Shown piece by piece: positions 1 to 38,546 of a stretch of 38,546 nt of DNA. How positions within the stretch are numbered: position 1 is the first letter of the stretch; each line of letters starts with the position of its first letter. The DNA comes from Chloroflexota bacterium. GTDB lineage: Bacteria; Chloroflexota; Anaerolineae; UBA4142. The stretch covers positions 1 through 38,546 of the forward strand of contig VGOB01000018.1 of the NCBI GenBank assembly GCA_016865935.1, given 5' to 3'. Below the pieces are notes generated by a model, which had not been told where the DNA came from, made no database searches, and saw nothing but the letters and a program-made list of their open reading frames with translations. Position numbers and translations under genes: made by a program.

Positions 1-461
1 GCGACGACGAAAGAGATCGCTAGCATTCCGCCGCAAAAAAACGCCAGCGCGCGTTCGAACCGCGAAATGGCTGCTAATCGAATCGAACGCGCGTCGCGCC
101 CAATCGTCATCAAGTCGGCGCGCAAAATGAACGCGGTGAGTAACAACAGGACCCAGAATAAAAGTGGAGTGAGCCAGCCGATCAATCCAAGTCCGAATGT
201 CGCAAACGAAATCAATCCCAGTCCTAAACCCGTCGAAAAAACAATGGCTTGAAGTGGGGAGTCGAACGGCAAGCCGCACAACACGCGACGTCCCAGCGCG
301 GCGGCAAGCGCGACGAGCGCGCCCGCGACGATCACATCCCCCAACGCGTTCAAAATCGCCAGCGCGTTCTCCGCGCTGAATGGTTTGTGGACGATGTAAT
401 AGTTGAGTGTGACGAGAAAAATCCACGTCAACGCAAGCGCGATCAACAAGACGCGTTTCAT
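1..461 (-). CDS. Polytopic membrane protein, N-terminal part (runs off the left edge)
   Basis: The frame is open from an ATG at 461 to the window edge, giving about 153 residues. It starts MKRVLLIALALTWIFLV, a membrane segment, and continues with at least three further hydrophobic segments rich in Leu, Gly and Ala. The start overlaps the stop of the preceding gene as ATGA (458-461), with a GAGGAAA ribosome site just upstream, so translational coupling is likely. It is the last visible gene of a leftward run with two GT-C-type glycosyltransferases. It may be another polytopic glycan or lipid-glycan enzyme, but no catalytic motif lies in the visible part. Family not recognised. Confidence 0.7.
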   Translation of the reverse strand, partial: MKRVLLIALALTWIFLVTLNYYIVHKPFSAENALAILNALGDVIVAGALVALAAALGRRVLCGLPFDSPLQAIVFSTGLGLGLISFATFGLGLIGWLTPLLFWVLLLLTAFILRADLMTIGRDARSIRLAAISRFERALAFFCGGMLAISFVV

Positions 462-1471
462 TGTGTTTCCTCGCGCGCCAGAAAATAGAGCGCGGCAAGT
501 GGGATGAGCGCGTAACCGCCGCCAAAGCCGCCCAGCGCGCCATCCAACCAGTACGCGCCCAGCGCAGCGAGGACAAGCGCGATCAGTTCACTCGGCTTGC
601 GCAGCAATGGGATCAGAGTCACCGCGCTCCCGGCGTATAGCACCGGCATCAATTCCAAATTGAGTGATTGAACCGCGCCGACGCGATCACGCCCGCGCCG
701 AAACGCGCGCCAAAATAGTATCGCCGTCGCCAGCGCGAACGCGCCGAAGATCAAGTAACCCAATCCACCGATGCGCCACCACGCCCACAGACTCGCGATC
801 AGCAATTGGATTTGCGCGCCTCCTTCGCTAGCACGCTCCGGCAACGCGGCGATCATCTTCAAGACCCAATCCGGCTGGAGCAAGAATGCTGGCAAACAAA
901 ACACGATCAACGCACCGCCGAACGTCAGCAGATTTTTTCGATCCCGCACGATGATCCAACGCGCTAACAAATAGAGCGCGGCGAGCAAAGTGACCTGGGG
1001 TTTGACAAGCGTCAAGACAATACCTAGTCCGGCAAACCCAGGACGATTCTCCAACATCCACACCAGCGGAAAGATCAGCCAGAGGTCAACCATTCCGTCG
1101 CCCACCGCGAACCACAACGGCGGAAAAAGAAATAACAACAACGCGGCTGGACCGAGTCGGCGCAAGATGTACGCGAGCGGAAATAAGACCCAGATCAAAC
1201 GAAACCAATCCGGCATGAATGAAAGCGGCACGAACACCCACAACTGCGTGGGCAGCGGGTACCACGTGTCAATCGGATGCGCGCCATACGAATGTGGATC
1301 AGCGCGCAGCGCGTTGCCCATCGCGACGTATCTGCCGTAATCGTACGGATGCCACACTTGCAGCACGCGCGGCAAAAAAAGAATGAGTTCAATCGCGACG
1401 ATCATGCCCGCGACGATCAATAGTGCGATTAGCCACTTGCGCCGCGTCGGAACAAGATGCCAGCGAGTCAT
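458..1471 (-). CDS. GT87-like (DUF2029) polytopic glycosyltransferase
   Basis: The product is about 337 residues if translation starts at MTRWHLVPTRRKW. That ATG forms an ATGA overlap with the stop of the upstream gene, and GGGGTGA lies ahead of it. A longer frame extends upstream but lacks such support. The protein has about nine hydrophobic segments. The early YDYGRYVAMGNAL stretch, the WYPLPTQLWVFVPLS segment and the later LTLVKPQVTLLAALY resemble the DUF2029/GT87 family of polyprenyl-phosphate-sugar-dependent mannosyltransferases. Acceptor and donor cannot be deduced. Its neighbours are a GT-C enzyme and a DUF362 protein, which fits an envelope glycolipid locus. Family assignment is moderately sure; function is inferred. 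Confidence 0.65.
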   Translation of the reverse strand: MTRWHLVPTRRKWLIALLIVAGMIVAIELILFLPRVLQVWHPYDYGRYVAMGNALRADPHSYGAHPIDTWYPLPTQLWVFVPLSFMPDWFRLIWVLFPLAYILRRLGPAALLLFLFPPLWFAVGDGMVDLWLIFPLVWMLENRPGFAGLGIVLTLVKPQVTLLAALYLLARWIIVRDRKNLLTFGGALIVFCLPAFLLQPDWVLKMIAALPERASEGGAQIQLLIASLWAWWRIGGLGYLIFGAFALATAILFWRAFRRGRDRVGAVQSLNLELMPVLYAGSAVTLIPLLRKPSELIALVLAALGAYWLDGALGGFGGGYALIPLAALYFLAREETQ

Positions 1472-2982
1472 CGCGCGATCACCCCGCGTCGCTGGAACAA
1501 AATCCAGGTTCGGATGCCATCGTCGTACCGGCGCATTTCCTCGTAATTGTTCGACAGCCAAGACCGCGCCACCGGATCGGCTTCGAGTTTTTCCAATTCC
1601 CAAGTTTTCCAAGCGACATAGTAATCCGGCGTGAACGCCTGTAAGATGCCCAGGATATTTATATCACCGGGCGTCGAACGATTCAGCGCGACCACGCGCG
1701 GGGACACCAAACCGCCTTCGTCAATGATGTAGCGCTCCGAATACCAACCAACCGCGCCGATGGACTCGAGCGCGACGGTCGCCGATGTCGGCGTATTGTC
1801 GCGCAGCCAAACGCCCAGCGGCTGACCGATTTCGCGCTCAAACGCGGATTCGACTTGCGCGTCCACCGACACGCCAAGAAATGAAACGATCACAAGCAGG
1901 CACGCCAAGATCAGCGCCGCGATCTGCCACGCACGGCGGGGGATCGTTTGGAATGCGCGCGCCATCGTAGGAATCGCGCATACGCGCTTGTAACCTTCGT
2001 AAACCCCGAGGCAAACGAACAGGAAGAAGATCGGCATCAGCGGCGCATAATACCAACCATAAGGTCCGCCGCGCGCCAGTGTAAAAGCAATCAAATAAAG
2101 CGCAAACCAACCGGCGAAAACCAAAAGCATCGCGCGCGTTTTGTTCGTCAACGCCGCAATCAATCCAACCAGGAAAAGTGAGATGACGATGATACCGCCA
2201 AGCAAACCGCCGCGAATGAAAAACACTCGAAAAAAATCTAGTCCCCAGTCCAGCACGCCGGACACTTGATAAGAGAGCGCTTTTGCGCTGACCGAATTGG
2301 GGATCGGTGAGCCAAAGTATCCGAGCGCGAAGATCGTCCACGCGGCTTGGCACGCGACGATCACGCTCAACGCTTTGAGCAAATCCGTGCGACTGCCGCC
2401 GCGAATCATTCCAACAATCGCGACCACCGCCACCGCCAACCATCCGTCGGGGCGCGTCAGGACGAGCAACCCTCCCGCGCAACCGAGCGCAAGCCATCGT
2501 CGGCGCGCCAAGTTATTTTGCGCGCCGAGAAACAGAGTCAACAAAGCCAGAAAGGTGTACAGTCCCGTCTCCATTCCCGTCGCGGCATAAAAAATGTTAT
2601 ACGGCGACGTGACGAACAAAACTGCAACCGCGCCAGCCAGCACGCGCGATCCAAACCGGCGCATCAACACATAGAGCAAAACTGCCGACGCGGCATCGGC
2701 GACGATGTTCAGTAATTTGCCGATGACAATGAGATCGAATCCGCCAGCGCCGAATAACGCAAGCAGCAAAGTATAGAGCGGCGTCGTCGTGCCAAGTACT
2801 GATTCTCCGGCATTATAGACGAATCCCAAACCCGCGACAAGGTTGCGCACGTAACGAAACGTGATGAACGCGTCGTCAACCGTCGCGTACGTGAATGGCA
2901 AACGCATGACGACGGTGAACACGAACAACACCGCCACATCGAAAAACGGAACGCGCTTGTGTCCTATCGCTTGGTCAATCAT
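1468..2982 (-). CDS. GT-C superfamily membrane glycosyltransferase (ArnT/AftB-like)
   Basis: About 504 residues from ATG 2982, chosen because GGGGTGA precedes it and it lies 10 nt after the stop of the DUF362 gene. After the first membrane helix the loop reads TVDDAFITFRYVRNLVAGLG, with an Asp-Asp pair where GT-C enzymes carry their catalytic acidic motif. This is followed by GESVLGTTTPLYTLLLAL. Many hydrophobic segments follow, then a soluble C-terminal part of about 100 residues ending LFQRRGVIAR. Such proteins transfer a sugar from a polyprenyl-phosphate donor to the outer face of the membrane. The specific sugar is unknown. Overlaps the next gene by 4 nt. Confidence 0.7.
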   Translation of the reverse strand: MIDQAIGHKRVPFFDVAVLFVFTVVMRLPFTYATVDDAFITFRYVRNLVAGLGFVYNAGESVLGTTTPLYTLLLALFGAGGFDLIVIGKLLNIVADAASAVLLYVLMRRFGSRVLAGAVAVLFVTSPYNIFYAATGMETGLYTFLALLTLFLGAQNNLARRRWLALGCAGGLLVLTRPDGWLAVAVVAIVGMIRGGSRTDLLKALSVIVACQAAWTIFALGYFGSPIPNSVSAKALSYQVSGVLDWGLDFFRVFFIRGGLLGGIIVISLFLVGLIAALTNKTRAMLLVFAGWFALYLIAFTLARGGPYGWYYAPLMPIFFLFVCLGVYEGYKRVCAIPTMARAFQTIPRRAWQIAALILACLLVIVSFLGVSVDAQVESAFEREIGQPLGVWLRDNTPTSATVALESIGAVGWYSERYIIDEGGLVSPRVVALNRSTPGDINILGILQAFTPDYYVAWKTWELEKLEADPVARSWLSNNYEEMRRYDDGIRTWILFQRRGVIAR

Positions 2983-2992
2983 CGTCGACGAT

Positions 2993-4045
2993 TCACCCCA
3001 TGTGCGGCGGGCGTTCGTACGTGCGCTGGAAACGCGCGAGCGACTCGCCTGCGATTTCGATTTTGCGCGCGTCAATCGCGCCGATGCCTGCCCACGCCGC
3101 AAAGTCGAGATAATCAATTTGCGCGGGCTCGAATCCCATCAACCGCGCAGATGTTGCATCCACCGCGAGCAGATCGCTACCCGCAACGATCACGCCGCTT
3201 GACACCGCATTGCCAAACAGGGGACCGTCGCCTTCCAAGCCGACGATCCCATCCACCACCGCGCACGCGCGCGTTTGCAGTGAATCCGCAAGTTCCGCCA
3301 GCACCGCCGGAATACCTTGAAAGTGCAGCGTATTTTTGGGCCAGCCGTATTTGATGCCCGGCACGATGCCAAAAAAATTCTTGATGCTGACCGAAATCTG
3401 CGTCCAGTGATGCGTTTTCATTTTCGGAAGCGAGATCAAAACATCCGCATCGCGGATCGTCTGGGCGACGAAGAGCGTTTTGAGTCTTGTGTAACCACCA
3501 CGCAACGGCACCTCGACCAAATCGTCGTAGTTGAGGTCCACGAACGCGATGCGTTCGCGCGCGAGCAAATCGGTGTACCCCGTCGCATCCAACACGGCTT
3601 GGACATCGCGGCGGAACGTCGTTCCTTCCGCGACGACGATTGCGCGCGCGCCGAGTTCGCGCGCCAGTTGAATCATCGCTTGCGCGACGCGCGGATGCGT
3701 GAAGCATGGCACGCCGTCCACAAAGTCCACCAGGTTCGGCTTGATGACGACGCGCGCGCCGCGCAACTCTGGCATCGCCGCGCTCTGCCACGCCGCGCGT
3801 AACGCGCCTAGCACGTCGGCATCGTACGATGGACACGCGGCAAGCGCGACGCGCGCGTTGGGGGCGAACCAGCGCGCGAGATTGCCGCGCACCATCCAGC
3901 GAAACCACCGGTCGAATCCGACGGGTTCCGTCGCCTTGTATATCACGCCCGCGCCTGCCGCGATGCCGGTCAACAACGCCAAACGCAAAAATGCGCGCCG
4001 CGAGATTGGAGATTGGAGATTAGAGATTGGAGATTGGTGAGACAT
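2993..4045 (-). CDS. DUF362-domain protein with Tat-type signal
   Basis: About 350 residues. The N-terminus holds a twin-arginine motif, SRRAFLRLALLTGIAAGAG, followed by a hydrophobic core, so export by Tat is likely. The mature part contains the DUF362 pattern: VVIKPNLVDFVDG, a THPRVAQAMI segment, LISLPKMKTHHWTQISVSIKN, then GIVGLEGDGPLFG. DUF362 proteins are often annotated as iron-sulfur or uncharacterised, and no CxxC cluster motif is visible here. The n-region before the Arg pair (SPISNLQSPIS) is encoded by a 7-nt repeat array. No ribosome site precedes the ATG, so the exact start is uncertain. Lies downstream of the squalene-cyclase-like gene and upstream of two glycosyltransferases. 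Confidence 0.75.
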   Translation of the reverse strand: MSHQSPISNLQSPISRRAFLRLALLTGIAAGAGVIYKATEPVGFDRWFRWMVRGNLARWFAPNARVALAACPSYDADVLGALRAAWQSAAMPELRGARVVIKPNLVDFVDGVPCFTHPRVAQAMIQLARELGARAIVVAEGTTFRRDVQAVLDATGYTDLLARERIAFVDLNYDDLVEVPLRGGYTRLKTLFVAQTIRDADVLISLPKMKTHHWTQISVSIKNFFGIVPGIKYGWPKNTLHFQGIPAVLAELADSLQTRACAVVDGIVGLEGDGPLFGNAVSSGVIVAGSDLLAVDATSARLMGFEPAQIDYLDFAAWAGIGAIDARKIEIAGESLARFQRTYERPPHMG

Positions 4046-4156
4046 TGGTTCAGGGTTCAGGGTTCAAGGTTCAAGGTTCAAGGTTCAAGGTTCAAGGTTC
4101 AAGGTTCAAAGTTTCAGGTTTCAAGTTTCAGGTTTCAGGTTTCAGGTTTCAGGTTT
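4002..4156. repeat. Two adjoining heptamer arrays (GAGATTG and GGTTCAA types)
   Basis: Positions 4002-4038 repeat GAGATTG about five times, inside the 5' end of the DUF362 gene. Positions 4048-4156 repeat GGTTCAA and then GGTTTCA more than a dozen times, in the gap between that gene and the upstream one. An inverted match to the first array (ATCTCCAATCTCCAATC) occurs at 4271-4287, inside the next gene. No ORF explains the arrays. Confidence 0.9.
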
Positions 4157-4177
4157 TGCGTTTTGCCTTTTCACTTT

Positions 4178-5047
4178 TTACTTTTGACTTGCCATTGCGA
4201 TTGCCGTGATAAATGGATTGCCGTCCCAACTGCCGTCCGCGCGTTGCAACGCATTCAAGCGCGCCAGCGAATCTCCAATCTCCAATCCCCACTCTCTTAA
4301 CGCCCAAATTCCCCACGCGAGTTCGGCGGGCGTTTGGGCGCGCGCAACAGCATCCCGCAAATATTCGATTGCTTTCGCCACCCGCGCTTCGCCCCTCGTC
4401 ACTTGTGCCGCGCGCAACGCGAGCAACGCGATTGCCGTGTCTTGAATCGTCGCCGGAATTTTCTTGTCCAGCATCCAAGGATTGCCGATGTTCCAGCCGC
4501 CGTCGGGACACGCGCGATCGAAAAGATACTGCGCGCCCTCGCGCACGCGCGCGTCCTGAGCGGAATGGAGCGGAGTCGAAGGATCGTGCGCGCCTGCCGC
4601 GACCAGCGCGCAGAGCGCGAGCGCGGTGGGATGCACCCAGGACGCGTCGCCGCGCTGCCAGGGCCAGCCGCCGCGCGCGGAATCAATCTTGTGTAACTCA
4701 CGAATAATGCGGCGCGCGTCGGGATCGGTAACGCGCTGTCCTTCGATGGCGAGCAACCATTGCGCGCCGCGCGCGACCGCATCGCGCGTTTCAGGAAAAT
4801 CGGCGAGCGCGCGAATTGCCCACGCGGTCATCCAGCCGCTTTCCGGATCGAGCGCGGCGATGCCCCACCCGCCATCGGCGCGTTGGAGCGCGAGAAGAAA
4901 ATCGCGTCCGCGCGCGCGCGCGTTTGGATCGGACAACACGAGGAGAACCGCGGCGGTCGGTTCGACATACGACGTTCCGCCAACGCGATAACCCCAGCCG
5001 CCATCGGCGTTTTGCGCGCGCAAAAGAAATTCAGTGGCGTTCGGCAT
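4178..5047 (-). CDS. Prenyltransferase/squalene-oxidase repeat protein (squalene-cyclase-like)
   Basis: About 289 residues built of alpha/alpha-barrel repeats with QW-type motifs: FLLRAQNADGGWGY near the start, FLLALQRADGGWGI, YLFDRACPDGGWNI and LNALQRADGSWDG near the end. Full squalene-hopene cyclases are more than twice as long. The protonating DxDDTA motif is not seen; IQDTAIALLAL occupies a similar context. A cyclase activity therefore cannot be claimed, and it could be a single-barrel scaffold or an isoprenoid-binding protein. It heads the leftward run. A promoter at 5055-5083 would place the transcript start almost at the ATG, implying a leaderless mRNA. A short stretch (WGLEIGDSLA) is encoded by a heptamer-repeat fragment. 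Confidence 0.7.
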   Translation of the reverse strand: MPNATEFLLRAQNADGGWGYRVGGTSYVEPTAAVLLVLSDPNARARGRDFLLALQRADGGWGIAALDPESGWMTAWAIRALADFPETRDAVARGAQWLLAIEGQRVTDPDARRIIRELHKIDSARGGWPWQRGDASWVHPTALALCALVAAGAHDPSTPLHSAQDARVREGAQYLFDRACPDGGWNIGNPWMLDKKIPATIQDTAIALLALRAAQVTRGEARVAKAIEYLRDAVARAQTPAELAWGIWALREWGLEIGDSLARLNALQRADGSWDGNPFITAIAMASQK

Positions 5048-5054
5048 TGGCTAG

Positions 5055-5105
5055 AGAGTACCACGCCCACGCGTGGTTGTCAAGTGGGAAAATTGGTTGT
5101 ATACT
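5055..5105. promoter_or_regulatory. Overlapping divergent promoters between the cyclase-like gene and the lipoprotein gene
   Basis: On the plus strand TTGTCA (5077-5082), a 17-nt spacer and TATACT (5100-5105) precede the lipoprotein gene. On the minus strand TTGACA (5083-5078), a 17-nt spacer and TACTCT (5060-5055) precede the cyclase-like gene. The two -35 boxes are nearly the same base pairs, so both promoters cannot easily be occupied at once. The minus-strand -10 box ends 7 nt before the ATG at 5047. Confidence 0.6.
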
Positions 5106-5143
5106 AGGCGCGTTCGTACCGCTAAATTCCAAAGGAGGAAAAA

Positions 5144-6076
5144 ATGCGTTCATTTGCTTTGCTGATCGTCATTGCGCTGATCGTCATCGCTTGTGAGATT
5201 CCTGCGATCACGATCTCGCTGGGCGCTACGCCCACCCCAACGGTCACTGCCACGCCGACGCTGAATCTGCAAGCGACAGCGGACGCGCAAGCCGCCGCCA
5301 CGGCGAACGCGCAAGCAACCGCCAACGCGCAAGCGACGGCGAACGCGCGCGCGACCGCTGATGCGCGCGCCACCGCCGACGCGCACGCGACCGCGAACGC
5401 GCACGCGCTTGCCACCGCGACCGCGCGCGCGTACGCGACGGCAACCGCGCAAGCACAGGCGACCGCCACCGCGCAAGCCCAAGCCACGGCGAATGCGCGC
5501 GCCGCCGCCACGGCGACGACGAATGCACTCGTCGCCGCGATCAACGCGATGGTGGACGCGCAGACCGCGCGACCGTACACCGTGAAAGAGGAAACGGTGC
5601 CCGGACAACCAGCCCCCTATGTCACTACCTACAACCCCCAACTTGACATGAAGAATTTTGCTGTCGAAGTCGAGGTCGTCAATCCTTCCGACGCAAAAGT
5701 CAATCCCTGGGATTTTGGGATCATCTTTCGGCGGGGCGGCAAAGCCGATCAGTATCGCCTGGTTCTGCGGTCCGACAAAACCTGGGACTTGATCTTGATT
5801 GACGAGAGTCTGGCAGATTCGGTGGATGGCAAACGCATCACGCAAGGCATCATCCCCAATCTCAACCTCGCGCCCGGCGGCACGAACAAATTCCGGCTGG
5901 TCGTCAAAGACACCAACGGTTTTTTGTTTGTCAACGACCAGTACATTGGAGCGATGAGTACCTCGGCGCGGCTGGGTTCTGGGTTCTTCGTGATCGGGAC
6001 TGGCTTTGCTCGGGATTCGATGTTCCCGGGCTTGAAACTCCACTTTAAGAACTTGAACATCAAGTGGCTGCCGTGA
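5144..6076 (+). CDS. Stalked lipoprotein with C-terminal jelly-roll-like domain
   Basis: About 310 residues, with GGAGG (5133-5137) ahead of the ATG. The signal peptide ends in a lipobox (LIVIAC, Cys17). Residues roughly 40-135 are a low-complexity Ala/Thr stalk of ATADAQA- and ATANAQA-type units. The rest (FAVEVEVVNPSDAK, WDFGIIFRRGG, QYRLVLRSDKTWDLI, FRLVVKDTNGFLFVNDQYIG) resembles the beta-sandwich of LamG/DUF1080-like domains, which often bind carbohydrate. It is probably anchored in the cytoplasmic membrane with the domain displayed outside. It has its own promoter and is followed by a terminator. Function unknown. Confidence 0.75.
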   Translation: MRSFALLIVIALIVIACEIPAITISLGATPTPTVTATPTLNLQATADAQAAATANAQATANAQATANARATADARATADAHATANAHALATATARAYATATAQAQATATAQAQATANARAAATATTNALVAAINAMVDAQTARPYTVKEETVPGQPAPYVTTYNPQLDMKNFAVEVEVVNPSDAKVNPWDFGIIFRRGGKADQYRLVLRSDKTWDLILIDESLADSVDGKRITQGIIPNLNLAPGGTNKFRLVVKDTNGFLFVNDQYIGAMSTSARLGSGFFVIGTGFARDSMFPGLKLHFKNLNIKWLP

Positions 6077-6087
6077 CGCCGGATCGA

Positions 6088-6121
6088 AAAAGCGGTTCTC
6101 GAAAAATCGAGAGCCGCTTTT
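6088..6121. terminator. Bidirectional intrinsic terminator
   Basis: AAAAGCGGTTCTCGA (6088-6102), a 4-nt loop and TCGAGAGCCGCTTTT (6107-6121) form a 15-bp stem with one G-T pair. It has A and T tracts on both sides. It separates the converging lipoprotein and FemX-like genes. Confidence 0.85.
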
Positions 6122-6125
6122 GATT

Positions 6126-7247
6126 TCACCCGATTGCGCCGCGCCGCCACGCGACCGCGCGCGTGTAGAGCGCGTACTGCCAACGCGAGAAGACAACATC
6201 GCGCGCGCTGGCGTACTGCACGACCGCGCCGCCGAATCCTTGCTTGAACTGATACAAACCGTGCGCGGGGTGCGCGTCCGCGTCCGTCGTCGCGCCGAGT
6301 CCCCACAAATCATAGCGCGCGCACCCGCGCGCCTTTGCCCACTGCATCGCCGCCCAGTGCAAGGCGTGGTTCGGCATCCGTTCGCGGTGCGCGTTCGACG
6401 ACGCGCCGTACAAGTAAATCGCCTCGCCGCCGAACGCGGTGACGAAGATCATCGCGAGCGGTTCGCGCGCGTACTCGGCGACGAACAACCGCGCGTCCTG
6501 AGCGATAGTCGAAGGATCGCGCGTGGTGAAGAGTTCGAACGCGGCGCGATAATACGCTTCGGAATGGATTGCGAATTGATCGCGCGCGCTGGTGACTTGC
6601 ATCAAGCGATAAAATGCCGCGAGGTCGTCCGCACTCCCTTCGCGCACGATCACACCTTTGCGCTCCGCCAGCCGAATGTTGTAGCGCCATTTGGGTTTCA
6701 TCTGAGCGAGAATCGCGTCAAGATCGGGGGTAAGATCAAGATGAATCGTTGTACGCGGTTGGATCGAATTGGCGAATTGCGAATTGCGAATTGCGAATTG
6801 TGAATTGTGAATTGCGTCGAGCCAGTTCGGTTCGATTTTGAGCGCGAAGGCGCGGCGCGATTTTGCCGCGTCGCACAGCGCATCGAAGAGCGCGGCGACG
6901 GTGTTATGATCGGCAGGGTCAACGACGGGACCGCGCGGGATGTACGCGAACACCAAGCCCAACGGTAGTCGGCGGAACAGAATTTGCGCGCCCGCGATGA
7001 TGGTTTGTGTGTGCGCGCTTTGGCTCATTGGCTCATTGGGCAATTGGCGCATTGCGCTCGGCGCGCCCGCGGTGATCGCGTGATCGCGCGTGACCGCGAC
7101 GCGCGACGCGCGCCAGCCAAAGCGCGTTTTCAATTCGCCCCACGCGGACGATTGCAAAAGGTGTCCGCCGCGCGCCGCGACACAATCGTCCCACGCGCGC
7201 GCGGCGGGGTTTTCGAGGATGCTCACGTTGCTATTCACGGAGACCAT
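6126..7247 (-). CDS. FemAB/FemX-type peptidoglycan bridge aminoacyltransferase
   Basis: About 373 residues from ATG 7247. The order of motifs matches FemABX: WDDCVAARGGHLLQSSAWGELK, then FAYIPRGPV, LDLTPDLDAILAQMKPKWRYNIRLAERKGV, LFVAEYAREPLAMIF, IYLYGASSNAHRERMPNHALHWAAMQWA and a C-terminal YQFKQGFGG. Family members add amino acids from aminoacyl-tRNA to the lipid II stem peptide, fitting the nearby murE and mltG. A TATAAT (7251-7246) overlaps this ATG, so a leaderless start at the in-frame GTG 7238 is also possible. Two repeat arrays lie inside the gene and encode IHNSQFAIRNSQFANS and LPNEPMSQSA, so the enzyme carries repeat-derived insertions. Confidence 0.8.
   Translation of the reverse strand: MVSVNSNVSILENPAARAWDDCVAARGGHLLQSSAWGELKTRFGWRASRVAVTRDHAITAGAPSAMRQLPNEPMSQSAHTQTIIAGAQILFRRLPLGLVFAYIPRGPVVDPADHNTVAALFDALCDAAKSRRAFALKIEPNWLDAIHNSQFAIRNSQFANSIQPRTTIHLDLTPDLDAILAQMKPKWRYNIRLAERKGVIVREGSADDLAAFYRLMQVTSARDQFAIHSEAYYRAAFELFTTRDPSTIAQDARLFVAEYAREPLAMIFVTAFGGEAIYLYGASSNAHRERMPNHALHWAAMQWAKARGCARYDLWGLGATTDADAHPAHGLYQFKQGFGGAVVQYASARDVVFSRWQYALYTRAVAWRRGAIG
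6766..6816. repeat. GAATTGC heptamer array inside the FemX-like gene
   Basis: About seven copies of GAATTGC/GAATTGT in tandem. Because three heptamers equal seven codons, the array is read as a 7-residue protein repeat (NSQFAIR) without breaking the frame. Confidence 0.9.
7019..7055. repeat. Short CATTGG-type array inside the FemX-like gene
   Basis: GGCTCATT, GGCTCATT and then GCAATTGGCGCATTG form a degenerate 8-nt-type array in frame within the N-terminal third of the FemX-like gene. Confidence 0.7.
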
Positions 7248-7255
7248 TATAACAC

Positions 7256-7331
7256 AAAAGACAAGGGGACAGGGAGATACGGCGACACGGAGAATTTTCG
7301 CCTTGTCCCCGTGTCTCCTTGTCTCCCCGCC
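7256..7331. repeat. Inverted-arm repeat (ACAAGGGGACAGGGAGA / TTGTCTCCCC)
   Basis: A purine-rich left arm (7261-7292) is matched by a pyrimidine-rich right arm (7303-7330) built of TTGTCCCC, GTGTCTCC and TTGTCTCC units, giving a potential hairpin. It fills the gap between the divergent FemX-like and nuoA genes, upstream of the nuoA promoter. Confidence 0.8.
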
Positions 7332-7344
7332 AGAACTTTGCGAT

Positions 7345-7373
7345 TTCACAAATCCGAATGGGTGTGGTATAAT
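7345..7373 (+). promoter_or_regulatory. Promoter of the nuo operon
   Basis: TTCACA (7345-7350), a 17-nt spacer and TATAAT (7368-7373), preceded by GTGTGG as an extended -10. Only one base departs from the sigma-70 consensus hexamers. Transcription would start near 7380, about 40 nt before nuoA. Confidence 0.8.
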
Positions 7374-7421
7374 ATTCCTGTTCCATTTGCAATTATCATC
7401 TCTACGAAGGAGTAGCCGCCC

Positions 7422-7796
7422 GTGCTTGACGAATATGGAATAGTTGCCCTCTTCGCTTTTGTGGCAGTCGTTTTCCCCGCGATTCCTCTGCTGATGGCGT
7501 GGGTGATTCGCCCCAAAAAACCAAACAAGTCCAAGCGCGCCACGTACGAATGCGGACTTGAATTCGAAGATTTCCCCGCAGAAGCGCAAAACGTTTGGGT
7601 GCAATTTCGCGTCCAGTATTTCATCTACGCGCTGATCTTCGTCGTTTTCGACATCGAAGTCGTCTTCCTCTATCCCTGGGCTGTCGCGTACAACGCGCTC
7701 GGTTTGTTCGCGCTGATCGAAATGGTCATCTTTCTCGGCATCCTCGCGCTGGCGTTGGCGTACGCGTGGCGCAAGGGACTGTTGGAATGGACGTAA
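7422..7796 (+). CDS. nuoA: NADH-quinone oxidoreductase subunit A
   Basis: 124 residues from a GTG at 7422, with GAAGGAG (7406-7412) upstream. Three membrane helices are evident. The signature YECGLEFED in the helix 1-2 loop and QYFIYALIFVVFDIEVVFLYPWA are diagnostic. NuoA sits at the junction of the membrane and peripheral arms of complex I, beside the quinone site, together with NuoH and NuoB. It is the first gene of the operon and is followed directly by nuoH, not by nuoB as in the usual order. Confidence 0.96.
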   Translation: MLDEYGIVALFAFVAVVFPAIPLLMAWVIRPKKPNKSKRATYECGLEFEDFPAEAQNVWVQFRVQYFIYALIFVVFDIEVVFLYPWAVAYNALGLFALIEMVIFLGILALALAYAWRKGLLEWT

Positions 7797-7797
7797 T

Positions 7798-7848
7798 CCA
7801 AGTTCAAAGTTCAAAGTTTCAAGTTCAACGTTGAACATGAACCTTTAA
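7798..7848. repeat. AGTTCAA array with short palindrome
   Basis: AAGTTCAAAGTTCAAAGTTTC is followed by GTTCAACGTTGAAC, a 14-nt perfect palindrome. It occupies the whole nuoA-nuoH gap, the place where nuoBCD would be expected. Confidence 0.85.
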
Positions 7849-7850
7849 AC

Positions 7851-8954
7851 ATGGAATTCATTATGGACTTTTTCGACAACATTTTCACAAACATCTATGC
7901 GTGGCTCGCGTTCTGGCTCCACGAATTGCTGATGGGTTGGAATCTGCCGAAAGACGTGGAGAGCGCGCTCGTCAGCGCGATTATGATCATCCTCGTCATC
8001 ATCGTCATCATCCTATGGATGGTGCTGATGGTGCTGATCCTGATCTGGCTGGAGCGCAAGAACGCGGCGCGCATTCAGGATCGCGTCGGACCGAATCGGG
8101 TGGGACCCTGGGGCTTGCTGCAGCCCGTCGCCGATACGATCAAGATGCTGATCAAGGAAGACATTCTGCCCGAAAACGCGGACCGTTTCGTCCACACGAT
8201 CGCGCCGATGATCGTGATGATGCCACCCGTGCTGATGTTCGCGGTGATTCCCTGGGGCAAGGGGATGGTTCCCGTTGACCTGAATATCGGCGTGCTGTGG
8301 ATCATCGCGGTCGCGTCGATCGGAACGATTGGCGTCTTTCTCGGCGGGTACGGCTCGAACAACAAGTACTCGCTCCTCGGCGGAATGCGCGCGGTCGCGC
8401 AAATGGTCAGTTACGAAATTCCCCAAGTCCTCACCATCGTCCCGATTGTGTTGATGGTCGGCTCGATGTCGCTCGTCAAGATCAACGAAGCGCAAAGCGG
8501 TTGGTTCGGGATGCAGTGGTTCGTCTTCGCGTTTCCTGTCGGGACGATTGCGTTCGTGGTGTACTATCTCAGCGCGCTGGCGGAAGTTGGGCGCACGCCG
8601 TTCGATATTCCCGAAGGCGAATCGGAAATTGTCGCGGGCTATATGACCGAGTACAGCGGAATGAAGTGGGCGCTCTTTTATCTCGCCGAGTATTTCAACT
8701 TTTTCATCGTTTGCGTCATCGGCGCGACCTTGTTCCTGGGTGGATGGAACGGACCGATTCTGCCGGGGTACGTTTGGCTCGTCGCCAAAACCTACGCGCT
8801 CGTTCTGCTCGGAATGTGGATTCGGATGACGTGGCCCCGTTTCCGCGTCGATCAGTTGATGAATTTTGCGTGGAAGGTGCTCGTCCCAATCGCACTCGTC
8901 AACATCGTGCTGGCGGGAGTTGCGTTGCCCATTTTCAAGATGATTGGGTTTTAG
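7851..8954 (+). CDS. nuoH: NADH-quinone oxidoreductase subunit H
   Basis: 367 residues from ATG 7851; an in-frame ATG at 7863 is an alternative, and neither has a good ribosome site. The protein has eight or more membrane helices. Diagnostic motifs are WLERKNAARIQDRVGPNRVG, LLQPVADTIKMLIKEDILP and RTPFDIPEGESEIVAGYMTE, with EYSGMKWALFYLAEY after them. NuoH forms the quinone channel and the E-channel that links quinone reduction to proton pumping. Its usual partner NuoI is missing from this locus. Confidence 0.97.
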   Translation: MEFIMDFFDNIFTNIYAWLAFWLHELLMGWNLPKDVESALVSAIMIILVIIVIILWMVLMVLILIWLERKNAARIQDRVGPNRVGPWGLLQPVADTIKMLIKEDILPENADRFVHTIAPMIVMMPPVLMFAVIPWGKGMVPVDLNIGVLWIIAVASIGTIGVFLGGYGSNNKYSLLGGMRAVAQMVSYEIPQVLTIVPIVLMVGSMSLVKINEAQSGWFGMQWFVFAFPVGTIAFVVYYLSALAEVGRTPFDIPEGESEIVAGYMTEYSGMKWALFYLAEYFNFFIVCVIGATLFLGGWNGPILPGYVWLVAKTYALVLLGMWIRMTWPRFRVDQLMNFAWKVLVPIALVNIVLAGVALPIFKMIGF

Positions 8955-9041
8955 TCAATTGGTGATTGGTCAACTAGTCACGAATTGACTAGTCACTAAT
9001 CACTAGTCACAAATCTCTAGTTGACCAATTACTAATCACTG
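8955..9041. repeat. ACTAGTC heptamer array with inverted arms
   Basis: Units of ACTAGTC, ACTAATC and ACAAATC fill the nuoH-nuoJ gap. CAATTGGTGATTGGTCAACTAG on the left is matched by CTAGTTGACCAATTACTAATC on the right, so the RNA can fold into a long imperfect hairpin ending just before the nuoJ ribosome site. Confidence 0.88.
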
Positions 9042-9049
9042 AGGAAATA

Positions 9050-9550
9050 ATGTCCACTCCTCTCGTCTTAACTTATGTCGGATTTTTCGTGATGGCGGCG
9101 ATCACGCTGGGCGGCGCGCTGATGGCGGTCAGCGCGCGCAATCTAATCCGCGCCGCGCTCGGCTTGATCATCGCGCTCATCGGCATCGCGGGCATCTACT
9201 TTGTGCTCGAAGCCGAGTTCGTCGCGGTCGTCCAGATTCTCGTTTACGTCGGCGCGATCTCGATTTTGATTTTGTTCGCGGTGATGCTGACGCGCGGACT
9301 GATGAAGCGCGATCTACCCGCGCAGAACGCGCAATGGATCGCGGCGGCGTTCATTTCGCTGGCGATGTTCGCCGCGCTGCTCTACGTCGCGCTCAGCACG
9401 AATTGGCGCGCGGTCGAAACGCAAGTCGCGGGCGATCTCATTCCCAAACTTGGCACGGAGTTGATGACGACGTACTTACTGCCGTTTGAAGCGGTGTCGC
9501 TACTCTTGCTCGCCGCGCTCGTGGGTGCGATTGTGATTGCGCGGGAGTAG
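9050..9550 (+). CDS. nuoJ: NADH-quinone oxidoreductase subunit J
   Basis: 166 residues, five membrane helices, with GAGGAAATA before the ATG. The core EFVAVVQILVYVGAISILIL and FAVMLTRGL is typical of NuoJ, whose third helix carries the pi-bulge that moves during turnover. The last codons (LLLAALVGAIVIARE) are encoded by DNA repeated 766 bp downstream after the MNT/HEPN cassette. NuoK, normally immediately next, is about 1.5 kb away here. Confidence 0.96.
   Translation: MSTPLVLTYVGFFVMAAITLGGALMAVSARNLIRAALGLIIALIGIAGIYFVLEAEFVAVVQILVYVGAISILILFAVMLTRGLMKRDLPAQNAQWIAAAFISLAMFAALLYVALSTNWRAVETQVAGDLIPKLGTELMTTYLLPFEAVSLLLLAALVGAIVIARE
9506..9549 (+). repeat. Direct repeat, copy A (nuoJ 3' end)
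   Basis: 44 nt from TTGCTCGCCGCGC to GCGCGGGAGTA at the end of nuoJ. It matches 10272-10315 with three mismatches (41/44). The two copies flank the MNT/HEPN cassette. Confidence 0.92.
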
Positions 9551-9564
9551 CGCAAAGGATTGCG

Positions 9565-9879
9565 ATGGCAATCGCAGAGATCATCCAGAAATGTAAAAAG
9601 ACGCTGGCAGATTACTACGGCGCGCAGTTCAAGGGCTTGATTCTGTACGGATCCGTCGCGCGCGATCAGGCAAGCCCCGCCAGCGATATTGATTTGCTCG
9701 TCCTGTTGAGCCGACCCTTTAACTACTTTGACGAGTTACGCGAAATTATCGAACTACTCTACCCGATTCAATTGGAATCCGACCGACTGATTTCTGCAAA
9801 ACCCGCTTCGCTGGACGAATTCGAGCGCGGCATTATCCAACTCTACCGCAGCGCGAAAAGAGAAGGAGTCGCGGTGTGA
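9565..9879 (+). CDS. MNT-type nucleotidyltransferase (MntA-like antitoxin)
   Basis: 104 residues; AAGGA precedes the ATG. The minimal nucleotidyltransferase fold is shown by ILYGSVARDQASPASDIDLLV: Gly29-Ser30 and the Asp41/Asp43 metal-binding pair with the usual spacing. In characterised MntA-HepT pairs the MNT protein adenylylates the HEPN toxin and neutralises it. The stop overlaps the HEPN start as GTGA, as expected for such a pair. It lies inside the nuo operon in the same orientation and has no visible promoter of its own. Confidence 0.85.
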   Translation: MAIAEIIQKCKKTLADYYGAQFKGLILYGSVARDQASPASDIDLLVLLSRPFNYFDELREIIELLYPIQLESDRLISAKPASLDEFERGIIQLYRSAKREGVAV

Positions 9880-10262
9880 CTTTGCCGCACGCGGACGAAA
9901 TCGCCGCGAATCTTGAACGCGCCGAACAATCTATCCAAGCCGCACGACAGTTGGCGTCTGGGAAATATTACGACTTTGCGGCTTCACGCGCGTACTACGC
10001 CGCCTTCTATGCCGCCACCGCTATCTTGTTGCGCGAAGAGTTGGAGTTGAGCAAACACAGCGCGGTGATTGCGTCCATTCATCAGCGCTTTGTCAAGACA
10101 GGCAAGCTGAGCAGAGAACACGGCAAGTCGCTCAACTGGCTCTTTGAGGTGCGGAATGTGGGCGATTACGGCGGCACTGAGCACGTTTCGCGCGCCCAAG
10201 TGGAGCAAGCAATTCAAGCGGCGGAAGAATTTCTGTCAGCAATCAAGGCGTTGATTCGATAA
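9876..10262 (+). CDS. HEPN-domain protein (HepT-like toxin)
   Basis: 128 residues from GTG 9876, overlapping the MNT gene by 4 nt, with GAAGGAG upstream. The all-helical sequence (YYDFAASRAYYAAFYAATAIL, then FEVRNVGDYGG) matches the HEPN group encoded next to MNT genes. Arg93 and the nearby Asp-Tyr stand at the usual R-x4-6-H/Y RNase position, with Tyr in place of His, so nuclease activity is not certain. Probably the toxin half of the pair. Confidence 0.82.
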   Translation: MTLPHADEIAANLERAEQSIQAARQLASGKYYDFAASRAYYAAFYAATAILLREELELSKHSAVIASIHQRFVKTGKLSREHGKSLNWLFEVRNVGDYGGTEHVSRAQVEQAIQAAEEFLSAIKALIR

Positions 10263-10271
10263 GGCACGTTA

Positions 10272-10315
10272 TTGCTCGCCGCGCGCGTGGGCGCGAGTGT
10301 GATTGCGCGGGAGTA
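10272..10315 (+). repeat. Direct repeat, copy B (residual nuoJ 3' end)
   Basis: Second copy of the last 44 nt of nuoJ, located just after the HEPN stop and not part of a long ORF. Its GGGAG (10308-10312) now stands 8 nt before the ATG of the small zinc-ribbon gene and can serve as its ribosome site. Confidence 0.92.
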
Positions 10316-10320
10316 ACCCA

Positions 10321-10515
10321 ATGTCTATTATTGCGAAGAATGGGATAGCAGGAAAAGTTTGCTCCACTTGTCGAAAGTGGAAACCGTTGACAGAGTTTCC
10401 AAGAGATGCTACGCATGGAGCATCTCAAGGTGGAAGACATTGTAGATGCAAATCATGTCATAGCGCAAAACGGAAAGCAACAGCAAACGCAAAGCAGACA
10501 GTCTCATCGCGATAA
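10321..10515 (+). CDS. Small zinc-ribbon protein
   Basis: About 64 residues from ATG 10321. It contains CSTCRKWKPLTEFPRD and, later, HCRCKSCHSAKRK: two Cys pairs, typical of a zinc ribbon of the kind found in front of HNH nucleases. No nuclease motif follows. The tail is basic (Lys/Arg). The DNA is richer in A and T than the nuo genes on either side, which suggests transfer. No function can be assigned; DNA or RNA binding is a guess. Confidence 0.55.
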   Translation: MSIIAKNGIAGKVCSTCRKWKPLTEFPRDATHGASQGGRHCRCKSCHSAKRKATANAKQTVSSR

Positions 10516-10542
10516 CAGCGACGATGGCGCGAGAGGACTCGC

Positions 10543-10830
10543 ATGCCCACCTTGAACATTCGCTACTACGTTGATCCCGAAACGGGTTCACCGCACATCT
10601 ACAATCACGGTGTCACCGAAGACGAAGTTGAGGAAGTATTGGCGAAACCAGGCGAGGATCGGCAAGGATACGAAGGAGCGCGCGTAGCCGTCGGACAGAC
10701 GCAGGCAGGACGATTCCTGCGAGTGATTTATGTGCCCGATCCAGAACCCCACAGTATTTTCGTGATAACGTCGTACGATTTGCGCGGTAAAACATTGACC
10801 GCGTATCGGCGGCGCAGACGCAAAAGGTAA
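10543..10830 (+). CDS. DUF4258/BrnT-like toxin-type protein
   Basis: 95 residues, with GAGG upstream of ATG 10543. Sequence features are YNHGVTEDEVEEVL, GARVAVGQTQAGRFLRVIYV and a C-terminal basic run AYRRRRRKR. This pattern (an EDEVEEVL helix, then a beta hairpin with GR.LRV and a final arginine run) is that of the small RelE-fold/BrnT or DUF4258 toxins of type II systems. Its partner starts 2 nt after its stop. Toxicity is inferred from family and arrangement only. Confidence 0.7.
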   Translation: MPTLNIRYYVDPETGSPHIYNHGVTEDEVEEVLAKPGEDRQGYEGARVAVGQTQAGRFLRVIYVPDPEPHSIFVITSYDLRGKTLTAYRRRRRKR

Positions 10831-10832
10831 GA

Positions 10833-11063
10833 ATGAAAAATAAGCATTTCCCAATCGGCTGGGACGAAAAACGCGTGCGGCGCGTTCTGTCGCATTACGA
10901 AAAACAAACTGACGCGCAAGCGGTCACTGAAGACGAGCGCGCTTTCAAGAGCAAACGACGCGCCGTCATTCAAGTCCCTGTTGAGTTGCTTCCCGTCATT
11001 CGCGAGATCGTCGCCCAATACAAACCAACTGGTAAATTATCCCACCAACAAACTAATCGGTGA
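10833..11063 (+). CDS. Antitoxin-like partner of the DUF4258-type gene
   Basis: 76 residues. [21 protein letters not shown] and [11 protein letters not shown] followed by [19 protein letters not shown] suggest a short helical antitoxin-type protein. It lies 2 nt behind the toxin-like gene. The last residues (KLSHQQTNR) are encoded by a repeat-like stretch, and the stop overlaps a possible GTG start of nuoK (GTGA at 11060-11063). Assignment rests mainly on context. Confidence 0.6.
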
Positions 11064-11068
11064 CACAG

Positions 11069-11389
11069 ATGATTCCACTTCCCTTCTACCTAACTCTCGC
11101 CGCCGCGCTCTTTTGCATCGGCTTGTACGGCGCGCTCGCGCGGCGCAACGCCATCGCGATCTTGATGGGCATCGAGTTGATGCTGAACGCGGTGAACATC
11201 AACCTGATCGCGTTCTGGCGCTATGTCAAACCCGCCGCGCCGACGATGGATTTGGCGGGGCAAATCTTCGCGCTCTTCGTCATCACGCTCGCCGCCGCCG
11301 AAGCCGCGATTGGCATCGCGCTCATCATCGCGATCTACCGCTCGCGCGATACGGTGAATGTGGAAGAAGTTGATTTGATGAAATGGTAA
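11069..11389 (+). CDS. nuoK: NADH-quinone oxidoreductase subunit K
   Basis: About 106 residues from ATG 11069 ([15 protein letters not shown]), which matches the usual NuoK N-terminus. A GTG at 11060 overlapping the previous stop would add three residues. Three helices are present, with the conserved glutamates in [16 protein letters not shown] and [13 protein letters not shown]. NuoK forms part of the E-channel next to NuoJ and NuoH. No clear ribosome site precedes it, so translation may depend on coupling to the inserted antitoxin gene. Confidence 0.95.
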
Positions 11390-11399
11390 AGACAAATGA

Positions 11400-11473
11400 G
11401 CCAAATTTGCCAAATCTGCCAAACAAGCCAAATAATTTGGCGCCTTTGGCACCTTTGGCACCTTTGGCATATT
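11400..11473. repeat. 9-nt array GCCAAATNN with inverted TTTGGCACC arm
   Basis: Four GCCAAA-centred 9-mers on the left face three TTTGGC-centred 9-mers on the right, making a hairpin that fills the nuoK-nuoL gap. Confidence 0.9.
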
Positions 11474-11483
11474 TGAGGTCTCA

Positions 11484-13667
11484 ATGTTTAATCTCGCATT
11501 CTTGATTCCAATTTTCCCGCTCCTCGCGTTCGTGCTGATTGTGTTCTTTCTCAATCGCAACAACCGCGTCAGCGCGCTGACCGCCGTCGCAGGTATTTTG
11601 CTGTCGGGCGTGTTCGCGTACGGCGTGCTGTTCGAGGCGATTGGCAAAGGCGCGGAGTTGGCAAAGCATCCGTTCTTTCAAACGCTCCCGTTCGTGTGGA
11701 CACTGCCGACAGGCAAATCGTTTTTCTTCGTCGGCTGGATGATCGATCCACTTGCGGCGGTGACGCTGTTCATGGTGACAACCGTCTGCTTGATGATTTT
11801 CATCTACAGCATCGGCTATATGCAGCACAGCCACACCGACGAGCACGGGCATCATCACGTCACCGACGATCCGCGTTACGCGCGCTTTTTCGCGTACATC
11901 TCGCTTTTCGCCTGCGGCATGTTGGGACTCGTGATTTCCTCGAATCTATTCGAGTTGTTCATCTTTTGGGAACTGATGGGCTTGTGCTCGTACTTGCTCA
12001 TCGGCTTTTGGTCCGTCCGCCGCCCGAACGAGCATCACATTGACGACGCGCAAACCGTGCGCGCGAAACTCGCCGCGATCAAAGCGTTCCTCACGACGCG
12101 CGTCGGCGATACGATTTTCTTCATCGGCTTGATTTTCCTGTACATCCAAGCCAAAGATTTGAACTTTGATGCAATCTTCAACGAGAAAACGCTGCACCTC
12201 CTCGCGACGACCGAGGCGATCCCAGGTGTGCCCTGGGTCACGGTGATCGCGCTGCTGATTCTCGGTGGGACGATTGGCAAATCCGCGCAGTTCCCGCTCC
12301 ACGTCTGGCTGCCCGACGCGATGGAAGGTCCCACGCCCGTCAGCGCGTTGATTCACGCCGCGACGATGGTCGCCGCGGGCGTCTACTTGATCGCGCGGAC
12401 GTACCCGCTCTACATCACCGCCGCCGAAGCGGGTGGACCTGCGATGACTGCGGTCGCGATTGTCGGCGCGTTCACCGCGCTCTTCGCCGCGACGATTGGC
12501 GTCGCGCAGGACGACATCAAGCGCGTCCTCGCGTACTCGACGATTTCGCAACTTGGGTTTATGGTTGCCGCGCTCGGCATCGGCGCGTACGTCGCGGGCG
12601 CGTTCCATCTCATCACGCACGCGTTCTTCAAGGCGTTGTTGTTCTTGAGCGCGGGCAGCGTGATTCACGGCGTCGGCACGAACGATATGATGAACATGGG
12701 CGGCTTGAGAAAAAAGATGCCGATTACGACGACAGTGTTCATCATCGGCGCGCTCGCGCTCGCGGGCATTCCGCCGCTCGCGGGCTTTTGGAGCAAGGAC
12801 GAAATTCTCGCGCACGCGTTCGAACTCGGTTTCGGCGCGCATCCCGATCAAGTCGCGAGCGCGGTCTTTGTGATGCTTGCGATCGCCGCGTTCTTCACTG
12901 CGTTTTATATGACGCGCCAAATCTTCCTGACGTTCTTCGGCGAAGCGCGCGATCATCACGCGGTCGAGCACGCGCACGAATCGCCCAAAGTGATGTGGAT
13001 GCCGCTCGCGGTGCTCGCGTTCTTCGCGTGCGTGCTCGGTTTTGCGAACGCGACGCCCTTCGGCATCAACTTTTTCGGGTATTTCGTCGGCGAGTACGTC
13101 CTGGGTATCAAAGAACATCTTGAGCACACGCCGTTCAATCCGATGGTCGCGGGAATCTCGGTTGGCATCGCGGTTGCGGGCATCGCGCTCGGCTGGTTGA
13201 TCTACGGCTGGCATCCCGTCAAGCACGGTCAGCGCGATCCGTTGAGCCGCGTGCCGATTCTCTGGTCGGTGTTCCGCAACAAATACTGGATGGACGAACT
13301 GTACGGCATCGTGATCGTCCAGAAGGAAGGCGCGGCGGGCAAGACGGGCAAAGCCGATTCGGTGCGCGTGCAACCTGGGTTGCTGCTGTACTTTGTCGGC
13401 TGGCTCTCCGAAATCAGTTTCGCGTTCGACAAGTGGGTCGTGGATGGCTTGGTCAATCTCGCGGGCGCGCTCGGTCGCGTCTTCAGCGCGATCAGCGGCT
13501 GGATTGACAAGACGTTCGTGGATGGCGCGGTCAATTTCGTCGGTATGATCACGAACGAAATCGGCGACGGGATGAAATACATCCAAACAGGTCGCGTGCA
13601 AAATTATTTGCTGCTCGCGATCACGGGCGCGACGATTTTCGCGTTCGTGTTTTTCTTGATTCGATAA
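11484..13667 (+). CDS. nuoL: NADH-quinone oxidoreductase subunit L (antiporter-like)
   Basis: 727 residues, about 110 longer than E. coli NuoL; GAGG precedes the ATG. Core motifs are FELFIFWELMGLCSYLLIGFW (the glutamate of the antiporter module), GKSAQFPLHVWLPDAMEGPT with the conserved Lys, and ALIHAATMVAAGVYL. The C-terminal region carries the amphipathic lateral helix segment and ends QTGRVQNYLLLAITGA. The extra length includes a duplicated DKxxVDGxVN motif (13428 and 13506, offset 78 nt). NuoL is the distal proton-pumping subunit. Confidence 0.97.
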   Translation: MFNLAFLIPIFPLLAFVLIVFFLNRNNRVSALTAVAGILLSGVFAYGVLFEAIGKGAELAKHPFFQTLPFVWTLPTGKSFFFVGWMIDPLAAVTLFMVTTVCLMIFIYSIGYMQHSHTDEHGHHHVTDDPRYARFFAYISLFACGMLGLVISSNLFELFIFWELMGLCSYLLIGFWSVRRPNEHHIDDAQTVRAKLAAIKAFLTTRVGDTIFFIGLIFLYIQAKDLNFDAIFNEKTLHLLATTEAIPGVPWVTVIALLILGGTIGKSAQFPLHVWLPDAMEGPTPVSALIHAATMVAAGVYLIARTYPLYITAAEAGGPAMTAVAIVGAFTALFAATIGVAQDDIKRVLAYSTISQLGFMVAALGIGAYVAGAFHLITHAFFKALLFLSAGSVIHGVGTNDMMNMGGLRKKMPITTTVFIIGALALAGIPPLAGFWSKDEILAHAFELGFGAHPDQVASAVFVMLAIAAFFTAFYMTRQIFLTFFGEARDHHAVEHAHESPKVMWMPLAVLAFFACVLGFANATPFGINFFGYFVGEYVLGIKEHLEHTPFNPMVAGISVGIAVAGIALGWLIYGWHPVKHGQRDPLSRVPILWSVFRNKYWMDELYGIVIVQKEGAAGKTGKADSVRVQPGLLLYFVGWLSEISFAFDKWVVDGLVNLAGALGRVFSAISGWIDKTFVDGAVNFVGMITNEIGDGMKYIQTGRVQNYLLLAITGATIFAFVFFLIR

Positions 13668-13668
13668 T

Positions 13669-13929
13669 ATGCCTGATGTCAGCCGATTTTTCGGAATCGT
13701 GATCTACATGTATTTCAACGACCATCTGCCGCCGCATTTTCACGCCGAGTACGGCGGGGATGAGGCGTTGTACGAAATCGCGACCTTGCGCGTCTATCGC
13801 GGCAGAGTTCCGCGTCGCGTCCACAATATGGTCATCGAGTGGGCTGACGCGCATCGCGCCGAGTTGATGGAAAATTGGAAACGCGCGCAGCAAGGACTGT
13901 CTGTCGTAGACATCGAGCCGCTCGAATGA
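13669..13929 (+). CDS. DUF4160 protein (toxin-antitoxin-type partner)
   Basis: 86 residues, starting 1 nt after the nuoL stop. MPDVSRFFGIVIYMYFNDHLPPHFHAEYG is the hallmark of DUF4160, with the HLPPHFHAEYG core, and is followed by WADAHRAELMENW. DUF4160 genes are typically paired with DUF2442 genes, as here. Their biochemical activity is not established, although the pair is often listed as a putative toxin-antitoxin system. No own promoter; it would be translated from the nuo transcript. Confidence 0.85.
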   Translation: MPDVSRFFGIVIYMYFNDHLPPHFHAEYGGDEALYEIATLRVYRGRVPRRVHNMVIEWADAHRAELMENWKRAQQGLSVVDIEPLE

Positions 13930-13957
13930 GAAATGAGATGTGAAGGGAGAGAGCAAG

Positions 13958-14257
13958 ATGAATCCAGAAAGACCTGTTCGCATCCAGGCGGTCAAAGTAC
14001 TGACGGGATTCAAAGTACGTCTTGAGTTCACCGATGGCACGCATAAGGAAACTGATTTGGAGGTTTACTTGCGCGGGCCAATATTCGAACCAATCCGCAA
14101 TGACCCGACGATGTTCCGTTCGATTAGAGTTGACAAACGGATGGGGACGATTGTTTGGGACAATGGCGCAGACATAGACCCCGATGTGCTCTATTACGGA
14201 CTCAAGCCCGCGTGGATGGAAAAGGAACGAGAGTTGGCGCATGCGATGGCGGCTTGA
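13958..14257 (+). CDS. DUF2442 protein
   Basis: About 99 residues from ATG 13958, chosen because AGGGAGAG precedes it; a GTG at 13940 would add six residues. The pattern VKVLTGFKVRLEFTDG, DLEVYLRGPIFEPIRN and GTIVWDNGADIDPDVLY is typical of DUF2442. Partner of the upstream DUF4160 gene. Which of the two, if either, acts as a toxin is not known from sequence. Confidence 0.85.
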   Translation: MNPERPVRIQAVKVLTGFKVRLEFTDGTHKETDLEVYLRGPIFEPIRNDPTMFRSIRVDKRMGTIVWDNGADIDPDVLYYGLKPAWMEKERELAHAMAA

Positions 14258-14258
14258 T

Positions 14259-14480
14259 ATGAGAACGTTGGTGACTTTGCTCAAGCAAGCGCAACGCGGC
14301 GGCTTGATTCTGCGGTCGCCCGACGGGCACGAGTTTGTGCTTGCCGAGATTGATGATTTCAATCGCGAGATTGAACTGACGCGCAAGAACAAGGCGCTGA
14401 AAAGATTGCTGGATAAGCGTGGCGCTCAGACTCGGACGATTGGGCTTGCGCAAGTCGAGGCGCGGCTTGGGTTGCGGTAG
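14259..14480 (+). CDS. Small uncharacterised protein, third gene of the DUF4160 cassette
   Basis: 73 residues from ATG 14259, 1 nt after the DUF2442 stop, so it is coupled. It starts MRTLVTLLKQAQRGGLILRS, then PDGHEFVLAEIDDFNREIEL and a charged helix TRKNKALKRLLDKRG. The short beta-then-helix layout with an acidic-basic helix recalls Phd-type antitoxins, but the similarity is not strong enough to name. Its position suggests it belongs with the DUF4160/DUF2442 pair. Confidence 0.55.
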   Translation: MRTLVTLLKQAQRGGLILRSPDGHEFVLAEIDDFNREIELTRKNKALKRLLDKRGAQTRTIGLAQVEARLGLR

Positions 14481-14523
14481 TCAGACGCGCGTGAACGGAA
14501 ACAACATCAAAAGAAGACTCGAA

Positions 14524-15981
14524 ATGAAAGCGACTGCCTTGTTGTTTATAACCGCGCTACTCGTGCTGGTTGCTTGTCAATCCGCGCCAACGGCAACCCC
14601 CGCACCTACGAACGCGCCTTTGCCAACCAATACGCTATTGCCGACTGCGACGCCGACATTGACGAACACGCCAACGGCGACGGCTACACCAACTGCAACT
14701 CCAACTGCTACGGCAACACCGAAGCCGACGATTGAAGGGATGAAAGACGTAACTTATCCCGACTCTAAACTTCTCGCAGGTGTCATTCGACCCTATGCCA
14801 AAGCAATAGGATTGGATTCGGAAAAGGTTCAAGTCTCGTACAAGCAATTCAAAGACTATCAAAGTAATCCGTTTGTTGTCGGTATATCGCAGGACGGAAC
14901 GCCGCTGGTAATTGCCTCGCAAAGCAAGGATGGGAAATGGGAATGGAGTGAAGCGACGCCAGGGAAAATGGCTGACAAGAAGGGGGTGAAAGTCGGCATA
15001 AGTTATGGGTATGTTCACGTTCCTGGTGTGATAGAAACATCGAAACAGTTTAATCTCAATTTTGTAAGTTACGACCTCTTCTGGAGGAATACAGAACCAG
15101 AACCTGGGAAAATTACATTTTCTTACCGCTATGCTGAATCAGAAAAGCAAGTCAGTCGCTCTGTTGAAGCGAATCAGGACATAATCGGTGGTCCCTTAAT
15201 AATGTGGGAGACATACCCAGAATGGTTTATCAATCTTGTGCGGAACACAGCTGTACCTATTGCAGAGAGGCAAGAAAAAGCAAGGCAGGCGGTAAAAGCA
15301 TATATTGTCTCCGTTATGTCCCACTTTAAGGGGAGAATCAACAAATGGGTTGTTGTCAACGAATTTCATCCTCTTTCAGGTGGTTTACATCCAGACGCGC
15401 TTCAAGAGATTTTGGGGGACTATCGTGAATATGCTTTTCAAGTTGCGCGGGAGGTTGACCCCGATGCGACTTTGATTTACAGCAATGGCAGCAATCACAA
15501 CCTGAAAACGGGCTGGGGTCTTAAAGACAAAGAATTCATTGGACAACTAAAAAGCAAAGGATACAAGGTAGCGTGGGGAGTGCAATTGCATCTTTTCGCC
15601 TCAAACGTACCGCCAAAAGAGGAATTGGTAGAACTCTTTACCAGTGCTGGTGTCCCTGTGTTTGTTCTTGAACATGACCTTGATATAAGAGATATCAGAC
15701 CTGATTCTCAAAAATTCAAGACGCCAGAAGAAATGACGAAAGAGAGATTTCGGGTTCAGGCGCAGATTGAAGCCGACGTTTTGCGTGCTGTTATTGAATC
15801 AGGCGTTTGCAACCACTACATATTCTGGAGTTTGGGAGACAAATACTCGTGGAAAGAGGAAAACCCCAAGTACTCTTGGTACTCCCCTGACGCAGACGCG
15901 ACCTTATTTACCGATGATATTCAGCCAAAACCAAATTACTATGCAGTCATGCGCGTTCTACTTGAACGGCTCGCCAAATAA
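14524..15981 (+). CDS. GH10-like glycoside hydrolase lipoprotein
   Basis: About 485 residues from ATG 14524, which gives a clean signal peptide and lipobox (LVAC, Cys18). A Thr/Pro/Ala linker (about 20-70) follows. The C-terminal 300 residues match GH10: WVVVNEFHP gives the acid/base Glu280 (family WDVVNE), and VPVFVLEHDLDI gives the probable nucleophile Glu383 (family TELD). GH10 enzymes are mostly endo-xylanases, but the altered motif around Glu383 means substrate is open. It interrupts the nuo operon, is AT-richer than the nuo genes, and lacks an obvious promoter. Likely acquired DNA. Confidence 0.75.
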   Translation: MKATALLFITALLVLVACQSAPTATPAPTNAPLPTNTLLPTATPTLTNTPTATATPTATPTATATPKPTIEGMKDVTYPDSKLLAGVIRPYAKAIGLDSEKVQVSYKQFKDYQSNPFVVGISQDGTPLVIASQSKDGKWEWSEATPGKMADKKGVKVGISYGYVHVPGVIETSKQFNLNFVSYDLFWRNTEPEPGKITFSYRYAESEKQVSRSVEANQDIIGGPLIMWETYPEWFINLVRNTAVPIAERQEKARQAVKAYIVSVMSHFKGRINKWVVVNEFHPLSGGLHPDALQEILGDYREYAFQVAREVDPDATLIYSNGSNHNLKTGWGLKDKEFIGQLKSKGYKVAWGVQLHLFASNVPPKEELVELFTSAGVPVFVLEHDLDIRDIRPDSQKFKTPEEMTKERFRVQAQIEADVLRAVIESGVCNHYIFWSLGDKYSWKEENPKYSWYSPDADATLFTDDIQPKPNYYAVMRVLLERLAK

Positions 15982-16029
15982 GTGGGGGATACACGGACAA
16001 GCGCAGAAAAATGTAAGAGGTGATACACG

Positions 16030-16368
16030 ATGAGAAAGAACGGAAAGCGAACACTCACAAGCGCAAGGGCGTCGTCGCGGAACGCACTTGTATCGCGACG
16101 GCGAGTTTCCGCCGCAAAACAAAAACGCGTAATGCTGGGACGCTATATCATCGCCGATCCAAAAATTTGTCACGGCAAACCAACTATTCGCGGCACGCGC
16201 ATTATGGTTTCCCAAGTGCTAGACCAAGTGGCGCTGGGAATGGATTGGGTGAGCATCAGCGAGAGATGGAGCGGAAGCATTCCAAAGGAAGCCATCGCGG
16301 AAGCAGTCCGTCTATCTAGCCAAGCGTTTCTCGAACACGCGCCCAAGTATGCCGCAAGCACTGCGTAG
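16030..16368 (+). CDS. DUF433 protein with basic N-terminal extension
   Basis: 112 residues from ATG 16030, with AGAGGTGA 7 nt upstream. The C-terminal part is DUF433: GRYIIADPKICHGKPTIRGT and RIMVSQVLDQVALGM, then a winged-helix-like end. DUF433 proteins are usual antitoxins to PIN-like DUF5615 toxins. No such toxin is next to it here. The first 34 residues (RKNGKRTLTSARASSRN and so on) are basic and unusual; the core domain could instead start at ATG 16132, which lacks a ribosome site. Confidence 0.75.
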   Translation: MRKNGKRTLTSARASSRNALVSRRRVSAAKQKRVMLGRYIIADPKICHGKPTIRGTRIMVSQVLDQVALGMDWVSISERWSGSIPKEAIAEAVRLSSQAFLEHAPKYAASTA

Positions 16369-16401
16369 CAAGCGGCACGTCCTACAAAGCATGGTACATG
16401 A

Positions 16402-16707
16402 ATGATCGAACAAATACGCGCCAAGATTCAAGTAGGACGGTTCGAGTTCTCGAAACATGCCGTTGACCAAACCATCCTTCGCCAAATCAGCGTACAAGAA
16501 TTGCGCGAGGCGGTGGCGAACGGCGAAATTATCGAAGACTATCCAGAGGATAAGTACGGTCCGAGTTGTCTAGTGTTGGGTTTTACGCGGGCGGGCAGGC
16601 CCTTGCACATTCAAAGCAGTTATCCTTCGCGCCCATTAGTCAAAATCGTCACCCTGTATGAACCAGACCCAGCCGAATGGATTGATTTCAGAAAAAGGAG
16701 ATCGTGA
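16402..16707 (+). CDS. DUF4258 protein (toxin-like)
   Basis: 101 residues. FEFSKHAVDQTILRQISVQELREAV gives the SxHAxxR/Q-type helix and VxELREAV of DUF4258. It is followed by YPEDKYGPSCLVLGFTRAGRPLH and KIVTLYEPDPAEW. The fold is RelE-like in known members, and these genes are paired with YgiT-type antitoxins. The partner here overlaps closely (1 nt gap). Function inferred from family and pairing. Confidence 0.8.
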   Translation: MIEQIRAKIQVGRFEFSKHAVDQTILRQISVQELREAVANGEIIEDYPEDKYGPSCLVLGFTRAGRPLHIQSSYPSRPLVKIVTLYEPDPAEWIDFRKRRS

Positions 16708-16708
16708 G

Positions 16709-16933
16709 ATGAACACATATCAATGGAAGGAAAGACTCGTGGAACGCCGAGTCACATATACGCTCGATCTGAACGGCAAACTCATTGTCGTTGAGAATGT
16801 TCCCGCGCGCGTGAACGTCGAAACAGGCGAGCAGTTGTTTTCGCCTGACACCGTGGAACATCTGCAAAAGATGATTGGGCAACACAGCAAGCCCAAGCGT
16901 GTGATTCAAGTTCCCGTGTACGAGTACGCTTAA
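16709..16933 (+). CDS. YgiT-like antitoxin half lacking zinc cysteines
   Basis: About 74 residues from ATG 16709, with AAGGAG (16694-16699) upstream. The sequence IVVENVPARVNVETGEQLFSPD aligns with the YgiT/MqsA N-domain motif VPARVCxxCGExY, but both cysteines are replaced (VNVETGE), and no N-terminal CxxC is present. The C-terminus (KRVIQVPVYEYA) is that of the same group. It follows the DUF4258 gene, the standard partner. Hence a metal-free variant of the antitoxin is likely. Confidence 0.7.
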   Translation: MNTYQWKERLVERRVTYTLDLNGKLIVVENVPARVNVETGEQLFSPDTVEHLQKMIGQHSKPKRVIQVPVYEYA

Positions 16934-16961
16934 ACAGGCATTATCTCTCGGAGGCAATTCA

Positions 16962-18497
16962 ATGATTCCCTGGCTCACTCTCTTAATCGCGATTCCGCTC
17001 CTGGGTTCGGTGATTACGCTCCTGCTCCCCAAGGGCGAAAAAGCGGACGCGACGATCAAATGGTTTTCGATTATCTGGAGTTTGATTCCGCTCGCGCTTG
17101 CATCGTACCTTTGGTTCGGCGGCATGTTCGATCCGAACAACGCGAAAATGCAATTCGAAGAGACGTACATCTGGATTCAAGCGATCAACGTGCGCTATCA
17201 CGTCGGCATTGACGGCTTGAGTATGCCGCTCGTCTGGCTCACGACGCTGCTGACGACGCTTTCGCTGTACTATTCCGCGAAGACGATTCACGAGCGCGCG
17301 CGCGAATTTTTCTTCATGTTCCTGCTGCTCGAAGCGGGAATGATCGGCGTCTTCGTCTCGCTCGACTTTTTCCTGTTCTACGTTTTCTGGGAACTCGGCT
17401 TGGTGCCGATGTACTTTTTGATCGCGATCTGGGGACACGCCGAAGACCGCCCGCTGTACTCGTCAATCAAGTTCTTCCTCTACACGCTCGCGGGTTCCGT
17501 CTTTATGCTGTTGGCGATTATCGCGATGTACATCAACACGAGCAGCGCGACGACGCCTGGCACATTCGACATCATCGAACTCGCGGCGCGGCGACCGTTC
17601 GCGAACGATTTCCTTTTCGCGACGCTCGCGTTCTGGGCTATCTTTCTCGCGTTCGCGATCAAAGTGCCGCTCTTCCCGTTCCACACCTGGTTGCCTGACG
17701 CGCACACCGCCGCGCCGACCGCTGGCTCGGTCATCCTCGCGGGCATCCTGCTAAAACTCGGCACGTACGGTTTCGTCCGCGTCCTCGTTCCGATTTTCCC
17801 GCAAGTGTTCACGGCGAACGCGACGATCATCGCGATTCTCGCCGCGATCTCGATTGTTTACGGCGCGCTCGCGGCGATGGCGCAAACCGATTTCAAACGA
17901 TTGATCGCGTACTCGTCGGTGAATCATATGGGCTATGTGATCCTGGGGATCGCGGCGGCAGTCGCGGCGGGCGGCGCATCGCTCACCGATCGCGCGATCG
18001 CGCTGAACGGCGCGGTGCTGCAAATGTTCAACCACGGCGTCATCACGGGCGCGCTCTTTTTCATCGTCGGTATGCTGTACGAACGGACGCACACGCGCGC
18101 CTTCTCCGAATTCGGCGGACTCGGCGCGAAGGTTCCCGTCTACGGCGCGATTCTGATGGTCGCGACGTTCGCGTCGCTCGGCTTGCCTGGGCTCGCGGGT
18201 TTCATCAGCGAGTTTATGGTCTTCCGCGGCGCGTTCGCAACGATGCCCTTGATCGCCGCGATCTCGGTTCTCGGCATCGTCTTCGGCGCGGCGATGTTGT
18301 TGTGGAAAGTGATCCAAAAAGTTTTGCTCGGCGCGTTCAACGAAAAATGGTCCGCGCTGAAAGACATAGAGCGATTTGAAGTCGTCACGCTCGCGCCGCT
18401 GATCTTCCTGATGGTGCTCGTCGGCGTCTATCCGTCGTCGGTGTTGGATACGATTAACACGCTTTCTGTAGCGATATTAAGTGTTCTCAAGTTTTAG
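16962..18497 (+). CDS. nuoM: NADH-quinone oxidoreductase subunit M (antiporter-like)
   Basis: 511 residues; GGAGG stands 8 nt before the ATG. It has about 14 helices. Key motifs are FYVFWELGLVPMYFLIAIWG with the conserved Glu, FAIKVPLFPFHTWLPDAHTA with the pump Lys, and AYSSVNHMGYVILGI. NuoM is the middle-distal proton-pumping subunit, normally directly after nuoL; here 3.3 kb of cassettes separates them. GC-rich like the other nuo genes. Confidence 0.97.
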   Translation: MIPWLTLLIAIPLLGSVITLLLPKGEKADATIKWFSIIWSLIPLALASYLWFGGMFDPNNAKMQFEETYIWIQAINVRYHVGIDGLSMPLVWLTTLLTTLSLYYSAKTIHERAREFFFMFLLLEAGMIGVFVSLDFFLFYVFWELGLVPMYFLIAIWGHAEDRPLYSSIKFFLYTLAGSVFMLLAIIAMYINTSSATTPGTFDIIELAARRPFANDFLFATLAFWAIFLAFAIKVPLFPFHTWLPDAHTAAPTAGSVILAGILLKLGTYGFVRVLVPIFPQVFTANATIIAILAAISIVYGALAAMAQTDFKRLIAYSSVNHMGYVILGIAAAVAAGGASLTDRAIALNGAVLQMFNHGVITGALFFIVGMLYERTHTRAFSEFGGLGAKVPVYGAILMVATFASLGLPGLAGFISEFMVFRGAFATMPLIAAISVLGIVFGAAMLLWKVIQKVLLGAFNEKWSALKDIERFEVVTLAPLIFLMVLVGVYPSSVLDTINTLSVAILSVLKF

Positions 18498-18593
18498 TTT
18501 GATAGTTGCATAGTTTGATAGTTGGATAGTTAGCATCAATTGCATCACGATCTAACTATCCAACTAGCCAACTATCAAACCACCCAACTAAAT
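18498..18593. repeat. 8-nt array AGTTTGAT with inverted arm
   Basis: Left arm units AGTTTGAT, AGTTGCAT and AGTTGGAT face right arm units CCAACTAT, CCAACTAG and ATCAAACC. The whole nuoM-nuoN gap is a long imperfect hairpin. Confidence 0.9.
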
Positions 18594-18602
18594 GGGGTCT
18601 TT

Positions 18603-20093
18603 ATGCCTGACGTCAATTTCACTCTGATTCTTCCCGAACTGATCCTCGCGATTTTCGGACTGGCGATTCTGGTCGCAGATTTGATCTGGCGCGAGAAAGG
18701 GCGTCACGCGCTCGCGTGGCTCTCGCTCTTGGGTTTCGTCCTCGCCTTCGCGGCGACGATCTCGATCTGGGGCGTGAACGCGTCGCTCTTTGCGAATATG
18801 TACGTCGTTGACTTGTTCTCGACCTTCTTCAAACTTCTCGCGGCGATTACAGGCATTCTCATCGTGCTCGTTTCGATTGACTATTTGCGCGCACGCACGC
18901 CGTATCGCGGCGAATTCTTCGCGCTCTTCACATTCGCGATTCTCGCGATGATGATGATGGCGAGTTCCGCCAGTTTGCTGATGATCTATCTCTCGATCGA
19001 ATTCCTGAGTTTTATGTCGTACCTGCTCACGGGATTTTTGCGCGAGGACAAGAAATCGAACGAAGCGGCGATCAAGTATTTTCTGTACGGCGCGATCACG
19101 AGCGCGGTGATGTTGTACGGTTTGTCGCTGCTCTACGGCATCAGCGGCTCGCTGAATCTCAACGACATTGCGCGCGCGTTCGCGTCCAGCGTTGACCCGA
19201 CGACGCGCGTCGTCGCGCTCGTTTCGACCGCGCTCGTCATCGCAGGACTCGGGTTCAAACTCTCGCTCGTGCCGTTCCACCAATGGGCGCCCGATGTCTA
19301 CGAAGGCGCGCCGACACCGATCACCGCGTTTCTCTCGGTTGGATCGAAAGCGGTTGGGTTTGCCGTCTTGCTCCGCCTCATTATGGTGGCGCTGCCGCAA
19401 CTGATCGCGCCCTTGCCAAATCCGCTGGTCAAAGAGCTTCCGCCGTTGATCTGGCTGCTCACGTTCGTTTCAATTGTCACGATGACGCTCGGTAACTTGG
19501 TCGCGCTGCGGCAGAGCAACGTCAAACGGATGCTCGCGTACTCGTCCATTGCGCAAGCGGGCTATATCCTGATCGGCGTCGTCGCGTTGAATCTCAAAGA
19601 CACCTCGGCGTTTGCGGGCTTGAACGCGGTGCTGATCTACATCTTCGCCTATCTGTTCACGAATCTCGGCGCGTTCGTCTGCGTCATCGCGATCGAAAAC
19701 ACGACGGGCATCGTCGAGATTCCGCAGTACGCGGGCTTGGTCAAGCGCGCGCCGCTCGTCGCCGCGCTCTTCGTCCTGTTCTTCCTCTCGCTCGCGGGCA
19801 TTCCGCCGACCGCGGGTTTCATCGGCAAGTTCTTTGTCTTCGGCGCGGCGCTGCGCGAGGGGCATCTCCTTTTGGCAACGGTCGGCGTGATCAACAGCGT
19901 CGTCTCCGTTTTCTACTATTTCACCGTCGTGCGCGCCGCGTTCTTCGAGGAAGCCAAAGACGCGACGCCGATTCGCCTCGCGCCAGCGGTTACGTTTTCG
20001 CTCGTCGTTTCCGCGGCGATGGTACTCCTCGTCGCGGTGTATCCCGAGCCGCTGTTGAATCTCGCGGCGTGGTCAATGGGAATGGTCAAGTAA
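18603..20093 (+). CDS. nuoN: NADH-quinone oxidoreductase subunit N (antiporter-like)
   Basis: 496 residues from ATG 18603 (MPDVNFTLILPELILAI); GGGG lies upstream. A longer frame to 18540 would translate the repeat array and is rejected. Motifs: YLSIEFLSFMSYLLTGFLRE with the conserved Glu, GFKLSLVPFHQWAPDVYEGA with the pump Lys, and RMLAYSSIAQAGYIL. It is the last complex I gene of the locus. The usual conserved nuo order ends here. Confidence 0.97.
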   Translation: MPDVNFTLILPELILAIFGLAILVADLIWREKGRHALAWLSLLGFVLAFAATISIWGVNASLFANMYVVDLFSTFFKLLAAITGILIVLVSIDYLRARTPYRGEFFALFTFAILAMMMMASSASLLMIYLSIEFLSFMSYLLTGFLREDKKSNEAAIKYFLYGAITSAVMLYGLSLLYGISGSLNLNDIARAFASSVDPTTRVVALVSTALVIAGLGFKLSLVPFHQWAPDVYEGAPTPITAFLSVGSKAVGFAVLLRLIMVALPQLIAPLPNPLVKELPPLIWLLTFVSIVTMTLGNLVALRQSNVKRMLAYSSIAQAGYILIGVVALNLKDTSAFAGLNAVLIYIFAYLFTNLGAFVCVIAIENTTGIVEIPQYAGLVKRAPLVAALFVLFFLSLAGIPPTAGFIGKFFVFGAALREGHLLLATVGVINSVVSVFYYFTVVRAAFFEEAKDATPIRLAPAVTFSLVVSAAMVLLVAVYPEPLLNLAAWSMGMVK

Positions 20094-20155
20094 AGGATGA
20101 AGGCGGAAGGATGAATTTGGTTTTTCATCCTTCATCCCTCATCCTTCATCCTTTG
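20094..20155. repeat. AAGGATG / CATCCTT hairpin array
   Basis: AAGGATGAAGG and GGAAGGATGAA on the left are matched by TTCATCCTTCATCCCTCATCC and another CATCCTT on the right, with a TTGG-rich loop. It follows nuoN and could act as an attenuator or terminator, though no long T tract follows. Confidence 0.85.
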
Positions 20156-20164
20156 AGGTTTACG

Positions 20165-20365
20165 ATGCGCGATCGTCAAGGATGTCTCGCGGGACTGTTG
20201 CAACTTTTTCTGCTGAACACGCTGTTCGATTGGCTGCAGCGGAATTTTGGATTTGGCAAAGGATGTTCGTGTTCGGGGATCGGATGCGGGATCATTTTCC
20301 TCTGCATCTTTCTCTTCTTCCTGTGCCAAATCGTCACAGGGACGAATTGGCTTCAGGCGTGGTGA
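20165..20365 (+). CDS. Small Cys-rich membrane protein
   Basis: 66 residues from ATG 20165; GAGG is 7 nt upstream. Two hydrophobic segments (LAGLLQLFLLNTLFDWL and IIFLCIFLFFLCQIVTG) flank GKGCSCSGIGCG, where four cysteines and glycines cluster. Start and end are clean and a terminator follows directly. Family not recognised. It may be the last gene of the nuo transcript, but no complex I subunit of this kind is known to me. Confidence 0.6.
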   Translation: MRDRQGCLAGLLQLFLLNTLFDWLQRNFGFGKGCSCSGIGCGIIFLCIFLFFLCQIVTGTNWLQAW

Positions 20366-20370
20366 AGTGT

Positions 20371-20403
20371 AGACCTTCCAGGTTTTGGAAACCTGGAAGG
20401 TCT
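20371..20403. terminator. Intrinsic terminator (AGACCTTCCAGGTTT palindrome)
   Basis: A perfect 15-bp stem (20371-20385 and 20389-20403) with a 3-nt loop, followed by TTTGCTTTTTT. A sister copy of this palindrome lies at 32113-32147. It should end the nuo transcript before the BrnT/BrnA-like pair. Confidence 0.88.
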
Positions 20404-20404
20404 T

Positions 20405-20431
20405 TTGCTTTTTTGGGAAACGTGGTAAAAT
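20405..20431 (+). promoter_or_regulatory. Candidate promoter of the BrnT/BrnA-like pair
   Basis: TAAAAT (20426-20431) preceded by CGTGG as an extended -10, with only a weak T-rich -35 region. It lies between the terminator and ATG 20456, whose ribosome site is GAGAGG. Confidence 0.45.
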
Positions 20432-20455
20432 AGAGATCGTGAGAGGCAATCTTCT

Positions 20456-20740
20456 ATGCGGATCACCAACGTCGTTTGGCTTCCCAGCGTCATTGACAAG
20501 TTAGAATGGAAACATCAAGTCACGACCCGCGAAGTCGAACAAGTATTTGCGAATGCCCCGCGATTCAAATTCGCGGAACGGGGGCAACACCAAGGCGAGA
20601 ATGTCTACGTCGCATTCGGACAGACTGACGGCGGACGATACCTTGCCGTGTGGTTCATCTACAAATTGACGCAAGAGGCGTTGGTACTCAGCGCGCGGGA
20701 GATTGACGCCAAGGAGCGTAAGAGTTATGGCAAAAAATAA
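20456..20740 (+). CDS. BrnT-like toxin
   Basis: 94 residues; GAGAGG precedes ATG 20456. MRITNVVWLPSVIDKLEWKHQV, TTREVEQVFANAPRF and FGQTDGGRYLAVWFI follow the BrnT/COG2929 layout: W.H..T..EVEQVF helix, then GQT..GRYL strand, ending SAREIDAKERKSY. BrnT proteins are RelE-fold RNases countered by BrnA. The partner gene overlaps by 14 nt. Toxicity inferred from family. Confidence 0.8.
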   Translation: MRITNVVWLPSVIDKLEWKHQVTTREVEQVFANAPRFKFAERGQHQGENVYVAFGQTDGGRYLAVWFIYKLTQEALVLSAREIDAKERKSYGKK

Positions 20741-20999
20741 AAAGACCCGCGATCCCATTCCGAAGGAATTCAAAACGATCGAAGAGTTGCAAGAGTTTTG
20801 GGACACGCATAGCGTTGCAGACTACGACGACCAATTCAAGGATGTTCACTTTGATGTGGACTTGCGCGGTAGAACGAACCTGGTTGCGGTCGAGCCGACG
20901 CTGATGCAAGAACTCGTCAAGCGCGCTCACATGATGGGCGTTTCCACCGAAACGCTCGTCAACTTGTGGCTGAGCAGACAACTGCGCCAAACCGTATAA
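20727..20999 (+). CDS. BrnA/CopG-like antitoxin
   Basis: About 90 residues from ATG 20727, overlapping the toxin-like gene by 14 nt. IPKEFKTIEELQEFWDTHS and VADYDDQFKD are the conserved N-terminal part of this group. VAVEPTLMQELVKRAHMMGV and STETLVNLWL form a ribbon-helix-helix C-terminus that would bind DNA. Such antitoxins autoregulate, so the -10 region at 20426 is the likely target. Confidence 0.8.
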   Translation: MAKNKKTRDPIPKEFKTIEELQEFWDTHSVADYDDQFKDVHFDVDLRGRTNLVAVEPTLMQELVKRAHMMGVSTETLVNLWLSRQLRQTV

Positions 21000-21017
21000 A
21001 CCTCAAAGAGATTGACT

Positions 21018-21224
21018 ATGCCCACCCCGCCCCGCAACCCGTACATTGCAGGCAAAGCGCTGAACGACGCACGCGGTTTCTTTGGACGCGAGGATGTATT
21101 CCGCCTCGTCGAAACCGTGCTGTCGTCGCCCGACCAAAACTCCGTCGTCCTCTTTGGTCAGCGGCGCATTGGATCGATCCTGTTAGACTTGCAGACGATC
21201 TTGGATTATACAAGGATGTCCTGA
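21018..21224 (+). pseudogene. Truncated ATPase, cut at the Walker A motif
   Basis: 68 residues from ATG 21018. NPYIAGKALNDARGFFGREDV and SVVLFGQRRIG are the start of a large AAA/STAND ATPase of a type common in Chloroflexota, where the next residues should be GKTS. Here the P-loop reads GQRRIGSILLDLQ, as if six nucleotides coding Lys-Thr were lost, and the frame ends ten codons later. The junction lies at the palindrome GGATCGATCC (21172-21181). Without the Lys the P-loop cannot work, and the rest of the gene is absent. The stop overlaps the FRG start as TGATG. Confidence 0.75.
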
Positions 21225-22567
21225 TGGCAATCCCACTTCCAACACCGTGGCCAAGAGATTGGGAATTTCTCTTCAGAGCATCTGACCTCTTGTGGCCCAG
21301 AATCAGTGACTGCCCCGAAGTATTCTCGCGGCGATCCAAGTATTACGCTAGCATTGGTGATATTGCATATGGATGCAGTAAAACTGAAGCCATGCGTTTT
21401 AGTTCTGACATAGACTCGGTATATGCATGGATAGCCGAGAAATGGTGTCAGTTATTTGATCGGTGGATAACTAACCCAGAAAAATTCGTCTTTGATGATG
21501 GTTTTGCCGCTCTTTTCTTTGTCAGGGTTCTTTGGGCAGAACGAACCGTATTGTTACGCGGACAGTACGATAGCCGATGGAAACTGACTACGACATTGTT
21601 CCGTGCGAAACAAAAAGGTAGCGAATTCGCAAGGCGCGAATCTGAGCGCGCACAGCATTTTACGAGTGAAATTCTGAAACTGTCCATTGTGCAGTCAGCC
21701 TACCCAAGTGGAATAACTCCAGAACATCAGCAAGCATTGCTGCAACACTATGGTTTCCCGACAGATTTGATTGATTGTACTTTCTCGTTCGACATTGCTT
21801 TGTATTTTGCAGAAGGTGGATATGATAATCTGCCGTCGCCCAATCCAAACACAGATTGTGGAGCAATCTACGCCTTCCCGACAACATCAATTCCGAAGAA
21901 CGCTCTTGTAATCACTATTCCTCCTGCAATAATGAGACCGTCTCTTCAACAAGGAGCGTTCCTTTCAGGGTTATCCGATGAAGAGCGATCAAGACTTGAG
22001 AAAGCCAAGTTCGTATTTAAGCACCAGTCGTTGCCTGTCTGGAATGGACTAGGAGCGATCCCGTTTGCCGCCCCGATTGGATTGGGCAAGTATCTTTTTC
22101 CTGTTTCGGATCCAATTGCCACCATTGCAAGACCTTTTCGGGAGGCACTTTTCACTGATAACCCCACTGGTATTTGGCTCTCGGAGATCATGCATCGCTG
22201 TCTTGGGGAATCGTCAGGTGGAACGTCAACTGTGGACATGCAGTTGCTGATACAGATGATCAAAGGAGAACCATCGAATGCTAAAATAGCACTGAAGATA
22301 TTATGCGACGGGCTGCAGACGTCCACCGTACTCAGCGGTGAACCAATATCAGAAGCAACTGGTCACGAATTGGTTTGGCGGCGCCTGTTAGCCGCAATCT
22401 ACATTGCATACAGTATAGCGAACGATGTCACAGATCGAGTTCCTCCTGATCTCCAAGTCCTCGTTGATTCGAATCCAATAATCCTAGAATGTGCACAGTA
22501 TGAAGCTAAGCAAATTCTAGCCAATACTGAATGGCTGACTGAAAAACAGCTTCCTCGCTCCAAATGA
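21224..22567 (+). CDS. FRG-domain protein
   Basis: About 447 residues from ATG 21224. FRG hallmarks are TVLLRGQYDSRWKLTTTLFR and LLQHYGFPTDLIDCTFSFDI followed by ALYFA. The domain is named for its Phe-Arg-Gly motif; here the first motif reads LLRGQ. FRG proteins are of unproven activity and often occur in variable, defence-like regions. The gene is AT-richer than its neighbours. It overlaps the ATPase fragment at its start and murE by 4 nt at its end (ATGA, 22564-22567). Likely transferred. Confidence 0.8.
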   Translation: MAIPLPTPWPRDWEFLFRASDLLWPRISDCPEVFSRRSKYYASIGDIAYGCSKTEAMRFSSDIDSVYAWIAEKWCQLFDRWITNPEKFVFDDGFAALFFVRVLWAERTVLLRGQYDSRWKLTTTLFRAKQKGSEFARRESERAQHFTSEILKLSIVQSAYPSGITPEHQQALLQHYGFPTDLIDCTFSFDIALYFAEGGYDNLPSPNPNTDCGAIYAFPTTSIPKNALVITIPPAIMRPSLQQGAFLSGLSDEERSRLEKAKFVFKHQSLPVWNGLGAIPFAAPIGLGKYLFPVSDPIATIARPFREALFTDNPTGIWLSEIMHRCLGESSGGTSTVDMQLLIQMIKGEPSNAKIALKILCDGLQTSTVLSGEPISEATGHELVWRRLLAAIYIAYSIANDVTDRVPPDLQVLVDSNPIILECAQYEAKQILANTEWLTEKQLPRSK

Positions 22568-24126
22568 ACCTCCCCTCCCTCCTCCGCGCTCTCCCCGCGT
22601 ACGAAATTCACAACGAACGCAACGTCGAAATCACGCGCATCACGCCCGACTCACGCCAGGTGATCCCCGGCGCGCTTTTCGTCGCGATTCCTGGCGTCAA
22701 CGTAGACGGCGCGCACTTCATCCCCGACGCGCTCTCTCGCGGCGCAATCGCCATCGTCACGGAATCCAACGATCCAACGATTCAACTATCCAACTATCCA
22801 ACTATCCTTGTTCCTAACGCTCGATCTGCATTGGCGCATTTGAGCGCCGCGTGGCACGACTTCCCCTCGCGCAAACTCCGCGTCGTCGGCGTCACCGGCA
22901 CGGATGGCAAGACGACAACGGCGCGCCTCATCGCGTCGATTCTCGAAAGCGCGGGGCACAAGGTTGGCGCGATTTCAACGATCGGCGCGACGACTGGCGA
23001 TCAGGAAATTGACACGGGCTTGCACACGACGACGCCCGACGCGCCCGACGTGCAGCGCTACCTCGCGCAGATGGTTGATGCGGACGCGGAGTACGCCGTG
23101 ATCGAAGCAACTTCCGAAGGACTCGCGCAGCGCCGCCTCGACGCGGTGGAATTCGACATCGCGGTCGTCACGAACATCACGCACGAGCATTTGTATTATC
23201 ACAAGACCTGGGAAAATTATCGCGACGCGAAGGCAATGCTCTTTCGCGCGCTCGCGACGTCGTACCGCAAACCGCGCACCGCGAAAGTTGCCGTGCTGAA
23301 CGCGGACGATAACGCGCGCGGGGTGTTTGACTACTTGCGCGCGATTGAAGTAGAGGAGCAAATCGTCTATTCGACCGACGACCGACGACGGACGACCGAT
23401 GGCAGCAATTTAGAGTCATCGGTCATCGGTCATCGGTCATCGGTCTGCATTTTTGCGCGCGCCATCCACCACTCCCCACACGGACTCCGCTTCACCATCG
23501 TCACGCCGCACGGCGAATTGGAAATCGAATCGCCGCTGATCGGGCGGTACAACGTGTCCAACATTCTCGCGGCGATTGGCGCGGGGCTGGCGCGGCGCGT
23601 GCCGTTCGACGCGCTGCGCGAAGGGATTGCGCGCGTGCGCGGCATCGTCGGGCGGATGGAAGTTCTGCAGAGCGATCCTTTCACAGTGATCGTAGATTTC
23701 GCGCACACGCCGAACGCGCTGCGGAACGCGCTAGCGACCGCGCGCGAACTGGCGCACAATCGCGTGATCGTCGTCTTTGGCTGCGCGGGTTTGCGCGACG
23801 TGCAGAAACGCGCGCTGATGGGCGAAATCGCGGGGAAACTCGCGGACAAGATTATCGTGACTGCCGAAGACCCGCGCACCGAATCGCTCGACGCGATCAA
23901 CGCGCAAATCATCGAGGGCTTGGAACGCGCGGGGCGACGCGCGCGCGACGATTATTTCGTCGTGGATGATCGCGCGCGCGCCATCGCGTTCGCAATCGAA
24001 ATGGCGCGCGCGGGCGATGTCGTCATCGTTTGCGGCAAGGGGCACGAGCGCTCGATGTGTTTCGGCGCGACGGAAATTCCGTGGAGCGATCAGGACGCGG
24101 TGAGTCAAGCGAAAAGTAAAAAGTAA
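22564..24126 (+). CDS. murE: UDP-MurNAc-tripeptide synthetase (MurE)
   Basis: 520 residues, overlapping the FRG gene by 4 nt. Mur ligase motifs: GVTGTDGKTTTARLIASIL (ATP loop), TNITHEHLYYH, NADDNARG, VIVDFAHTPNALRNAL and VIVCGKGHERSM. It adds the third amino acid to the peptidoglycan stem peptide in the cytoplasm. The specificity motif, DNPR in diaminopimelate-adding enzymes, reads EDPR (residues 435-438), so the amino acid added is uncertain; ornithine, known in some Chloroflexota, is possible. Two repeat arrays are read in frame (around residues 71-82 and 270-294), lengthening loops. Start overlap suggests expression coupled to mobile genes. Confidence 0.93.
   Translation: MNLPSLLRALPAYEIHNERNVEITRITPDSRQVIPGALFVAIPGVNVDGAHFIPDALSRGAIAIVTESNDPTIQLSNYPTILVPNARSALAHLSAAWHDFPSRKLRVVGVTGTDGKTTTARLIASILESAGHKVGAISTIGATTGDQEIDTGLHTTTPDAPDVQRYLAQMVDADAEYAVIEATSEGLAQRRLDAVEFDIAVVTNITHEHLYYHKTWENYRDAKAMLFRALATSYRKPRTAKVAVLNADDNARGVFDYLRAIEVEEQIVYSTDDRRRTTDGSNLESSVIGHRSSVCIFARAIHHSPHGLRFTIVTPHGELEIESPLIGRYNVSNILAAIGAGLARRVPFDALREGIARVRGIVGRMEVLQSDPFTVIVDFAHTPNALRNALATARELAHNRVIVVFGCAGLRDVQKRALMGEIAGKLADKIIVTAEDPRTESLDAINAQIIEGLERAGRRARDDYFVVDDRARAIAFAIEMARAGDVVIVCGKGHERSMCFGATEIPWSDQDAVSQAKSKK
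22776..22808. repeat. 8-nt CAACTATC array inside murE
   Basis: About three copies of CAACTATC in a row, read as TIQLSNYPTIL. The unit is the same as in the right arm of the nuoM-nuoN array (18551-18590). Confidence 0.88.
23373..23447. repeat. Inverted heptamer arrays inside murE
   Basis: GACCGAC units (left) and CATCGGT units (right, four copies) are inverted relative to each other and enclose a short loop. They are read in frame as STDDRRRTTDGSN and then SSVIGHRSSV. Typical MurE lacks this stretch. Confidence 0.9.
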
Positions 24127-24184
24127 AAAGCTAAAGGTGAATCGTGTGACACTTTTAGCTTTTTACTTTCGCCTTTTCACTTTT
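24111..24184. terminator. Hairpin between convergent murE and mltG
   Basis: Left arm AAAAGTA heptamers ending AAGCTAAAGGTG (24112-24139); right arm CACTTTTAGCTTTTTACTTT and further T-rich units (24150-24184). It is built of repeats but placed as a two-way terminator, with A and T runs on both sides. Confidence 0.7.
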
Positions 24185-25334
24185 GGTATTTCTGTTGATT
24201 CTGCAAATGCTCTTCGTACGTCTTACCAAACGCGTGCGTGCCGTCGCCTTTGGAGTAAAAGTAGAGATACTCGGTCTGCGCGGGTTCGGCGACGGCGACG
24301 ATGGAGGCGAGACTCGGATTGCAGATCGGTCCCGGCGGCAAGCCCGCGTTGCGATAGGTGTTGTACGGCGAATTCACCGCCGCCAGTTCTTCGATCGTCA
24401 CCGGCGATTTCCACCACTGCTTGGTCGCCGACTGATAGCCGATGGCGTACTGCGCGGTCGAGTCGGATTGCAGGAACATTTTCTTTTTGAGGCGATTCAA
24501 AAACACGCTCGCGATGATCGGGCGCTCGTTCGCGGCAACCGCTTCACGCTCGACGATAGAGGCGAGCGTCAACGCTTGGAGTAGCGTCATCTTTTGCGCG
24601 GCGATCGCTTGGCGCGTCTTGTCCGTGACGCGCTGCCCGAACGTATCGAGCATCAACACGATCAGCGCATCGTTCGTGATGTCGTACGGCACGTTGTACG
24701 ATTCGGGGAACAAGAATCCTTCGAGTGAGGGCGATGCGGTCTTGGGGCGATCTTTCAAGAACGCGTAATCGAATTTGCCTTCACGCACCAATTTGAGAAA
24801 TTGATCGCGCTGGTAATTCTTCAAGCCGCGCGTCGCCAGATAATCGGCGATCTCTTCGGCGCGCCAGCCCGGTCGAATCGTGATCGTGATCATCTTGGCA
24901 AGCCCGTGCTGAACCGCGTCGATGATCTCGTCCATCGTCATCGTTTTCCGCAAGACGTACTCGCCCGCTTGAATCTTGGTCCCGATTTTTTGGTACTTGA
25001 CCAAATTGAGAAACAGTTCCGCATCCTTGATCAAGCCCTGCTTTTCCAAACGCGTTGCCACGTTCGCGGGCAACTCGCCGGGCGAAATCGTAAAGCGCAC
25101 GGGCGTCGGATCGCTGCCGGCGGGCGCGAGTAATTCGTCTTTGCGCTGTTGCAAGTACAAATACAATGCCATATCTTCGACGGCGCGCGGCGTCGGCACG
25201 CCCGCGCGCGTGACGAACAAACCGCCGTCCGCTTTCGGCGTCAGCACGTTGTAGATGTATACAAAGACGCCGCAGACGAAGAGGATCGAAAACAGAACGA
25301 AAAGAATGGCGAGTAGACGCCCGAGTGTTCTCAC
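24177..25334 (-). CDS. mltG: Endolytic murein transglycosylase (MltG/YceG)
   Basis: 385 residues from a GTG at 25334 preceded by GAGG. One N-terminal membrane helix (LLAILFVLFSILFVCGVFVYI) anchors it. It then has VRFTISPGELPANVATRLEKQ (LysM-like part) and the YceG core: LEGFLFPESYNVPYD, TLASIVEREA with the catalytic Glu, VFLNRLKKKMFLQSDSTAQYA, and YNTYRNAGLPPGPICNPS. It cuts nascent glycan strands at the membrane. Follows ruvX in an order also seen in other bacteria. Confidence 0.93.
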   Translation of the reverse strand: MRTLGRLLAILFVLFSILFVCGVFVYIYNVLTPKADGGLFVTRAGVPTPRAVEDMALYLYLQQRKDELLAPAGSDPTPVRFTISPGELPANVATRLEKQGLIKDAELFLNLVKYQKIGTKIQAGEYVLRKTMTMDEIIDAVQHGLAKMITITIRPGWRAEEIADYLATRGLKNYQRDQFLKLVREGKFDYAFLKDRPKTASPSLEGFLFPESYNVPYDITNDALIVLMLDTFGQRVTDKTRQAIAAQKMTLLQALTLASIVEREAVAANERPIIASVFLNRLKKKMFLQSDSTAQYAIGYQSATKQWWKSPVTIEELAAVNSPYNTYRNAGLPPGPICNPSLASIVAVAEPAQTEYLYFYSKGDGTHAFGKTYEEHLQNQQKYQK

Positions 25335-25350
25335 GACAACCTCATATCAC

Positions 25351-25426
25351 GTAGGGGCGAAGCATTTTTCGCTACGCTGCCCCCGCTGCGCATCCGTTCA
25401 GGATGCGAAAAATGCTTCGTCCTTAC
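25351..25426. repeat. Inverted-repeat element GTAGGGGCGAAGCATTTTTCGC
   Basis: Arms at 25351-25372 and 25405-25426 match at 20 of 22 positions, with an inner small hairpin (CATCC and GGATG). The right arm encodes the last residues of RuvX (KDEAFFAS), so the element overlaps a gene end. Confidence 0.85.
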
Positions 25427-25874
25427 CAACACCCTCTGTGTCCCCCGTGTCCTCTGTGGCTTGACCCAATTGCGAATCCAAAAAATCTTGCAGAATCACC
25501 GCCGCCGCAATCGCATCCAAATTGCGGCGCGATTTTTTGCCGCGCGCGCCGGTCTCGTGTGTCCGCCGCGTCGCCTCGACGGTGGTCAAGCGTTCGTCCC
25601 ACAGCGTCAGCGGCAAATCGAGCGCGCGCGCGATATTTTGCGCGTACGCGATCACCGCGTTCGCCTGCGCGCCTTGCGTGCCGTCCATATTGCGCGGCAA
25701 GCCGACGATCAAGTGCGCCGCGTCGTACTCGCGCGCGATCTGCGCGAGCGCGCGCGCGTCTTGTTCGATGGTCCCGCGCGCGATCACTTGCAACGGCGTC
25801 GCGATCCGCACTTCCGCGTCGCCGCACGCGACGCCAACGCGTTTATCGCCAATGTCCAAGCCAAGATATTTCAC
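25398..25874 (-). CDS. ruvX: Putative pre-16S rRNA nuclease / Holliday junction resolvase (RuvX, YqgF)
   Basis: About 158 residues from GTG 25874 (VKYLGLDIGDKRVGVAC), with GGAAG upstream; a TTG at 25886 would add four residues. RNase H-like motifs: LGLDIGDKRVGVA, IVGLPRNMDGTQG, LWDERLTTVEATR and LDAIAAAVILQDFL. The last about 20 residues (TEDTGDTEGVGKDEAFFAS) are encoded by heptamer-like sequence and an inverted-repeat element, so the C-terminus seems extended by repeat DNA. It stands between a baseplate-J-like gene and mltG. Confidence 0.9.
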   Translation of the reverse strand: MKYLGLDIGDKRVGVACGDAEVRIATPLQVIARGTIEQDARALAQIAREYDAAHLIVGLPRNMDGTQGAQANAVIAYAQNIARALDLPLTLWDERLTTVEATRRTHETGARGKKSRRNLDAIAAAVILQDFLDSQLGQATEDTGDTEGVGKDEAFFAS

Positions 25875-25888
25875 AATCGCTTCCAAGT

Positions 25889-25972
25889 GTCATTGCGAGC
25901 GTTTTTCGCGAAGCAATCCCCAATTCGCAAGTTGGAGATTGCTTCGGGACAAAAAGCGTCCCTCGCAATGAC
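25889..25972. repeat. REP/MITE-like palindromic element (GTCATTGCGAG family)
   Basis: Outer arms GTCATTGCGAG (25889-25899) and CTCGCAATGAC (25962-25972) are perfect inverses. Inner arms GAAGCAATC and GATTGCTTC are inverted too. This pattern is known from dispersed palindromes in many bacteria. It fills the gap before ruvX; no transposase is near. Confidence 0.85.
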
Positions 25973-25980
25973 AAATGCTT

Positions 25981-27489
25981 TCACTTCCCCACCGTCGGCG
26001 TCTCAATGAACACCGCGATCCGAAACGCGATGAACGGCATCAGGGGCCAGCCCGGCGGCGACACGCGAATATCGGGCGGCTGCGCGAGTTGCACCTGACT
26101 TGCCAGGTACGCTTTCGCATCGTCCACCGATTTGCCTTGCAACGCGCTCGCGACCTTGCCCGGATCGAGTTGCGGCGCGGCGTAACCGACCGCGCGCAGT
26201 GGCTGGCGCAACTGAATGCCTTGATACTTGCCGCCCGCCAACAGATCCACCTTGACGCCATTCTCCAACAATTGATAACCCGACGGCAGTTGACGTTGCA
26301 GTAACGTTCCCATCAGCAAATTCAAATTATCGCGATCCACGCCCAAGCCGAATGCATCCGCGCTCATTTTCAAATTCAGCATATCGGCTGGCTCGTCCAC
26401 CGCGCGGTCGAACAAGCGATCCGTCGCGTCCACCAAAACCGAATCGGGCGGAATGAATTCATTCTCCTTGAGCGCGGTTTTCAAAACGGCAGGCGCGCCT
26501 TGCTTCAACTGCGCGAGCAACTGCTCTTCCAACTTTTTCTTGTCCGCCTCGGTCACCACGCGCACCGGACGCACCGAGCCGCTCACCGTCGGCTTGGTGT
26601 TGATCACGCGCACCGACAACGCCATCGAACCTTCGACCGCGTTGATCGAAAGTTCTTTGACGTTGCCCGCCGGACCTGGGTCAACCGCTTGAATCGGCGC
26701 GTCGGCGCGCGCGCCGATCCCCGACGGCAGCGTGACCGTGTTCGTCGTCGTGAAACGAATCGGCACGCCCGCGCTCGTGACGACGATCACGCCTTGCGGC
26801 ACGATCGTTTCTTCCGAACGCAAATTCGTAAAGACGACGGTGCCGGTCGAGCGCGCGTCGGGAATTGTTTTCGTCGTCGTCGTGCGCAACGACGCGGTGC
26901 CGCTCGTCTCGCGCAAAATGCGCCGCGCCGGCACCGAACGCGCGGCGGAACTGACGGCTGGGTTGGACGAATCAATGACGATGTCGGTCGTCGTCGTCAG
27001 CACCATCGGCGCGGGGATGAGGTAGACTTGCGCGGTCGGGACGAAGATCAGCGCGATGATGCACAACAGCAACAGCGCGCTGGCGATCAGCAACAACGGC
27101 ATGCGCCACTCGCGCAAAATTTTCGTCGCGATCGAATCCGCGACGAGTTCGGGCGGCGCGGGCGGCGGCGCGTTCGCCGTTCGCAAATTCGGCGCGCGCG
27201 CGGGCGTCTGCATTTTCCAGCGCGCGGCTTGCGCGTGCGTGATCGAGTTGAACAGGGGAAAACCGTACTCAAGCGCGCGTTCGCGGATTGTTTCGTCGTG
27301 CGCGATCAGCGCGACTTGCGCGCCCAGATCGTCGGCGGCGCGGCGCAAGAGCGGCATTCCGCGCGCGCTCGCCAAAAACGCGCAATCGCGCGGCACGACC
27401 AGAACGACGTGCGCGAATTCCGCGCTCTCGATCCGCGCACGAATCGCGATGATATCGTCGTCGGGCTGGAGTTGGAGAACTTGGTGCAT
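25981..27489 (-). CDS. Baseplate J/gp47-like membrane protein
   Basis: 502 residues. Residues 1-90 form an alpha/beta domain (DDDIIAIRARIESAEFAHVVLVVP), then a Pro/Ala linker, one membrane helix (about 131-150, PLLLIASALLLLCIIALIFV) and a beta-rich extracytoplasmic part. The segment GTVVFTNLRSEETIVPQG, with IPIRFTTTNTVTLPSG-like repeats and PGPAGNVKELSINAVEGS, is the baseplate J-like pattern. Such proteins sit next to alaS/ruvX in some Anaerolineae. They are not a phage tail component here, since no other phage genes occur. Role unknown, perhaps in envelope assembly. No ribosome site is obvious. Confidence 0.7.
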   Translation of the reverse strand: MHQVLQLQPDDDIIAIRARIESAEFAHVVLVVPRDCAFLASARGMPLLRRAADDLGAQVALIAHDETIRERALEYGFPLFNSITHAQAARWKMQTPARAPNLRTANAPPPAPPELVADSIATKILREWRMPLLLIASALLLLCIIALIFVPTAQVYLIPAPMVLTTTTDIVIDSSNPAVSSAARSVPARRILRETSGTASLRTTTTKTIPDARSTGTVVFTNLRSEETIVPQGVIVVTSAGVPIRFTTTNTVTLPSGIGARADAPIQAVDPGPAGNVKELSINAVEGSMALSVRVINTKPTVSGSVRPVRVVTEADKKKLEEQLLAQLKQGAPAVLKTALKENEFIPPDSVLVDATDRLFDRAVDEPADMLNLKMSADAFGLGVDRDNLNLLMGTLLQRQLPSGYQLLENGVKVDLLAGGKYQGIQLRQPLRAVGYAAPQLDPGKVASALQGKSVDDAKAYLASQVQLAQPPDIRVSPPGWPLMPFIAFRIAVFIETPTVGK

Positions 27490-27499
27490 TTCAAAATCA

Positions 27500-27569
27500 G
27501 ACGGACGACCAACGACCGAAGACGGAAGAGTTGCCTTTCTCCGTCATCCGTCTTCCGTCCTCCGTCCCA
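27500..27569. repeat. GACGGAC / CCGTCAT hairpin array
   Basis: Purine-rich GACGGAC, GACCAAC and GAAGACGGAAG on the left face CCGTCAT, CCGTCTT, CCGTCCT and CCGTCCC on the right. It fills the alaS to baseplate-J-like gap. Confidence 0.88.
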
Positions 27570-27582
27570 CCTGCGCCGCGCG

Positions 27583-30321
27583 TCATTTCTTTGTAATCAG
27601 ACTCGGCGCTTGCGCGATCGCTTCGGGCAAGCGTTCCGCGTCTTTGCCGCCCGCTTGCGCCATCGCGGCGCGTCCGCCGCCGCCGCCGCCGATGATGCGC
27701 GCGATCGGACGAATGATCTGCACCGCGTCGTACCCTTGCGCGATCAGGTCTTGGGTAACCATCACGATCAGACTCGGCTTGCCGTCAATCGCCGCGCCCA
27801 GCACGATAATGCCTGAGCCAATTTTGTCTTTGAGCGAGTCGCCGATCTCGCGCAACATATCCGCGTTCGCCACTTGTACCTGCGCCGACAAAATCGAAAT
27901 ATCGTTGACCAGATGGATGTGTTGCAACAACCCATCCAGATCGCGCAGCGCGAGATCGCGGCGCAAACGCTCGATTTCTTTTTGCGCCGCGTCCCGCTCG
28001 CTCATCAGATCGAGCACTTTGCGATCGACCTGCTCCGCGCTCGTCCGCAAGTACGCGGCAGTCCGTTCCAATCGTCCGAGCCCTTCGCGCAGCAACTTGC
28101 TCACGCCGCGCCCCGTCGTCGCTTCGATCCGGCGCAGACCTGAGCCGATGGACGATTCCGACAAAATGCGAAACGATCCGATCTGGCTCGTGCGCGTGAC
28201 GTGCGTGCCGCCGCACAACTCTTGACTGTAAAATCGCGGCGGATAACCCACTTGGATCACGCGCACGCGCTCGCCGTACTTTTCGGTGAAGAGCGCCATT
28301 GCGCCGCTCGCGACCGCATCGCGATAATTCGTCTCGATCGGCAGCACGGCGAAATCCGCCAGCACCGCGTCGTTCACCGACTCCTCGATGCGATCCAATT
28401 CATCCTGGGTCAGCATCGCGTTGTGCGTGAAATCGAAACGGAAACGTTCGGGCGCGACGAGCGAGCCGCCCTGCTGAACGTGTTCGCCGAGAACGTAACG
28501 AAGTTCGCGGTGAAGCAAATGCGTCGCGGTGTGATTCCGCATAATGTCCCAGCGGCGCAAGCGATCCACTTCGGCAACTGCGCGTTCGCCGACGCGCGGC
28601 GCGCCTTTGACGACTTTGCCGATGTGAACGATCAACCCAGGAATCGGGCGGCGCGCTTCCGTGATTTCGATTGCCCACACGACGTTTGCGTCTTCGATCT
28701 CCGCGCCATCCGCGACGTTCGCGTACTTGACGAGGCGTCCCGTGTCGCTCACCTGCCCGCCCGATTCGACGTAGAAGCAGGTTTGCGGCAAAACGATTTC
28801 GACCGCGTCGCCGATTTTTGCTTCGTCAACCAACGCGCCCTCGCGCAAAATGCCCGCAACCTGGGTTTCGATTTCGGTCCACGAGTACGGATCGTGCTGA
28901 ACGCTCGCTGGCGCGACCTGGTCTTTGACCGCGTTGTACGTCGCTTCGTCGCCCGCGTCCGCCGCGCCCAGCGTGGACGCCGCGCGCGAACGGTCGGCTT
29001 GCGCTTCCATCGCTTGACGGAAACCGGGTTCGTCCACCGTCATCCCGTACTCGCGCGCGATGTCGCGCGTCAGTTCGAGCGCAAAGCCGTACGTGTCGTG
29101 CAGTTTGAACGCGTCCGCGCCGGAAATTTGCGTTTTGTTTTTCGCTTTCAAATCCGCGACCAACTCGTCGAGCAGCGCGGAACCTGTTTTGAGCGTCGCT
29201 TGAAAACGCTGTTCTTCTTGCAACGTCGTTTTCAAAATCACGTCGCGCCGTTTGGCGAGTTCGGGATATTGATCGCCCATAATTTCGATCACGGTCGGCA
29301 AAACCTGGGTCAGGAACGGCTCGGTGAAACCGAGCATCTGCCCGTGCCGCGCGGCGCGGCGCAGAATCAAACGCAAAATATAATTGCGTCCCTCGTTTCC
29401 AGGAATCACGCCATCGGCGGTAAGAAACGCGACGGCGCGCGAATGATCGGCAATGACGCGGTACGACGCGAGCTGTTTTTCCATCGCGGCTTTGTCCTGC
29501 CCGAGCAGTTTGCGCGTCTGTTCGAGAATCGGCTTGAACAAATCAGTGTCGTAGTTCGATGGCTTGTTCTGCAAAACCATCGTGACGCGTTCCAGTCCCG
29601 CGCCCGTGTCCACCGACGGACGCGGCAGCGGTTCGAGTTTGAACGCGTCGCCGTCGGCGAAACGATTGAACTGCATAAAGACGAGATTCCAGATTTCGAG
29701 CGTCTCGCCGCCGTCGCCGTTGACGTATTCGCGACGATTGTATTTTGGATCTTTGGGGCGTTCGCCGCGATAGTAATGGATTTCGGAACAGGGACCGCAC
29801 GGACCTGTTTCGCCCATCTGCCAAAAATTATCTTTGCGGCTGAAGCGCAACACGCGCTCGGGCGCCGCGCCTGCTTTGACCCACAACTCCGCCGCTTCTT
29901 CGTCAGCCGACACTTCGTCATCGCCTTCAAAGATCGTGAACCAGAGACGCGCGGGATCCATCCCGTAGTACTCGGTCAGCAATTCCCACGCGAATTTGAT
30001 CGCGTCCTTTTTGAAATAATCGCCGAACGAAAAATTGCCGAGCATCTCGAAGAAGGTGTGGTGGCGCGGCGACGGTCCGACGTTTTCCAGATCGTTGTGC
30101 TTGCCCGAGACGCGCATACACTTTTGCGACGTGACCGCGCGCGCATACTCGCGTTTTTCGCGTCCGAGGAACACGTCTTTGAACTGCACCATCCCCGCGT
30201 TCGTGAAGAGCAAGGTCGGATCGCCCGCCGGAATCAGCGACGAGCTCGCGACGACCGCGTGCTTGCGCCGCTTGAAATAATCGAGAAACGTTTTGCGAAT
30301 TTCGTGAGAGGTAGGTGGCAT
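27583..30321 (-). CDS. alaS: Alanyl-tRNA synthetase
   Basis: 912 residues (E. coli 876), from ATG 30321 preceded by AGGA. The N-terminal class II catalytic part starts EIRKTFLDYFKRRKHAVVAS and includes NAGMVQFKDVFLG and SPRHHTFFEMLGNFSFGDYF. The editing domain has HTATHLLH and CGGTHV zinc-site residues. The C-Ala domain has GGGGGGRAAMAQAGGKD. It charges tRNA-Ala and removes mischarged Ser and Gly. No T-box leader was seen upstream. It follows a Uma2 gene across a repeat array. Confidence 0.97.
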   Translation of the reverse strand: MPPTSHEIRKTFLDYFKRRKHAVVASSSLIPAGDPTLLFTNAGMVQFKDVFLGREKREYARAVTSQKCMRVSGKHNDLENVGPSPRHHTFFEMLGNFSFGDYFKKDAIKFAWELLTEYYGMDPARLWFTIFEGDDEVSADEEAAELWVKAGAAPERVLRFSRKDNFWQMGETGPCGPCSEIHYYRGERPKDPKYNRREYVNGDGGETLEIWNLVFMQFNRFADGDAFKLEPLPRPSVDTGAGLERVTMVLQNKPSNYDTDLFKPILEQTRKLLGQDKAAMEKQLASYRVIADHSRAVAFLTADGVIPGNEGRNYILRLILRRAARHGQMLGFTEPFLTQVLPTVIEIMGDQYPELAKRRDVILKTTLQEEQRFQATLKTGSALLDELVADLKAKNKTQISGADAFKLHDTYGFALELTRDIAREYGMTVDEPGFRQAMEAQADRSRAASTLGAADAGDEATYNAVKDQVAPASVQHDPYSWTEIETQVAGILREGALVDEAKIGDAVEIVLPQTCFYVESGGQVSDTGRLVKYANVADGAEIEDANVVWAIEITEARRPIPGLIVHIGKVVKGAPRVGERAVAEVDRLRRWDIMRNHTATHLLHRELRYVLGEHVQQGGSLVAPERFRFDFTHNAMLTQDELDRIEESVNDAVLADFAVLPIETNYRDAVASGAMALFTEKYGERVRVIQVGYPPRFYSQELCGGTHVTRTSQIGSFRILSESSIGSGLRRIEATTGRGVSKLLREGLGRLERTAAYLRTSAEQVDRKVLDLMSERDAAQKEIERLRRDLALRDLDGLLQHIHLVNDISILSAQVQVANADMLREIGDSLKDKIGSGIIVLGAAIDGKPSLIVMVTQDLIAQGYDAVQIIRPIARIIGGGGGGRAAMAQAGGKDAERLPEAIAQAPSLITKK

Positions 30322-30328
30322 TGGAATC

Positions 30329-30363
30329 CTAATTTTCGATTTTCGATTTCTGATTTTCGATTT
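30329..30363. repeat. TTTCGAT heptamer array
   Basis: About four TTTCGAT/TTCTGAT units between uma2-type gene and alaS. No inverted arm is obvious. Confidence 0.85.
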
Positions 30364-30375
30364 GCGGCGGCGATT

Positions 30376-30849
30376 TCAAATTTTCGGTGGAAACCGCGCG
30401 ACCAACTTGGATTTCTTCAACTTGCCTGAATGATCGGCAAAGGTCACGTTGCCTTTTTCGTCGCACAGCCAAACTTCGCGCGCGCCTTTCGCGAGATACA
30501 ACGTAATTTTCTCTTCCATTTCCGCGCGGCGGTTGGAGGGCGAGACGATTTCGACACAAATTTCGGGCGCGTGCGCGAATGGCGTTTCGTCAGAATGCTT
30601 TTTCAGGAATTCGTCTGATGCCCACGCGACGTCCGCGACCTTGACGCCATCGAGCGTTCTGATCGAACATTCTGAAAAGACGCGCCCACTCGGCACCATC
30701 CGCTTGAGCATCGCGCCAATTTCGATCTGGTACATCCCGTGACGATTCGACGCCGGAGTCATAATGATTCTCCCTTTCGCATCCAGTTCGATTTTGTACG
30801 GCAAGTTCTGCAATGACTTGTCCTTGAGCACATCCGCCCATTGCAACAT
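30376..30849 (-). CDS. Uma2-family (PD-(D/E)XK-type) protein
   Basis: 157 residues from ATG 30849 preceded by GAGGTG. The Uma2 pattern is clear: LPYKIELDAKGRIIMTPAS, VADVAWASDEFLKKH, PEICVEIVSPSNRRAEMEEKI and YLAKGAREVWLCDEKGNV. The fold belongs to restriction-like nucleases, with Asp and Glu-x-Val residues of the active site in place. No biological function is established for the family. It has a strong promoter at 30877-30905 and probably starts the transcript that includes alaS. Confidence 0.85.
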   Translation of the reverse strand: MLQWADVLKDKSLQNLPYKIELDAKGRIIMTPASNRHGMYQIEIGAMLKRMVPSGRVFSECSIRTLDGVKVADVAWASDEFLKKHSDETPFAHAPEICVEIVSPSNRRAEMEEKITLYLAKGAREVWLCDEKGNVTFADHSGKLKKSKLVARFPPKI

Positions 30850-30876
30850 CGGACACCTCGCTTTCCCTCGCGCGTC

Positions 30877-30905
30877 ATTTTAGTCGAACACCTAGCGAAT
30901 GTCAA
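30877..30905 (-). promoter_or_regulatory. Promoter of the uma2-alaS set
   Basis: On the minus strand TTGACA (30905-30900), a 17-nt spacer and TAAAAT (30882-30877). Only one base departs from consensus. Transcription would start near 30870. Confidence 0.75.
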
Positions 30906-30922
30906 ACAACCGCGCGACGCGG

Positions 30923-30951
30923 TTGACCTTTTCGCCTTTCTGTTTTAAGAT
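30923..30951 (+). promoter_or_regulatory. Promoter of the exported-protein gene
   Basis: TTGACC (30923-30928), a 17-nt spacer and TAAGAT (30946-30951). It is back to back with the uma2 promoter, leaving 17 nt between the two -35 boxes. Confidence 0.65.
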
Positions 30952-30986
30952 CGCGCCCAGAATTCCCAAACCGAAAGGATTCCGCA

Positions 30987-32102
30987 ATGACCAAACAACA
31001 ATGGATGATTCTCGGCGCGCTCGGCATCGGCGTGCTGTGTCTGTATTGCGTCGGCGGCGCGCTCGCGCTGCAAATGCTGAACGCGCCCCCCGTCACGCCC
31101 GACCTTGCCGCGCTCCAAGCCCTGCCCGGCGAAGCGACGCTCGCGCCGCCCACCGCGCCCGCCACGCTCGCGCCCACGCCCGCGCCGACCGCGCAACCTA
31201 GCGCGACCTGGGTCATCGCGCCGCCGCAAGCGCAACCCGGCGCGACGCTTGTTGGCACACGCGCGCCACTTGCGTTCCCTTCGACTGCCGCTCAGGGCGC
31301 GACGCCCGGCGCAACCGCGACGCGCCGCGCGACAGTTCAGCCGGTCGGACCGATTATGACCGCGTGGAGCAAAGCGCAAAACGTCACCGCGTACCGCATC
31401 GAATTCGATTGGACGATCAAAGGCAACCTATCCGACATTCCGGCAAATTGGCAAACCGCGCAAGGCGTTCCACTCTTCAGCATCGCCGGAGCGATCAACG
31501 GCAAAGATTCGCACATCGCGCTCAAAGGAATTCTCGCGATGCTTTTCACCGGCGACCCGACCAAGTCGGTTGAATTTCTCACTATCGGCGACAAGACGTA
31601 CCTGCGCGGTCCCGCGCCGATGATGGGCGCGCCGGACGACAAGTGGTACGTTTCGACCGGACAAGGCAAATTTTCGACGAACATCAACGAAGGGACGATG
31701 CCCGAATTACCCGGCGACGCGACGATTGATTGGAGCAGTTTCAAAAAGAGCGCGACCGAAACGCTCGATGGAAAACGGTGCGACGTGTATCGTGGCGACA
31801 AGAACGCGACGATGAAACTTTTCCAATCGGTTGACCCGGGCACGACGAACAAACAATCGCTCGACACGATTGACAACGCCGAAACCAAGTTCTGGGTGTG
31901 CGACGACGGCTATTTGCATCAATGGACGATGAACGTCGAGGGGCGCGCCAAAGACAAGCCGACCGAAAAAGTTTCGTTTCAAATTCGCTTGCACGTTTGG
32001 GATTTCAACACGAACATCAAGTTCACGCCGCCAGCAAATCCCGCACCGCTGCAAATGCCGGCGTTCGATTTTTCGCTTCCAACGCCAACGCGATCGAAAT
32101 AA
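30987..32102 (+). CDS. Exported protein, possible LppX/LprG-like domain
   Basis: 371 residues. An N-terminal membrane helix (WMILGALGIGVLCLYCVGG) is followed by a Pro/Ala/Thr/Gln stalk (about 40-115). The soluble part (MTAWSKAQNVTAYRIEFDWTI, AINGKDSHIALKG, FLTIGDKTYLRGPAP, CDVYRGDKNATM) resembles the LolA/LppX half-barrel that binds lipids, but this rests on pattern alone. It has its own promoter and ends with a palindromic terminator; the next gene is tyrS. Confidence 0.65.
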   Translation: MTKQQWMILGALGIGVLCLYCVGGALALQMLNAPPVTPDLAALQALPGEATLAPPTAPATLAPTPAPTAQPSATWVIAPPQAQPGATLVGTRAPLAFPSTAAQGATPGATATRRATVQPVGPIMTAWSKAQNVTAYRIEFDWTIKGNLSDIPANWQTAQGVPLFSIAGAINGKDSHIALKGILAMLFTGDPTKSVEFLTIGDKTYLRGPAPMMGAPDDKWYVSTGQGKFSTNINEGTMPELPGDATIDWSSFKKSATETLDGKRCDVYRGDKNATMKLFQSVDPGTTNKQSLDTIDNAETKFWVCDDGYLHQWTMNVEGRAKDKPTEKVSFQIRLHVWDFNTNIKFTPPANPAPLQMPAFDFSLPTPTRSK

Positions 32103-32112
32103 CGCGCGCAAA

Positions 32113-32147
32113 AAGACCTTCCAGGTCTCGGAGACCTGGAAGGTCTT
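32113..32147. terminator. Palindrome terminator (AAGACCTTCCAGGTCT)
   Basis: A perfect 16-bp stem (32113-32128 and 32132-32147) with a 3-nt loop. It shares its core AGACCTTCCAGGT with the palindrome at 20371, so it is a dispersed element used as a terminator. No T tract follows. Confidence 0.7.
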
Positions 32148-32195
32148 GGGTGACGGGTTGGCTTGACGCACGCGCGTTTGTTCCGCGACGCGGGA

Positions 32196-32207
32196 GTGTG
32201 GTATAAT
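32196..32207 (+). promoter_or_regulatory. Extended -10 promoter of tyrS
   Basis: GTGTGGTATAAT ends at 32207 and is identical to the -10 element of the nuo promoter. No good -35 lies 17 nt upstream. Confidence 0.6.
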
Positions 32208-32227
32208 GCACACAAGGAGTTGTTTCC

Positions 32228-33412
32228 ATGTCCACCCACTCACTCGATTTCATCTTGAAACGCGGCGTCGCCGAAATTATCAGCGAAGCAAGTTTTCGGC
32301 GGCGTTTGAACGCAGGCAAACCCTTGCGCCTTAAAATGGGTTTCGATCCCTCCAAGCCCGATTTGCATGTTGGGCACGCGGTCGGAATGAGGAAACTGCG
32401 CCAACTGCAAGACCTGGGACACACCGTTGTCCTGATCGTCGGCGATTGGACCGCGCAGATCGGCGATCCCTCCGGGCGCGACGAATCGCGCGTGATGCTT
32501 TCCGCCGAGCAAGTCAAGCTCAACGCGCAGACGTATATGGATCAGTTTTTCATCATCGTGGATAAAAACAAAACCGAAACGCGCTGGCAAAGCGAATGGT
32601 TCGGCAAGTTCACGCTTGCCGATGTGTTCAACCTCACGTCGCGCTTTACCTTTGCCGATATGATGGAACACGAGACGTTCGACAAGCGCGTGAAAGAAGG
32701 CAAAGCGTTGTCGGTGATGGAATTGATGTACCCGATGTTGCAGGCGTACGATTCGATTGCGATTGACGCGGACGTGGAATTCGGCGGCACGGATCAGAAA
32801 TTTAATATTCTCGCCGGGCGCCAATTGCAAGAACGCTTGGGCAAAACGCCGCAAGAAGTTTTTCTCGTTCCATTACTCGCCGGCACCGACGGAATGAAGA
32901 TGAGCAAATCGCTGAACAACACGATTGACTTGAAAGCCGATCCCGGCGATATGTACGGCAAAGTGATGTCGCTCACCGACGAAATGCTGATCACGTACTT
33001 TACCTGCGTGACCGATGTTTCCGACGCGGAGATCGCGGAGATGGATCGCGCGATGAAATCGCACGCCGTCAATCCGCGCGATTTGAAAATGCGTTTGGGA
33101 CGCGAGATCATCGCGCAGTGTCACGGCGCGGACGCGGCGCGCGCTGCCGAAGCGGAATTCGTCAAGGTGTTCCAACAGCGCGAACTGCCAACCGATTTGC
33201 CGACGTTCGCGCTCAAACAAGCGATGCCGATCATTGACTTGATCGTCGCCGCCGATCTCGCACCGTCGCGCAGTGAAGCGCGCCGACTCGTGCAGCAAGG
33301 CGGCGTGAAATTGAACGACGCCATCGTGGACAAGATCGACGCGGTGATCCCGGTAAGCGAAGCGGTTTTGCGCGTCGGACGGCGCAAGTTCATTCGACTC
33401 GTGACGGGCTGA
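32228..33412 (+). CDS. tyrS: Tyrosyl-tRNA synthetase
   Basis: 394 residues; AAGGAG precedes ATG 32228. Class I motifs: PDLHVGHAVGMRKLR (HIGH-type) and GTDGMKMSKSLNN (KMSKS). GGTDQKFNILAGRQLQE and the C-terminal S4-like domain (APSRSEARRLVQQGGVKLNDA) complete the TyrS layout, of the longer, TyrZ-like type. It charges tRNA-Tyr. It is co-transcribed with sppA 37 nt downstream. Confidence 0.96.
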   Translation: MSTHSLDFILKRGVAEIISEASFRRRLNAGKPLRLKMGFDPSKPDLHVGHAVGMRKLRQLQDLGHTVVLIVGDWTAQIGDPSGRDESRVMLSAEQVKLNAQTYMDQFFIIVDKNKTETRWQSEWFGKFTLADVFNLTSRFTFADMMEHETFDKRVKEGKALSVMELMYPMLQAYDSIAIDADVEFGGTDQKFNILAGRQLQERLGKTPQEVFLVPLLAGTDGMKMSKSLNNTIDLKADPGDMYGKVMSLTDEMLITYFTCVTDVSDAEIAEMDRAMKSHAVNPRDLKMRLGREIIAQCHGADAARAAEAEFVKVFQQRELPTDLPTFALKQAMPIIDLIVAADLAPSRSEARRLVQQGGVKLNDAIVDKIDAVIPVSEAVLRVGRRKFIRLVTG

Positions 33413-33437
33413 AGGCTGATCGCTGACGGCTGTCATT
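33408..33437. repeat. GCTGAAG-type heptamer array
   Basis: Four GCTG-initiated heptamers (GCTGAAG, GCTGATC, GCTGACG, GCTGTCA) at the tyrS-sppA junction. Confidence 0.75.
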
Positions 33438-33449
33438 TCGGAGGACAAA

Positions 33450-34391
33450 ATGAAATCACGCGGTTTGATCATCACGGTAGTCGTGTTGAGTGTGCTGGCG
33501 TGCGCGCTGCTCGTGTGCATCGGCGTCCTCGTCGCGCGGCTCGCCGCCACACCCGCCGCCGGCTTGGGCGACGCGGTCGCCATCGTCTACGTCGAAGGAC
33601 CGATCATCACCGGCAAACCGGAATCAGAATTTTCGTCGAGCGGCATCGCGTACTCGGAAACGATCATCAAGTATCTGCGCGACGCGCAAAACAACGCGTC
33701 CGTCAAAGCGATCGTGTTGCGCGTGGACAGTCCGGGCGGCAGCGTCGTCGCCTCGCGCGAAATGTACGACGCGGTGATGGCGACGCGCGCCAAAGGCAAG
33801 CCCGTCGTCGCGTCGTTCGGCGAAATTGCCGCGTCGGGCGGCTATTACATTTCCGCCGGCGCGGACAAAATTTACGCGCACCCCGCCACATTGACCGGCA
33901 GCATCGGCGTCATCAGCGTCTTTCCTAGTTTCGAAGGTCTGGGCGAAAAAATCGGCGTCAAGTTTACCGTCATCAAAAGCGGTCCGCACAAAGATCAAGG
34001 CGCGGGGTATCGCGATTTGACGCCGGAAGAGCGCGCGATTTGGCAAACCTTGACCGACGAAATCTACGGCGACTTTGTGAGCGTGGTCGCGCAAGGGCGC
34101 AAGTTGGAAACCGCGCGCGTGCGTGAATTGGCGGATGGGCGCGTGTACACCGGCAAACAAGCCAAACAAGTCGGCTTGGTGGACGAATTGGGGAATTTGG
34201 ACGCGGCAGTGGATGCGGCGGCGAAACTGGGAAATATTTCCGGCACGCCGCGCCGCATCGAATTCAGAACCAAGCCCAGTTTCTTGAGCGCGTTCTCATT
34301 TGCCAGTCCCGCGTGGAACGCGCGCGCGCTCGCAGATTTATTCGCGCTGGGGCAATGGGGGCGCGTGATGTATCTGTACGTCGCGCCGTAA
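33450..34391 (+). CDS. sppA: Signal peptide peptidase SppA (S49)
   Basis: 313 residues; GGAGG precedes ATG 33450. One N-terminal membrane helix anchors it. The S49 core has VLRVDSPGGSVVASREMYD, GEIAASGGYYISAGADKIYA and SGPHKDQGAGYR. Ser129 is the nucleophile and Lys181 the base, 52 residues apart as in Bacillus SppA. It degrades cleaved signal peptides and other peptides at the membrane. Single-domain type. Confidence 0.93.
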   Translation: MKSRGLIITVVVLSVLACALLVCIGVLVARLAATPAAGLGDAVAIVYVEGPIITGKPESEFSSSGIAYSETIIKYLRDAQNNASVKAIVLRVDSPGGSVVASREMYDAVMATRAKGKPVVASFGEIAASGGYYISAGADKIYAHPATLTGSIGVISVFPSFEGLGEKIGVKFTVIKSGPHKDQGAGYRDLTPEERAIWQTLTDEIYGDFVSVVAQGRKLETARVRELADGRVYTGKQAKQVGLVDELGNLDAAVDAAAKLGNISGTPRRIEFRTKPSFLSAFSFASPAWNARALADLFALGQWGRVMYLYVAP

Positions 34392-34395
34392 ATTC

Positions 34396-34423
34396 GTAGG
34401 GACGTTTAATCAAACGTCCCTAC
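34396..34423. terminator. Bidirectional terminator palindrome (GTAGGGACGTTT)
   Basis: A perfect 12-bp stem (34396-34407 and 34412-34423) with a 4-nt loop, between the converging sppA and SDR genes. It overlaps the SDR stop codon (34420-34422). Confidence 0.8.
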
Positions 34424-35190
34424 AATCTTCGCAAATGAAATCCGCCGTCCACGTTGATCACTTCGCCGGTCGAGTACGGCAGCGCGTCGCGCGCAATCGC
34501 GACGACCGCGCGCGCGACATCCTCCGGTTGTCCCCAACGCCGAATCGGAAAAATTCCTTCCGCGATCATCTTGTCGTACTTGGCTTTCACCACACTCGTC
34601 AAATCCGTTTCGATCACGCCGGGGCGAATTTCGTAAACGTGGATGCCGTACTCTGACAAACGATCCGCAAACAACGTCGTCATCATCGCGACGCCGGCTT
34701 TAGAAATGCAATACTCGCCGCGATTCGGACTGCTGGCGTACGAACTGAGCGAGCCGATGTTGACGATTTTCGCGCCGCCGATCTTGTGTTCGATCATTTT
34801 GCGCGCGACGAGTTGCGTCAGAAAAAACGGACCGCGCAAATTCGTCGCCATCACTTCGTCGTAACTCGCTTCGGTCGTTTCGAGTATGTCCACGCGTTGG
34901 CGCGGCGCGATTCCCGCGTTGTTCACCAGCAGATCAATCCGCCCGAACGTCTCCAAAGTCTGCGCGACCAAGCGCGCGCGATCTGTCGCGTTTGCTACAT
35001 CCGCTTGAATGACGATGCCGCGCGCGCCCGCCGCTTGAACTTGCGCGCGCGCTTCCTCCGCCGCCTGCGCATTGCCGCGATAGTTGATGATGACGTTCCA
35101 TCGTTCCCGCGCCAGCGCCACCGCAATCGCGCGCCCGATGCCGCGCGCCGCGCCGGTCACGAGCGCGATTCTATTTTTCGTACTTGACAT
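34420..35190 (-). CDS. SDR-family oxidoreductase (3-ketoacyl-ACP-reductase-like)
   Basis: About 256 residues from ATG 35190, with GGGGA upstream. Rossmann motif [20 protein letters not shown] in [10 protein letters not shown], the Ser in [11 protein letters not shown] and the YCISK catalytic pair are present, and the C-terminus reads [14 protein letters not shown]. It reduces a keto or aldehyde group with NAD(P)H; the substrate is unknown. Next to a GH88-type hydrolase, so sugar or uronate metabolism is possible (inference). Confidence 0.85.
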
Positions 35191-35193
35191 CAC

Positions 35194-35235
35194 ATTCCCC
35201 TTGTCTCCCTCTCTCCTTGTCTCCCCCTCTCCCCG
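35194..35235. repeat. CTTGTCTCC-type 8-nt array
   Basis: TTGTCTCC, CTCTCTCC, TTGTCTCC and CCCTCTCC in tandem in the SDR-GH88 gap. The same unit appears at 7312-7328. Confidence 0.88.
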
Positions 35236-36336
35236 TCAATTCACCGCGCGTTCAGCTTTGGACAGCGCTTCCAAGAAAAAATACTCGCCCCACATCACGC
35301 TTTCGTCCACGCCCAAGCCCTTGCGTTGATGATAACAACCGTGCTTGAGAATTCCTTCCCAGCCCGGCGTGTCAATTGCCAGAAACTCCGGCTCGGTCAG
35401 CGTGTCCAGGATTGTGAGCGCGTAATCACGATACAAGCGTGCGCGCGCCGCGTCGCCGGTGAGTTGCGCGAGATTCCACAAACCTCCGGCGGCAATCGCG
35501 GCGGCGGAACTTTCGTACCGCGATCCTGGGTTCGGTTCGTCCCAATCGTTCGGCGGCACACCGTTCGCTGGAGTTCGCTCGATGTAGAAATTCGCGCACG
35601 CTTCGGCAGTCTGCAACAAGCGCGCGTCGCGCGTGAAACTGTACGCCGTGCCAAAACCGTACAGCGCCCAGGTCAAACCGCGCGCCCACGACGAATCGTT
35701 GCGGTACCCTTGATGCGTCGTCTGGCGCAAAAATTCGCCGGTGTTCAGATCGAAAATGCCTTCGTGCGACGTACTGCCGTCGCCGCGCACGAAGTATTTG
35801 CGCGTCGTCAAGCAATGCTGGGTCGCTTTGCGAAGCAAATCCGCGTCGCCGGTTTGTTGCGCGGCGTAAAAAATGATCCCGACGTTCATCATAATATCAA
35901 TGAACAAACTCTCGTCGGCGACGAACGAGCGCAAATATTGTCCGCGCGCTTTGAAACGCAAGCCCATCGTTTGCCCGGCTTGAACGACGACTTTTTTGAT
36001 CGCCGGATCGCCGGTCAAATCGTACCAGCGTTTATACGTTGACCAAAAGAGAAACCCGAGATCGTGCACGTTGCGATCCGTCCGGCGGTGCTCGATCAAG
36101 CGCGAATAATGTTCCGCTTGCGCGCGCCAATAGTCCTCGCGCGTCCGTTCGTACAGCAACCAGAGTTGTCCGCCCAGAAACCCTTCGCACCAATTCGTCC
36201 ACGCTTCGCCGCCGTGTTTCCACTTGCCGTTTTGCGTGTACATCGGAAAATAATCGGGCTGCGTTTCGATCAGACGGCGCAATTGTTGCGCGGCAAAATC
36301 GAACGCGCGATTGATTTTGAAAGTGAGATTCGTCAT
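35236..36336 (-). CDS. GH88-like unsaturated glucuronyl hydrolase
   Basis: About 366 residues from ATG 36336, with AGGAG 7 nt upstream; an upstream ATG at 36354 lacks support. The alpha/alpha-barrel sequence has NVHDLGFLFWSTYKRWY, VADESLFIDIMMN and SARGLTW-like YRNDSSWARGLTWALYGFG, the GH88 signatures with two key Asp residues. The C-terminus has WDEPNPGSRYESSAAAIAAGGLW. GH88 enzymes hydrate and cleave unsaturated uronates left by polysaccharide lyases. A GntR regulator lies divergently upstream. Acts in the cytoplasm; no signal peptide. Confidence 0.88.
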   Translation of the reverse strand: MTNLTFKINRAFDFAAQQLRRLIETQPDYFPMYTQNGKWKHGGEAWTNWCEGFLGGQLWLLYERTREDYWRAQAEHYSRLIEHRRTDRNVHDLGFLFWSTYKRWYDLTGDPAIKKVVVQAGQTMGLRFKARGQYLRSFVADESLFIDIMMNVGIIFYAAQQTGDADLLRKATQHCLTTRKYFVRGDGSTSHEGIFDLNTGEFLRQTTHQGYRNDSSWARGLTWALYGFGTAYSFTRDARLLQTAEACANFYIERTPANGVPPNDWDEPNPGSRYESSAAAIAAGGLWNLAQLTGDAARARLYRDYALTILDTLTEPEFLAIDTPGWEGILKHGCYHQRKGLGVDESVMWGEYFFLEALSKAERAVN

Positions 36337-36433
36337 CGTCTGCTCCTGTGCCACCGATTATATTCGGATCGCGCGGCTCGACCAAATGGCGCGCGCAACG
36401 ACAAACTGCCTCAAATTTCGCTTTTTGCAGAAT

Positions 36434-36462
36434 TTGACAATCGGTTGATTTCGGTTTAATAT
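36434..36462 (+). promoter_or_regulatory. Promoter of the GntR gene
   Basis: TTGACA (36434-36439), a 17-nt spacer and TAATAT (36457-36462). The -35 is perfect. Its -10 overlaps the first bases of the palindrome at 36461. Confidence 0.8.
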
Positions 36463-36493
36463 CTTATAGGATATAAAATATATCCCATAAGAT
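36461..36493. promoter_or_regulatory. 33-bp dyad operator, candidate GntR site
   Basis: ATCTTATAGGATATA (36461-36475), AAA, then TATATCCCATAAGAT (36479-36493): 14 of 15 positions are inverted matches. It directly follows and overlaps the -10 of the regulator's own promoter and lies between the regulator and the divergent GH88 gene, so autorepression and control of both are plausible. Confidence 0.7.
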
Positions 36494-36542
36494 TTTTGGT
36501 CACGGGTCTGACTCACGCCGCAGGAGCAGACGGACGAAAAAA

Positions 36543-37283
36543 ATGCTTACCTCGGTCGAACTTCCAAAGTATCGCACCAAAGAAGAATACGCCTACGACG
36601 TGCTTCGGCGCGCGATTCTGCACTGCCAGCTCAAGCCCGGCGAGAAACTCGTCGCGGATAATCTGCGCGCGATGCTGGGCATCAGCCCCATCCCCATTCG
36701 CGCCGCGCTCCAGCGGTTGCAAGCCGAAGGACTGGTCGAGATCACGCCGCACACGGGCGCGGTCGTCTCCGAACTGTCGCCCGGCAATTTCGAGCCGGTC
36801 TCCCTCCTCCTCGAACGCCTCGAAATCTTGGCGTTCGAAGTCGCCGCGCGCAGAGCCACTCCCGCCGATATCGCGCGTCTGCGCCAAATCGTCCGAGAGC
36901 TGGAAGACGCGCTCGCCGTCAAAGATATGGAACGCTGGTCGGAATTGAACATCGAATTCCACAGCACGGTCGCCGCGATCACGCAAATGAAATTGCTGAT
37001 CGAATTTTCCAACCGCCTGTTGGACGCGTGGACGCGCTTGCGGCGCTGGTATCTGCCGCAAATCATCACGCAACTGCCCCAAGCCCAAGCCGAGCATCGC
37101 AAAATGGTTGACCTGTTGGCGCGGCGCGATGTCGTCCGGCTGACGAAGATCGCCGCCGAACACAGCCGCCGCCTGCGCGAGTACGCGCACCAAGCAACCG
37201 CTAATGTGCCGTCGCAATCGGCGGAACCCAAATCGCCGCGCGGCGCGCGCCGGCGTTCTGCTTCGCTCGAGAAAGGACGATGA
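36543..37283 (+). CDS. GntR-family regulator, FCD type
   Basis: 246 residues from ATG 36543. N-terminal winged helix: KEEYAYDVLRRAILHCQLKPG and LRAMLGISPIPIRAALQRLQ, then LVEITPHTGAVVSELSP. C-terminal FCD helical domain with LNIEFHSTVAAIT and AEHRKMVDLL, where His and Glu/Asp would bind a metal and an organic acid. The end is basic. Its stop overlaps the permease start (ATGA), so it is in one operon with the ABC importer it may control. Confidence 0.9.
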   Translation: MLTSVELPKYRTKEEYAYDVLRRAILHCQLKPGEKLVADNLRAMLGISPIPIRAALQRLQAEGLVEITPHTGAVVSELSPGNFEPVSLLLERLEILAFEVAARRATPADIARLRQIVRELEDALAVKDMERWSELNIEFHSTVAAITQMKLLIEFSNRLLDAWTRLRRWYLPQIITQLPQAQAEHRKMVDLLARRDVVRLTKIAAEHSRRLREYAHQATANVPSQSAEPKSPRGARRRSASLEKGR

Positions 37284-38068
37284 AAATGAACAAACGATTG
37301 TTGCAATGGATCACTCCCCTGCTGGGTGTGTCCGTCTTCTTGGCGATCTGGCAAATCGGCGTGCTGGCGTTCAACGTCCCGGCGTACTTTTTGCCGACGC
37401 CGACGCGGATCCTGGAAGAAGCGCTCAAGGAATACTCCAAGTTGTGGAATCACGGCTGGATCACCGTGTACGAAATGCTCGCGGGCTATTTTCTCGCCGT
37501 GTGCATCGGCGTGCCGCTCGCGATCGCAATGACCTCCTCGCGCCGCTTTGACGAATTCGTCACGCCGACGATGCTCTTTTTCCAGGTCGTGCCGAAGATC
37601 GCCGTCGCGCCCTTGTTCATCGTTTGGTTCGGCGTCGGCATCACGCCGAAAATCCTGGTCGCCTTCCTGATTTCATTTTTCCCGATCGTGATTGACACCG
37701 CCGTCGGGTTGCGCTCGATGACGCCGGAGATGATCGATCTGGCGCGCTCGATGGGCGCGTCGCGGATGCAAATCTTTCGCGATTTCCGCCTGCCGACGAG
37801 TTTGCCGTACCTCTTCAGCGGGCTCAAAGTCGCGGCGACGCTCGCCGTCGCCGGCGCGGTCGTCGGCGAATTCGTCGGCGCGGACAAGGGGCTGGGTTAT
37901 CTCCTGCTCGTGACGAACTCGAATATGCAAACCGCGCTGATGTTCGCGACGATCGTCGTCCTGACGCTCATCGGCTTGATCTTTTTCTACATCATCGAAT
38001 TCCTCGAATCGCTTTTGATTCCCTGGCACGTCACGCAACGCACCAAAGAAGAAACTGCCACGATGTAA
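37280..38068 (+). CDS. ABC transporter permease (SsuC/TauC-type)
   Basis: 262 residues, starting at an ATGA overlap. About six membrane helices. The EAA-loop that contacts the ATPase reads EMIDLARSMGASRMQIFRDF and then RLPTSLPYLF. The HGWITVYEMLAGYFLAVCIG segment is typical of the nitrate/sulfonate/taurine and thiamine-precursor group. An NMT1-like substrate-binding gene follows; the ATPase gene must lie beyond the window or elsewhere. Confidence 0.92.
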   Translation: MKMNKRLLQWITPLLGVSVFLAIWQIGVLAFNVPAYFLPTPTRILEEALKEYSKLWNHGWITVYEMLAGYFLAVCIGVPLAIAMTSSRRFDEFVTPTMLFFQVVPKIAVAPLFIVWFGVGITPKILVAFLISFFPIVIDTAVGLRSMTPEMIDLARSMGASRMQIFRDFRLPTSLPYLFSGLKVAATLAVAGAVVGEFVGADKGLGYLLLVTNSNMQTALMFATIVVLTLIGLIFFYIIEFLESLLIPWHVTQRTKEETATM

Positions 38069-38184
38069 GTGCCAAATGTGCCAAAGATGCCAAAGATGCC
38101 AAAGAAGCCAAATGTGCCAAAGGAGGTGCATCCAATTTCTAATCTCTAGTCTCCAATTTCCAATCTCTAATTTCCAAATTCACG
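38068..38184. repeat. 9-nt GCCAAAGAT array and TCTAATC-type array
   Basis: About six GCCAAA-centred 9-mers (38070-38122), then AATCTCTAGTCTCC and CCAATCTCTAATTTCC (38139-38184). The first has the same unit as the left arm in the nuoK-nuoL gap. It stands before the ribosome site GAGGAG of the lipoprotein gene. Confidence 0.9.
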
Positions 38185-38198
38185 AGGAGAAGAAAAAA

Positions 38199-38462
38199 AT
38201 GAAAACGTTCGTTCGTTACGCGCTGCTCGCGCTCGTACTCGTCGCCGTGTTGGTCGCGTGCGCGCCCGCCCCAACCCCGACGCCGTTGCCCAAACCGACG
38301 GATGCGCCCAAGCCCACCGCCACGCCGTTGGTCAAGTTCCCGTTCCGCTTGAACTGGACGCTGTACGGCGAACACGCCGCTTTCTTCGTCGCGTTCGAAA
38401 AAGGTTTCTACAAGACGTCCTATAGTTTGTCAAGCCCCAAAATAATGCCGCGGGGCAAATAA
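38199..38462 (+). pseudogene. Truncated NMT1/THI5-like substrate-binding lipoprotein
   Basis: 87 residues from ATG 38199, with GAGGAG upstream. Signal peptide and lipobox (LVAC, Cys21), a Pro/Thr/Lys linker, then KFPFRLNWTLYGEHAAFFVAF and EKGFYK, the conserved start of NMT1-like binding proteins (about 300 residues). The next codons should continue the domain but read TSYSLSSPKIMPRGK and stop. The change falls near 38411. An insertion or a sequence misjoin is the likely cause. The permease just upstream marks the ABC importer it belonged to. Confidence 0.75.
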
Positions 38463-38546
38463 AGTTCGCTAAGCAGGCGCGTGGAAGTAACCTCATCCAA
38501 AAGATGAAGTAGCAGAAGGTGATGTGATTCGCACCTGAACAACAGA
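38412..38546. other. Unidentified sequence that interrupts the binding-protein gene
   Basis: From about 38412 the sequence is AT-richer and carries no long ORF in the window. It holds a small inverted pair GCCCC/GGGGC (38434-38456) and CATCC/GATG (38496-38508). It could be the end of an insertion sequence or of a structured retroelement, but no family is recognisable. Confidence 0.5.

Follow-up and report, generated by a model that had tools for sequence, protein, structure and literature searches.

The murE gene of this uncultured Chloroflexota bacterium contains two tandem arrays of 7- or 8-nt units that are read in frame into two loops of the enzyme, and the same two loops hold an array in nearly every species of the family, usually with another unit, as judged from aligned sequences. 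Similar arrays are dispersed through the genome, are often laid out as inverted copies, are translated in frame, are concentrated within MurE at these two loops, and occupy positions that species share while the unit is changed. We consider it likely that the murE stretches are members of dispersed 7/8-nt array families, often arranged as inverted hairpin pairs, which are quickly replaced and which, where they fall in coding DNA, are tolerated in enzyme loops.

From species to species, two loops in a conserved enzyme and a single one in PheT are occupied by peptides that derive from different repeats. These natural replicates allow a direct test of how protein arises from repeat DNA and at what point selection sets in. 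The annotated proteins of these genomes include many repeat-derived segments, which is a caution. There is also a mechanistic puzzle, in that one unit is found at unlinked loci and is then swapped between sister species.

The window analysed is a stretch of 38,546 nucleotides, the entire contig C18 of its genome. In what follows G000 is the genome of the window and G012 is a sister species; the samples used for genome-wide counts were 832 kb for G000 and about 1.04 Mb for G012.

THE murE GENE AND ITS ARRAYS

murE, a cell-wall gene that is probably essential, encodes UDP-N-acetylmuramyl-tripeptide synthetase at 22564..24126 on the forward strand, in an intact open frame of 520 aa whose start is overlapped by 4 nt by an FRG-domain gene (20966-22567). 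In a profile search the product scored 494 bits against TIGR01085 (cut-off 257), and this was the one gene in the whole genome to pass that cut-off; weaker Mur-ligase matches, below it, are found on contig C19. All three Mur ligase domains are present (PF01225, PF08245 and PF02875), and the AlphaFold model (pLDDT 89.7) has the MurE fold, with a TM of 0.85 to E. coli MurE 1e8c by Foldseek.

Site 1 is a direct array of the 8-nt unit ATCCAACT at 22764..22807, forward strand (5.5 copies, 91% matches, TRF score 67). It codes for residues 67-82 (ESNDPTIQLSNYPTIL), a loop of the N-terminal domain between strands 63-66 and 80-82. Site 2, on the same strand, has two arms. The left arm is a 7-nt array of CGACCGA at 23372..23399 (4.0 copies by TRF), coding for STDDRRRTTD, residues 270-279, and the right arm is a 7-nt array of GTCATCG at 23415..23445 (4.4 copies, 100% matches by TRF), coding for ESSVIGHRSSV, residues 284-294. 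As an inverted repeat (I2) the arms run from 23373-23401 and 23417-23445, are 86% complementary, and enclose a hairpin spacer of 15 nt (23402..23416, forward strand). RNA folding of 23360-23460 gave -49.1 kcal/mol with a z of -6.7. An Rfam search of the window returned zero matches, so no known RNA family is represented there.

A sequence-only reading of this DNA had described two in-frame arrays in murE. Both are there, with slightly shifted limits (its units were CAACTATC and CATCGGT), and its peptides TIQLSNYPTIL and STDDRRRTTDGSN agree with the translation, to which the right arm adds LESSVIGHRSSV, absent from its list. It was also right that repeat DNA has been turned into protein loop with the gene intact, the arrays being translated within a single-copy MurE that scores above the TIGR01085 cut-off. 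Its proposal that 7 times 3 and 8 times 3 keep frame fails on the actual copy numbers (5.5, 4.0 and 4.4), none of which is a multiple of 3. Frame is preserved by the length of the whole insert, partial units and spacer counted. Because a 7-nt array gives one identical heptapeptide whichever of the three frames is read, the multiples-of-three argument is needless, although total length must still keep frame.

Both arrays fall within poorly conserved loops, where the confidence of the model drops; loop position and low confidence suggest that these may be surface loops. The lowest pLDDT of the whole model is at site 2 (65 for block 271-280 and 50 for block 281-290); block 71-80, at site 1, has 79 between flanking blocks of 91 and 96, and further dips occur near 431-440, 491-510 and in a few other places. 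Among 28 aligned homologues, zero columns are invariant from A61 to V83 and zero from Y269 to N330. Mean pairwise identity of the family MurE proteins is 0.21 at site 1 and 0.15 at site 2; two stretches elsewhere in the gene have 0.81 and 0.76.

THE MurE LOOPS ACROSS SPECIES

Periodicity at lag 7 or 8, with a threshold of at least 12 of 14, was found in the family at site 1 in 9/12 genomes and at site 2 in 10/11 comparable ones, against 10/416 windows elsewhere in the gene. Over 81 murE genes, sites 1 and 2 account for 8.8% of the length and hold 22 of the 27 internal period-7/8 arrays; the binomial value for this (3e-19) is no more than indicative, since it counts related genes as if they were independent. 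More distant Anaerolineae also have arrays at these loops. In the murE of L141, neither site shows a clear array. That typical MurE lacks the second array, as the sequence-only reading put it, stands for MurE in general and fails for this family, most of which has arrays at both loops.

The units are mostly different from species to species. At site 1 they include ATCCAACT, ATCACGC, TGTCCAC, AACCACCC, CCCCAAT, CCACTTA and CCAATCT. Within the genus (three genomes) the two-arm layout of site 2 is kept; the right-arm unit is TCATCGG in G000, and both of its congeners have TCAGCGG there. The sequence-only reading had named homologues sharing identical stretches as its refutation, and the outcome was the opposite: most homologues do have the stretch, but built from another unit. 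In the murE of G011 (L143) an N gap with a frame break falls exactly at site 2, probably because the repeat led the assembly astray.

One pair of relatives points to selection. At site 1 the codons of L134 and L135 differ by 9 synonymous changes and 0 non-synonymous ones (175/118 for the whole gene), and the encoded peptide is identical; at the rate of the gene as a whole such a pattern has a chance of about 0.01, for a pair chosen after seeing the data. Changes that are synonymous only suggest that some inserts may be under constraint and not neutral, and purifying selection may be acting here on a peptide that came from an array.

THE ARRAY POPULATION OF THE GENOME

The observation of repeats within a gene was sound, and its restriction to murE was too narrow: such repeats occur throughout the genome, many of them within genes, and those of murE are one example. 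The G000 sample contains 368 arrays of period 7 or 8 (4.4 per 10 kb), of which 279 have period 7 and are dispersed over many loci. Unit classes number over a hundred, and the chance that two random period-7 arrays share a class is 0.039, against about 0.00085 under uniform classes. Copies of one family have units in common, but unrelated spacers and flanks. Neighbouring arrays no more than 60 nt apart form 94 pairs, 54 of which are inverted copies of one unit and 0 direct, a direct count lowered by the repeat finder, which merges adjacent direct copies. A strict polarity, purine-rich on the left and pyrimidine-rich on the right, was considered for the 54 inverted pairs and rejected (34 vs 10, with 10 even); there is a bias only.

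With gene limits taken from a home-made gene caller, 100 arrays lie wholly inside genes, 173 are wholly intergenic, and the remainder are at gene edges; some of the intragenic hits are GC-rich coincidences of coding DNA and not true arrays. By our own reading the array-bearing proteins include FtsY, HypF, an MtaB/MiaB-like protein and a uroporphyrinogen methylase-synthase. The HypF-like protein has several arrays (L164:13300-13432 and 14799-14881), the latter position having in the sister species a hairpin with a different unit. Only 51/100 intragenic arrays have a unit class also seen in the sampled intergenic arrays, so that some may be local births. Stop-free units are read in the sense direction in 92/100 intragenic arrays and in the antisense direction in 59, which is weak evidence of stop avoidance because an open frame is a precondition for the gene call. 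A terminator-like excess between convergent genes was absent, intergenic arrays occurring at 1.5 per kb there and at 2.7 between tandem genes. Y1 transposases were tried as the array mover and rejected: the genome has two Y1_Tnp genes above cut-off, no link between them and the arrays was found, and no spreading enzyme was identified.

Three further arrays of the window (none assigned to a strand) illustrate the population. An inverted array of AAAAGTA and CTTTTTAC at 24107..24182 spans the murE stop, between the convergent genes murE and mltG; this is inverted repeat I1, with arms of 33 nt that are 85% complementary, and is of the same repeat kind as the murE arrays. The inverted 8-nt array ATCCAACT/ATAGTTGG at 18495..18590, at the start of nuoN, uses the unit of murE site 1; the hairpin array found at this place in the sister species is another, CAAGTAGA/ACTTGTCT. 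The TTCATCC array that TRF reports at 20124..20153 is one half, the right arm, of an inverted AAGGATG/TTCATCC element starting farther upstream; in G012 the site is empty (7 nt). The interval from nuoN to murE is longer in G012 (about 4.3 kb), so its content differs between the sister species. The window also contains, at 5279-5516, a long imperfect 18/24-nt repeat of the GCGCACGCGACCGCC type.

ORTHOLOGOUS SITES AND UNIT POOLS

Between two species of the genus, the position of an array often appears more stable than its unit when mapped by flanking sequence. Flanks placed 56 G000 array sites in G012; the array there is built from another unit at 27 of them and from the same or a near unit at 13, and at 16 none was detected. 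For intragenic sites the orthologue has an array in 14/22 cases against 1/80 array-free control sites (Fisher 7e-11), and for intergenic and edge sites in 26/34 against 8/26 (0.0006). Several intergenic sites have an inverted hairpin in both species with unrelated units, for example AAGGATG/TTCATCC and GATTTAG/AAATCAT, and at several orthologous intergenic hairpins the units of both arms differ together between species, in a comparison of present-day arrays. Near-empty sites also occur, as at 20124-20153 of the window and at L088:19575; no target-site duplication was apparent by eye at the few clean ones. One case is nested, with one array inside another (L159:3825).

A second enzyme shows the same pattern. 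The pheT gene of G000 (L121:1465-1530) has the unit pair of murE site 2, GACCGAC/TCATCGG, in frame. Heptamer-like repeats were seen by eye, unscored, in one PheT loop in all 10 aligned genomes with a near-full-length pheT, with mostly different units; to the eye they are strong in most genomes and degenerate in L191. G001, represented by the first 201 residues only, was excluded from this comparison. Where G000 has TCATCGG, G013 has TCAGCGG at the corresponding right arm in both murE and pheT.

In several cases the units at murE and pheT seem to be drawn from the species' own dispersed pool, going by counts of three-copy runs. CCACTTAx3 is limited to G009, where CCACTTA is the unit of site 1 and site 2 of murE and recurs in pheT as a shorter run. 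For CATCGGTx3 there are 25 matches in G000 and 1 in each of two other genomes, and ATCACGCx3 occurs 14 times in G012, 0 times in G000 and 1 to 5 times in seven others. ATCCAACT is commonest in G000 and is found in four other genomes. The site-1 unit of G013, as CACTGTCx3, is rare in every genome, so the own-pool rule is not universal.

CONTROLS

For 438 kb of sequence, an order-2 Markov control gave zero arrays of period 7 or 8 at a TRF score of at least 40, against 113 + 31 in the real DNA, and 100 kb of E. coli K-12 had zero at a score of at least 36. The 25 occurrences of CATCGGTx3 in the G000 genome fall to 0 in a reversed control. That the arrays are artefacts of assembly or binning is scarcely credible. 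In its favour, the genome is a draft of 322 contigs, and the N gap in the murE of G011 falls precisely at site 2. Against this, the arrays (28-44 nt each) fall short of typical read length, the frame remains open, and different arrays return at both loops in independently assembled genomes, a replication that already contradicts the idea.

ORIGIN OF THE ARRAYS

On the reading that we favour, the murE stretches would be members of dispersed short-array families whose prevailing units differ by species. Arrays would arise and be replaced at a high rate, most of them intergenic or at gene edges, and coding arrays would survive where the protein tolerates them, in loops such as MurE 67-82, MurE 270-294 and one in PheT. 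Since a unit of 7 or 8 nt runs through three frames, an array is open in all or closed in all, and the coding arrays retained would be those with stop-free sense units and a total length that keeps frame. Growth would be by slippage, the arms could be kept alike via template switching within the hairpin, and units may transfer between loci via copying or conversion. The murE inserts are probably passengers, not functional parts of MurE. A stronger version, which we regard as unlikely, is that an active process rewrites hairpin arrays at fixed positions, with position and layout inherited and the unit swapped wholesale from a species-specific pool, in intergenic DNA and enzyme loops alike; this would be an array-copying or templated array-writing mechanism of a new type.

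Three other accounts have to be set against dispersed, quickly replaced array families. A discrete mobile palindromic element, similar to the Rickettsia palindromic elements or to a MITE, that inserts whole and in frame and then decays would explain the inverted two-arm layout, the near-empty counterparts of window 20124 and L088:19575, and the similarity of the murE and pheT peptides of G000. It is nevertheless rather unlikely, given the unrelated flanks and spacers within one family, the many unit families, the arrays that are single-armed, and the failure to find an evident target-site duplication or a matching transposase. Independent slippage, in which every unconstrained loop builds up an array by itself, starting from a chance seed and with no exchange between loci, is suggested by the fact that the loops are the least conserved stretches (identities of 0.21 and 0.15 against about 0.8 in two others), by the half of intragenic arrays whose unit class was not seen among the sampled intergenic arrays, and by the prospect that period-7 arrays could be a general product of slippage. 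But GACCGAC/TCATCGG is common to the unlinked murE and pheT of G000, CCACTTA is common to both murE sites and the short pheT run of G009, and 54 inverted neighbours against 0 direct need something more; slippage by itself is largely contradicted and distinctly unlikely. It is very improbable that the inserts are functional, with the mRNA hairpin or the loop peptide regulating or stabilising the murE product. The hairpin of site 2 (z -6.7) is strong also in two congeners and in L136, and the synonymous-only changes between L134 and L135 point the same way, but the hairpin is absent in several relatives (z of -0.4 in L135, 0.2 in L139 and 0.9 in L142), on which ground a conserved regulatory hairpin was rejected, and the peptide differs in nearly every species, with L141 lacking a clear array at either site.

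COMPARISON WITH KNOWN REPEATS

Heptamer simple repeats are known in cyanobacteria as STRR. Other dispersed heptamers are GGGAATC of Xanthomonas and GGGGA(C/T)T of Nostoc (PMC4692102) and TAACTGA of Beggiatoaceae (PMC4679880). The present arrays resemble these in being 7-nt tandem arrays dispersed in bacterial genomes; those reports each concern one unit, mostly intergenic, whereas here there are more than 100 unit classes, hairpin pairs, and recurrent use in conserved genes (PMC4692102, PMC4679880).

Rickettsia palindromic elements (Ogata et al. 2000, 2002) are described as about 150 bp long and each with a conserved peptide (PMC10969869). They share with our arrays the presence of palindromic repeat DNA in frame within unrelated genes, apparently tolerated (PMC10969869), a feature seen here in murE and pheT and, over 832 kb, in about 100 arrays inside genes. 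What distinguishes the present arrays from the elements as there described is that they are runs of 7/8-nt units whose spacers and flanks are not conserved, that the unit of a site differs by species, and that no conserved element of about 150 bp is found. The repeats of the Borg archaeal elements are likewise fast-evolving tandem repeats in and between genes that give new disordered protein segments at recurrent hotspots (PMC9879509). Those in Borg ORFs are direct, with unit lengths always divisible by three (PMC9879509), unlike the units of 7 and 8 nt found inside genes here, commonly as inverted pairs.

REP sequences, which go with RAYT transposases, are described as palindromes of 20-40 bp with a GTAG/CGTC tetranucleotide tag at one end (PMC3733652); like our arrays they are dispersed short palindromes, but ours are made of tandem 7/8-nt units. 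Inverted repeats inside genes occur as coding palindromes in Nematomorpha mitochondria (PMC6649704), and in yeast genes template switching between inverted repeats homogenises both arms (PMC8604942), a known process (PMC8604942, PMC7202029). Both cases are eukaryotic and, in the abstracts, are not described as tandem 7/8-nt arrays (PMC6649704, PMC8604942). We found no earlier report of intragenic heptamer arrays in Chloroflexota in the library searched. The combination of non-triplet hairpin arrays, the same loops of conserved enzymes, and a unit changed between species is new with respect to the literature searched.

OTHER FEATURES OF MurE

Within residues 203-224 of MurE the usual HLDYHG is replaced by HLYYHK, and several family members have HLYFHK, HLYYHQ or HLDFHK. 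MurE enzymes that add meso-DAP bear the substrate motif DNPR. The protein encoded at 22564-24126 has EDPR at residues 435-438 in place of this motif, and E435, D436, P437 and R438 do not vary among the 28 Chloroflexota homologues aligned. A MurE bearing EDPR may add an amino acid other than meso-DAP.
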